A stretch of 64,000 nucleotides of DNA from Steromphala cineraria (Eukaryota > Mollusca > Gastropoda > Trochida > Trochidae), in NCBI GenBank assembly GCA_916613615.1, contig OU744725.1, positions 52,819,575 to 52,883,574 on the forward strand, read 5' to 3'. Positions 1 through 64,000 of the stretch are shown here, piece after piece (the first letter of the stretch is position 1; the number at the start of each line of letters is the position of its first letter). A program made the translations under genes and the position numbers. Under the pieces are notes generated by a model. It had not been told where the DNA came from. It saw only the letters and a program-made list of their open reading frames with translations, and made no database searches.

Positions 1-69
1 TTTTTTTTAAAGTAAAATAAAGTCATAATCATCACAGAGTTCTATATAGTATGCATGTGGCACGCTTTG

Positions 70-254
70 TTAAAGGGACAATCCTATCGGTCTATTTTTT
101 GTGGAAACGAAATTCAAGAGGACATATATGATGCATTCTATTCTTTGTCAAATTGTTAAATCTTACCCTCGCTTACATCATTGAAAATAAGTGTGATGTT
201 ATAATCATTAATAAGTATAAACAGGGAAGTAATCTTGAATTTTGTTTCCTTTAA
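70..254. mobile_element. TTAA-bordered MITE, family B
   Basis: Begins TTAAAGGGACAATCCTATCG and ends at TTTTGTTTCCTTTAA. It shares the start motif and the GTGGAAACGAAATTC segment with the copy at 47184-47400. The 3' terminal repeat is shortened. TTAA borders are typical of piggyBac-type non-autonomous elements. Confidence 0.6.
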
Positions 255-3200
255 GTAACGATGTGATCAAAAGCCAAGTTTAGCGTTTGCGCATTTCCCC
301 TGGTTGGCAACAACTTTTTCCCGCCTGAGATGAATCTTAATTGTGGTGTGTCAAAACTTATTTCTCCAAAGAAAAATAATTCTAAAGGCAAATATTTTTT
401 CAAAATATTTTACTCTCTTAGTTAACACCTCAGATATTTCATTGATTCACATTAAATATATTTAATTGAGCATTATAATAGCTCAACACTGCCTTTCAAA
501 TCGTTCTTCGTTCCATTTCGCACGTATGGAAAACTGGTTACTTACATATCAGTGCGCAAACGCTAAACTTGGTCTAAAGTGTGAGGTACGGGTGTTATCG
601 GGAAGTTCTGTCACGCTTACTGTGCATGCAAATATATCGACAAGTACCTGCTGTCACCACCTGTATGGGATGATTAGTATTATTGTACCATTTCCTACTA
701 TACTTCCACTTATCCTTATAATGATAACTCTTCATTTGCTTCTCTGTGGTTGCTTTACTGACATACTTAACATCTGCTTTGTGGTTACCATGTTGGTTTA
801 ATACATCTTATGCAGATATGTTAAATACCTGTTAAAGGAAAAGAGAAACGAAAATTTCTAAATTGACGACAAATATTAGGAAATAAAAGGGCCAAATGAT
901 TAATTGTGAACCGATTTTATGCCTGGAGTACTTATATGAAATAAATATAACATATTATAAAATTTTATTTAGATTGATTTGACTACGTATGTTGAATTAT
1001 TTGTTGGTACCACTATACAGTATAAATCATAAATATGCGATAACACCCGAGATTCAGGGCTTCACAAGCAAAAATTAAATAAATTAATTTGTCAGAAGTT
1101 GTACATGCATAGTATGAAAGAATCATAAGTAGGCTTTTAGCACAAACAGTGTAATATACAGAGTTTTAAATTGGTTCCAACGAATGCGTATTAAGGGGAA
1201 TCATACATCATTTATATATTATCAGATGAGAAGAGAGAATGAAAAACATTTTCAAGATCAGTGTTGTTTTGAATAAAATGGCTTTAAAAGTGTTGATGTA
1301 GGATTTTCCTAATTTGTCTGGTTGTTATCAGATGACTCAATAATTGAGTTTTAAAAGTATTTTCTCAATTTGACAAGGTTTTAGATAAGATAAGATGAGA
1401 TAATTCTTTATTGTCCGTTAAGGAATTTGTGTTACATTTAAGTGAGCACGAAATTCAAAATTTTATACACAATATTCTAAATAAATACAAAAACATATTA
1501 TATACAAATATATACAGATGAAATATACAAATATTTACAAATTAACAAAAAGTGTGATAGTGAGCAATTAACGATGATTAAGATTTGAAATGAACAAGGG
1601 CACAAATGACATTTTATAACGTTTGCTTTTGCACGTCGAAACATTATACCGACGACCAGATAGTAAAATTTCAAAACATGCATGCAATTCATGTGAAGGG
1701 TCACTAATAATTTTTTAAGCTAAATTTCTAGCCTGTTTTTCATGAAGTTCATCTAATCTCTGAAAGGTACGATTAGCAATTTTTCCTCCCGGTTTGATTA
1801 TCTTATAAATTTATTTGTATTTGTCAATGACAGAGAGCCAAACCAACACTGTATAGAGAACATGAGGACAGACTGCACATTCAGTGCGTAGATCAATGAT
1901 CGAAAAGCGTCACACCTCTCCTTTACATCTTGTATGGGAGAAATCTTACTGAGCATAAAGAAAGGAAAAGAAACTAATCGCACCGTCATGGTAAAACCAT
2001 ATCCTGATATTGGATGGTTGCGTGATAAACAGAAGATGTGATACCAAAATACCTTCAAATATTACCACACATACCTTTTTAATATTTTTTATGCATCAAT
2101 CCACTCAAAAAACGTACGAACGAACAAATCAAATTATTTTTGGGAGAGATCTACAAAAAAGCTCACAGTTCACGAAAAGAGCGTGGCACGGACAGTGCGT
2201 GTACTATCTGTTGTTCAATGGTTGCGTGCTTGTCAGAAAGTGGCATAGTCACATCCAGCACGCACGTGTTGCATTGTATTGTCTGTCTGGTTGTACACGC
2301 CACAATGTTTATATTTTGGTGCAGAAGCAATAATTGGTCAGGAATGCAGGAACTATTTCTTACGATATGAAATATATCCTGCGACCAAAATTTCGATTTT
2401 GATTAGCTTAAAAGTGAGTTTACTAAAGTCAGTTATGCTAAATTTTCATTAAAGAGTTTGAAACAGGTTATAAATGACTTTATAAAGAAACATTCTTTCA
2501 ACAGCGTAACACATAAATATAATGATAATACGTTCTTTTTTATTACCATTACCCATAGTGCTCCAAACCATGCGCCTTGACATGACATTTACATGAAGTC
2601 CGTGCATCACATGCTGAAATTGACAACGTCCGTGCAGGTACACGTTTTGCGCGTGGCAGAGACATACTATTCATGGACTAAATATTGGCTTCAATATACT
2701 ACTCGATAAAAGTCTAGCATCGGTGTTTGATGAAATGTCATTTTCACAAGTGTAAAATTACGAAAGAACAATGTATTTAACCTACATTTTTTACCAACAA
2801 TGCATTAACCGATCCCAATTATTAAAAACTGTCCCTGATACAAGACGTGAAAACCACGCTTTTTTCAAGTAGACAACGATGTCCATAGATTTCTCAGAGC
2901 ATTGACAGTTACATTTCATGATGCACATGTTTATCAAGATCTATAAATGTCAAATGCATGACACTTAGGTATCATGATAAGGCCAGCAAGCAAGATTCAG
3001 TTTTACAATATTCCCTTATGCAACAATTTTATAGTCTCACTTGGCAGTTTTGTCGAGTAGTATTATAAGATAATCATTGAAACGGAAACTGTGGAAACTT
3101 TTTTCACGTATAGCACAGCATAGTTTTCTAATTTATCAGAAGCGCGCTAGTTTATCTTTGTTTAATGTTTAATTCATTGCACGATATTTAATAATCTAGC

Positions 3201-4829
3201 TATTTTAAATAGTTGATGTGTTTTCGTTACACTAGACGATTACGAAATATAACTTATAAGTTAGAAACAAAAAAGAGTGTACACATATGTTATATTCAGA
3301 AATGTAAACAAATTTGAAATACAAGTCACGTTAAAAATATCAACTGGTGAATGTGAATTGTTCCCTCTCCAAAGAAGTTTTAAAGTTTATCATTTTCATG
3401 GTTTTCATTTTTTTCTATTTCATGTACAAAGAGCAGTAACTCAACAGGGCTCGAAATTATTGTTTAATAACATCTCAAAGTCCATACATACCTCTCAAGT
3501 CAAGTAGCTTTAATGATGTGCTCTATATCGCGAAATCATTTAAATGCAGCATTGATTGTACATTAATATAAGTTAAGAACGCTTTTTGGTTTAACAATTT
3601 GTATTCATTTTCACGACACGAAAAATGTATTCCCATTTAGGAAGGTTAGAGGAGAAGTATTTGTTAAAAGAAAAATATTGAATTGTTGTGAGTGCTTTAA
3701 AAGAGAATAACAGCTTGTCCGTTTTTAAAATGATGAATGTTAGAGTAATATCTCAACAAGATATATCATATATGCTGCCTGTCATTATCCTCTTTGGGAT
3801 AATTGTTTTCAGAAAAATCTTTACGATTTCGCTTTAACATTGAAGACAGAAGCACTTACCCTATATAAACTAATGGGAGAACTATCACATCGCAAAATCT
3901 TTATGGACTTGTAAATTACGCTAAGTATCTTAGCATCCATTTCTTTGATCCAAATCCATCAAAATAAATAGGAATTATCGGAACATTCAAGCGCTGTTGG
4001 GCCCACCCTCTGCAAGCTCCAGACGACGTCAGGCCCGCAGCTAAACCGGAAATGGTGAAATCCTACTCCTAAAGTGTGTTTTTATTTCAAGGAAATGGGC
4101 GAGAGATGTAAGTTATCTTCCATTCAGGGCCACACGTCGGTTAAATTTGACGTGCATCAATTTGGACAGCGTCGTGGATAGCTTCTGTTTGACGAGAAGT
4201 TCGGCCGGATCTGTATGAAATAATTACAGCATTGGTAAAAGATGGCCGACATTGGCTCGATCAAACTCCGTACACTGACACGAGGAGGAAGCGCTAGTCT
4301 TGCTATCGAGAACATTAAGTGCCATTTAGGAGATTTGGCGCCGAAACTGACATTTGTAAATGGATGACGATCCTAGTCCTAAATCACATCGGACCCCTCA
4401 AAGTGACACCTACCGGACGTTTGTGAAACTCCGTGGCCGCAAACGGGGGTCGATCGGTTACAATCTCTCAAAATCACCTGCAATATATACCTCTTGTGTG
4501 GCAGGGCACAGAAGCGAACATTGTCGTCTGCTTTCGAGTAAAAATGAAAACAAAATTGATGAAATTATCAATTTAACTGACAATCTTATTATTTACATGT
4601 TTGTCTTGACTAACACAAGCTTACAAAAAGACATCATGTACAGTTCAAAAGGTTAAAATACCATCTTGACGCTGGTTTAAACCTTTGAAATTAGTTTTCT
4701 TTGCAATTGAACTATTGACTATATTCTCTAGGCATACATTAAAGTAACACTGACTGGTATTGAATAAGAATAGAACTTCTAATGACATTGTCAAATTCTG
4801 CAAAACGATAACTCAACTTCAATGTCGAT
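255..4829. other. Non-coding stretch
   Basis: AT-rich without recognised genes. A cluster of GCGTG words occurs at 2178-2300. A GC-richer block at about 4000-4370 contains AAAAGATGGCCGAC (YY1-like AAGATGGC) and could be an old promoter or exon, but I cannot support one. Short open frames look random. Confidence 0.5.
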
Positions 4830-4990
4830 CTTCTCGACCCTATGTAAACACATTAATTTACCAAAACCAGCTTCAAAAGAGAAATCGTCTGCTATGATGT
4901 CAGGCAAAATGCATAATGTCAGTTTGAAATTTGTTCTTCTTACCGAACCGGAACACGTCTGCTATGATGTCAGACGAGATGCATGATGGG
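4828..4990. repeat. Short direct duplication
   Basis: CGTCTGCTATGATGTCAG followed by (G/A)C(A/G)A(A/G)ATGCAT(A/G)ATG occurs twice about 70 bp apart (about 4887 and 4960). Confidence 0.7.
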
Positions 4991-7182
4991 AATACGTCAT
5001 TTGGAGCTGTTACAATTCAGTAGTTTCGGTGACAGGCAAATTGACAGGAAATGTTTCGTCAAGTCTTTCCTGGGGTCCTAGCTTCCTCTAACCAAATGAA
5101 GGAATCGACTTCCTTTCTGCTATTGCCGGAACGGACAGAAAAACCCGGACTCTTAGATGCCTTGTGGCAATGTGACAAGGACATTTGGCCGTGACATTAA
5201 ATAATTGGAAACAAAAACATTGTTCGTCCGTTTTGATAATAACGAAATTGATGTGGTTATCAAAGGCATTTAAGAACAACCAAAAGGTGATAATTTGAGC
5301 TCTGATTTTAAGTTTAGAGGTTTTTGTTGTCGGGTTTTGCCAAGGTCAGGTCTTGAAGTCTCTGGTTACCGAAATGAAAACACGGGGTTTGTTTTGGTGA
5401 TGAAGAAAGGATTTGGTAATGAGATGAAGAAGGGAACATAAATTATCCCAATAAATATGCTGCATTTGTCTATCATTACAGTTCTTCTGTCCTTATTTGG
5501 TAACACTAGATGCAAAAGCAGATTATTAGCGCTTGATAAAAGTCCTAAATCCGTTCACCAACGGCGATCTGACGTTTACGCAGCATTAATTGTCACACCG
5601 GAAGTAAAGCTTTCTACAACCTTGTGTCCGATCAGTTATAATCTTCACGAGACAATGGGATTTGCAGTAATGGAATTTTATTGCATGTTTAGTAGCATAA
5701 TTGAATTTTCCATGTCAAGAAAATCGTCTGTTTCACATATTTGGTAGAAACATTATTCTTTGAGTTTTTCTTCACTAAGACGCCTTTCGATATAAAATAT
5801 ATTTATAGATTTAAATTATAATTCTAGAACATGAGTTAATTTTATGATTATTCACTCCAAAACGAATGGTTATAGGAAGATCAATCAAGGTTAATTAAAA
5901 ATATACTTTTGTTTATTAATAATATTTTATTAACAACCGCTTGGACGAAAAAAGGATTAATGTCTTATTACAATCCTGGTTGCCAAAATTAAAATGTCAA
6001 CAATTTCAGAGTCAATGTCTACTTTTAGAGCGTTTGATACGTTTTAAAAACTGTTTTGTACTTACCCCAAAAAACTTTAATGTTAAAACCATGTTCAACA
6101 AACAAACAAACAAAGCAGGTTAACGTTAGGATATACTTTTGATGAATGTTCACTGCACACAAGAAGGCATTTATGGGATACATAAGTCGTCAACCGTTGG
6201 TAAAAGTCTTTTTAATGTATTTTTTTCACGTTAAAGTCATTTGATTGGGTAACGATCTAATGAACTTTCCCTTACATCTGTGTGATTGTATGTTTTTTAA
6301 AGCGCCACTTCGTAATTTACATAACATATTGTTTTGCTTTGATACGAGCGTAAATCATATTGGTAAAGTTTAACTAAAGTATGACATCGACATCTCACGG
6401 AATGGCTTATAAAGGAAATGGGTGAAACTTCAATTTACTGACCACCCTTTTAATTCATTGAATGAATCAGCCAAAGGTTCTCAAAATGTACGTGTACATG
6501 AACATGGATATTAAAATTACAATAACATAGGATAAGAATTTTTACATATTACGGAAAATAATCATAGTTATTGGTTTTATCCATATTCAAAATGTAGTGA
6601 ATTTCAATATTTTGAAAAGTAGTTTGAACAGTATTCGTTGTATTTTTAGCAATATTTTGCGACTAATCTTTTGAAAATCGGACCAAAATTCATTCAATTG
6701 GATACGATTCACCAAAGTCACCGATTCGGCATCTGATTAGTTTTAGTTGTCGACATGAAGGCGAATCAACCGCTGTTGCTATCTCACAATCACGTTTCCA
6801 AAAAATATGCTTGAAAGCCGTGATGGTCGCGCGAGACTAGATTTTCCCTTCATTTTATCCGAATCAGGTACCCGTAGCCGTCCAAGTTGATACCCATCGG
6901 ACGCAATTCGGTAACTGAGACGTAATGATGACGTCACCAAAGGCGGTTCGTTAAATGCAAATGCAAATGCAAATTTACAGAAGGCACTGCACCTCTGACA
7001 TCGAAATAAGTTTATTGTTGATTAAAACAATGTTATGTGATATCGAACTTTAGACGAATAATTTTCTACCTAGTGACGTATTTATTTTCTCAATTTAGCT
7101 AAATTTCAGCACGAAACGCATGCAAAGATGACGGTGCATCTTTAACCAAAGTATCCAAACCAAGGAGAGTAAAGCCGGCATT
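4991..7182. other. Non-coding stretch
   Basis: AT-rich. The only notable motif is three head-to-tail ATGCAA copies near 6955-6975, giving overlapping ATGCAAAT octamer words. No gene is supported. Confidence 0.5.
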
Positions 7183-7326
7183 CCATGTGTCCGTAGTGCG
7201 TAATGCGTAATGCGTTGTGCGTATTGCGCAATGCGTAGTGCGTAGTGTGTAGTGCGCAATGCGTAATGCGTAATGCGTATTCAACACTTTACTTTTTCAA
7301 CAGCACTACGCACTACGGACACATGG
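7183..7326. mobile_element. 144-bp MITE with internal heptamer repeat
   Basis: Perfect 20-bp terminal inverted repeats, CCATGTGTCCGTAGTGCGTA at 7183-7202 and its complement at 7307-7326. The interior is a run of TGCGTAA/TGCGTAG heptamers that also continues the terminal repeat motif. Confidence 0.8.
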
Positions 7327-10300
7327 GAAAAGGCGTCAATCGTGTTGAGGCGTTGTTTTGATGTGCTATATCAATCAAGATCTTCCTCAAGACTAAACTC
7401 TATTGTTCTTGAATTGTGTCGGAGTCGACGAATGACCGTGGCCTGTAATTATGACGGGCTTTGAGGATTTAGTGCGGTAGAGATCGTAGCAAAGGGACGT
7501 CACGCCGCGGTAATGAAGAGGGGAGACAACTTGGGAGTCGAACTTCAATTCTCACGTGATTATCGCGACGGGTGGGATTTGACGTGTTATTTCTTCTCTC
7601 ATCAGTTATCTCCCTTAATCATGTTGTCAGTGACGCAGCTTTCGAAACCTTGATGGAGATTTTGAAATAAATTTTAGCATTATCGTGTTTGTATTTTTAA
7701 AGATACACATGATATTTCTGCAATGAAGCTCATATATGAATGCAACGTCCTAATCAATATGATAAAATTTTGTGGCTTCAATATCACTGTTTACCATAAT
7801 TGAATCTCCACTTACAGTTCTGTTATTGATAAATGTTCTGTTCTTTCATGCTTTACTATAAAGGTTAATTAAGGTACAAATGGATAACTTAGATGTAACT
7901 GGCATCACAAATTGTTGTTTATATTTGTTGTAGTATAATAGAAAGTCTATTTTGTGAAAATGCCAAAATTTTCCTGCCAGTCTTAAACTGTGCTTTAATC
8001 GTTCTTTCGTTAATTTATACAACTGAATATTTTTTTGCATTTATTAATGCTAGGTACAAAATCGAAATAAAGATAAAAAGCGAAGTGTGTTTGCATATAA
8101 TAAGAACTTACTTCAGTACGTTAACAATTCTGATCTCTATCGTGTTAAGTCGATTGATGTATGCTACATCTACTTAACAGATCGATGGGAGTAGGGAATC
8201 AATCAAGGTGATGCGACCCACAAAAGTATATAATTGTGATATAAAAAACATAAGAAAACCGAAGTAAATCTCTCTCTGAAAGTAAATCCGATCTTGACAT
8301 ATCTTGAAAAACACTTTATTGAAAATTGACAATTATGTTTCAAATTTAATTTTACACTCCACATGTCGGGAAATGTATGGATATAAACAAATATTTTTAA
8401 AGAAGGTCAATTATGTGCAAGCATTTCCTCCCCCCTACTTTTCTTCTCAAACAACGGTCAGTCGGCTTGACGTCTCTGTACGATTTATCACCCAAAGTAG
8501 GAGTAAATTATAGCTTTCCTTCTCTATGCTATTGGCAGGCTATTGTTTATATCTCATGGGGCCATATTGAATAATTGTTATGCCGACCATGTGCTTGTGT
8601 GTATGGCACGTGTATTGCTCTCCTGGCGCCATACAGCACATTTGTATACCATTGTATGTTATTATTACTGTTTCAACCTTTAATGGAGTGCATTATGCAG
8701 TTTTTAAACATTTTAGTTGTGTTAAACATATTCTTTTAAACGCAATTGTTGGGAAGGCCATTTTTGCACACGCCCTCTAAAAGCATTTACACCTCTTAAA
8801 ATCACAAATTCTGTAGCTTAAAATCTATGTATTTCGTGTCGATCGGGTTTATTAATTGAAAATCATGAACCGTGTGGATGGAATTCATCACATTATTTAA
8901 GGATTTTGTTTCAGCACGCCCAAACAATTTCATATGATTGTATTATTTTACTTTAAAAGATAAATAAGGAGAGCAACAGGCCCAAAACATTAACCCTGTC
9001 ATGAACCTTCAAAATAAAGATGATTGGATATATCTGAGTAGTTAAACATATATCGTATTTCACTGACCCACTACAATATGGCAAATGTTTCAAACTTTTC
9101 AATATTGAGAAAACAAGGATTTTAATGTATTTTAACTCCTTTATTGTGAACGGTAAAGCATTTTTTATCAACAAAGAATCTTTCTCTTGAACCAGTAGAA
9201 TCAATATGTTAACGATCCAAATCACGAATACAAACATGAATGAAATAATCATGAATAATAAGAAGCAAATTTGAATTTTAAACAATTAAATCAATGAGAT
9301 CAATCAAAATCACATGCAGAACAACAATACACGAAATACGAAAGAATTAAAGAAATTTAATTCTGCATATGCAAACAAACCAAACTTGAAATAACATGTT
9401 TTCCTCTTAGAAAATATCGCTTTCAAATCAAACTGTCCTTTTCAAGTCATGGAAACCCTGTGATTGTCCTATGGGACAGTGGTGTCAAAATAATGTCAAA
9501 TGTTAGGACAGGACTTGACAAATCTAGTTTTCTCCCTGAGGATAAACTCTGGCAGTTATTCATGGGCTGGTCTTGGACTCTTCCATTGGAACCAGGTCCA
9601 AATCAAGCCCAATATTCGCCGATGTCTTCAGGGGTTTTCTCGGAACCAAAGACATACGACTCTTCATATTCACTGTTGTCTTGGAGAGTTCCGTTACTTT
9701 CAGGAAGAGTTAAACTTCATATTCACTGATGTCTTGGAGAACCAGAGGGAATATCTGGTAGTGTTGCCAATCATTGCTTTGTTTGTCTTCTTGTAAGGAA
9801 CACCGTATCGTTTTGAATGGCAATAACTTCTTTGTTTTATTAGACTTGATGACAAATGTATGCAAGTTTCTCTGATATGAAATCCTATATGAGTGAAATA
9901 TGAAAAGATTGACTTTGCACCATGAGACATATTCATACGGGTCCTTTATTCTTATAAGGATTTCTTTAGAAGGTTAAATGGTTGCGTTTGTAATATTTGT
10001 GGGATTCATTGTCATTCAATGCCCGCAATTTTAGTTTAAAACCGATGACGTTTTAAATTGATTCGCCCTTGTCATTATTCGGGTGTCTATTGTAATTGAA
10101 TGTAAACAATCTTGTTCAAATCAACCAATCAGAATCAAGATTGCACCAAAGTTACCATACATATGTTTTGACGTGTATGTACAAATGAACCAACCATGAA
10201 GAAAAAGGGTCATATACATTGTAAGGAAAGCTGTCGTACATCCTAATCCCGACTTGCACTGCATGCTTTGTCTAAACTGGGGTTTACACATTTAAAGTAC

Positions 10301-10900
10301 ATGGTATTATGATAGTGAACAAAAATTAAATATTTGATATTTTCTTTGATCATACTAAAGATGACCCATGTTGGTCATTTATGACGTCATGATACAACAT
10401 AATGACGTCACTAAAGTGAATTAAATGGAAAATCTACTATTGCACACGAAAGTTAACCATAAAACTAAATCTTCTATCGTTCGACATTTTACATATTTGT
10501 CCGATAAGTGATGAATGTATAAATTAAGAGTATTTGTTTTTCCCCTGCTTAACGTAAACACAGTTTTGAATTTTACTTTGATTTGATACAGTGTGCTCCT
10601 TCTGTTATCCATCAAACGATGTTTCACTGACTGAAAGCTTATTTTTCATGTTGCATGACAAATCACCATAAAATCATCCATCAAGATGTGGCTATTTTAT
10701 CAGGAGATGCGGTCAACCAGGGATGATGATGGTCAGTAGATCTGGACACGGCCAATCAAGCGGTCAAGAGATTGTGAAACCACAAGATGACCTATACACC
10801 TTCGAACTTTACCACAACCTTATACACCTAAAGAGGCCAGGAACTACAAAAGCTTCATTGGATATTGTCAAGCTTTGATAAAAAATATATTGTCCGTTAC
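7327..10900. other. Non-coding stretch
   Basis: AT-rich. At about 9610-9750 there are loose ~57-bp repeats sharing CTTCATATTCACTG(T/A)TGTC. Other short open frames have no recognisable product. Confidence 0.5.
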
Positions 10901-10904
10901 ACGT

Positions 10905-11840
10905 TAAAGGTGCGCAATCGATGCTTTCATGTAATTTCGCTGGCGCTAATTAACCTGCGTCTCCCCCGGCTTGCTCCCCCAAAACTTGATCGCTCCTCCC
11001 AGCGGAGTTTGCCATTCTCTCGAGACAAAGAGAATTATTAATACGTCCTGCCTGGCTGCATGAATCCCGTCTAATTCAGGTAAAAACAACACGTCCATTC
11101 GATTAAGGGTCTACAATCTTTGATTAAATTCTAATTCACCTGTGTTCTGGGCACCAATTTAATCAAGGTAAAATTCACCGCACCTGTCCACGACGCTGCG
11201 ATGAGCCTCGTTTTGGACTAGTAATTTCCACCAACTCAGCCCGTCTTTCCGTCCGAATAAATAATGCAGTGAATAAAGAGAATATTGAAAACGATCATTA
11301 TCACTTGCCGATCTCCTCTGCCCGAGGCGCTACCCCTACCCTTACCCCACAACCCAGATTCCTTGCCCCCCGGGCTGGGCACGGCGCGTGCGAGGCTGAT
11401 TGAGTGGATACGCCCTCGTTCACCCAGTAACCGGACAGTATTGAAACCGACGTTTGCTTTTATTCCGCTGAACTCCTAGAACAGTCTAAATGATTGCCGA
11501 CCAAATCCGAATTGATCAGCGCATTCTAAGGATTTGCATTCGGCCACGTCAACGTACTGTAATTATGGAACTAAATCGTTCCGCGGAGGGTGACAATTAT
11601 ATCTAATTATACATATTTTCGTTTCGCTGAGATATCATATTTGGTTCAATGAAAGGGCCATTTCAAGTCCGAGAGAGCGATGAAGGTTTTTCATAAATTA
11701 GCAGAAAAACGAATGCGGGATGAGCGACAGTGGAGAATTATTTATGAAACAATAAAGCGATTTGGTACCCCTATGCTGGAGCTTTGTAATTACAGTTCTC
11801 TAAACGAATTAAAATACTATTGTTTGAAATAATTAATAGG
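10905..11840. promoter_or_regulatory. Candidate conserved regulatory block
   Basis: A ~930-bp island of balanced base composition and high complexity in an AT-rich desert. It contains many homeodomain-like words (GCGCTAATTAACC, TCTAATTCAGG, TTTAATCAAGG, TGTAATTATGG, TCTAATTATAC, TGTAATTACAG) and CpG-containing stretches. It has no long frame or splice-flanked exon. The pattern resembles a developmental enhancer; conservation is not shown here. Confidence 0.35.
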
Positions 11841-13966
11841 TCTTCTGATTATAAAATATAAGTGTGGCCCTTAAAAGCGTTAATTGAATTAAAGCATTAT
11901 GAACTGAACGGATTCTTAAAGCTTGTTATTTTGTTATAGGATGGTGCTACCAAGCTAGGTATTGATGAGACGAATAGGGTTGATTCTGAAAGATATCTTT
12001 GGGATTTGTATATATTGCCCACGTACAAGTTCCTGCAGTCATATAATTTTGGCAATTCGTTGAAAGATGTATATACTCTATATCAGATGTGACTGATTTG
12101 AGTAACCAAATAATTCTGTGAGTGACATTTCCCCCGTTTACTAAAATTCATTGTATCTTTGTCAATATAACCTTAATATATGGAATGTTCTTGTGATTCA
12201 AAGGCACTGTATAATGCTTTTTAATGGTTTATATGTTCAAACGTTCACAATTTAAATCAAATTATACAAAATTCAATAATATTGTCGTATGAAGGTAAAA
12301 CATCGTTTATTCAAACTGATTACCAATCGTTTATTAGGTGCCATGTGCAAGTGAAAACTGCAACTGAAAACGGCCAATTTGATAAGAATCTTTAAATCAT
12401 TTGAGTCGTGGAATGGATTCCCTTAACATAAGCGAACTTCGTATTCTCGTTTACGAAAGAAACAGGTGGGTTTTTTTTCAGTTGTAGATGCTTACTGTAA
12501 ATAAAGAAGATACAGCAAATTGCTAAGTAATGTTTGAAAACATTACCTAATAACAGGTTAATGTGTTTACTTAAAGATGCGTGTTCGGGATATTCTTGCC
12601 GACGAGAATTCAGGATGCAACTAATGTAGCTTATTCTATAGTATCATATATTGCATGCTTCCACATAGATATGTTTATACTTCATTAGTTCCAATTTCTT
12701 ATTCATAACATCAGACAATGGATATTTTAGTTGTCTTCTAGTTTGAAATTTATATAAGTCTGTAATTTCCGTCTACAAATGTCAAAAATATTTAGATAAA
12801 ATGTCTTTTTAACGGAATGTCATGAATTGTCATAAAGGCTGTTTTTATGTAATATGTAAAAGAAACACAAGGAGTGATAAAAATCACGAAACCGAATCAA
12901 TACACCATATCTGCCTACTTGATATCACCCATGAAACCAATATTCATTTTTCGAAGTAGATAATCTTAACCCTAGCCCATGATCAGTAAGTATGCAAGCA
13001 ATCTGTTTGATAATTTTAAATCCACATTTAGAGAAAAAACATTTCGACACCAGCCCTAAACATGATTAAACCTAGTCACGGATATTGTTACAACATGCTA
13101 TGACAATATAATTCAAGAAATATATTTTTTTAAATTGAATTTTTAACTAAAATTATCTTAACAAATGAAATAAAGACACTTTGCGAATCAAAATAATTCA
13201 AACACTTGCTTTTACCGTGATGAATAAAATACGATTTTTCTGTCCTGAAAGTGGACAAGTTTATGCCAAATAAGTTTCTTGACCTCTTTTATGATATGTT
13301 TGTCTGAATGACTGATCATTTTTCTGGAAGGCCTGTGCAAGAGGATTGTGCCCAGAAAAGCTCCACACTGTTCCGTATTAATTGGCTCTCTCACGCAATC
13401 TCTTGAAGCTCGGAGCACTGTCAGTTCTTCCTTTGGAGGCGGCCTTGTCCATTGCTGCCACGGTTCCTGGAATTTCTCCAAGACAAGATTTGGTCTCATT
13501 CCGGAATAACAAATATCACGCTGTTAGAACCTGGATTATTATTTTGATTGTTTAAGAGTTTAACAGGATGTTTCCAAAATATTTTAATTAAATAATAAAT
13601 TTAATTTTGGGAGTGTATTGGTGGTGGGATGGAATTTATGATTATTCATTAAAGTGTTTTATTTATGGTGGTTTGTATGAGGTTGAGAAAAAATAGAACA
13701 CAATTGAATTAAAAATATTACTTTCCCGGAAATTTAAACTTTAAAAAATGTAATACATTATTAGTGTCTGCATTCGTAGTTCTAATACAGTGTACTGTTT
13801 AAACCATATTGTTAGATTGTTAGAATTACAATTTGAATAAGTTAACTGAGTCAGTACTTTTATAGTCCTATTCTTTCATTATTATTGCATGAAAACTATT
13901 TTTATAGTCCTGTAATACATCACAAAGATGACAAGAGGCTGAAACCCTGATGTGCGCATATACTAA
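11841..13966. other. Non-coding stretch
   Basis: AT-rich, no recognised gene or repeat. A 95-codon minus-strand open frame at 13212-13499 has no recognisable domain. Confidence 0.5.
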
Positions 13967-14430
13967 CAGGCAAAAGAAAGTACACACTTCAGTTGATTTT
14001 ATCACATTTACAATATAAAATTAGAAATATTTCGAGTTTTTAATGTTGTATTTTCAGAGTAAAGTTAGCCTTAAAAGAGTACTCTAAGGTGTTTTTTTAT
14101 TTTAAAAAAACAAATCTTTCATGGTAAATAATAGTTCCAAAATAAATATCACAAATGTTCGCAAACAGGGTAGACATATATATCATATGTGAAAATCAAT
14201 AAACGTGTCTATTTTTACGCATATTGACAACGTTATAAACATTTTAGGGGTCAGGATAGTGCAAATGTTTTTTCTTACCTCTGCTTACAAAACATTAACT
14301 GGACACCAATTATTTTATTCCAACTACCGCAAATATGTGTTATTCTTAACGTGAGATAACTTAATAATCACAAGTCTCTTAGATATTAAGTAAATTTTAA
14401 CAAACTGTGATGTGTACTTTCTTTTGCCTG
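13967..14430. mobile_element. 464-bp TIR element, family C copy 1
   Basis: Ends with CAGGCAAAAGAAAGTACACA and its near-complement TGTGTACTTTCTTTTGCCTG. The interior (TCAATAAACGTGTCTATTTT, TTTTAGGGGTCAGGATA, ACACCAATTATTT) recurs at 34652-35149. No coding. Confidence 0.75.
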
Positions 14431-15271
14431 GCGGTTTATCTGTAAAATGTGCACATACGATGTATTCATTACACTGTACAAAAATCAAATAATAATTATC
14501 GATTCATTCATAAGAAAGAATTTAAATGCTATGTATCATAGGGTAAATCTGGATTAAATTTTTTTTTATTCTAGGAACGATCATCAAGCATGTAGTGGTA
14601 TTTATTTCGTTTCGTGAGAGGAAATCTTTGTGAAATGTGAGACTTAACGTGAATGGTTTGAGGGCAGCTCTAGACGGCTTTCACACCTGTCATCATCATA
14701 CCCTTTATATTCGTGTTAGGTATGATGATCTGGGATGCAGCTATCTTCTTATATTGTTCCCTAATCATCCCCACTGATCATGTCAACAGAACCGTTTTTT
14801 TTTGGCTTGGGAACAATTCGGAATATATATTCTTGCTGTGCATTGTTGCAAAATACGTCAAGTTTGTGTGTGTAAGATTCTTTAATCTATTAGCTATACT
14901 TGAATCGTTAACTAGTCTGAAACTGGTATACGTATGACAAAACAATAACGTATAGTTATGACGTCAAAATGTTTGCACCGCTGTCACAAGATCAGCGAAG
15001 TCGTTGAAAAAGTTTTTATTATTATTATATTTGGATAATGAAGGCACGTGATAAACAGAATTAAACCATTAAATACTATTATATTAAACTCGTTTCATAC
15101 TAAATCATTAACTTGATTACAAAAAGTATCAGAACGAATGTTATTCTCTATATATCACTGCAGGGGATGTATTAGAATAAGCAAAACATGCATAGATGCA
15201 TTTGATGCATAGAAAACATTTCGATTGTCTTTATTGGATTTTTGCAGAATTCATTTACCAACCAATACTGC
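14431..15271. other. Non-coding stretch
   Basis: AT-rich; a 74-codon open frame at 14713-14937 looks random. Nothing else seen. Confidence 0.5.
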
Positions 15272-15613
15272 TTAAAGGGGCAGTAGCACGTTTTATGGGG
15301 AATATAAGGTGATGTCAGGAAAATGAAAATTAATGGTTCCAATTGAAAGACAATGTTTTTAAACCAAATGACGCAATAATAATTCAAATATATAACGTAA
15401 TGTTTAGCGATGCGATTTCCTTTTCTTACACAAAATGAAGTAAAGGTGTTCACACAAAAATGGCTTCCAATTGACTTTATGTGAATCGTTGTAATTTGTT
15501 TTCTGACTATCTATGATTGGTTTGTAAAATTAGATTTTTGGCACTATCAAAATTATATATATAGCATTAACGAAAATATACAATTGTCCAAAAACGTGCT
15601 ACTGCCCCTTTAA
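15272..15613. mobile_element. 342-bp TTAA-bordered MITE, family A copy 1
   Basis: TTAA then AGGGGCAGTAGCACGTTTT at the left, and the complement AAAACGTGCTACTGCCCCT then TTAA at the right. The interior (GGTTCCAATTGAAAGACAAT, TTCACACAAAAATGGC) is shared with 43580-43941 and, inverted, with 49601-49925. TTAA target duplication suggests mobilisation by a piggyBac-like transposase. Confidence 0.85.
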
Positions 15614-16473
15614 AGGATTAAAATGTTTGTTTACGAAATCAATTTTCACCTGAGTTTTTTTTCAAAGTGACAATTTTCATTTTGCCAGTTATTAAATACA
15701 TGTAGGAAGCATTTAAGTTTCAGCTGGGTCTAAATTGCATAATTTGTCCTTCCCGAACTGAGTTGAAGTCACGCGAGATTCCATGAGATCTGATTGATTT
15801 TCGATACTTTTAACTGCACGTTGCTTTGCGTGTGATGGTGGTTTCAAGAGGTCATGGCGTCTTAAACATACAAAACATTATAAACAACTTGTTGATCATC
15901 ATAATTGATAAATCATATTTCATTTAAATATATATGTTTAGCAACAAAAAAGGAATAAATAACTGGGGGTCAATTTGAAGAAAAAAAATGGCTATTACAT
16001 AATGTAATCAACTTGTTGATTCTTATAAACTGAAATATAATAATTGTAGCTTTTTTGTCTCAAATTTGAACAAAATATTGAAAATACGTTTAACCAAATA
16101 TAAAAATGGCATGTTGGTTGTTATCATTGAAATCGATATTTCTTATACGTTAACAAAAAATGTAAACAACATGTTGACATACCATGAAAATGTTTTTGTA
16201 TAAAAGCAATAAAACTATTTGAGTTTTGAGTGAAATAAACTGAATTCATCTGTCCAGTAGCCATGCTGATTGTTTAAATTATAAACAAAAACACCCCTGT
16301 TTTTTTAATAAATCATGGTAGTTAATTATTAACTTATCTAATGTTACAGTAATTGACATAATATATAACATGATTTATTTTTCTTCGAATGCATTTTTAT
16401 ATCTATTCTATAGTACTTTACGATGTATTTGGTCATTTGTGCTGGGAATAAGAAGTAGGGGTTTAAGCATGTC
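15614..16473. other. Non-coding stretch
   Basis: AT-rich with repeated loose words such as AACAACTTGTTGAT and AACAACATGTTGAC near 15885-16180. No gene is supported. Confidence 0.5.
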
Positions 16474-16835
16474 ATCATTCTTTCCTCACAGAGGCAGATC
16501 AAGTCATGAAATGTTGATACAGCCTCTGTTCTTATTTGCCGATTTGTTGGTTCCGGTAGTTTCCCCTGGCGGCACAAAATTGCACCACAATCCATTTGAA
16601 TTTCTGTATCAAATATCAACGCTCCTCGCATGGAAAGGGTAGTTCACATCACAATGCCTTTGCCATGATTCAGTAGCCAAAATGATGATTTTAGAACAGC
16701 GTCGCTGAGTGCACAACTAACTTTGATTGCCTCCAATCAGGCATCTCCCATTCTAGCCCACAAAGTCGGCGTAATAGAACAGAGGCTGTATCAACATTTC
16801 ATGATCTGCCTCTGTGGGGAGAGTACAATGTCATG
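16474..16835. mobile_element. ~360-bp inverted-repeat element
   Basis: Left arm (to about 16535) and right arm (from about 16780) are inverted copies around CACAGAGGCAGATCA and TGAAATGTTGATACAGCCTC. The right arm lacks three bases. The unrelated GC-richer centre has no obvious gene. No clear target duplication. Confidence 0.7.
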
Positions 16836-19800
16836 TACAATGCGTTTTTGTTACAAAAATGTATCTGTTGATGGCTTAATTCATACCAAATTCTACTTCT
16901 AATGTAATTACTTTCCCAAGTTGTATATTTCAAAATTTCATTTTCACATTTCACAGTTAGGTAAATCTGTTAATGTTTATAAAGTTTGTTGTTCTGAAAA
17001 CGCTGTACTGCAATGACAGCTTTAACTAATTCGAAACTAAAGATTTATCTCTTAAAAACAATATCTCCTTTAAAAGTTCACAAACTATTGATGTAAATAT
17101 GTACATAGTTCTTGATTTTAAGCGTCTTGATCATGTCTGTAAAAATGGTTTGTGCGCATATGTACGTATATGCACATTATATTATTATTATCATTAAATA
17201 TAAGAATCCAATAATAAGCCTTATTGCTTAAGACCTGATCTTATACTCTATCAATTCCAAAACATTTTTTATTTATTTTAATGAAAGAGGATACTTAACA
17301 TTAAATTACCTTTTTAGGTAGTAATTGTGAAAATGAAACTATATTGCATGTTATCGTGATGTTTACAGTTTTGCAAATGTCAAAATACTTCTGCTACAAA
17401 TGCCTACTTACCAAGGACAAACGGTGATATAAGTAATGGCTTTGATATTTATGAGATGGATCAAAAACGTGTATAAACCATTTATTCAAACAAAATAAAC
17501 AATTAAACGGAAAATTTAAAAATGTAAACATAATGTTAAATACCTACAGCTGCTGACTTCAATGAATGTAAATTATTAAATAAGATAAATGTGGTTGTTT
17601 GTAGCATATAATTAACACATACACGTACATGAACACTTAATATTATTTCAGATGAATATCGTATTATCTTATTTAAAAAAAACGTAAAATAAGTATATAC
17701 TAGTAACATAAACTTAAATAGAATATTCAACTTAAATCGTATATCAAACAAGTATACAGTTTGCTGTTAAAATACGAACTAAATGATGATAACTAATTTT
17801 GAGTTTTGGCATAGCAAGATGTTACAATAATGATTGTTTCTGATTATCCCATGGTATATAACTTACAATCTCTTAAAGAGACAGTTATATCAAAGTAATC
17901 TTGCGTTAACTGATGATGATGATACCCCCGTTATGTGTAATATCAATAATCCACAAAGATGTCCAATTTGTGAATTGAACTTATATGTCTTATGAAAATA
18001 TTCAAAACAAGCTGATGCCATCACAACACTGCTAAATGTTAGATGTGAAATTTATTCATATTCACCGAAAGAAAATGTACAAAAGTTACAACATCAACTA
18101 AGCAAATGTACAATGTCAAGGTTAACAGTTTATCTATTAATCAATATAGACAGTTCTCTGAATTTTTGTCTTGTCATGCTAATATGTACAATTCATGCAT
18201 ATTTGCATAACTAAATACTGTTAATTCTCAAGATAATGTTGCAATATTGTGTCTGTTTAAAAGTTATTTTGCTAGTGCACAATCACATATTTGATGTTTC
18301 CGGAAAGGAAAAAATGTTACACATATCACGGAAAGGACTACTATATGAAGCTTGATATAGGTTCAAATCAACAATATATTCTTCACAAAAGTATATTAGA
18401 AAATAATATAGAAATTTTTGTGATATATGTATTAAATACACGTCCCCAAAATAACATCTAAATCAATGCTTCTTACTGAAAACATAACAGCTTTGTGTTT
18501 GTATTCGCATATCATAATGACCATGCACCAACACAAAGCTATGTAACAAATAATATAAACAAACTATGAATAGTTACATAAGAACCAATGGAATTTATTT
18601 ACAAACAAGAGAATATTTTGGTTATTTATATAATGATATCAACTAGTAATACCCATGTGACAGGTTACAAACAATGGGTTCTTGGTTCAAGCTTATCATT
18701 TCAAAACCAACAATATTAACGTTTAGCTTGATTTGGGCAGACAATGGCTGAAAATTGTACCATTAGCACGAATTATAGTGAAATTGAACTTGATACCCTA
18801 AATCATGATAATATATAAACATAAAATTCATGTTAATTAACGTAATACAAATATAAAATGGTTTGTAAACGTATAATATGCAAAGGTTTTTACACGGATA
18901 TGTATAGTCAATGATACAAATATCAAATGTTATATAAACGTGTAACATGAATCTGTAAAGACATTTTATCTACACGTAATATTCAAATTAGACTTTTCAG
19001 GATTATGAAATGGATATTTTCATAATATGATCCTATGTAAATTAAAATAAAAGGTTTTATCTATACGCAAAAGAAGTTCATAAATTATATCTTAGGCAAT
19101 TGATAAAACAAAATCCATTTTAGAACATAAAATTCACATAAAATCGTCAAAATATTGTTTCTTAATTCAAGACAATTATGAATACAAAACTAAGGGTAAA
19201 TCATGGCATGTAAAATTTACAACTTAACCAAGTATTAATACAATCTCAATTTGTTCCCTGTGATAAAGCCCTGCCTTTGAATATTCACATTTTATGCAAT
19301 ATAATACTTTACATCTATACAAAAATACAATAAACCCCAACGTTAATTCTCCATATTCTCTGCAGAGAGAGGAAACTGGGTTCCGACTTGTGAATATGCA
19401 AGTTTAAACAGGTTCGAAAGGAGAACTGCGTTCTCGCTGCCCGAGGGTGACTCAGATTGCATTATCTGTCAAAATTATCAACATTTGCCGTTAAGTAAGC
19501 ATGGGCTTGGCGATAGAAATCTTCTTAGAAATCCGGTTTCCGATTTGGCCGTTAGACGTAGTTCAAATAAGCCCCCTTTGAAGAAAATCTACGTAAGAAT
19601 CAACTCAGTTTCAGAGATAGGTGGGGTTTGTAGTATCGGCCATGTTTCTTGTACCTATATCTTATATATTCTGTGTTTTTGCAAGTACATGTATTAACAT
19701 TTCAACGAGTCCCCTGGGTATTATGTGAATCGTGTATGGAATCGAAGTTAGCAAGTTCATTCATGAAAATTTAAGAAATGAATATCTATGTTAATTCATC

Positions 19801-20293
19801 TAAAATGTAAATCTAAGAGTTTGCAATGTAATGGGTAATTTTGTTACAGCATAGAAAGACTAGAATTTAAGTGAACAATTCAAAATCTTCCTTAAAAAAA
19901 TCAGTATATGTTTTATTGCACCTTAGAATATTTTGAGACATATACTCTCTATGTTTTTCAATTCTATCATAAAAAGGATGCACAAGTTTTCAGTAATAAC
20001 ATTTTTAATCAACGTATGTCTTTAGCTCATATGAGAAAATAGATAATGACATGCTTGAATTTTTATCAACATTTTTAGTTTTTGGGTGTTAAACGTATTT
20101 TTCTACACCGACATTGTGGTTGTTTACAAACATTTACATCAACAATAATGTTCTCTTGTTTTCCTAAACATGTTAGTTCTACGGTTTAATAAATTTTCAT
20201 CTAAAGTAAACATCTAAAAATATAAGGCATTCGGGAATAGCTTTCCAAAAAAATATGTTCACAAATTTTAATAATATAATCTTCAAAAAGGGT
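16836..20293. other. Non-coding stretch
   Basis: AT-rich. A more complex block at about 19330-19630 contains TGACTCAGATTGC (AP-1/Maf-like) and could be regulatory. No gene. Confidence 0.5.
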
Positions 20294-20343
20294 CAAAATT
20301 ACGGAACCGTAGAGGGGACATTGCATGAGTTTAATTTTGAGAT

Positions 20344-20660
20344 TATTATGTCGTGGCCACGAGATAGTAAGTCGTGGCCACGAGATAATAAGTCGTGGCC
20401 ACGAGATAATAAGTCGTGGCCACGAGATAATAAGTCGTGGCCACGAGATATTAAGTCGTGGCCACGAGATATTAAGTCGTGGCCACGAGATATTAAGTCG
20501 TGGCCACGAGATATTAAGTCGTGGCCACGAGATATTAAGTCGTGGCCACGAGATATTAAGTCGTGGCCACGAGATATTAAGTCGTGGCCACGAGATATTA
20601 AGTCGTGGCCACGAGATCATATGTCGTGGCCACGAGATCATATGGCGTGGCTACGACTTA
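20344..20660. repeat. 21-bp palindromic satellite, left arm
   Basis: Fourteen clear units plus one degenerate, each 21 bp and containing the 12-bp perfect palindrome TCGTGGCCACGA. Linkers between palindromes vary: one GATAGTAAG, three GATAATAAG, eight GATATTAAG, two GATCATATG. The frames open through it in several registers only because the period is a multiple of three. Confidence 0.95.
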
Positions 20661-21249
20661 AGTTAACCAATAGATTTTCAGTATTAGTCGGCCATTTTGT
20701 TGAGAGATAAAACGTAGTAGAGAGGTTATGATTGGTGCTTTAAGCCCCTCAAAGAGGAGGGTAGGGGTGTAAGACCGAAAATAAATCTGGAGGTTTTGCT
20801 TCCCTCTTAATGAGGGTCATTTTATTCAAATTATAACCTCTCTGCAATGGCTATTATAACCAATTTATCAATTTTGGTTAGTGTGTGTGTTCTCCAAGAC
20901 AACCCTTTTATTTGAATAAAACGTTATCATTAGGTCTATGAAACCTATCCTACGCTGCTTGTCGTTCATATCTCATTTCTTATTCAATATTTCCTTTTAC
21001 GAGATACATAAAAGAGCACTACGCATATGATTTGTTGCAATAAAGAATGGTGTTTCCAAAAACATACTCAGTACGCAAATACTACGTACACTATCCAACA
21101 ATGTACAAAGTATATTTGATTTGGTTACTTTTTAAAGTATTCAATCAAAAAGGATTTATCAATAACCCATTAAAAAATTCACAATCACTTATAATAAACG
21201 TGCATATTATAACAACCGGTATAACCAGACTTAAACTTCTACCTATGTA

Positions 21250-22740
21250 ATACTTCGCCTTGCCCTAAACCTTTTTATTTCAGCCACCTTGGTCAGTAGT
21301 AAGATGGTCAACAACACATACAAATTGTAACACTTTAGATTGTTATCAATTTAAAGAAAATAAGATTCATAAACAAAAAAGTTTTCGAACCCGGAACCTC
21401 TGTGTTATCAAGCTACTTAATTACTTAAAACTCTTTCTACCCTAACCCTCTTTGTAAACCTCGGTTTCAATAACCCTCACCTAACCGTATACACAACTGT
21501 TACCACCCCAAACCCCGTACCCTCCAAATATCCCGTGTTTACATAAACTTACTTTATTGTATACCAAACCATAACCCTCGCCTTGCCCTATCCCTCTGGT
21601 TATTAGTCGGTTTCATTACACTCGCGTATACCAGAGTCTCTGCTTTGCCTTAACCCTCTTCGTAACTCTAGATTCCATAACCTTCCCTTAACAGTATACC
21701 TAACCCCTCGCTTTGGCTCAACTCCAACGTATCCTCGTTACCATAACCCTCGCTTTGCAAAATAAAAAATGTAACCCTCACGTTTCTCAATCAACCCTCC
21801 CCGCTTTCGTAACGCTTGTTTCCCATAAACTCGATAACCTAACTGTAGCCATCGCTCTAACCCTGTCCGTAACACTCGTTTTCATGCAGTTAGGTAGACG
21901 GTAATGCGATGGTTATGGACACGAGGGTTAAGATGAGGGTTAGTGTAAAGCAAGGGTTACAATAAGGTATACGCTAAAGCGAGGGTTATGAAACAAGGGT
22001 TACTAGAAGGTGAGGGCCAAGTGACGGATACAGCTAGGTATATTGTAAAGCAAAGCAAGGGGTGTAATGTTAGGCATAAGTGCTCAAAACACGCAGAATA
22101 CCTAACATTTGTGCGTATATCTAGAGCACTTGGCATGCAATAAAAGGGAGTGTGCCTAAGGGTTTAGAGCAAAGCGAAGGTTGCAGTTAGGTAGACGGTA
22201 ATGGAGGGTTATAAAAAGAGGTTTACTAAGAGGTATAGGGCAACGCAAGGGTTACAGTTAGGTAAACAATACAGCCAGGGTAAGGAAAACGAGAGTAGTG
22301 GAAGTAAGGGCAAAGCAAGTGTTACACTCAGTTTATGGATTCGTTAACACGAGGGTTAGGGAAAATGAGGGTTACAGTGAGATATACTAGTACTGTAAAG
22401 TGAGGGTAATAAAAACGAATAATACGTAGAAAGTTAGGACAAATGTGGTGTTATAATTAGATATATTGTTAAGGGAGGGTTAGGAAATCGAGGGTTACCT
22501 AAAGGATTAAAGATAGGGTAATTGGGTACCTGGGCCAAAACTAGGGACAAGTAAGATATACGGTAAATTGATGGTAATGGAAAAGAGGTTACGTAAGGGG
22601 TAAGCACACAGCGAGGGTTGCAGTTATACGGTAAAGTGAGGGTTGTTGAAACAAGGGGTAGAAGATTGTAAGGGCAAAGCGAGGGTAACAGTTAACTTTA
22701 CTGTAAAGCGAAGGTTATTATCTTGGATTGGAGTGTACTA
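21250..22740. repeat. Degenerate GAGGGTTA-type repeats in inverted halves
   Basis: Interior of the foldback element. From 21250 to about 21895 the plus strand is full of TAACCCTCGCTTTGC-like words. From about 21900 to 22740 it carries the complement, such as GCAAAGCGAGGGTTACAG and GTTAGGTATACGGTAAAG. The array is therefore split into two opposed halves with the turn near 21900. Period is irregular, about 20-35 bp. Confidence 0.8.
21376..21415 (-). repeat. Possible tRNA-derived SINE box B fragment
   Basis: The minus strand reads AGGTTCCGGGTTCGAA, close to a tRNA-type B box, preceded by GTAGCTTGATAACACAG. It does not fold as a full tRNA. Confidence 0.25.
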
Positions 22741-23414
22741 AGAAGGTGGTACAAATATATATTGGTACCTTCAGAAGTTGTTGTTGAAACAGTCTGATAG
22801 GTACTACACTATGGGGGGTATTTAATAACGATTTTTGGTACTTTACGGTATGACCGCCTCTATATGTATTATGACGGATGAACATCTTTATGTCTTGAAC
22901 TTCTTTTACATTTGCATTTGGATATTAACACTGATACGAGACTTTATAAATTGAACATTGGTTGATTGGATTAAAAGAATGATTAAATGATAAGAATAAT
23001 TATAGATACATGCTGTGCAGATAAATAGCTGCCACCCTTTTTTTATTGATATTCTGTACTCAATGTAAGCTATGCACAAGTATATTCTATAGAATGTATT
23101 CAAGTGGTATTTATGCATAAAAGACCATGCTGGGGTTTTTTGTTTGTTTTTTAAAAAGATTTATATATGTTTTATGCTAGTAAAGTGGTGTTTGGATGAA
23201 ATATATGATATAGATGCATGATAAATAGTTACTTTATAACATAACTTTTGATGAGTTAAACTTATATCAAGCAAAAGATATAGGCCTATATATATACACG
23301 AAAAATCCACAAGCACAACTTATATATTGATACTGCATATACAAACTGTAGAAGTATATATAAAGTGTACAGTAAACTTAAGGATTTTAATTGGTACTTC
23401 TGTATACTATAAAA
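22741..23414. other. Unpaired spacer of the foldback element
   Basis: AT-rich sequence between the inner GAGGGTTA array and the start of the right arm. It has no partner in the left half and no recognisable coding. Confidence 0.6.
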
Positions 23415-24029
23415 CACATGGGTGGTTATAACATGCATGTTTATTTTAAGTGATGGTGAATTTTTTAATGGGTTATTGATAAATCATTTTCGATTGAATA
23501 CTTTATAGATTAACCAAATTAAATATACTTGGTACGTTGTTGGACAATGTAGTATTTGTGCATACTGAGTACGTATTTTGGAAACACCATTCTTGGGATC
23601 CATCAATTAGCCTTGATTGGATTGGATAGGACTTCTATAAATCTTTCTTGTTGCAACAAATCATATGCGTAGTGCTCTTTTATGTATCTCGTAAAAGGAA
23701 ATATTGAATAAGAAATGAGATATGAACGACAAGCAGCGTAGGATAGGTTTCATAGACCTAATGATAACGTTTTATTCAAATAAAAGGGTTGTCTTGGAGA
23801 ACACACACACTAACCAAAATTGATAAATTGGTTATAATAGCCATTGCAGAGAGGTTATAATTTGAATAAAATGACCCTCATTAAGAGGGAAGCAGAACCT
23901 CCAGATTTATTTTCGGTCTTACACCCCTACCCTCCTCTTTGAGGGGCTTAAAGCACCAATCATAACCTCTCTACTACGTTTTATCTCTCAACAAAATGGC
24001 CGACTAATACTGAAAATCTATTGGTTAAC

Positions 24030-24300
24030 TAAGTCGTGGCCACGCCATATGATCTCGTGGCCACGACTTAATATCTCGTGGCCACGACTTAATATCTCGT
24101 GGCCACGACTTATTATCTCGTGGCCACGACTTATTATCTCGTGGCCACGACTTATTATCTCGTGGCCACGACTTATTATCTCGTGGCCACGACTTATTAT
24201 CTCGTGGCCACGACTTATTATCTCGTGGCCACGACTTATTATCTCGTGGCCACGACTTATTATCTCGTGGCCACGACTTACTATCTCGTGGCCACGACAT
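24030..24300. repeat. 21-bp palindromic satellite, right arm
   Basis: Inverted counterpart of the left array with twelve clear units plus one degenerate. Read outward to inward on the minus strand the linkers are one GATAGTAAG, eight GATAATAAG, two GATATTAAG, one GATCATATG. The order is the same as in the left arm, but the copy numbers of the two main variants differ strongly. Confidence 0.95.
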
Positions 24301-24354
24301 AATAATCTCAAAATTAAACTCATGCAATGTCCCCTCTACGGTTCCGTACAAAAT

Positions 24355-27300
24355 CGTTTTCTACGCTACAGAACAATATTCCCGTATGTTACTTAGAATG
24401 TGAGCGCTTAATTAGCCGATTGCCTTCTTATGACAGTGTCATGTTGAAACGTACGTCAAATATTAGCAATAAGAGCTTACCCATTATTTGATTTACAAAC
24501 CAACCTGTTGTTACAAAGAATCTCTTCACAATCTCCCCAATCGCCAAAATAATGCATTAATTATTCACATTACAGCTCGGATTTTAATCCACCAGTATTA
24601 GTTTAAAATACGACCAGCGGCGTGGAACAATTCAGATGCATTTCGTCTAAAAATTCGGTTTTATATGTTTAGGCATGGGAATATGGATGAAGAAGCTTTA
24701 ATAGCAGTTTTGGTATTTTTCCATTGTTATCATTCTAGAAAATTATTGTATACATTATGATATCATCTTTTGCATTTATTATTGATGGGATTTTTTCACT
24801 TCAAATACCGGTTACTTGAAAATTGATTGAAATCCATAAACGGAGATTAAGATTAAAAATTGATGGGCAGATTTCAATTAAAATTTATCTCATATTTAAT
24901 TGTAATAGTATTAAAATAAGCTCCGCTAACGAATGAACAGAAAACGAGATATTGTTGAATATTAAATTCTTCTCTGAAAAATTACAGAGATTTGAACTGT
25001 TCCGTATTTTATCATTGCTTTATTTAGACAAAACTTGAAATAAAAAGAAATCATAAAATGTAGACAAAAATGAGAAATTTATATCATTTATTTGAATCAT
25101 TATTATAACTTATTTGAAATATGTGATTAAAAACGACGATTTCCGAATTTAACTAAAAGATTTATAATTTGTGAATATACTTGATATTAAAAGTCGTGTT
25201 TTAAACAATTTCCATTTTTTAGTTGTTATAATCACTTCTGCCTAAGTTTTAAATACAAATTCACATTATTTATTATCACAACTTATCACGATCTTTAACA
25301 TTCCGAAATATTTTCAGATTTACAATATCCGTTTTAATCACATTTTCTGCGCTCTTGCATTTTTCCAATCATTAAAATATACGATGGAAATAAATAATTA
25401 TCCTTGAACGATAAAAGTGTTACTATTTGGTTTCATGTTGAAAGCCATCATACTAAATTATCTACATTGTTTGAATAAGTAATATCATATTAACTGAAAA
25501 TGCCGTTTGATCAATATTTATCACGACATAGGAAAAATGTTGATATTTTTACCGCACGCAAATGGTGTTGAGAATATTAATAAAGAATAATGTGTTTTGG
25601 AAGCAAAATAAGCAAATCTCTACAAAATATATTGTCTTAACTTATAAAACACATAATCATTTAACATTAATATTAACATTATAAATGTATGAGTGAATAT
25701 GACGCGAGACGAAAATAAGAAAAATCATATTTGAAAAATTCTTATACAATATGTGTCTAGCGAAGGTAAAAAAATGCATATAATTTTTTTCGGAAAGTTT
25801 GACATCTTTCTTCTTAAATTTTAACAAACAAAATTTCATATTCAAATTTATTAAGAATAGATTTTCACATCAAATGAACTTACCGAATATATACATAAAA
25901 GACCTTTACACCGTGCATTCTGAATGAGAAGGAAATTATGTTTTCATGTACACTTTCTAAATAATACAAAGCAGTAGTTTCTATTATAACATGGATAATT
26001 CAAACGTTGCAATATTTCAAGATAAAATCATGATATTAATCTATTCACTGATTTCACAGTAGATATAAATTTACAATTTCTATGACCTTCGCATGCGAAA
26101 ATACCTTTACGGGGAACAGTGTTAATTCTCACAGCGAAACAGTCTAGGTTGTCTCCACGGTGTAAAACACACAAGCGTGAGGGAATCAAATAATCCGAGC
26201 AAAAAGCATTCAAAGAAAATTCACATTTCCCTTAATCCGCTCACAAGAACACAAATGTACGTTGAAATTGTAAAGTAAAAGCACATATTCTCAAACGCGT
26301 TTTCAAGATTTCGTTAAGAAGAATTTTCCCCGAACGAATGATCAAAATGTGTTCTATTCCTTTCTTGATCCGGAGTGCTACTGCTTCGCAAAGAGAATTT
26401 AGTCGCGTTTTATCATGACAACTCTTGCATGATGTCTGCAATTTAGCCCCTCGCCTTCATTTTCGACTGTCGACGATACATAGATTTAATTGGCCTTATC
26501 CACATGCGCTGTGTTAGACCGTCGTTGGATCTGGTTGCGTGTTGCACAGCTTATTGTTTCACATCGCAAAGGAATGGACACCACACGAAAACCCGCCATC
26601 ATTGACTCGAAGATGGCGAACACACCGACTCAAACCAGCACGAAAACCGGGAAAATTTAACATTTTTCGTCATGCAAACCTAATAAAGCGCCGGTGTCTG
26701 CAATCAAATCAACGCTTGCACGATTCTAAACGTTACAATGTATCAATGTTGAAATCTGGAATCACGCACCGAACTATTTGTCATTTTAAAAGAATCTATG
26801 ATCAATAGATGTAGATAAACTTACATGATATTCAAGAATTCAATACTGAATTATGGAATCACGCCCAGGAATATCTTATATTTGCCATTTCAGAAGTATT
26901 TATGATGAATTGTTTCGGATTAAATTCAAGCATTCAATTCTGTAAGATTTATCCATTGGTAAATTTCTTATCAAACATTGAATATTGTATTTGTGGCGTA
27001 TTTTTTATCAATTGATATAGATACACCTTATTGATATTCAAGCAACCATTTCTATATCCATCAACTGTATTGGTCCTGAAAACACGCCTTGTAGTAACTT
27101 ATGTTGTCATTTTCGGAGTTATTTTGGACATGAGAGAAATAAAAGAATATGGTTTCACAAAACTGACTGTGACTTCAAGTCTACAACCTTTAAATTTACC
27201 ATTCTAATGAGTAATCACTACGATGTGTGTGCCATTGCAATAAGGTGTTTATTTATGCCTTTCTATACCATTCAGACTTACTAAATGCTTTCAAATGGAA

Positions 27301-28300
27301 GCCGATGATATCAAATAATCACAATTTTATGGAAAGTATTAAAAGTGTTACAAAGTAATTAATACATAAACACTATTTAGAATTAAATGTCATACCTTAC
27401 GTATTCAACCTTACCAAATCTAGATTTTGTTTACTAAAAAAAATCATTGAAAATCGTTAAAAGATTTTGCTAACAATTTATATCTCAACGTTGTGAATTA
27501 TGTATCTCTTACTTGCAAAATACATTCCAATATGCCGTAGAATAATAAGAATTCACTTACATGAAGTATGTGAGCCCTGTTTAAATAGACTAAAATAAAC
27601 TACATGACATATGCAGAATTGATCTCTTAGACATATAAACACAAGAAAATTAAAGATACTTTAAACATGATTTTGTTTGTTTCACATATTTGGTCTTAAA
27701 ATTTTTGTGAATGGTTCGTATTGCATATATTTATCATGTTCATGCGAACTCACCAACTGACCTTCTTCTTTCTATTAATACTATTTGCTCAATTCATACT
27801 TTAAAGATTGCCATACATGTATTTGCATTATTATACATCTGCATGCTTTTATCTTTTAAGGTAATAATTAAACTTAAATGTTTTTTCGTATTTCACAAAT
27901 ACATTTCGTAACCTTTCGATTAAAATATACCTCTGTACTGTTATTATTCGTTTACTAACAAATATGAAAAAAGTTTAATAAAACAATAACTTTCAAGAAG
28001 GTGTTCTTTTTCATTTCACCAACATAGAATATTTTTAAAAGTAAAATAGCGACTGAAATAACAAAATTCAATTATCAATACCTCATCTAACTTTTAATAT
28101 TTTGAACCAAAATTTACGTCTGAAATAACATAACTTTTTAATCTAATTTCACCAATTAAACGCTTGGTGTCATAAAGCAACGCTTAGAGCTATTCAGAGC
28201 TATTCAACTTCTCTCCCGGCCGCTATAGAGAAAGTATAGCTATCAGACCCGACGTGGGGCGGGCAAAGATGCTTGATCACAAAAGGGAAGCTTAACACGG
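24355..28300. other. Non-coding stretch
   Basis: Very AT-rich. A block at 24530-24680 holds ATGCATTAATTATTCAC and the palindrome GGATTTTAATCC, with homeodomain-like words. A GC-richer block at 26440-26720 contains GAAGATGGCGAAC (YY1-like), but its 89-codon open frame is unrecognised. Confidence 0.45.
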
Positions 28301-28309
28301 AATAGTTCA

Positions 28310-29010
28310 CTGTTAAACTGTTCCGCACGCTTTTTGCATGCAGGTGAAATCAGTGTCACGAAATCGTGAAAATCGTGCCAGGATTAAGCTTTCCATATTG
28401 CACGAACATTTATTATTGTTTGATAATGTCATTGACGGTGGAGGTGGTTTATAAGTTCTGATATGAATGAATAAATGGAATTTTTCGTCGGTGTGAATTA
28501 TTGGCGAAATTGCTTTTATGGATATTTTTATATTGACACAAAAATATAGAAATAACGCGTTAGTTGTAATATGCACATAAATGTGCAGAAGTGTTGATTA
28601 TTTTGTTTTTAAGAATGAATCTTTAATGTATAAAGAGGAATCACTGTACATTTATGAGAAACACGAACGCTATTTTCCTTTGTAATATTCTTATACAGTA
28701 TGAGTTTAATTAGAAAAGGCATTATTGTTTATTATTGTAAATATAGAAAACAATCCACAAAATTTAAAATGATGCAAAAAGTATTTCCATAACAAATAAA
28801 GAACAATATATCATAAGTTTAAAACTTCACTAATGAACAACGGGATGGGGAAGGTTGGATGAACAAGTTCGCATTTTAACTGAACACTTGCATGTGAAAT
28901 TTAGTGTCACGAAATATGAAGTGCACTGTTCGATGCCAATGTCATTATTGCACGAAGGTTTATTTTGGCTTCATATTGACAACGGCAGTCGAAGCGTTTA
29001 TGGTTTAAAT
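28310..29010. repeat. Diverged direct duplication
   Basis: The segment near 28340-28450 (AGTGTCACGAAATCGTG, TTGCACGAACATTTATT, ATAATGTCATTGACGG) recurs diverged near 28890-29000 (AGTGTCACGAAATATG, TTGCACGAAGGTTTATT, ATATTGACAACGG). Confidence 0.5.
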
Positions 29011-30102
29011 ATGCTGTTGTGAATGACATTATAAATTCTAAAATAATGCATGGTACATCATTTTATCGTCATAAAAGTGCAAAGCTACATTTTATGTGAG
29101 AAGAGTATGAATTTCAAAATATGCAAAATAATTCTGTATGATAACTTATCAATTTTCATAATGTTATGATAATCGGATACAAACATTCGTTGCATCATAG
29201 AGAGCACTGCGCGTGTTGAATTAATACTTTGTTATATCGGTAAAGAGTTATTTTAGTATATTGTGTTTAAAGAAACGCCGTGTTGTTTTGAGTGTAGATC
29301 GTGTATAATTATTACAATGATATTGTTTTTACTATGATACACTAAAATGTTAGATAGCGATTATTATAGATATAAAATGTATGAAAAAAAGCAAGCTTAA
29401 TTTTTACTTTTTTTTATCCAGATATATGTAAAGGAAAAGAATGAGAGCTGAACAATAAATTCATATAAATTTGATAATTTACATTACATAAATACATTAA
29501 TCGTCAATCTCTTAATCGATGACGATTACATATGTAAATTATAAACCGATTCCGTTCTTTTCATTCAATTTATAATTTATAAATTATGATTTATGAACTC
29601 AATTGTACTAACACAATATTGTCGAACAATGGTTCCAATTGAGCGCAGTTCATACAACAGATTGCAGAATAAACCTAAGCCGGATTAGTGCCATAAGCCG
29701 ATTAACGGATCAATGGGATTTAAAGACAGGGACGGCCGTTCCTCTACAACTCATAAGTAACGAGCGCTAGCAAACTTTGGACCGAGATGATAGGAGTGTA
29801 ACGGAGTTCAACAAACAGAATTCATCTTACAGGCTAAACGAAAGTGCCAAAGTTTGCTCAAAGTGCTCAAAGATTTTCTATATTGAGAATGTATGTTGGG
29901 ATGGGTAAAGGGTGGGTACTGTGGTGAAAAGTGGTGCGAAATCTGGCGAATGCAAATGTATTGTATTTGTCATGAATTTGTAATTGCAATTGTATGTTTG
30001 TGTCTCGAAAGCCTTATGGCTGGGTGCTGAGTTGTAACAGCTTTTGTTTACTGTGATATATATACATGTATGTACATCATGTGACACAAGAATAAAATAC
30101 TC
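29011..30102. other. Non-coding stretch
   Basis: AT-rich. At 29670-29720 there is a run of GATTA-type words (CGGATTAGTG, CCGATTAACGGATCA), possibly regulatory. No gene. Confidence 0.45.
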
Positions 30103-30194
30103 TTTTTTTCTTCTTCTTCTTTTTCTTCTCCTTCTTCTTCTTCTTCTTCTTCTTCTTCTTCTTCTTCTTCTTCTCCTTCTTCTTCTTCTTCTTC
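30103..30194. repeat. (CTT)n microsatellite
   Basis: About 30 CTT/TTC triplets with a few CTC interruptions. Confidence 0.95.
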
Positions 30195-31655
30195 TCTATA
30201 GTTCATTGGTGTCATTATCTATAAGTATAATTTCATTTCTCACCTGTCTATTTTATTGTTCTAATGCTATGTTCTACTTATATAGTTTTTCGTAACCTTC
30301 AGTGGCGGCTCACTACTTTATGTATTGTATCATGTTGAATTGTATATTTTTATATTTGGGAGGCGAAACTAAAATAAACATTTATCTATCTATTTATCTA
30401 CGAAACGAGTGTGAACGTTGACAGAGCGAAAGCAAGAGTTTATACAAAGTTGTAACGGTTATCATACTTGACAGCCATGTTCAAATTCGCCTTTTGAATT
30501 ATTATATATATCTTATCAATTTGGTTAAACATGGCAGTTCAACACAAAAAATACGTAACATTCACTCAAATAATGTCACACTCCTTTAAAAGTCTGTTAT
30601 CATGATCCTAAAGCATAAACATTTTTAACGAGCCTTTTGGAATCTAGTAAATGTTGATAAGTCTAGTTGCCCAGTTTTAGGCAAAATATTTAACCTGCAC
30701 ATTGGTTCCCATTAAAAAAGAGTATATGCATATATGAACATGGGTATAAGACACACCTTTAGCTTACAAAGCATGCAAAGAAAAGTGGGCTGGTTCGAAG
30801 AGAGACATACATATGTTTTTTTGTAAACAAATGACAGACAGACAGACATACAGACAGACAGATATTTTATTACAAATGGTAAGACGTATGTGTTTTCAAT
30901 CTTCAAATGGTCTTTTAGATGTTTAGACAGTGAAAATAGATCAAGAAACAGTTAATAGGATCAAGAATTAAATGATACAGGATAATATCGAAAGTGTGTG
31001 TTTGTATATTTTGCTGTAAAATCTGTAATAAATTATTTCAGGTTAGGTTCATTGCATGAATTATCTTATCAAGGTACGTTGAATTGATAAAACACAGTTT
31101 GTACAAAGAAAAATGATTTATTCTTTCGAAAAATGAAAATTATCAACCATGATAACATACCATAAACGTTTATAATTCAACCATTTTGCAAAGTTAGGAA
31201 CATATTTGCTAAATAGAATGGCGCTGTTGATTTGTGAAATAATTATGCGATGTAAATAGTAAGTGAAATAAATCCCTTTCCTTGCTCGGTAAGGTGAGAA
31301 ACTCTTCATGTATATTTCATAGACGTCTTGTATATTTCTGTCAAACAGGCGTCAACTGGAGACTAACATGACTAATTAATGATTCATAAATCGTATCAAT
31401 TGCTGAAAACAAATCTTTCAACATGAAAAAGCTTAATTCTTAAATAACAGTATTTAAACATAATGGACGAAAGTTATGATTACATGAGATCTAATGAGAA
31501 TTTGAAGCTGTCAGAAAACAAGTTATAAATAAGTTTTCTATTTTCAAATGGATACGATTTGGGTCGATGAAGGAATCGCATTTAAGATTAAACCTCTTTA
31601 ATGACCAGAAAGGGGACATGCGCGTAACCCGTATGTTTGATTTTGAATGTATGTA
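30195..31655. other. Non-coding stretch
   Basis: Contains AAACTAAAATAAACATTTATC followed by TATC repeats at 30370-30400, resembling a LINE 3' tail, and a short (ACAG)n run at 30833-30862. No gene is supported. Confidence 0.45.
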
Positions 31656-31921
31656 CAGTCTAAGTAAACCTAGCCTCACTATCATCCGTTACACTGCTAT
31701 ACTGAGTCTAACAAGGCTTGGTTGAGAGTCGCGTCAGCCCACGTGACCAAGTTGACCAATCAGAACTCAGTTTACCAAGCCACAATAGTGTGCCTTCGCA
31801 CGTTTAACGTTGGAAGGTCATAGGTCGCAGAAAGGTCGGCAGACGCGACCCTCAACCAAGCCTTGTTAGACTCAGTATAGCAGTGTAACGGATGATAGTG
31901 AGGCTAGGTTTACTTAGACTG
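31656..31921. mobile_element. 266-bp MITE with 80-bp TIRs and 10-bp target duplication
   Basis: Left arm 31656-31735 and right arm 31842-31921 are inverted copies with a single mismatch, beginning CAGTCTAAGTAAACCTAGCC. The direct repeat AATGTATGTA lies at 31646-31655 and 31922-31931. A 9-10-bp duplication with long TIRs is most like Mutator-type elements. The 106-bp centre is unpaired. Confidence 0.9.
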
Positions 31922-31931
31922 AATGTATGTA

Positions 31932-34651
31932 GTTACTGAAACCGAGGTGTCAAAATTTGATGAATCCTCGTGCACAAGAATCATGAACGCCGAGGCCGTT
32001 TGGCCGAGGTGTTCATGATTCACGTACGCGAAGGGTTCATCTATCTTGAACTATAAGTAAAGGTCGGTAATTATCATACACGCTGGATAAATAATCACCA
32101 GTCCTCATTTAAAATGTTATAATGTTTTTAGCAATGTCACATATATGTTATGTATATATGTATCCATGGTTTTGTTGATTTGATAAAGTTGCATTTATTT
32201 ATATTTACGTCTGTGACAACATTTATCAAATTAATCGAATCCTTTACTCCTAAAACATGTTATTGTATAGACAAAGTTATGTTTGAAATGTTTTGGCCTT
32301 ACGAATACGGCTTTCGTGACCGGGAAGATCAACGCGTTCAAATTATGCTCTTAGTTGATAAACTTAACAGCTATGGGGAAATTACCAGGCTGGTCTATAC
32401 TCAAGCTAAATTTACTGCTGCAGAAAAAGTGCTCTTAAAGTGTGAACGAAATTACTTTTTGTCTACACTTTTTACAGCCGAAAAACAGGCAATCAGCCGC
32501 TGTCCAAACACACCATAAGCGTAATAACGCTGGTACGACATGCGTGTTTATTCTCTCCTATCAGAGGATAAGACGCTTAACGTGCCAGTATAACCACGTT
32601 TATTCGAATTAAACACCGCAAATTCGAAATAGAAGCGAGTTTTTCTCTGAACCCGGGAGTCGCTAAGAGAACAATCGCCCGTCGAGCCCTCAGCGCCATC
32701 TTGCAAAAGAATGGCAAGTTCTAAGTGCACAAGTTGGCATCACTGGCACGCAATCCTCTGCTTCCCTCGTCGAATGACTGACATCGAACACTCCAGCACG
32801 CGATGTCTTAATACAACACTATTAGAACTCTTGATGAGATTTGGTCTATAGAGGCCGGCTGATGGGTCAAAAATCAACCTTTGATGGGACTCTGAGGAGC
32901 CGAGTATGGCATCTCCCAGAATGCACTTCAACTTCCGGTATGACAAGCGCCACCTGGCGTCGTTTTTGGAACACGGTTTTTGGTTTGAATTCAGATCCAA
33001 ATGGTGGTCACTGATCTTTAAATAAGCTTATGACAGTGTTATGAATGTTGGCAGCAATCTTATTTATACGTGCATGAAGATCTAATGCACTTTTCGCTCA
33101 TCGTACTATCTAAAGAAACTTCCTTACGACCTCGTAAGGCAATGCGTAAAAGAAGAGACTATATACGGTCTCTGGTAAAAGAGAAATCTGTTTTGGGATG
33201 CATTGTTATTGAGGTTGGGTGATTTGGGGTTTACCGCCGCTTTTAAGAGTACTTCCCTTATACCACGGCTGCTAGTATTATTGCTTGGAGAAAGCCCGCA
33301 AGACCATGGTGGTTATGGTATTGTCATTGAGATCTCTTCGTTGCTTATATTTGCTGTATTCAATTAAATCAGCTGTTGAAAACATAACTCGTTCTGTCAT
33401 AGGTACGGTTTGCTCCCATTTCGCCTACACATAATTTCGCCTACACCTTAAAAACCCCCATTTCACCTACACTAAGTGCAAAGGGTCTGTGACTGCGATG
33501 TCTTTATAGTTCCACATCTTGGTGTATCTAAGCACTTCGATAGACATTGTAGCTTAGCAGCTACATTAAATAATGCTTACACGTCAGAAAAAGCGACAGA
33601 GAAGCCAAAAGCAATATTTGATTGGCAGCTTGCCAGCTGAAAGTTATCTCTTATCAAACGAGATTTACACAAGACGTGTATCTTAGAGTATGAGCATTTG
33701 CCTACTGTGTAAGTATGAAGTTATTGTAATTTCAAAATTATTCAAAATGATAAAACAATAATTTAAAAGTTTGACGAGCATGCGATTCAATTCCAGAGGG
33801 TCAACACTTTCAAACAAACATCCTTTGTTTTCTGTTAAGGTGCGTGTCTTTAAACAAGTACAACAACCTGTTAATTGGTTTTCAGTTCTTTTCAAACAAT
33901 TGATATAAACATTGAAAATTGTGTTCATTTCATGTTTGGAAAAATTTCCCAATTTCAGAGAAATATGCACGTTTTTACTGTACGTATGGAAATTCACACT
34001 CACAAAGGTCAAAAAGGGAGCAAAGTAGGCCTTATTCGATTAGTCATAACGGACTTCAGACGAGCTGGGTGAGATGGCGGAACGAGATTATAGCGTGACT
34101 CTGCGAGATCGGCAGAAACTCAAGTTAACAAATTATGTCGGGAAACTGGGCAGTTATGATACCCCGAGCTCAAGGCAATGTTTTAAAGGATACTAGTTGT
34201 TTAAGTGGTGTTTCTTTGCCAATTCTAATTATTTTACCAGAATTTAAGTTCTGGTCCCAAGAGGGACGAATTGTTTTAGAACTAATTTTGTTTCATGGTT
34301 TCATGGCGGTAAAGAAGCTTCTATAAGAATAAAAGGATTAAAGATATGATGTTAATTTACTTGCATGTAGACATATTTTCTTTCTTTCCTTTTTTCCTCA
34401 TACATAAGCAATTCAGTACTGTAATCTTATAGGTTTAAAACGATTAGAGATTTGAAATAAATTCATTTGTAAATACATGTATATTATCCTACCGCCCTTT
34501 TTCTCCTATTTTCCATGGGCCGTTCCTAAATAAAGGAAACGGTTACTACTTATCATGATTATTATTGTTATTTTTAAAAATATCATTTGTATCATTTTGT
34601 CTGAAAAAGGGTAACCGAAACAGCCCTATTGGTCGCCAGCGTTTAAACTGA
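31932..34651. other. Non-coding stretch, possible CpG-rich promoter-like part
   Basis: 32520-33000 is GC-richer, and its minus strand contains CAAGATGGCGCTGAG, a YY1/initiator-type motif. A 122-codon plus frame (32150-32518) precedes it but shows no known domain. At 33412-33475 CATTTCGCCTACAC-type words occur three times. No exon can be supported. Confidence 0.4.
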
Positions 34652-35149
34652 CAGGCGACAAAGACAGTACACACTTTAGTGAATTTATCTTATACATGTA
34701 TACTATTTTCAGTTACAAATATTTCGGGTTTTTGATGTCGTATTTTCAAACTGATAAGAGCAGAAGTTAAATCATCGTTCAAAGAATACGTTAATGTGTG
34801 TTCTTTTCAAAAGGAAATGTTTATTTTTATAAATTGTTCCAAATTAATTTAAATATCACACTTATTTTCATCAACGAGGAAGACATATTTTATGTGAAAA
34901 TCAATAAACGTACCTATTTTTCACATTATTACATCATTTTAAACATGTTAGGGGTCATGATAATGTAGATCTATTTCTTACCCCACGTAAACAAAGATAT
35001 TTTAAAAATACCCTCACCACACACCAATTATTTATTCCAACTACTGCAGATATGTGTTATTGTTAGCGTTCCATAAGTTAATACATCATATGCCTCTTAG
35101 ATATTTCTTTTATTTAAACAAACTGTGGTGTTTACTTTCTTTTTGCCTT
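34652..35149. mobile_element. TIR element, family C copy 2
   Basis: Diverged copy of 13967-14430. The ends are CAGGCGACAAAGACAGTACA and TTTACTTTCTTTTTGCCT, and shared interior words include TCAATAAACGTACCTATTTT and TTAGGGGTCATGATAAT. Slightly longer than copy 1. Confidence 0.65.
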
Positions 35150-36185
35150 CAGTTGGATTTGAATCTGATGATAATGGCAGAATTTTTGTAGATCTCTTAT
35201 TCAAGGTTTCATGTCGTCATTAAAAACATAGTGATTTTTATTAAGTTTATACACGTTGATAACATGTCATTTGTTTTGAGTTGTAAATGATGACATTTAT
35301 ATCAAAGTATCATGTGCCAACAACATACTGTTTATATTGAAGTCTGTACGTTGAAAAATCCCATTTGTGTAAAAAATCTTATCATTTCATTTTGTGAAAT
35401 TTTGTCAACATGTTTATGCATTTGATTTGAACTGTGATAAAATTGGATTAGTTCACAATAAAAAAATTATCACGAAATCTTGTTTTCTTGTACTTATAGC
35501 ACTGTTGTATTTCACTAATAGACTCAGTTAAAATAAATATCAATTTATAGTTATGCGTATTTAAGTTTCTGTTTGATTTTGATTATTAATCATTTGCTTA
35601 TTAGGAATAACTTATTTGTCGTAGATGTTGAATAAATCATTATGATAATAGTAATGTACATCCTGTAACAATATGTTACGATAAGTGTAGATGTCAAGAT
35701 GTTTGTTTCAGTTGTCAGATCTCATTATATGGTAATATTGTTGCGTGATTCAACTCATTGTGACCTACAACATAAGGTACTTGAAAACATACACTGTTGA
35801 AACCTTAATTTCAGGGCAAATATCGGTCCACTTTACAATACATCAACTTCATTTTGAAAATATACGTAAGGACAATTTTTAAAAATCACACTTGAAAGTA
35901 GCCTCTATGGTGTATTATTTTGATAAAATTTAAGTGTCTATATTTAATAAAACATTCGCTGCTTTCAAACAATGACAATTTTTTGGGCAAGACCTTTAAA
36001 GACTGATAAAAACAAATTTCCAAAACTCCAATTTTTTTAAAGCAAACTTTAGGCAAGTATTCTTTATTCGAATTAATAAGTTAATGAACCCTAATTGTTC
36101 GTTACTCCACCGGCCGGATACGTAATTATTTACAACATTTAAACATTTTGAGAAGTAAATCCAAAATATTATATTATTATCATTT

Positions 36186-36186
<1 letters not shown>
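35150..36186. other. Non-coding stretch
   Basis: AT-rich, nothing recognised. Confidence 0.5.
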
Positions 36187-36223
<37 letters not shown>

Positions 36224-36271
36224 ATAGTACTAGTAGTAGAGGTAGTAGTAGTAGTAGAAGTAGTAGTAGTC
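36187..36271. repeat. (AGT)n microsatellite
   Basis: About 28 AGT triplets, interrupted by AAT, ACT, AGG and AGA. Confidence 0.95.
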
Positions 36272-36292
36272 ATTCAAGTTATGACTATAGAC

Positions 36293-36710
36293 ATGTAAAC
36301 AAAAGCCAGACAGAACAGTGAACTGCTACGTTATGTTGATGGTGTACAGTTAAAAACTCTCCATAATATCTTGTTCTTTTTCAACTTCACATTGTATATT
36401 TAAGATACTATATCGCAGTGTCGAAGAGTTTCAATAGATGTTGTTAAAAATATCATATTTTACGGTAGTGTAAACAAAAGATAGACCGAACAGTGAACTG
36501 CTACGTTATTTTAATGGTGTACAGTTAAAAACTCTCCATAATATCGTGTTCTTTTTCAACTTTACATATATATATCGCAATGTCGATGAGTTTCAATAGA
36601 TGTTGCTTACAAAATCATGTTTTACAGTAGTGTAAACAAAAGTTTACAAGACATTGAACTATTTTTGAACGCTGACGTTAAAACATTTAAAAACTCTCTT
36701 TAGTGGTTAT
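36293..36710. repeat. Tandem repeat of ~165-175 bp
   Basis: Two good copies and a third, partial one, starting at TGTAAACAAAAG (about 36295, 36469, 36631). Each contains ACAGTGAACTGCTACGTTAT, GTTAAAAACTCTCCATAATA and AGTTTCAATAGATGTTG. Confidence 0.85.
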
Positions 36711-38114
36711 ATCGCTGTGCGTCCAACGGGATGTTTCTATAATGGCGGCAAAGTCCGTTCACTAATGGGCGACATCAGCATTGACTTCAAAGCTTCCACT
36801 ACTTGTAATAACCCTATGATTTCGGCTTGCTCTCAAAGTTAATAGACCCATCAAACCACGTTAGCTACAAAAACTCTCCCTATCCGATTTCGCCGTTTCG
36901 CTGATGGCTTACGGTTCTTGATGGTTGCAAAGCCTTCTCTCTGGTCGCTTCATCAATCCGGATCGGTTCTTGCTAGCCTCGTGTGCGTTAGCGACGTTAT
37001 TTACGATGAAACCGCCGTGATTTACGATTTCCACTTCTTCCGCCGTGCAGCGATTAACTATGCAAGCTCTCCGTTATTCGGATCATTCCGGTTCGGGAAG
37101 AAGATGTATAGATGCTTTATAATAGCTTTAGACTCGGGCAAGGGCAACTTTAGGAAATAGGCTAAATGTGATTCAATGCAGGGTTAAGGACTAAATTACA
37201 CGACGGTATGCTTGAATTACCTCCCTTTAAGGTCAAAGGTTAGTTTTATGACCAGGTGCATGTCGGGATATTTATGTTGGTAATAGCCATCTTTGACAAG
37301 ATTGACGTTGCAATAGGACGTTGCCTGGGTTGTAATTAGGTTTTATTCTCAGAAGATTGTCTTTGATTTTGGTAGATGAGCCTCTCATGTGAACAGAATA
37401 ATCTTTTAGAGAAATTGATGTGAAAATATTGGCAATGATTGTTTTATAGGGGACATAGATTAGAGAGCGCCATTGATCCCAAGTTATTGATAGCGTAGAG
37501 ATCAGATACAAAATGCGTAGAGCTACGATAGATAAATAGCTTCGTGATTGATTTACTTTGGTAGATCTGTTGATGCTTTTGTAAATAAACGATTGATGGA
37601 GGATTTGCAAGATGGATTTGAGGATGAATTTGACCTTTTTTGCCCTTTTTTGTCTAGGAAATTCTCGTTGTGCTACCGTTCCAACTATGTACGATGCATT
37701 TTACAGCCTTGTTCTTTCCTGCCCTTATACAAGACAGTAACATCTCCGATTTATAACTTCTTGGTATAACCCGATCAATAAGAGAATTTTAGTTTGGAAG
37801 TTCATACCTGTTCCTATGTTACCAATTCTATAAGTTGTCTATCAAACTGTATACTGTATCCTGTTACTACTACTATGTTGTATGTTAACGAAAATCGCAT
37901 ATAACCATATGTACCACATAAAGGAATAAAAAAAATTAAAAAAAAAAAAAAAGAATAAACAAATTCTTTAAATAAATCAGACAACGTATTTTTTCACAGA
38001 TACATAACATAAATAACCCATATTTAATAGCAATGCATCCTTGCTTTTGAGATATTTTAATTTTAACTGAAAAGTATATCTAGTATCATATCTTTAATAA
38101 ACCCCTTAAAGGAA
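36711..38114. other. Non-coding stretch with possible retroposed tail
   Basis: 36720-37150 is CpG-richer with an unrecognised 80-codon frame. 37260-37960 ends in AATAAAAAAAATT plus an A tract, which would suit a retroposed 3' end, but no element family is recognised. Confidence 0.35.
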
Positions 38115-38252
38115 AAGTGACATTTTGGTCGAACTAGCGAACCTGCAACGGAGGGTTCTGTCCTGATCGCATCCGTAACTGGACAAAGACACTGACAAAG
38201 TTGCCGAGACCATTTGGGATTCGAACCCAAGACCAATTGATTTGAGGAGGAG
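38115..38252 (-). repeat. tRNA-derived SINE-like fragment
   Basis: The minus strand reads TTGGGTTCGAATCCCAAATG, a good B box, preceded by CAATTGGTC and followed by a tail (TTGTCAGTGTCTTTG). No matching anticodon arm, so not a tRNA gene. Confidence 0.4.
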
Positions 38253-38253
38253 A

Positions 38254-38279
38254 GGGGGGGGGGGGGGGGGGGGGGGGGG
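38254..38279. repeat. 26-bp poly-G run
   Basis: Uninterrupted G homopolymer; its length may reflect sequencing or assembly uncertainty. Confidence 0.95.
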
Positions 38280-39034
38280 CGTTACATATATTGTTGGAAG
38301 ATTCGTGTAAATATTTTCAGAGTATGATTCCTTAAAATGTTCTCTTCGCCGTAAGAGTGATTCACAATCTTGTATTCACATTCTTCACAATTGTCAAGTT
38401 AAAACCAAAGAGGTATATCAACCACTGTAAGAACGTGTACATCCATTTACTATCAAACCCGAAAGGAAACGATTACCCAGAGGTTCGATCCTGCCTAAAA
38501 AGCTTTGAATTGATATTTCTGTTTCATTTTCGTCGCAAACACGTAAAACTACACCCGTCTGACCACGAGACTGTAAACATTTAAAATTCGTTCTCTATCG
38601 TGCAAAAGGGTAGTTTAGGTCACAGAGATTGAATATCAGTAGGGATCATCAACCGTTGACACGAAGTTTGTTTTCATTTTTTCAAATGTTAATTTATATC
38701 CGTGCACTTAAAAGATAAAAATGCCAGGTGGAAAATGTGTTAAAAGTAAAACCAACTGCATGTCAAAATTTGAAACATTTGTGAAATTTACGAGCTTCAA
38801 AGTATCATTATAATGAGACGCGTGCAGTTCATAGGGTACGCTGTCGGTCAAGGTATTGTACAATGGTGCAATCAAGGTGTACGTTTCAGGTGAGGTATAT
38901 TCTGGCCAGGTGAAGTAATAAGGGTGGAACATTTAAGGCAAGGTATTTGTCACAAAAGCCTATTTGCACAGACTCCATTAGTGCTTGGGTCGTCATTACC
39001 TAATGGTTAACATATTGTGTTACAGTCACCTTAG
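38280..39034. other. Non-coding stretch
   Basis: AT-rich, no recognised feature. Confidence 0.5.
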
Positions 39035-39047
39035 ACCCATGGAGCTT

Positions 39048-39687
39048 AGACCACAAGACTATGCATTTGTGAAAAGGAAATTAAATATTATCCATACAAA
39101 ATTAAGATATGCTGTGAGTTCATTGAATTATGATCTATGAAATATTATCCATACAAAATTAAGATATGCTGTGAGTTCATTGAATTGTGATCTATTAAAT
39201 ATTATCCATACAAAATTAAGAGATGCTGTGAGTTCATTGAATTATGATCTATACAAAGTTGGAATTTCAACAATTGCTAGCTGTTCTTGTGGTTATTATA
39301 TTAAGAATGTATATCATTATTTATTACAATGTACATTGTATAGCAAACAGAGAGAAAAGCTTATGTTTTCATCACGGCGCATTACTGGACTTACAATAGA
39401 TCTTAAACTTCTGCTTGAGGGAAGTGCAGACCTGTCAATTGGTCGAAACAAAACTTTATTTATGTTGGTACAAACTTACATCAATGAAACAAATATGTTT
39501 CTTTGACGTCGAATAATTGTCAATTGTGTTTGTTACTTTCTTATACTCTTACTCTACTCTGTCTGCTGTCTGTATTCACTATGTATTATGTAAATCAATT
39601 TTGTACATACTAGGAGAGGGCATTTTAAGTTGGATAACTTGTCCCCAATCCTTTTCTTGTGAATAAAATATGTTTAAACTAAACTAA
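39048..39687 (+). mobile_element. 5'-truncated non-LTR retrotransposon (LINE) with target duplication
   Basis: Flanked by the 13-bp direct repeat ACCCATGGAGCTT (39035-39047 and 39688-39700). The 3' end, AATAAAATATGTTTAAACT, closes in short AAACT repeats, a usual LINE tail. The plus frame ending at 39506 has the LINE C-terminal Cys-His pattern: SCSCGYYIKNVYHYLLQC then TLYSKQREKL. Upstream ORF parts are missing and the 5' coding part has a stop, so it is dead. Confidence 0.85.
39083..39253 (+). repeat. In-frame 57-bp triplication inside the LINE
   Basis: Three head-to-tail 57-bp units (start 39083, 39140, 39197), each 19 codons, encoding variants of NIIHTKLRYAVSSLNYDL. The first copy ends in a stop. 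Period preserves frame. Confidence 0.9.
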
Positions 39688-39700
39688 ACCCATGGAGCTT

Positions 39701-42349
39701 TTATGCAGGTATGCTCTGGAAATTTCAACAAGTTAAATAACATTCTATGGCCAAGAAAAATAATTCTTGTTTCGTTTGTGCCTTCGGAATAATTGCCACA
39801 TTTTCGTATGTTACCATTTACAAAACATTCGTTTAGCAGTAAACTCTAAACCTCTGCTAAACTTCTTTATGTTTACAAAAAATAATAATGATCATTGATC
39901 AATCGTGGTTTGTATATGGACACAAGTGGGATCTTCAATTATTGTCCAACGTGAAAGTACAATTTTTAACATAAAAATAAAGAGGTTAATCATTCTTCAA
40001 TGCTTGTTATTTCTATTGTGCCGGAGTTTAGAATCAAGGGAGTACTAACTTTTTCAAAATTTACATACTTTCTTATCAGTTGATAGCACTCATCACAATT
40101 TCTGATAATTTGATTTTTGGACATAATGAAAAACGAATTCAAATAACAAATCTTAAAAAGCAATAGAATAATATACGACACATAACAACATGACCAATAC
40201 CTCCAAATATATTTGTTTTTATTCATGTGTTAAAAGCAAATACATCATAACCACAATCTCCTCAAAATATTTCAAAATATTTATATAATGCATGTTTTTA
40301 ACGTTAAATTTAAAAGTTTACTAATTAATATTTCATGCATATATATTTCATACTTTAAAAAAGATAAAGTAAAAATACTTAGTATTTCAATTTCATAAGA
40401 TTGTGGAACCTCTTTCAGAAGGTAAGCATTTAAGGCACATGGTATTAACCACAGGCCATTTTCAAATATTGAATCAAATAGTTTGTATATTACGAGCACC
40501 TAAACGACACAAAAGTAAGCCAATGCCAATGACTTTTCACTTTGTCGTCATCTTTTCACAAACTTTGCTTTCCACTTTTCTTTTGTTAAATTTGATAAAA
40601 CTCAAACCACAAAATATACCAAAGCACAAAACTGTATTGAAATATTGTCATGTTTATAATGTTGAATAAATATGAAATATAGTGAACGCATGGTATTTTA
40701 GTAAGCTTTCAGAAAGAACGTCGTAAAAGTGCCAAATTGTCATAGAATTTTCAAACATAATATTTACTACAGCCTTTATAGATATACAATGGAACAGTTT
40801 TGACATGTACACAAATAGATACTATGGATACCACCCAGTCTTCTCCGTATCCAATATACCGATTATTGATGGCACTTTGACAGTTTTACACTCTGGAGTT
40901 TAACCTTCTTCTAATGCCAATAATATTCCTAATTTTCAAGTTCATGTTAATGCTATAATGAACATCTTTTAACAAGTTAAGTGAACGAAGTGTAACGGTT
41001 TAACCCAAAATACTATACTCATTGAAGAGAAACTCTTTTTAACGGTTTTGACAGCAAGGAAATGTAGTAATTTTGTCTAATCCCTTTTTTCGAACCACTA
41101 ATCCTTGCACCTTAAACAGCAATTTTTACCTAATTACCCTAATTGTCGACGACTTATCCTTTCTTGTTCAGGTATCGTGCGAGATGATCACTATCTGCCG
41201 AAGACGGTCATAAATCGCCGATTTTCTCGAGCAGAAAATTCCCCCAAGGTTTGACCATTTTTCCAAAACAAGACAATAGTTTGACCAGTGGTCAATGTCA
41301 CTTGACTCCGTTATCTGGTCACCTGACCCTTCACTTGATGAAGTACTACCTTGAGATTTTGCACCTGGGGTGAACTAAGTGACAGATATAAACTAACGTG
41401 CAAAGAAAGGTATAACTCTCATTTCGAATCAACATAAATATACAAAATGCACAAGTATTTGAGTGAAATAAAGTTTAATAAACTGGCAGAAATCTTGAAA
41501 TCACCATAAATGGAATCTATCATTAAATCATTGTTGTAACCCCAAAATATAACAATTGTAAGGCACCATGGGTTCTCAAAACATCATACGGAAGATTAAC
41601 ACTTTCAATTAGTCCGAATGACAAAAGTAGAATTTCCTCAATATCTCTTATGAGCACCTTTGGCATCAATGCACGCAGTAAAAAATCTAACATCAAGGAA
41701 AGATTAAATTTTTTAAAAAGTGAACAGGAAATGAGAAATTCTCCGAAGGTCCTGTTTCGATGGGCTCCCTTGAATCAGTACCTGGTCAACTAGATTTAGG
41801 TATACTACTCAACAGAATTTAAGCAAGATTTGTGTACTGTTTCTTCTTTACTTTTAAAATAAGCATATCGTTAATGTTATTCATTTTTATAAATAAACAC
41901 TATCTTACTGACATGGGAATGGAACGCCGAGAGTGATGCAGTTTCTGTATTGAACTTTGATGTCAGAAGCAGGGGTTAAAGATTAAAATCACATGATGTC
42001 AGATGATTCAGGTTAAAACGATGCTGTTTTTGTGTGTAACTTTATGACTTTTTAAGTGATATGCCTTGAAGTGAAGTGCTGTATGATATTTTCCGATTTA
42101 AAAACAAAAATAGAACCCAAAATTAATCTATTTTCAAAATATATTTACAGTTTCAAAATTAGTTATGAATATGGGTATGAAAATGAAAACTAATTTCTTA
42201 TGACCTTTAATGACATTCAAAGTTGGTACAAACGATAAACATTACTTAAGAGTTCCTTAGATTCTTTTGATTTGTATATTACCCACTCATTCCTAGGTAA
42301 ACCTTAGGTGTGTTTGTCAACGATTGTCACTCTTATTGCCTCAAAAACG
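39701..42349. other. Non-coding stretch
   Basis: AT-rich. 41120-41370 is more complex (CTAATTACCCTAATTGTCG, TTTGACCAGTGGTCAATG) and may be regulatory. No gene is supported. Confidence 0.45.
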
Positions 42350-42354
42350 AAAAA

Positions 42355-42421
<67 letters not shown>

Positions 42422-42960
42422 GCTGCTACTGCTACTGCTACTGCTACTGCTACTGCTACTGCTACTGCTACTGCTACTGCTACTGCTACTGCTACTGCTA
42501 CTGCTACTGCTACTACAGTACTGTACTACTTATGTTTCAAATTACGCTTTCACTTCCACTTCCGCTACCACCACTACAACCACAACAATGTCCATTGCCA
42601 CAACACAAACTACACTACACTATTATACTACTACTACTACTAATACTACTAAAAATATTACTTCTTCTACTATTAATACTACTACTATTTCTTCCACTTC
42701 CACTACCACTACCACCCTTACCACTACCACTACCACTACCACTACCACTACCACTACCACTACCACTACCACTACCACTACCACTACCACTACCACTACC
42801 ACTACCACTACCACTACCACTACCACTACCACTACCACTACCACTACTACCACTACCACCACTACCACCACTACCACTACAGCCACAACAATGTTATTGC
42901 CACATCATCAACTACGAATACTAGTATACTACTACTACAACATATTTTCCTACTATCAAT
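42350..42960. repeat. Compound microsatellite
   Basis: (TAC)n from 42356 to about 42418, (TGCTAC)n to about 42515, a scrambled part, then (CCACTA)n from about 42700 to 42880. Frames of pure Thr, Leu, Tyr-Cys or Val across it are artefacts of the period. Confidence 0.95.
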
Positions 42961-43579
42961 ACTGAAACTAATGTGTATCAACTATCGCATTTCGTGGATC
43001 ACTATCTTACTATTGACAGGTGACAGGTGAATCATTCCGTGATTTGGAACTCTTTGATTAATGACACGCAGACATTGTAAACATTTACAGACATCAAGAG
43101 GTGTTCATTTGTTCAGTCTGTAATGTTTCCGATATGATATTAATATTTTTATGTTTATCAATTAAGTTGTAAGTCTTGGTGTTCCTGTGCAAGCCATGAC
43201 TGATTTGAAATTAACTTTATTTTAGAAAGTTATTCTTGTATAAATTCATAATATTTGTGTATCTTTCTGATAAAGAAAACCGAGAGCCTTCAGAACTTTT
43301 ACTAATAGACGTAAATCTACAATATGTTTTAGAAGTTCACTTCGTTTGATTAACTATTTGAGTGGTATAATAAGGAGTGGGAGTATAGGAAGACAAAACA
43401 AATGGAAGAACAACTTTACTTTTCACAGGCGACGTTTCGATATAGATTCTTATACCATTTTAAAGCATGAGCTTTTCATTTCTTCCTGCTTTAAATTTGT
43501 TCAAAATCATAGAAATATATGTGTAGTTAGTATGGACATCTTATCAAACACGTTAAGTTATTTCCACAATCACTTCATA
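42961..43579. other. Non-coding stretch
   Basis: AT-rich; an 82-codon frame at 43346-43594 has no recognisable domain. Confidence 0.5.
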
Positions 43580-43941
43580 TTAAAGGGATATTAACACATT
43601 TTTAGGGGGATTATAAGGGGATGTCAGAAAAATTAAAATTAATGGTTCCAATTGAAAGACAATGTATTTAAACTAAATGGAGAATTATGATTCAAATATA
43701 TAACGTAAAGTTTAGCCATGCGATTCTTTTTTTTACACAAAATGAATTAAAGGTGTTCACACAAAATGGCCGCCAATGGATTTTATGTGAATCTTCATAC
43801 TTTGTCCTCTGACTATGGATGATTGGCTTGTGTAATGAGACTTTTGACACTGTCAAAATTATACATTTAGAATAAACTAACAATTATCAGTGAAAAGTTT
43901 AAAATATAAAATTGTCAAAAAGCGTGCTACTGCCCCTTTAA
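43580..43941. mobile_element. TTAA-bordered MITE, family A copy 2
   Basis: Same orientation as 15272-15613 with matching interior (GGTTCCAATTGAAAGACAAT). The left terminus is mutated (AGGGATATTAACACATTTTT), while the right CGTGCTACTGCCCCT-TTAA is intact. Confidence 0.8.
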
Positions 43942-46900
43942 CAAATTACGATTCTGCAGTTGGTTGCGTGCTAATAAAATTAAAGAGACACTCCGTGAGT
44001 TGTTTATGGGCAGATATGCAAAAGTCTATAAATGCTGTAATGTGATTGAAAAGTATCGCCTGTTGTAGAAAAGAATCCTTTCAGAGCCAGTCGACGATGT
44101 ATAGCTACGCCAGGAGGCTTTGAAGTGGTGGAAATGATCGAAACTGGACAATCAGTCAAACGTAATTTTGGAAACTTATCTACATCAATCCGAATGACAT
44201 TTACAAGTCGATAATGTTTGATAGGTTTTATGACAAGTATTCATGCTAACTGGACGTTTCAATTTGGCTTCTATGAACATATATGGATATTATAAAATTT
44301 TCATTGAAAAAAAGTTTGTTTTTTATTTAAATGGCATTTGGGTATCAAAAAGGTGTGATGTTTTGAATTTATACCATTTATTATGTCATCCTAAATCGTT
44401 AGAAAATAAACAAGGTGTTTACATTCTAATGTCATTTGGAGATGCATAGATGAGATTTTGTGAATCTATATCATAAATTATGTCATCCTAAATCCAACAT
44501 GTATTGAAAATGACAGAGAGACTCTTAAAAAATAGATATTGTTAATAATATCAATACATCTATTTATTCATGGTAGTTGTCACACAGTAAATAAATGGTA
44601 TAAATCAGAGGAAAGTGGGTATCGGTCGTGAGTTTAGTCTCCTTATAAGATTTTCCTCCTTCCCGTTAAAAACATTTGTCATAGTGCTAATCTAACGGAA
44701 CTGATTGTCCTTTTGGTACGTGACAGGTTGATCCAGGATTCGAACTCGGACAATATGTACCCGTGACATATAATAACTCCTGCACCGGGAGAGAACCCCC
44801 GCTAATGGTTCCCCCAAACCACATATGAAAGCCAAGATGTGATAGGGATTAGCAGGACAGAGGATGGTAGATTGGTTTACAATGCAACGAGTGTTTAAGT
44901 CACCTTTAATACGCTGACTCACCTGTGCAAGACAGCAATCAGTCGTGAGTCATTTACAGGTAGATCGTCTTCCACCCCCGTCTTAGGGTCATCTCGGACA
45001 TGACTGACCTTGAGGTGACCACTTTTAAAAGTAAATTTTCAGTTATTAAGTAAAATGTCACACTGTCATTTTCATTTTCATTCCCTTCTAGATAAGGTCA
45101 TGACTTGCTGAACTGGCCATGTAGTTAATATTTTCTTAAAAAACTTATTTAAACAAAAGTAATTAGAAACGGCAAGATTTGCGTGAAAGCAACTGGTAAA
45201 CCTTTCGGACAGATATAAAACCTCTTTTTTTCCGTTCAAAGACTTGAAAATGAATTAGGAACTAAAAACTGACATAATTTTCTAAAACCAACTTACGCTA
45301 TGGTAAGATATGAGTAACACGTGTGTAAGCGGGCATCTCACAATGCTTATCCATTCAAATATTGACATATCTTAAAACAAAAAGAAAAGGTGGTCTTTGG
45401 ATAAGCATTTGTTTCCTATTTCTTAAAAATGATCCACCAAGGTTTTAAAGTTTTGCTTGACAAAGTTAACTTAAGTGACCATAAAGATTTTTGAAGATAT
45501 AATGTTATAGATGACAGAGTTTTACATTTTGTTGTTTTGGAATGTTCTGTCAGACACAAAAGTTTCATTTTAAAAGTATATTCCTGTCTTTACATCTCGA
45601 AATTCAGTTAATTGTACACAACCAAATTATAATGAGACTTGACAACTAGGCAACGTATCACAAGGATTTTTTCTTTTTCTTGCCCTAATAATTCAACATT
45701 TCGAAACAAACATTCGGAACTTAACAATTTAAACAAACCCCTTAAAACCTCGTGTATATAAGAAACCTTTTGAACATTATATTAGTAGAACACGTTGACT
45801 TGTATTAATATTTTAAAATAACATAAGTATAGTGTTTCAATATTTATCCCATGACGTGGACACAGCCAATATCAAACATGTAACCCCAAAGGCCATTATT
45901 CTAATAAATATATATATTACGTGATGGAAGACAGTCGAGCTTAGTAATGTGTCTACATGGTTAGTTATACCATCCATGGGCTGTTGGTACCTGCAAGGTA
46001 TCCTTGGTCATTATTTAATTAAATTTGTCTGAAAGTCATGGTACTTCATCATTTGGACAGAACTATTGGACACCCTAGTAGTTGAGGAGGTTAAGTAGTC
46101 GTCTCAATGTGTACCGTACACGCACAATAACCATGATGTACTCCACTGTATACCTGATAAAGAGATTATCATGTCTTGTACAAAAACGTTATTTACAAGT
46201 TTCAAAGTTATAAAAGTTACAATACATTATATTGTTATTGGCCCTTTAAGATGTGTTAAACTACTATGTACAGTCATCATTTTGGAAAAGATAATCTGTG
46301 ATGAACTGTTAATGAAATATTTCTGATATTCTTTGTATTTACCCTTTTTTTTCAAGACCCATTGTCTTGCTGAATGCTGAAAACGGTGTTGGTATCTAAA
46401 CGTCGCATTTCTTTGCAATAAAGAAGTTGTAAACCCATATATTTGTATTTCTTCATCAAACCAACTTCTAAAATGCCACTCAGGGAAGTTACAGTGTTAC
46501 TTGATTTACAATAGCCATATTGATTTCCTTTGGGGTTGGACAAAATGCTGAAAAAAATACGTTTTATTTTAGAAACAAGTCAATACTAGCTTTTTTAGAA
46601 AAATTAATATTAAATTATGTATTATTTCTACGTCTTGATAAGTTTGTTATGCCAATCGATTAGATGTCAAATATCTTACACGATGAGCATACTAAAGATA
46701 TATGGCTTAGTTACGTTCGTGTGATGAAATCTAAAGTGGTTTTAATACTGTAAAGATTTTCAAGATGTTGCAAATAATTTTGTATATCGTATGTAAAACG
46801 TATGATAAAACGAATATCATTAGCAGATACAGACGGGGGTGCTGAAGTGCGTATCCCCCAAAAGAGAGTTTCATATATATAATACTAGTTGTAAGTGTCA

Positions 46901-47183
46901 TTCATGATAAAACAAACAAGAGTATATGCCAGGCAACATGAATGCAGTAAATATTTGTTGCTCCAAAGTGTCATCTTCAATACTTGAACTCTTGGCACCG
47001 TTGATATCCATAATATTCTTTGAAATAACAACGGATTTGCCTTTAAACTTTACACATTATCTCAATATAAAGTATACTTTTCGAATGCCAAATATATATC
47101 TAAGGCATGTCAACAGAGACTTAAAACATGAAAAATCTGTAAAATTCTCATTTTCTTTTAATTGTTCTTGCCCGAGTAAATCT
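43942..47183. other. Non-coding stretch with one SINE-like piece
   Basis: On the minus strand around 44715-44760, GAGTTCGAATCCTGGATC looks like a tRNA-type B box from a SINE. TTATGTCATCCTAAATC occurs twice near 44382 and 44478. No gene. Confidence 0.4.
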
Positions 47184-47400
47184 TTAAATGGACAGTCCTA
47201 TCGGGGTAGTTTTTGTCGAAACGAAATTCGCTTGTGACTTCTTTATCAAGTTATCAAATATAAATAAACAAAAATGTTGCCCAGTAACACGTTTTAACCT
47301 AGTGGTATTATAATCATGTATAAATAGCAATATGCATAAACTTAAATATCCCCTTGAATTCGTTTCGACAATACATACCCCGATAGGATCTTCCCTTTAA
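47184..47400. mobile_element. 217-bp TTAA-bordered MITE, family B
   Basis: Left TTAAATGGACAGTCCTATCG and GGGTAGTTTTTGTCGAAACG; right CGTTTCGACAATACATACCC then CGATAGGATCTTCCCTTTAA. The ends are clear inverted repeats with TTAA at both edges. Confidence 0.8.
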
Positions 47401-48555
47401 AGTAAGAAGGATAATATTTCTGATATCGATTATATTCTTTGTAAAGAGACAATTTAAGAAATACTAACAAAGGGCACTTTTCTTTTTTAAATTACTTTCT
47501 TATCTCTTTAATAAGTGGTATCTTTTTTCCCGAAAACATTTTTAGAATCAATAGAGCTGTAATTTAATTTTAAATTTTATAATATCACATCTAAATTTTG
47601 AAACAATGAAGGTAGGCTCTTCTGAACGAATTGGTTAACGCTTCGGCTTTTCCTTCTTTTTGTAATACTATGCTAATGCGCCATGATATGATAAAACGAT
47701 GATTGATGGTTTATCATGATCTTTTCATATAGTAATTTCTAAGATTACAAAGGATGAATTGGATTTTCTTCTTTTGAGAAAGGAAAACAGTTAATTTGTT
47801 TTTTTGATAATTTTTTTCGTATCTGCACTTTGTGACAAAGGGAAAGAAAATTCTAACATAACCTTTAGATGAAAGAAGAAATATACAGAAAGGACATTGT
47901 TAGAATCAGAAACGAAGAATTATGTCCTAAAAGTGTAACGCGTACGAAATACCTACAGTTAATTTAAATGTTATGTAACCCGTCTAGGACTTCATTACTG
48001 AATCCGGTACCAGGCAGGATTTTATGGAATGATAACTAATCTATAATCAAGAGCAGGAAAAAGCCACCTGGACAAAAGTCACCTAGGTCATGATCCACGT
48101 AGGACAAAATCCGCCCACATATTTACCATAATATATTATTATGAAATGGATATAATTAATTACTCTATATACGTATAGGATATTAATCGACTTCGCCCGG
48201 GTCCGCCATTTTGTTTTATTTTTGCATTACGTGAAATTGATGATAAACGGATGTTTTTGCATTCCTAAATTTTCAAATAATATATTTAGACTCATACCAA
48301 AGTGCCTTAGGGTTCCGTATAAGAATTCACACTTTAAAATGAAAATGAGTCACATTTTCAAATGTAATTCTAAATATTATTGATAATAAGATGTCGCATC
48401 TAGAAAAAAATAGGAATGTCCCCCCTCAATTTCGTTTTGTCAGATAAACCCCGATAGAACTCTCCTTTTAATAAAAAGTTTGGTTATCCATTCAGATTTT
48501 TAACCATTCACAGAGCAACTACGACTTGGTAATGTGGAACTTATGTTTTCAACTA
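47401..48555. other. Non-coding stretch
   Basis: AT-rich. 48418-48473 (TTTCGTTTTGTCAGATAAAC, CCCGATAGAACTCTCC) looks like one end of another family-B element whose other end I could not place. Confidence 0.4.
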
Positions 48556-48556
48556 A

Positions 48557-48785
48557 AAAAAGCAGTCAAACGGGGTATTTTTTTATGGAAACATAAATCA
48601 AGAAGACTCTCATGTTTATACATATAGTGAATATTAGAAATAAAATGTTGACCTCAATTACCAATTACTGATTACTATAAGTTATGTGTGAAATGGTCAT
48701 GTAATAATCGTGATAATATAAATAATATAAACTTGAATGTCCCTTTGAATTTTGTTTCCGCAGAAATTACCCTATAGGACTGTAT
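48557..48785. mobile_element. Family B MITE, diverged copy
   Basis: Left GCAGTCAAACGGGGTATTTT with TATGGAAACATAAATC; right GAATTTTGTTTCCGCAGAAA then TTACCCTATAGGACTGT. Diverged ends, TTAA lost. Confidence 0.55.
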
Positions 48786-49113
48786 AACAATATTCATGAA
48801 ATTAGAATGCATTGTGGTGTAAGCAAAGCATTTGAAAAAATAACAACCAGAAATGATTTCTGAACTTTATTCACAAGACTGATGGGAATGAAGATAAATA
48901 ATCATGGCAAGTTTGAGACGTTTTATTCAGGACCAAGGTCAACCAAGGTCAGTCAAGTTGATGGCAAGGTCATTGCCAAGTTGCGTTTTAATTGTGGGCC
49001 ATTGGCTTAGCCCTTGCAACTAGCCATAACATACTAAACAACCAGTTGCACAATTTGACCATAATATTACATATTTACAACCATAAATACACTTTTGAGC
49101 ATAGGACATTACT

Positions 49114-49276
49114 CAAAGAGACACGATTACGTGGTAAATTCATGTGGAAACAATACCTTTAGATACATCTTTTCTCTCAGCTTGACTTTGTTGATAATAT
49201 GGATTTATAAGAAAAAGAAATTAATCCCTCCGAGTTTTGTTTCCCCATAAATTACCTATATATCTACTGTCCCTTT
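49114..49276. mobile_element. Family B-like MITE, short diverged copy
   Basis: Left CAAAGAGACACGATTACG with TCATGTGGAAACAATACC; right GAGTTTTGTTTCCCCATAAA and TACTGTCCCTTTA. Shared outline with family B but low identity. Confidence 0.4.
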
Positions 49277-49600
49277 ATAGAAATATTGAAAAGTCTTCTC
49301 AGCACCTTGCGACTTTTTATATTGAACAAATTTATTGTCATGATGAATTCAAATCATTTAAGATACACAATTATAGTGAATAAGCTAGATAAACACATTT
49401 TCTGAGCGAATTAGTTAATTCAGTGTACAGATTCAAAGTACCTTTAACTTCATTCAGTACATGACATACCATCATATCGTATGTCATAGTTTCTTTTCCT
49501 GGATATATAAACATCTATTATCCCTACCAAAATACCACTATATTCCCTATATATAGATGAAAAGAATAAGTCAATGTGAAGAAAATAAGACATCTTCTCT

Positions 49601-49925
49601 AAAAGGGGCAGTAGCACGTTTTATGAAAATTTTATGTTTTCTATTTTTTACTGATAATTGTACATTAATGCTAAATGTATTATTTTTATAGTGTCAAAAA
49701 TCTCATTACACAAACCAATCATCCAAAATCTGAGAACAAATTATAAAGATTCACATATCGTCCATTGGCAGCCATTTTTGTGTTAACACCTTAAATTCAT
49801 TTTGTATAAGAAAAGGGAATCACATTGCAATTATTTGATTTATTACTGCCTCATTTAGGTTAAATACATTGTTTTTCAATTGGAACCATTTATTTTCCCC
49901 TGAAAATGTGCTACTGCTCCTTTAA
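49601..49925. mobile_element. TTAA-bordered MITE, family A copy 3 (inverted)
   Basis: AGGGGCAGTAGCACGTTTT at the left and TGTGCTACTGCTCCT-TTAA at the right. The interior is reverse-complemented relative to copies 1 and 2 (ATTGTTTTTCAATTGGAACC). The left border reads TAAA. Confidence 0.8.
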
Positions 49926-50801
49926 CATCTATGACATACCATATGTTTCTTAAAGACAGTTTTATATTTCTTTGGGTAACATTTTTGAATATCTTCTTTA
50001 CATCATGAACAAATAGGCGTTTATTTAAAAAAAACTTCAAAATATTTTTTTACAATACATAAAAATTAAGCATATCAGAAATATGTTGACAACTTCTTTA
50101 TTGCAAAGATGTGACAGTTTGTTGTAAATACTAACTATTGTTTAAACTAAGTGAACTTTTTTAAATGAATAATTTGTAATCCAAAAAGCTTGTTTCTCTG
50201 TTACAATTTCTAAACTGCCTTTCAAGTAAGAAGTACAATTGCATCTCATTATGTGAAGACTTGATAGGCCGAAACCTTGATAAATCATGATTATTTTCAG
50301 TTTCAACATTATTTTTGTAACAGAATTGTTAAATTAGTAAAAACTTTGTTAGAGATTCAACCTTTAAATATTAACAATTCTTGAACTTTTACCTATCATA
50401 GTTGCAGGACTTTTCATGGTCCTTCAAATTTTGCACCTTTATATGACTTTTCAAACTCAGGTAAAACCTTTTTGCTTCTCTGGTATCATGAATATTTTTT
50501 TATTTTGACTTTATTAATAACATGGTGCTAAGTCAATAAGTGATTTACCTTTTTGAGTGGCAACAGAAATCACAAGTTATAAACAAAAGAAACAATCTGG
50601 GGATAAACATTGGCTATATCCAGAATCTGTATGACCAACAGGTGAAGGATGGAATGCAACCAATGCTATGTCTACGAATTTTCCTTTCTTTCTACATAAA
50701 ACAAAATAGATGATTATTTGATGAAATGATGAATTTTATGATGAAAAGTTTTATGACGTGAGACATCTGGTATTTGGAATTAAGTTATCTAATATAATAT
50801 C
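49926..50801. other. Non-coding stretch
   Basis: AT-rich, nothing recognised. Confidence 0.5.
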
Positions 50802-51006
50802 TTAAAGGAATACTATAATCGGGGTATTTCATGTAATAACAAAATAAGCATATAAGTTTTGTGTAACATTTTCATAAAAGTAGGTTTCATTCCAATATTT
50901 TTCAAATGGGTTGAATTTTGTATCATGCATAAATAGCATAAAGATGAAAACAGGATTTTTATTATTTCATTTTCTTAAAAACACCCCGATTAGACTATCC
51001 CTTTAA
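50802..51006. mobile_element. 205-bp TTAA-bordered MITE, family B
   Basis: Left TTAAAGGAATACTATAATCG then GGGTATTTC; right ACACCCCGATTAGACTATCC then CTTTAA. TTAA lies at both edges. Confidence 0.7.
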
Positions 51007-51097
51007 CAAAGTACACACTGTAAACATTCAGCGTGCTTGCGTTACAGTTGTAAATAAATAAATAGCACTTGTCTTCTCTCAAAAGCTATATATACGC

Positions 51098-51143
51098 ATA
51101 AACAAATAAACAAATAAACAAATAAACAAATAAACAAATAAAC
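51098..51143. repeat. (AAATAAAC)n microsatellite
   Basis: Nearly perfect 8-bp repeat, about 6 copies. Confidence 0.9.
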
Positions 51144-51587
51144 CACCAATACATGGATCTAATACTGAACAAAATCAGTGATTGTCAAAAATCATAAGCA
51201 AAAAACAGTAGACGTAAAATCATTGTCGAAGTACTAACACATAAATATAAAGCTATCTTTGAAATCTATGATAATTGTTTCTATGTACATCATTTTATAT
51301 TTGAGCATAACTTTATCATAAAGTGTATTTATTACTGTGATTTTTACTGGTCAGATTTTGTAAATCAGAATTTGATTGAAATAAATAGAATGTGAAAAAA
51401 TCAAAATCAAACATAAAATAAATATTAAATAGCTTTAATATGAATAATTTTTACCTTCTTGTAAAAAAGCTAACAGTCTCTACAACATCATTGTATAAAA
51501 TTAATGTGCTACTTTGAAGAACCAGGTCATCAATAAAAACTTTATCTCTATATCCCTTCTTGTTCCAATTTTGTCTTATATATTTCA

Positions 51588-51700
51588 TATTTCAATGGAA
51601 TTTCATATTTCAATGAAATTTCAAATTTCATGTTTCAATGAAATTTCAAATTTCATATTTCAATGAAATTTCATATTTCATATTTCATATTTCAATTATC
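51588..51700. repeat. Tandem ATTTCAATGAAATTTCA repeat
   Basis: Overlapping words of TTTCAATGAAATTTCA and TTTCATA in ~25-30-bp steps. The word is self-complementary in part, so this may fold. Confidence 0.8.
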
Positions 51701-53079
51701 CCATTTTAAGTGTTAATTGAAACAATATGAACTACGTGACATACTTTTTGTATTTTTGGCAAGACAAACATGATATATTTATTCGAACAACATGGTTATA
51801 ACTACAAATATAAGCTGAAGTCAATTTTGTATGTGCCGTATTTCATCTAAATAGAGCCATGGATAATTCTCAGAGAATCTAGCTGACATATGACCTTTGG
51901 TACTTAAAATAATAAAAGATTTCTCTAATAAATTCATGGATAAACCTTTAATAATGAAAGTAATGCCAGTTTTCTGGTCTGGGCCACCTTTTAGTGTTAC
52001 AACTCAATGTTTCCAGTGATAAGATATACATCGTTCCTCATATTCCATATTGCAATATATTGCGATACAGTAACGTGTATTGGTACTTTTCAAATCAAAG
52101 ATTTTGCATAAGAACAACCATCATTGCTTAGAAGTGTGTCGTTTTGGAAATTCGAGATTTTCAATTACTGGCTATGAAGTAAAACATGTTAAAACTTTGC
52201 GATTCAATACTTTGTTTACAACTTTCTGTAATTGTTTGGTTGTTCATTGACATTACAACATTTATAGATGAAATTTGTGGATTCTACAACATCCGATATA
52301 TTGGATATTTTAAGAAGTGTGTACCGGAAAACATTTTCTGAAAATCGCTAATTTTTTTTTTCTGTGATACGATAGATGTATAGATAACGAGGCTGATTCT
52401 CTTTGTGACGTCACAACAATGGGTGTGTCATGATACTTATTGTGTTGTTTCTGTATTGCAATATACCAATAATGCCGCACACCCTTTATGAGTACTAACA
52501 GCAGCTTCCCCTGCAGGGTGTAACTATGGCAAAACTTCATCACTGGCTTACTTAACCTTGTTGTTGGGCTTCAAACTTTGTGGTTTGAATTCAGCATCCT
52601 TTTTTTTTCGATATGTTCAATTTGTGTCATTTATTTCTTAATTTGCTTATTTAGACATCACCAAGGCCCTAATAAGGGAAAATAGGGTACATATTGAACG
52701 AAACAACATCTGGTAACCAATGACTGCTAATTCTTAACTAATATGTGATAGATCAAATTTGCATAAAGATGAAATGGTTCATCTCCTTGTGGGAAGATAA
52801 GGTGATTGGATTTTCATTACAACATTGGCAAAGATTTCTCTTATCTATTGAAATTGATTTTTTTACAGATTTGAATTATGACATTGTATAATATCACTCT
52901 GTCAATACACAAAAACAATAAATAAATTGTGGTCCATACATACACACTCATAATAACAGAGAAAATAGTTCATGACACAGAATGTTCATACAATATTTGT
53001 TCCATGGGACTATATTTATCCACTGTGAATAACAATCTCCTTGAGTTTCACCCAGCAAGGAATCCATTCACACATATTA
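51701..53079. other. Non-coding stretch downstream of AhR
   Basis: AT-rich, probably 3' flank or UTR of AhR. A 77-codon minus frame at 52310-52543 has no recognisable domain. Confidence 0.45.
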
Positions 53080-53150
53080 TTCAAGGTCAAGGTCATCAAA
53101 TTTGACCTTTGGTTCAGTGAAGGTTACAAGTTCAAGGTCACATATACTTC
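53080..53150. promoter_or_regulatory. Cluster of AGGTCA nuclear-receptor-like half sites
   Basis: Downstream of the AhR stop, in the probable 3' UTR, the plus strand has TTCAAGGTCAAGGTCATC, TTTGACCTTTG and TTCAAGGTCAC within about 70 bp. AGGTCA/TCAAGGTCA are monomer half sites for orphan nuclear receptors. Sequence only; AAGGTCA is also a common low-complexity word. Confidence 0.25.
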
Positions 53151-53195
53151 CGATCCAGAGAGATCCAGCATAGATTATAATTGTTATTTTTATTG

Positions 53196-53288
53196 TCAGT
53201 GAGAGCTACTAAGTAACGTGTGGGTCATCTCCGAAAAACTAAGAAGTGGGTTATCTCCCCTGTCTGTGACGCTCTTCAGTGCTAAATG
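53196..53288 (-). CDS. AhR: AhR terminal coding exon
   Basis: Acceptor tttctctttcag, phase 0, open for 30 codons to a TGA at 53196-53198. It encodes HLALKSVTDRGD then NPLLSFSEMTHTLLSS and SH. The segment PLLSFSE.T.TLL resembles what I remember of the extreme C-terminus of insect spineless, which supports a true terminal exon. An AATAAA lies only a few bases past the stop, too near to be the obvious poly(A) signal, so the 3' UTR end is not defined. Confidence is limited by the weak upstream donor. Confidence 0.65.
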   Translation of the reverse strand, partial: HLALKSVTDRGDNPLLSFSEMTHTLLSSSH

Positions 53289-56200
53289 CTGAAAGAGAAA
53301 AAAATGATGGTTAATACAAGAAATGATGATACTGTGTTAATTGATGCATCAAGTCGAGATAATTGAACTGTCTTGGAAATAACCGGAATGACGCTCAGTG
53401 AAATAGGTTGTGGATAAAGTTACTAGGTAATTATTCTCGCATGTGCTATGTCTGATACCCTTGGCAGCAGATTTAGTTTTCTCTAGAACATCAATTACAC
53501 TTGAAATATGGTTATTAATGGTTAGTGATGAAAATCATCAACTCAAAGTAGTCAAAACTGACAACATGAAGAATAGTGATTAATATTAGCTTTTTAACAT
53601 AAAGAGGTTAAGGTATGTTATTAACCCTCCCGCTTGTGTTATTCTCAAATGGTTGACAGCTTAGTGAGATAGATTTATCATAAAGATATATTGAAATGAA
53701 TTGAACCAACATGTTCATTAATATGTAAACATCATTTTAAGATAAACTTGAAATTGAATCAATATAATAAATAATTAAAAAAACGTTTTTTTAATATTTT
53801 AGGATTCTTAGTGAAAATACATCAAGTGGTCCCTAGGTGTCAGTAGACAAAAATATCAAAAAGGTACGGAAATGATAAACTTTGAAGAAAATAGAATAAA
53901 ATTTAATAAGAAAGCTCATTCAAGTTGAAGGGTCCATGAATAAGACAATTAAAAATAAAAAAATAAAAAATAAATCAAATCAAATTAAATTAGAAAATAA
54001 ATTAATAAGGACAAAAGAAACTAGAATATAATTTAAATAAGAAAGTTAACAAACTAACAAAAAAAATAATAATGCTAAAATATTTTTTCATTATTCTGAT
54101 TTCTTGATTCAGAGAAGGTAAATGAGAGGACAAAATAAACCAAAGGTTTAGGAAAAATTGAAAATGTTACATATTACATACTTGAAGTCAATCAAGCTAT
54201 ACCAACTTTCTGATGGTTGACACTGTCAGCGAGGAGGGCTCTTTTGCTTGCACACGCATACATATCCGCCCCAACCCCCCAATCCTTGTCGGAGTATGTG
54301 TTATTGTTATTGTAGTGTGTTGCCCATTGCGATGTCTTGACAACGGGCACAGGAATACTGCCCATAACAGCTTGATGCTGCTGTTGAAGCTGTTTGTCAC
54401 AGGAAGGGCTGAAAGAAGATGAGGAATATCAGTGACACATCCAAAAGGGGTGTTGGGTCAGTACCCCTCCCAAGAGGGTTCTAAATATTGTACATGTTGA
54501 TAGTCATATTTTTTTTCAAGGGGATGTTGGGATGCGCACCCCTGAAAATAGTTCTAAATATTGTTATGTTGAGAGTCATATTTTTATTCAAGGGGATGTT
54601 GGGGTGCACACCCCTCCCAAGAGAGTTCTAAATATTGTAAATGTTGATAGTCATATTTTCATTCAAGGGGGTGAAGGGGTGCGCACCCCTCCCAAAGAGT
54701 TCTAAGTATTGTAAATGTTGAGAGTCATATTTTTAATTCAAGGGGGTGAAGGGGTGCGCACTCCTCCAAAACAAGCTCTCAATATTGTAAATGTTGAGAG
54801 TCATATCTTTCTTTCAAGGGGATAGTCATATCTTTCTTTCAAGGGGGTATTGTGGTGCGCACCCCTCCAAAATAGTTCTAAATATTGTAAATGTAAAAGA
54901 TGCATTTCTCATTTATAAAAATGCCTTCCTTAAGATTAACATTGATAAATCTATCAAACACATGCCACCCAAAAGAAAATTCTATTTCAATCCCTGTAAA
55001 TTCCTCAGTGTGTTAAAAGAGCATGATAAATCTTCTTACATTTCGATATGTTTTTATCAAATGATTCCAAAATGATTTCATGATAAACAATCCCTTAAAA
55101 ACATTAAACAATTAATGTTGATATTTTAATTTACATGTCATCATTGATTATAAAGGTCTATATTCTAAATAGGAAAAAAAAGTAGTCCCAATAATAACAT
55201 ATACTTACTTTGTATGAATTACAGATGCAGGAACTCCTGTAATTTTTGGACTTGTCCTTGTATTCGGTGTTCCAGAGGACATCTCTGATCCGCTAAGATC
55301 CGACTGAGCAGGACTTGTACCCCGATCTGAACCTGACCCGAGACTCCCTCGATGGTTATAGGCGGGGGGACCCTTCCCACAGTGTGCCCATGAGCTGCCG
55401 TTCATGTCTGGCTTGCTGGAACTGTTGGACATGACCGGTGCCATCGGACCCGAGAGAGAGATGTTTGGACTTGGACCAACACTTTTAATCACAGAACTAT
55501 CCCTGTGGTTGAGAGACTGATGAATCAGTTCTTGACCATTGACCACAGGATCTGGAGACACCTTGTCCAGTTTATTGTCTTTGGGGTAGTATCCCTGATT
55601 ATGGACCGACCTGAATAGGGTCGAGGAGGGGATACAGGGGGGAGCAACAGCGCCCTCTATAGTGTTCATGAAAGAATTTGCATTGTACACAGACGCTGAA
55701 CGGAGGTCCACAGGTTCCAGGGACCCGTTCAGACGAGGAGGGAACCGGTCATGATGAGGAAAATCATAACCAAACTTCCGAGAGTCATTTTCATAGTATG
55801 GTATCTCCTCACAAACACCTTTCTTGGCAAGATCGAACCCATACCCATAGTCCAAACCATACTTAGGAGCTGAGGAGATGATGTCTGCATAACCATTTGT
55901 AGGGTACGGTAGGGACGTTTGATATTGCCGCGGGTCGATGATATACCCATTTGAGAGTCCATGCTTCTCTGCGTCAAGTCGGTACGCATCTGAATTCGGG
56001 TACACAGATCCTGTGAGGGATCCATAAACATTGGATCGATAGATATCCGACTCATACCCGTAATTGTTTGGATACACAATGTCAGATTTGAACTCACTCG
56101 TGTCATAGTTGAAAGGAGGGTATCCTCCATAGGTACTGCACATATTGATTGGACACGCACCTTTCCGCTTCTTGGTATTCTGTGGGTATTCACGGCCTTG

Positions 56201-59200
56201 GGCTTTCTTCTTGTTTTTGTTTGGCTTCTTTGAGACTAGGTCATCCTCCGGGAAGCCAAACCCAGCACAAAGGTCCATGTCCAACAGAGGGTAGGGAAGT
56301 TTGAACTCATTTCCTCGCTTCCCGAACAAATCCTGTCCCTCATCATCACTGAAATGAGAATTATTCAGTATATATTGAAGACAGAATTTTCTTCATGATT
56401 TAATTGCCTTGCATGGTGTTCCTTTGGAATGTATCTTATTTGGTGTACTTTGAAGTAAAATATCACTTTTCATAAGAGTTAGAAAATATTTTTGATGTAG
56501 AGTAACCAAATTTTATAACTTAAATTGCCAAAATGTAATTTATCTTGTTATCTGTTATTTTTATTTTTGATTGTAGGCCTTTAGCAAATTTTATATGAAA
56601 TAAGATTTTAAACATTTTCTTTTAATTTGATATATTTCTTCGCCACTCTATACAATGATCATTGAAAGATCATCAAGAGATAAGATATATAAGCAGAAAA
56701 AATTAATGATGTCAATTGGTCCTAATACAAGAAAAATTTCAGAGCATAAATATACAATTTTCATAATGTTGAGGTCTGTTTTCCATATAGTGATATCTTT
56801 ATTTCCTTTATGAATTTTAATTTTCTTGTATGTTAATCATTTCTATGAGGAAATGATTTTTGAGATTATAAATTTTTTGCAACTCACGTGAGCTGTCGAT
56901 GTGTACAGATGATGAAGTCTGGTTTGCTGTTCTTGTAGATGACTTTACACGAAGACTGGAGCCACAACCAACGATACGATTTGGTCAACCAGCGGTAGGC
57001 GATGAGACCAGAACTACCCGTCTTTATCACTGAAAGTAGGAAATTATCAGTGAAAATTACAAATATCAGTGAATTATGCAAATATGAGTGAAATTTACAA
57101 AATCAATGAAACTTACAAATATCAGTGAAACTTACAAATATCAGTGAAATTAACAAACATTTGTGAAATTTACAAATATCAGTGAAATAATAAACATCAG
57201 TGAAATTCACAAATATCAGTGAAATTCACAAATATCAGTGAAATAATAAACATCAGTGAAATTCACAAATATCAGTGAAATTCACAAATATCAGTGAAAT
57301 TCACAATATCAGTGAAATTACAAACATCAATGAAATTTACAAATATCAAAATAAATAAAAAAATAAAATGTGGTCTTTAAAAATTGACTCTAAACTATGA
57401 TTTTCTTATGTTTGAGGACACAAGCTTTCATTATGATACATTAACAGTGTTGTTGTTGATTACCATCCTTCAATAGAAATCAAATTTTAAAATCAATCAG
57501 AGGACCTTATCCTTCCTTTTTAAACTAAAATATAAATCAAAGAAAATAATGTCTTCCAGCAAGGAAATAAAAATCTGAAATCTTGTTCTAATGAAGGTTT
57601 CAAGAATAAATATATTTAAACTTTTTTCCTTGAAATGAACACCTTGACCTTTATAAAGTTTCCAAAGACAAATTCTACATTATTCAAGCTTGCCAGCGAG
57701 TGAAGCAAGGAAAGATACAGTGAACATTACAGTCGGCCTGCTGTCCTCTTCTATGTGAAATTTAATTCTATATATTGACATTCGTAATCAGTTTCTGTCA
57801 CACGCGTGCCACTGGCGTAAATTAGTCGCGAATTGAGAGGACTCTGGATTTGAGAAACCAACACGTTAACGTATCATTTACCCTCAAAGACTCGAGCCCT
57901 CGGATGGCCGTTCCGTACACAAGAGACAATGGGATGTCATTATCAGTAACTATCCCGCCAATCAATGTAGTTGATCACTATCATGTACATAACATCAATC
58001 AAATATGCACAGTGCTGTGTTTCTCTCAAATTTATGACTCGGGTTGAATTTCCTATGAACGTTGCTTATGGATCCTTTGATTGCTGTACAAAGTGTTGGA
58101 TCTTCTTTGACAATGAATACCTATCTGGGATGTAATTTAGCTAAAAGAGCTCCCCGTCCTTACATGTGAGATTGAAATCGATTTGTGTTAATAGCCTGTC
58201 TATTTCAAAGTGAAATGGAAATCTTTGGCAAAATGATGCTTAAGATCAGTTTTTTTCATAATGTAAAATTTTTTAATAAAACATATCTTGATATTTAGTC
58301 AAATGTGACATTGTTCACAAAATAATGTTACAAAAGACACATTTTCATTATCAATTTTTGAAAGAAACATTAAAAATCTGACATTTTTCATCTTTTACTA
58401 TAAAACTGTCCTTAACAGGCATAATTTTAAGGTTTGCATTACCAGTAAATATTCTATAATTGTTCTTACAGGAAACATCAACATATAGCCTCACCAGAAA
58501 TATTTTAATAACCCATCCATTTCTTGGAATATTTCCAAAATCGCCAATACAAGGATATTTACAAGAAAGCCCTGTACCAGAATATTTCTAAACATAGCAG
58601 TTACAAGGATATTTTCAAGATAGCTCTACAGGAATATTTCAAATATCGCCCTTACCATGATTATTTTCAAGATTATTATATAATTTCAATAAAATTCTTG
58701 TTTACAATCTTTACATTATAGCTTTTATTACAAGAAATATTTTCAAGAAAGTTGTAACCAGGGATATTTTCAAGACAGCCCATAAAGGATATATAAGGAT
58801 AAAGGATTTAAAAATATATCCCTAGCCAGGCATATATTAAAGTTAGCCTCTACCAGGAATATTTTGAATATCCCCTTACAATGAGGTTTATGAGACAGCA
58901 ACTGCCAGGGTTATTTCCAATAAAAATCTTTTTTGCAAAAATTAAATTATGGTCAATTCAAGGAATATTTTCAAGAAAGCCTTTACCAAGAATATTTCAA
59001 AGGTGGGCCCTGCAAATAAAAATTTAAAAACAGCCACTCCAAGGAATAATTCAAATTCTAAAAAAAAAATTTATTTCAGTGTCTGTCTTAGGAGGATTAA
59101 ACAGAGAATGGTCTTGCAAGTATGAGTTCAGCATTCATAGGGGTAGTTTGAAAAAATATTTAAAAAAAAAAAATTAAAAAATCAAAAACAATTTAAGACA

Positions 59201-59337
59201 ATGTAAAACAATTTAGAAGAAGAAACTTACATTCTTGATGAGCTGCTGCGAAGTAGGAAAGGTCATCTGGATGTACGAGGTCGTAGCCGGACGTTGACCC
59301 AAGTTCGTGCTCTGCGTAGTTAAACATCATTTTGCCT
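53196..59337 (-). CDS. AhR: Aryl hydrocarbon receptor (AhR/spineless), partial, 3' five exons
   Basis: bHLH-PAS transcription factor. AhR family members sense ligands or act in development, dimerise with ARNT/Tango and bind GCGTG cores in the nucleus. Five exons are visible on the minus strand: 59231-59337, 56888-57029, 55209-56348, 54207-54408 and 53196-53288. All junctions keep frame (exit phases 1, 2, 2, 0). The first two encode the second half of PAS-B, including IKTGSSGLIAYR and KPDFIICTHRQLT, which match AhR PAS-B at nearly every conserved position. They continue into RQLTDDEGQDLFGKR, like the AhR/spineless TDEEG segment. A long Tyr/Ser/Pro/Asn-rich C-terminal region follows, then a Gln/Asn-rich exon and a short terminal exon. 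About 560 residues are covered. The bHLH, PAS-A and start of PAS-B must lie upstream, at higher coordinates or outside the window. SIM, trachealess and NPAS are less likely because of the AhR-type IKTG..G and TDDEG segments. Identity is secure; the last two exons are somewhat less so. Confidence -1.
53289..54206 (-). other. AhR intron (predicted last intron)
   Basis: 918-bp AT-rich intron with a polypyrimidine-rich 3' end (ctctttcag) and a weak gttggt donor. No other coding signal is seen. Confidence 0.55.
54207..54408 (-). CDS. AhR: AhR exon: Gln/Asn-rich C-terminal segment
   Basis: Acceptor cttctttcag is strong, and the incoming phase fits the preceding exon exactly (AA + C gives Asn). The reading frame is open for 67 codons after the shared Asn: DKQLQQQHQAVMGSIPVPVV, then YNNNNTYSDKDW, ADMYACASKRALLADSVNHQK. 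Gln-rich C-termini are typical of AhR transactivation domains. The 3' edge is uncertain. The phase-0 donor gttggt is weak, and reading through would add VGIA and a TGA at 54192-54194. No other gene model explains this frame. Confidence -1.
54440..54895. repeat. ~75-bp tandem repeat in AhR intron
   Basis: About six degenerate head-to-tail copies of a ~72-77-bp unit. Each contains caaggggGTG or GATG, then GTGCGCACCCCTCC, TTCTAAATATTGTAAATG and TTGAGAGTCATA. The unit has G-rich and C-rich halves separated by the self-complementary GTGCGCAC. It lies wholly in the intron between 54409 and 55208. Some copies carry short internal duplications (54816-54840). Confidence 0.85.
55209..56348 (-). CDS. 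AhR: AhR exon: long C-terminal regulatory region
   Basis: 1140-bp exon with acceptor atttcag and strong donor gtaagtat. It begins by completing the Thr codon of RQLT and continues DDEGQDLFGKRGNEF, then LPYPLLDMDLCAGFGFPEDD. A basic stretch follows (KKPNKNKKKAQGR and TKKRKG), which could act as a nuclear-localisation signal. The remainder is low-complexity and rich in Tyr, Asn, Ser, Pro and Gly, as expected of a disordered transactivation region. If the donor were not used, translation would stop at a TAA that overlaps the donor, after VIHTK. The splice-consistent continuation in the next exon makes splicing the better model. Confidence -1.
56349..56887 (-). other. AhR intron between PAS-B and C-terminal exon
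   Basis: 539-bp AT-rich intron bounded by gtgagt and tttcag. Apart from T-rich tracts I see no structure. Confidence 0.85.
56888..57029 (-). CDS. AhR: AhR exon: end of PAS-B
   Basis: 142-bp exon with acceptor ctactttcag and donor gtgagt. It enters in phase 1 and leaves in phase 2. It encodes LIKTGSSGLIAYRWLTKS, then the WLWLQSS strand and IYKNSKPDFIICTHRQL. This is the PAS-B beta-sheet that lines the ligand pocket in vertebrate AhR. By alignment from memory, human Ser365 is conserved, the Val381 position is Cys and the Gln383 position is His. A minisatellite lies directly upstream of the acceptor. Confidence -1.
57040..57350. repeat. 19-20-bp minisatellite beside the PAS-B acceptor
   Basis: About 15 imperfect copies of AAATATCAGTGAAATTCAC and variants, starting about 10 bp beyond the acceptor of the 56888-57029 exon and inside the 2.2-kb intron. 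Read on the minus strand, each unit contains TTTCACTGAT, which resembles the acceptor-exon junction TTTCAG/TGATAA. Confidence 0.9.
57351..58479 (-). other. Middle of the 2.2-kb AhR intron
   Basis: AT-rich. A slightly GC-richer block at about 57780-58050 carries a short open frame that resembles nothing known to me. Nothing else is supported. Confidence 0.5.
58480..59010. repeat. Degenerate GGAATATTTTCAAGA repeat
   Basis: Roughly a dozen diverged copies of a 35-45-bp unit around GGAATATTTTCAAGAAAGCC and CCTTACCAG, in the same intron. Divergence is high, so this is an old array. Confidence 0.7.
59231..59337 (-). CDS. AhR: AhR exon: central PAS-B
   Basis: 107-bp exon preceded by a pyrimidine-rich acceptor (ttttttccag) and followed by a gtaagt donor. 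It is entered with one base completing a codon and left in phase 1. It encodes GKMMFNYAEHEL, then GYDLVHPDDLSYF and AAAHQE. This corresponds to the PAS-B stretch of vertebrate AhR in which the helix with GY..EL is followed by the IH..D motif; here the latter reads VHPDD. I found no convincing exon immediately upstream. Confidence -1.
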
Positions 59338-62300
59338 CTGGAAAAAACATTTATAAAAAATTATAGGAGAAATATCATTTCATTATCATTTGTCATTGAA
59401 ATTTCTTGTCAAGTTGTTAATTCCTTTGGAGACTTTCTGCCCATAGACAAAGAGAGATATTAACAATAACAAATATGTAACAAAAATAAACCCATAATTG
59501 CAATTAAAATGCCATTTGGGTAACATGTTTCATTTCAATAAATGAATGTAAGTAAAATGATTCATCCTGAAGAAAATCAAAGGTATAGTAATTTTGGTAT
59601 ATCGAATCATATTTCAATACATTGCAAATTGTTCTGAGGTGTAAATTCTTCCGTAAATCTTTTGAGTTGACTGTCTATAGATTTGTTTATAATGATATCC
59701 AATTTCTATTTTGTCATATTTTCTAGCTTGCAATCAATATGCCTTTAAAAATAAACCTTGCCCTTTATTTCTTAAGAATTTTTTCTTTCTAATCAATAAA
59801 AAAATTATCAATAGCATTTTCAATCATCATTTTCCTAAAAAATATTCTAGATCAATGCATGTACTGTTTTTAAATCACTCATAACGTAGAACGATTATCA
59901 TTATCATTTGCATTGTATAATAAAGAAAAAAATGTTCTAGCCTTAGAACTGTTTAATCTGATTAGAGGATAATTAATTAGTGAACTGCCCTGACACGGAT
60001 CTAGCCGAGCCAATGCCAATGTCATTTTGAAATGTACATCAATTAGCAATGAACATGGTTTTTGATCGTCAATTTCTTTGAACATGATGGAAATTGCAAG
60101 CTAATCTTGTCAGGTGTTTCAGCACACAAAACGTACCTGTCAAATAAAGGTGATTTATCGCACTCTGTTCATTAGCTTTGAGTTAGAGATTAATACGGGA
60201 CCCGTGATTATGTTAGACCCTGGAAGGACGAGGGCTTTGACTTCTTTGGAAACACAAAAGCCATTACTATTAAGTCAATTTTCAGATAGTTATCAAACTG
60301 GTTTAGATGACTCTTGAAATTTACATGTATTTGTAAAGTTAAGAGATATCTGGTTTTTGACAAAATTAGGATTTTTTAAATACCATTTCAGAAAACCTTA
60401 CGATTGTGTATATCCAATCATGAAATCCAATTACTTGTACCAATACCTTTTATGACATATTTGATCTGCATATTTCTCAAGTCTTGTTGTATGAAAGCAA
60501 TTGTTTCTAACAACATAGATATAATATACTATAATATGATATAATGAGTAATTTAATTTTCTCATAAAGGACGTATAGCTTTAAATAGTTTAACCATGTA
60601 GTGCTGTCCTTCATAAATCATAAATTCTCTAATATTATCAAAATGGTTTATAAAACAGGATACAGTGTCATGTTTTGTAAAAATGGATGTCACAAAGTAT
60701 TGAAAAGTTGATATCCAGGCATATGTGTCCCTTTAAGAGAAAAGTCAATTTTGCCTTAAATAACTCTTGAAATAAGCAAGGGCAGGGGTGACATGTATCA
60801 ACTTTTCAGTACTTTGTGACATCCAGGCATATCTGTCCCTTTAAGAGAGAAGTCAATTTTGCCTTAATAACTGACGGCAAGGGCAGGGGTGACATGTATT
60901 TGCAATGTACATAAAATGTACATAGATGTCTTGTTACTGGAAAGGACTGTAAAGTCACCAGGATCGTATTACGGCCTCTATTGTTCATGGTGAAATAAGC
61001 GCTATACTTGGGTTGTCAGTTTCGCAGGCATTAGACATAAACGACCATAAGTGTGATTGTGTAAAGCCACGACTTGCTACTTGACACTGAAATAGACGAT
61101 GTCATATAGTAAAATACACACCTTAAACAGAGGAAGGCTTTTGTCAGCCCACACTTTGACCCATATAAACAGTTTTGTAGTCGTTAGAAAAGCAATAAAA
61201 AGGTATATTTCACGTGAAGTGTATTGAACAAGGTATGCTAGATGTGCTTGTGAACATATCACATGCGGAAACAACAAATTATGTCAAGAAGGTTTTTATC
61301 TTACACTTAAGCTGCTGAAATTATTTGTGCTAAGCCATTTAGTTTTTGAAGGTCATTTTGCAGATTGTGACTTGAAAATAAAGTATAATCAACCTTACTG
61401 AATTTTTACAAGTTTATTATTGAAACTGAAAGGTTTTTTTTCTGTAAATTATATATCAAGGAATCAAGTTTTTTTATTACAATAAGGTCCTAGAATGAAA
61501 TGACATGAGTACCCCGGTAGTTGTTAATTTAAGATTAACTGACATATATGAACTGTCTTAGGAGTTCAACATATAGTGAAATATGTTTGAAAAGACAATT
61601 TAGTTTAGTTAATACAATTTTTAAATGCTGTAACTGTTCCAAAAACCAAAACTGTTATCAAGCTATTTTAATATCTTTTTCAAGTATTGAACAAGGAGGA
61701 GTTCTATGGATATTCAACTTCTTTATTGCAGGAGTTTCTTATTCATCTAACAACTTCTATATGCCTAAGGAAGACAAGAGTAATTCTATGGATGAACAAC
61801 TTCTTTATTCATTCTATATGCCTCTCAAAGAAGTATTTCAAGTTTTGATCTCACATGCAGTTTATTGTTAAAGATCCTCCCAATATGCCTGAATATGCCT
61901 TCAAATTTCAAATATTCACATCTGTATCACAAAATTTAAATCATTTGAAAATTTCTGTAAAATTAATGACTATAAGGTAATTATAGAGGACAGTACACAG
62001 TCGTTAGCCACTAATTATAAGAGAACTGGACAGTGGTCAAATAACAAAGGATGGACTTAGAGGTAATCAGGTCCAGGTGGAAGAGGGCTTGACCTCTCAC
62101 CTGGCAGGTCATCAGGGGTCAACTTGACCAGTGGATCAGTGATCATCACCAAGGGTTAAGGAATATTTTGACAATTCTATTAAAAAATAAATTTTTAGTA
62201 GAATTTCAGTCAAAATGGTCAATATTGGTTTACATTGTTATAAACCAAATTAAAGATTTTAAAAGATAATTGAGAACTTTGAGTTTTGACATTTTTGTTT

Positions 62301-64000
62301 TTGTTTTGTGTTCGATAAATCCTTTTTAACATGTTCATATAAGTTCTTCATAAAGACATCTTTTAGAGAAAATGAGTTTTCATCAACTCGAATAATCATA
62401 TCTTTTGGTTACAATGATAACTGATAACACATTATTACATGCTACAGGCTACATGAAAAAATATTTGGCAGTTTTAAATTTTACATGGCTACTATGAACA
62501 ATTGAAATTAAAACTTTTTTTGGCAGAATTTCTGTTAAGCATTTTTTTGTTAATGCTAAGATATTATTAAAACCTGTATCTGATAATAACTACCAAAAAT
62601 TATTTTATAAAACATAAAACATTAGGAAGGTTAATAAACCTTTGGTCTTTAATATACCCTTATGATATGATATTATCTGTATATATCATGCTTATCATTA
62701 TGTGAGGAGATAATTTGTAATTAATATCAAGCTCAGAATTACCATCAAGACATCTTTGATGTAAGAAGATCCTTGAAGAAAGACATTGAACCGGACATGA
62801 TGAGAAAATACTTTGTGACCATTGGATGAGGCAAGTAATTAGAGAAGATATCAAACCAAAATTTAGTGTGAAAATCACATTATTTCACCTATATCTAATA
62901 AGTAAGTATCAAAAACACAATTTTGTGTGAAGATCACATCATTTTACTATATTTTCATAGAGATTCGGTAACATTCATTAAAGCATTGACTGACCAAAGC
63001 ACTTTGACCAGCGGTCATCATACGTTATAATGGTGTCCTTATGAGATCTTTGAGCTTAATGAGTGATGGACGGTGGTCAGATCACACAGATTCATCAAGG
63101 GTTGTAATTACTCACGCACAAAACTACTCAAATACACATCAATTTTATCCAAATTTATGCCAAAACAGACACATTTGTAACCCAAAACCTGAAATTAACA
63201 ACGTTCATGACCATCGGAAGTTGCTGGCCTGATGGACACTTTTATACTTTTGCAACTGGTTTTCTTGGTAAAATCTAAATCTACGAATTTGTGAAGCATT
63301 TATATAAATTTAATTTTGGGTTGTGTCATAATTTATCAAGAACTGCTAAACTTTCTTGTATGCATTTACAGATTATAGAGTAAGATTTACTTTGAAATTG
63401 ACATTTTTTGTAGCTTGTAATAAATTTTAAAATGACTAATGATTGATTCAGATCATTTTTCATTATTGTTTGACAAATTCATCTTCAAAAGCACAGACAT
63501 TTTAAAACACTTTTATAATTCATAACATATGAAATTAACATAAATATCTTCATTGTATCAAATATGTCAAGCTTCATAAGAGGTAACAATCTCATGAAAA
63601 GAACATCTTTTCCTTTCATTAAAACATTTTTGCAACTATGAATGTAAATGTTATTTTTAGAATTTTAGAAAAGCGCCAAATTAGATTTTTATGAAAAAGT
63701 TTATAATATTTAATATACACAACCTCTGTGCATACAATTTTTTTCATTAAAGTTTTATAGAACTACATTCACATAAACAAAAGTCAAACTCCATAAAAAT
63801 GGTAAATTGAATCCTGAATGACATTCCTTATGTCTGAATCATGGGGATAATTTCAAAATGGGGTTATGGGAATCGGCAAAGATCTTCATAGGGGAGGTAA
63901 TAAAAGGACCCTGTACCGACTTGACTGCAAACAAATCTTTTCCGAAAGCAAACGAGCATCGTCAATGTCATGCTTGAAGTTAAGTCTCGGAACTCAATAC
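59338..64000. other. AhR upstream intron/flank, no exon recognised
   Basis: Expected to hold the preceding AhR intron. I looked for the exon carrying the start of PAS-B and for PAS-A or bHLH motifs on the minus strand and found none. The stretch is AT-rich with a local duplication at 60690-60900 and a few GGTCA-type motifs near 62080-62150. Confidence 0.5.
60690..60900. repeat. Local duplication with an inverted segment
   Basis: The segment around ATCCAGGCATATGTGTCCC to GGGCAGGGGTGACATGTAT occurs twice, at about 60712-60798 and 60822-60900. The flanking GTCACAAAGTATTGAAAAGT (60690 on) recurs inverted as ACTTTTCAGTACTTTGTGAC just before the second copy. Confidence 0.8.

What the first reader, a model, noticed from the sequence alone, without database searches (positions are those of the whole stretch)
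20300..24348. Foldback element whose arms are palindrome-core satellites
The ends are exact inverted copies (TACGGAACCGTAGAGGGGAC) with CAAAAT directly repeated outside both, so it looks like a discrete inserted unit. Arms are ~930 bp. Each contains an array of a 21-bp unit built on a perfect 12-bp palindrome, so the element is palindromic both as a whole and within every repeat. No transposase is present. I do not recognise this architecture as a named family.
Basis: seen in the sequence. Interest (0 to 1): 0.8.

Follow-up and report, generated by a model that had tools for sequence, protein, structure and literature searches.

The report
Foldback jumping gene with palindromic arrays
This is a mobile DNA element in a clam-like animal that has no transposase of its own, and its unusual rows of small palindromes resemble those of transposase-carrying relatives, which suggests that they are landing sites for the enzyme that moves it.

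Summary
In detail: 20300-24348 is a discrete inserted unit with a 6-bp duplication (CAAAAT), ~920-930-bp inverted arms and 21-bp units built on the palindrome TCGTGGCCACGA. It is one of a mobile family. A 30-base terminus (up to 3 mismatches) occurs 75+79 times in the 1.27-Gb genome (control 0+0), and 21 of 29 paired copies have an exact 6-bp duplication, none longer. Termini TACGG..CCGTA with 6-bp duplications match the published signature of IS3EU transposons. Upstream of integrase-type (PF24764) transposase genes in this genome lie 20/21-bp arrays with group-specific palindromic cores in 16 of 18 loci examined (of 37 matches), 15 with a TACGGAA terminus. Two 32-33-kb elements around such genes have exact 6-bp duplications. 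The window family is closest to one group (core TCGTGCGCACGA). Best reading: a non-autonomous foldback IS3EU element whose arrays are probably dimeric transposase binding sites, two helical turns apart; that role is inferred, not shown. 'Foldback' is a named architecture. My nine paper searches found no account of such arrays in IS3EU.

The parts
20294..20299 (.). left copy of the 6-bp target site duplication CAAAAT
   Evidence: sequence; exact 6-bp duplications in 21 of 29 paired copies
20300..20350 (+). left terminal segment, TACGGAACCGTAGAGGGGAC... up to the first palindrome (51 bp)
   Evidence: terminus repeated genome-wide
20351..20656 (+). left subterminal array: 15 units of 21 bp = 12-bp palindrome TCGTGGCCACGA + 9-bp spacer
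20657..21217 (+). inner part of the left arm; homologous to the inverted right arm (near-identical to ~21047, then 87.5%)
21448..22381 (.). degenerate internal palindrome; ~71-bp GAGGGTTA-rich repeats at about 22140-22718
22725..23300 (.). middle segment used to orient copies
23421..24033 (-). inner part of the right arm
24034..24297 (-). right subterminal array: 13 units of 21 bp with the same palindromic core
24298..24348 (-). right terminal segment (51 bp), inverted copy of the left one
24349..24354 (.). right copy of the 6-bp target site duplication CAAAAT

Best explanation
A non-autonomous foldback member of the IS3EU superfamily (eukaryotic cut-and-paste transposons with an IS3/IS481-like DDE transposase), moved in trans by a transposase encoded elsewhere. 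The arrays are most likely family-specific transposase binding sites. A homodimer of the transposase's N-terminal helix-turn-helix would recognise the palindrome. The 21-bp period (two helical turns) would put the sites on one face of the DNA, so that a cluster of transposase loads each end for synapsis. In transposase-bearing relatives the array lies within about 45-90 bp of the presumed start codon, so it may also autoregulate the gene. Shown: repeated termini, 6-bp duplications, shared array architecture, related transposases. Inferred: trans-mobilisation, binding, phasing, autoregulation. Because a palindromic core is both a direct and an inverted repeat of the others, recombination or template switching between the ends could explain array-length variation, 113-115-bp 'terminus-core-terminus' minis and the foldback arms (inferred).
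For: Family: 30-base terminus (<=3 mismatches) 75 fwd/79 rev, control 0/0; 21 of 29 paired copies with an exact 6-bp duplication, 2 more with one mismatch, none with 7; wrongly paired flanks agree in 5 of 812. IS3EU signature: 6-bp TSD and TAYGG..CCRTA (PMC12730594, passage); TA..TA termini, usually 6-bp TSD (PMC10045372, passage). Relatives: 16 of 18 PF24764 loci examined have a 20/21-bp array with a palindromic core upstream of the gene, 15 with a TACGGAA terminus. Two 31.9- and 33.5-kb elements around such a gene have matching ends, arrays from +48/49 and exact TSDs; 9 of 10 family-2 elements have exact TSDs. Their protein matches PF24764 and, below the curated cut-offs, IS3 (2.3e-08) and IS481 (3.2e-09) models. 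The window core differs from group C's at two central bases, and 18 of the first 22 terminal bases agree (12-15 for the others). Operator sense: 334 of 355 in-register cores exact; first core at +52 in 53 of 58 ends. TTGAA-core groups are sisters in the transposase tree (UFBoot 99), TCCTA groups cluster (78). N-terminal three-helix domain modelled at pLDDT ~90. Precedent: Galileo transposase binds repeats in its TIRs (PMC3688188, passages).
Against: No window-family copy read here encodes a PF24764 transposase (0 of 40 loci L001-L040 and the window), so the mobiliser is not identified; 19 of the 37 PF24764 matches were not examined. No binding was tested, and unit identity can also be kept by unequal exchange. 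2 of 18 loci (L053, L058; more distant proteins) had no array; L057 had an array but no terminus in the stretch fetched. Perfect 12-bp dyads are the consensus only in the window family, C, B and family 2; group G's consensus is perfect over 10 bp, group D (TTGAAaaTTCAA) is imperfect, and group H's 21-bp array reads TCGTTATTACGA. Even in C and B exact cores are 16 of 26 and 38 of 69 counted units. Groups C and H share TCGT but do not cluster. First-core offset is 31, 41/42, 47-49, 51-53 (62 in one mini), so phasing to the end is not strict. The spacer motif is shared with B and family 2, so it does not single out group C. 6 of 29 paired copies lack a duplication. Foldseek TM-scores are low (about 0.3 or less to the query).
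Confidence: 0.76

Rival explanations
1. Non-autonomous IS3EU foldback element as above, but the arrays are passive: short satellites that arose and expanded by slippage or hairpin-aided template switching and are tolerated, with no binding role.
For: Array length varies widely (2-18 in-register units per arm outside the minis), even between copies whose compared arm stretch is identical (left arms of L005 with 5 units and L013 with 7). Foldback TIR arrays can seed satellites (Tetris, PMC4079207, passages). Cores of several groups are imperfect in many units.
Against: Passive satellites need not keep a 20/21-bp period, a dyad core and a position near the terminus and transposase start in several groups with different cores. 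Four groups have a perfect 12-bp dyad as consensus; a random 21-bp unit would have one at roughly 0.5% (my arithmetic). In the window family, cores vary less than the six quiet spacer positions, chosen after seeing the data (about 0.5% against 1.3% per site).
Confidence: 0.24
2. A Foldback element of the Mutator or P (Galileo) type, as in Drosophila Galileo and Tetris.
For: Same overall anatomy: long inverted arms, subterminal tandem repeats, no coding capacity (PMC4079207, PMC3688188; passages).
Against: Duplications are exactly 6 bp in the 21 copies with an exact one, not the 8-10 bp reported for Tetris. TACGG..CCGTA termini and related transposase-bearing elements point to IS3EU.
Confidence: 0.03
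3. The arrays serve mainly as host-factor or promoter/operator sites at the transposase gene, and the non-autonomous element merely inherited them with the ends.
For: Arrays lie within about 45-90 bp of the presumed transposase ATG in groups B, C, D, G and H. Family 2 keeps a second array (about 18 units in the C4 copy, 8 in C44) next to its internal transposase gene.
Against: Non-autonomous copies without a gene keep arrays at both ends at a near-constant distance from the terminus, which fits an end-recognition role better.
Confidence: 0.15

Closest known systems
IS3EU superfamily (Repbase; PMC10045372, PMC12730594, passages)
   Same: TACGG..CCGTA termini, 6-bp duplications; related elements encode a DDE transposase that resembles IS3 and IS481
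   Different: The passages read describe TA..TA ends, 6-bp TSDs and (fungal set) TIRs over 30 bp, and mention no palindromic subterminal arrays; the window copy is a foldback without transposase
Galileo (P superfamily foldback, Drosophila; PMC3688188, passages)
   Same: long inverted arms with internal tandem repeats, shown there to carry transposase (THAP) binding sites
   Different: different transposase and termini; four long direct repeats rather than 21-bp palindromic units
Tetris / DAIBAM (Drosophila virilis foldback; PMC4079207, passages)
   Same: non-autonomous foldback with tandem repeats in the arms
   Different: ~220-bp units, 8-10-bp duplications, assigned to Mutator by its authors
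GingerRoot (as described in PMC10045372, passage)
   Same: 6-bp duplications, mostly TA..TA ends; not separated from IS3EU in that paper's tree
   Different: described from a clubmoss; no sequence could be compared here
Tn7/CAST TnsB and IS21 IstA (fold relatives)
   Same: DDE transposases of the integrase kind; TnsB binds several ~20-bp sites at each end (recalled, not from a call)
   Different: bacterial; few sites rather than long arrays; model match is weak (TM about 0.3)

Membership tests
IS3EU | 6-bp target site duplication | tested here: met
   21 of 29 paired window-family copies exact; 9 of 10 family-2 elements
IS3EU | termini TA..TA, in one fungal set TAYGG..CCRTA | tested here: met
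   window copy TACGG..CCGTA with CAAAAT outside; other copies were picked by this terminus, so they add only the adjoining duplications; relatives TACGGAAGC
IS3EU | terminal inverted repeats longer than 30 bp (fungal set) | tested here: met
   51-bp terminal segments plus arms
IS3EU | encodes an IS3-like DDE transposase (autonomous members) | tested here: inconclusive
   not in the window or the 40 fetched loci of its family; met in related families with the same architecture
IS3EU | sequence match to Repbase IS3EU consensus | not testable with these tools
   Repbase not held
Foldback architecture (Galileo/Tetris type) | long inverted arms with subterminal tandem repeats | tested here: met
Mutator-type foldback | 8-10-bp duplication as in Tetris | tested here: not met
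   6 bp only
Mobile family (versus single-copy palindrome) | many copies, common ends, different flanks | tested here: met
   among the 29 paired copies, flanks resembled each other only between L003 and L010 and in the cluster L021b/L022

The most novel reading that the evidence does not exclude
IS3EU transposons carry, at both ends and at the transposase promoter, arrays of palindromic operators spaced two helical turns apart, whose core sequence co-diverges with the transposase's DNA-binding domain. The operator array is thus a lineage-specific address code, and its palindromy also generates foldbacks and minis by strand switching.
Probability: 0.45. Interest if true: 0.72.

Novelty: new variant of a known kind. 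Interest (0 to 1): 0.58.

Why it matters
It links a puzzling foldback to a sparsely studied transposon superfamily and offers that superfamily a structural hallmark, at least in this genome. If the arrays are transposase operators, one genome holds six transposase groups each with its own array: a natural test of how transposases and their ends co-evolve, why some transposons carry satellite-like arrays, and how foldbacks and satellites are born. It also gives a search rule (TACGGAA end, then a 21-bp array on a palindromic core) for other animals.

Tried and rejected
Two DNA patterns of the window family in viral contigs: no match. PF24764 relatives in viral contigs: none confirmed. Rfam and tRNA scans of the window: none. 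A possible transposase-bearing window-family copy on C37 (terminus at 35170336, weak PF24764 match 27 kb away) was followed and rejected: the 8-kb stretch around and beyond the match had no window-family terminus or array. A 12.4-kb terminus pair on C7 (22553132-22565555) was not read. Longer copies (L003, L016, L029, L030, L039, L040) appear to owe their length to inserts; open frames that looked like nested LINE, Tc1/mariner or Harbinger fragments were judged by eye, not by a family search. The array translation finds weak relatives elsewhere (P0015, E 3.7e-11; P0016 and P0017 at 0.05-0.07); their hosts were not identified, so no spread is claimed. Frequent homogenisation of the two arms within a copy was rejected: 0 of 48 arms has its own opposite arm as nearest neighbour, and in other lineages arms differ by up to 9.7% while the same arm can be identical between copies; the window's sublineage has near-identical arms. 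A search for group C termini never got an answer. 9.9 kb inside the 33.5-kb element had no ORF of 110 aa or more.
Full report
What is there. The window is from a mollusc, probably a bivalve: a long exon at 55208-56392 (-) matches proteins of Tegillarca (44%) and Sinanodonta (39%), and more distantly an Acanthosepion protein named AHR. The window lies at G000:C6:52819575-52883574 of a 1.27-Gb assembly. The element spans 20300-24348, flanked by CAAAAT on both sides. Each end has a 51-bp terminal segment, then 15 (left) or 13 (right) units of 21 bp built on TCGTGGCCACGA, then ~560 (left) or ~610 bp (right) of further arm, then an interior that contains a degraded palindrome and GAGGGTTA-rich repeats. 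The window has one TAYGG..CCRTA pair with a 6-bp duplication, this one; 50 Markov-random sequences averaged 0.64 such pairs, none with an inverted repeat of 10 bp or more.

A mobile family. The 20-base terminus (up to 3 mismatches) occurs 102+103 times in the genome (control 9+10) and a 30-base version (up to 3 mismatches) 75+79 times (control 0+0). I fetched 40 loci from the first 100 listed places. 28 had paired ends; 12 did not (3 of these 12 had only a 4-mismatch partner and no duplication). With the window copy, 21 of 29 paired copies have exact 6-bp duplications, two have one mismatch and six have more; no exact duplication extends to 7 bp; wrongly paired flanks agree in 5 of 812. The duplicated hexamers mostly differ (19 different in 21). 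Two of the pairs are minis of 115 and 113 bp that consist of terminus, one palindrome, inverted terminus. Outside the minis and L016, which has no array at its ends, arms hold 2 to 18 in-register units. The first core starts at +52 in 53 of 58 ends, at +51 or +53 in three, and is absent there in the two ends of L016; spacing is 21 bp with few exceptions. In 355 in-register units, 334 cores are exact; spacer variation is concentrated at three of nine positions. The first 20 bases were exact by selection of the copies (L037 has one mismatch at one end).

Arms. Across 48 arms, none has its own opposite arm as nearest neighbour. In several lineages the two arms differ by up to 9.7% while the same arm can be identical between copies; the window's sublineage (L008, L019, L023, L026 and the window) has arms 0.5-1.3% apart. 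So the arms normally evolve apart and were homogenised in the lineage that gave rise to the window copy (inference).

Superfamily. Termini TAYGG..CCRTA with 6-bp duplications are given for fungal IS3EU in PMC12730594, and TA..TA termini with usually 6-bp duplications for IS3EU in PMC10045372 (passages read). The genome has 37 PF24764 (integrase core, rva_4) matches. I examined 18 of these 37, mainly higher-scoring ones, on the upstream side of the gene. In 16 of 18 a tandem array of period 20-21 with a palindromic core lies upstream; in 15 a TACGGAA terminus stands outside an array (three of these are family 2, whose termini were read; for L064 the terminus belongs to a second, group-D-type array further out). 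L057 has an array without a visible terminus in the stretch fetched. L053 and L058 have neither; their proteins are more distant. Cores by group: TCGTGCGCACGA (C: L051, L055, L056, L060), TTGAAATTTCAA (B: L050, L062, L063, L064), TTGAAaaTTCAA, imperfect (D: L052, L059, L061, outer array of L064), TCCTACGTAGGA (family 2: L041-L043), CCTAATTAGG, with TCCTAATTAGGA in five units (G: L065), and TCGTAATTACGA in three units but TCGTTATTACGA in the main 21-bp array (H: L057). Exact cores among in-register units: C 16 of 26, B 38 of 69, D 41 of 49, G 2 of 9, H 0 of 3. As background, the only arrays of period 20-22 with four or more copies in the 64-kb window are the element's own two.

Transposase carriers with both ends. 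The family-2 terminus (up to 3 mismatches) occurs 226+245 times (control 0+0). Two exact inverted pairs, 31.9 kb on C37 and 33.5 kb on C44, enclose the PF24764 gene, have arrays from +48/49 at both ends and exact 6-bp duplications (GATTAT, TTATAT). Their interiors were read only in part. Of 10 family-2 elements checked at both ends, 9 have exact 6-bp duplications, including minis of 189 and 201 bp; one 2.8-kb pair does not. In this family a second array lies just upstream of the internal transposase gene, bounded by inverted copies that include the gene's presumed first codons. The encoded protein matches PF24764 and, below the curated cut-offs, IS3 (E 2.3e-08) and IS481 (3.2e-09) transposase models. 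D129, D188 and E228 are invariant in a 29-sequence alignment. An AlphaFold model (mean pLDDT 72, pTM 0.45) has an N-terminal three-helix stretch at about 90; Foldseek's best hits are IstA, TnsB and MuA, with low TM-scores. PDB sequence search found nothing.

Link to the window element. Group C is closest: 18 of the first 22 terminal bases agree (12-15 for the other groups) and the cores differ only at the two central bases. The window's commonest spacer GATATTAAG (8 of 14 on the left) is the reverse complement of CTTAATATC, the second commonest of group C (9 of 26; CTTAGTATC 10 of 26), but CTTAGTATC also occurs in B and family 2, so the spacer shows common descent of the arrays rather than a special tie to C. 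Arrays align at about 80% with group C's L055. No PF24764 coding sequence was found in the window or in the 40 window-family loci, so the mobiliser is inferred to act in trans.

How it probably works. Shown: repeated ends, duplications, arrays, related transposases. Inferred: dimeric recognition of each palindrome by the N-terminal helix-turn-helix; in-phase loading because 21 bp is two helical turns; synapsis of the two loaded ends; cut-and-paste with a 6-bp stagger; possible autoregulation where the array adjoins the transposase start. Support for recognition is comparative and partial: the two TTGAA groups are sister in the transposase tree (UFBoot 99) and the two TCCTA groups cluster together with an abalone relative (78), whereas the two TCGT groups do not cluster (9 own rows and 27 of 28 homologues, one dropped for length). 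Galileo is the precedent for transposase binding to arm repeats (PMC3688188, passages). The palindromic core makes every unit both a direct and an inverted repeat of every other, which would favour array-length change, end-to-end deletion to minis and inverted duplication to foldbacks; the inverted gene-start copies beside the internal family-2 array look like such an event (inference).

Literature. Nine paper searches, of which I saw listings, and passages of six papers gave no description of palindromic subterminal arrays in IS3EU; the library lacks most subscription papers, and Repbase is not held. In the oyster satellitome (PMC8268682, passages) two satellites are annotated IS3EU and one 21-bp satellite (CgiSat43) has no Repbase annotation; whether it is such an array is unknown.

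Verdict. A real, mobile-looking, non-autonomous foldback of the IS3EU kind; the surprising part is not the foldback but that operator-like arrays on palindromic cores are a shared, group-specific feature of these transposons in this genome.

Noticed in passing
G000:C37:55177787-55209694 and G000:C44:10537466-10570960: Two 32-33-kb transposons with exact ends, arrays and 6-bp duplications around a PF24764 transposase gene. About 9.9 kb of one interior (L084) has no ORF of 110 aa or more.
   Followed up: partly
L041:3037-3586: Array of 21-bp units upstream of a transposase start, bounded by 80-bp inverted copies that include the presumed first codons of the gene: looks like an inverted duplication at the array.
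   Followed up: partly
window 31656-31921: Hairpin-like element, 81% self-complementary over ~270 bp, with a 10-bp direct repeat AATGTATGTA outside: probably a MITE.
   Followed up: no
window 15272-15577, 43580-43939, 49602-49897: Three dispersed copies (80-84% alike) of a ~250-300-bp repeat, one inverted relative to the others.
   Followed up: no
window 55208-56392 (-): Long exon matching bivalve PAS-domain proteins (one distant hit named AHR), a host gene about 31 kb from the element.
   Followed up: partly
G000:C38:39164645-39176676 (L021, L022): Cluster of adjoining window-family copies, probably nested or rearranged; no 6-bp duplications at the two pairs checked.
   Followed up: no
L064:380-1420: Group-D-type terminus and array lie just outside a group-B-type array at a group-B transposase gene: a nested or hybrid end.
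   Followed up: no
P0015 (139 aa, ENA contig): Predicted protein from another source whose end reads as the same 7-residue repeat (SWPRDxK) that the window array encodes, so a similar array probably exists in another genome.
   Followed up: no
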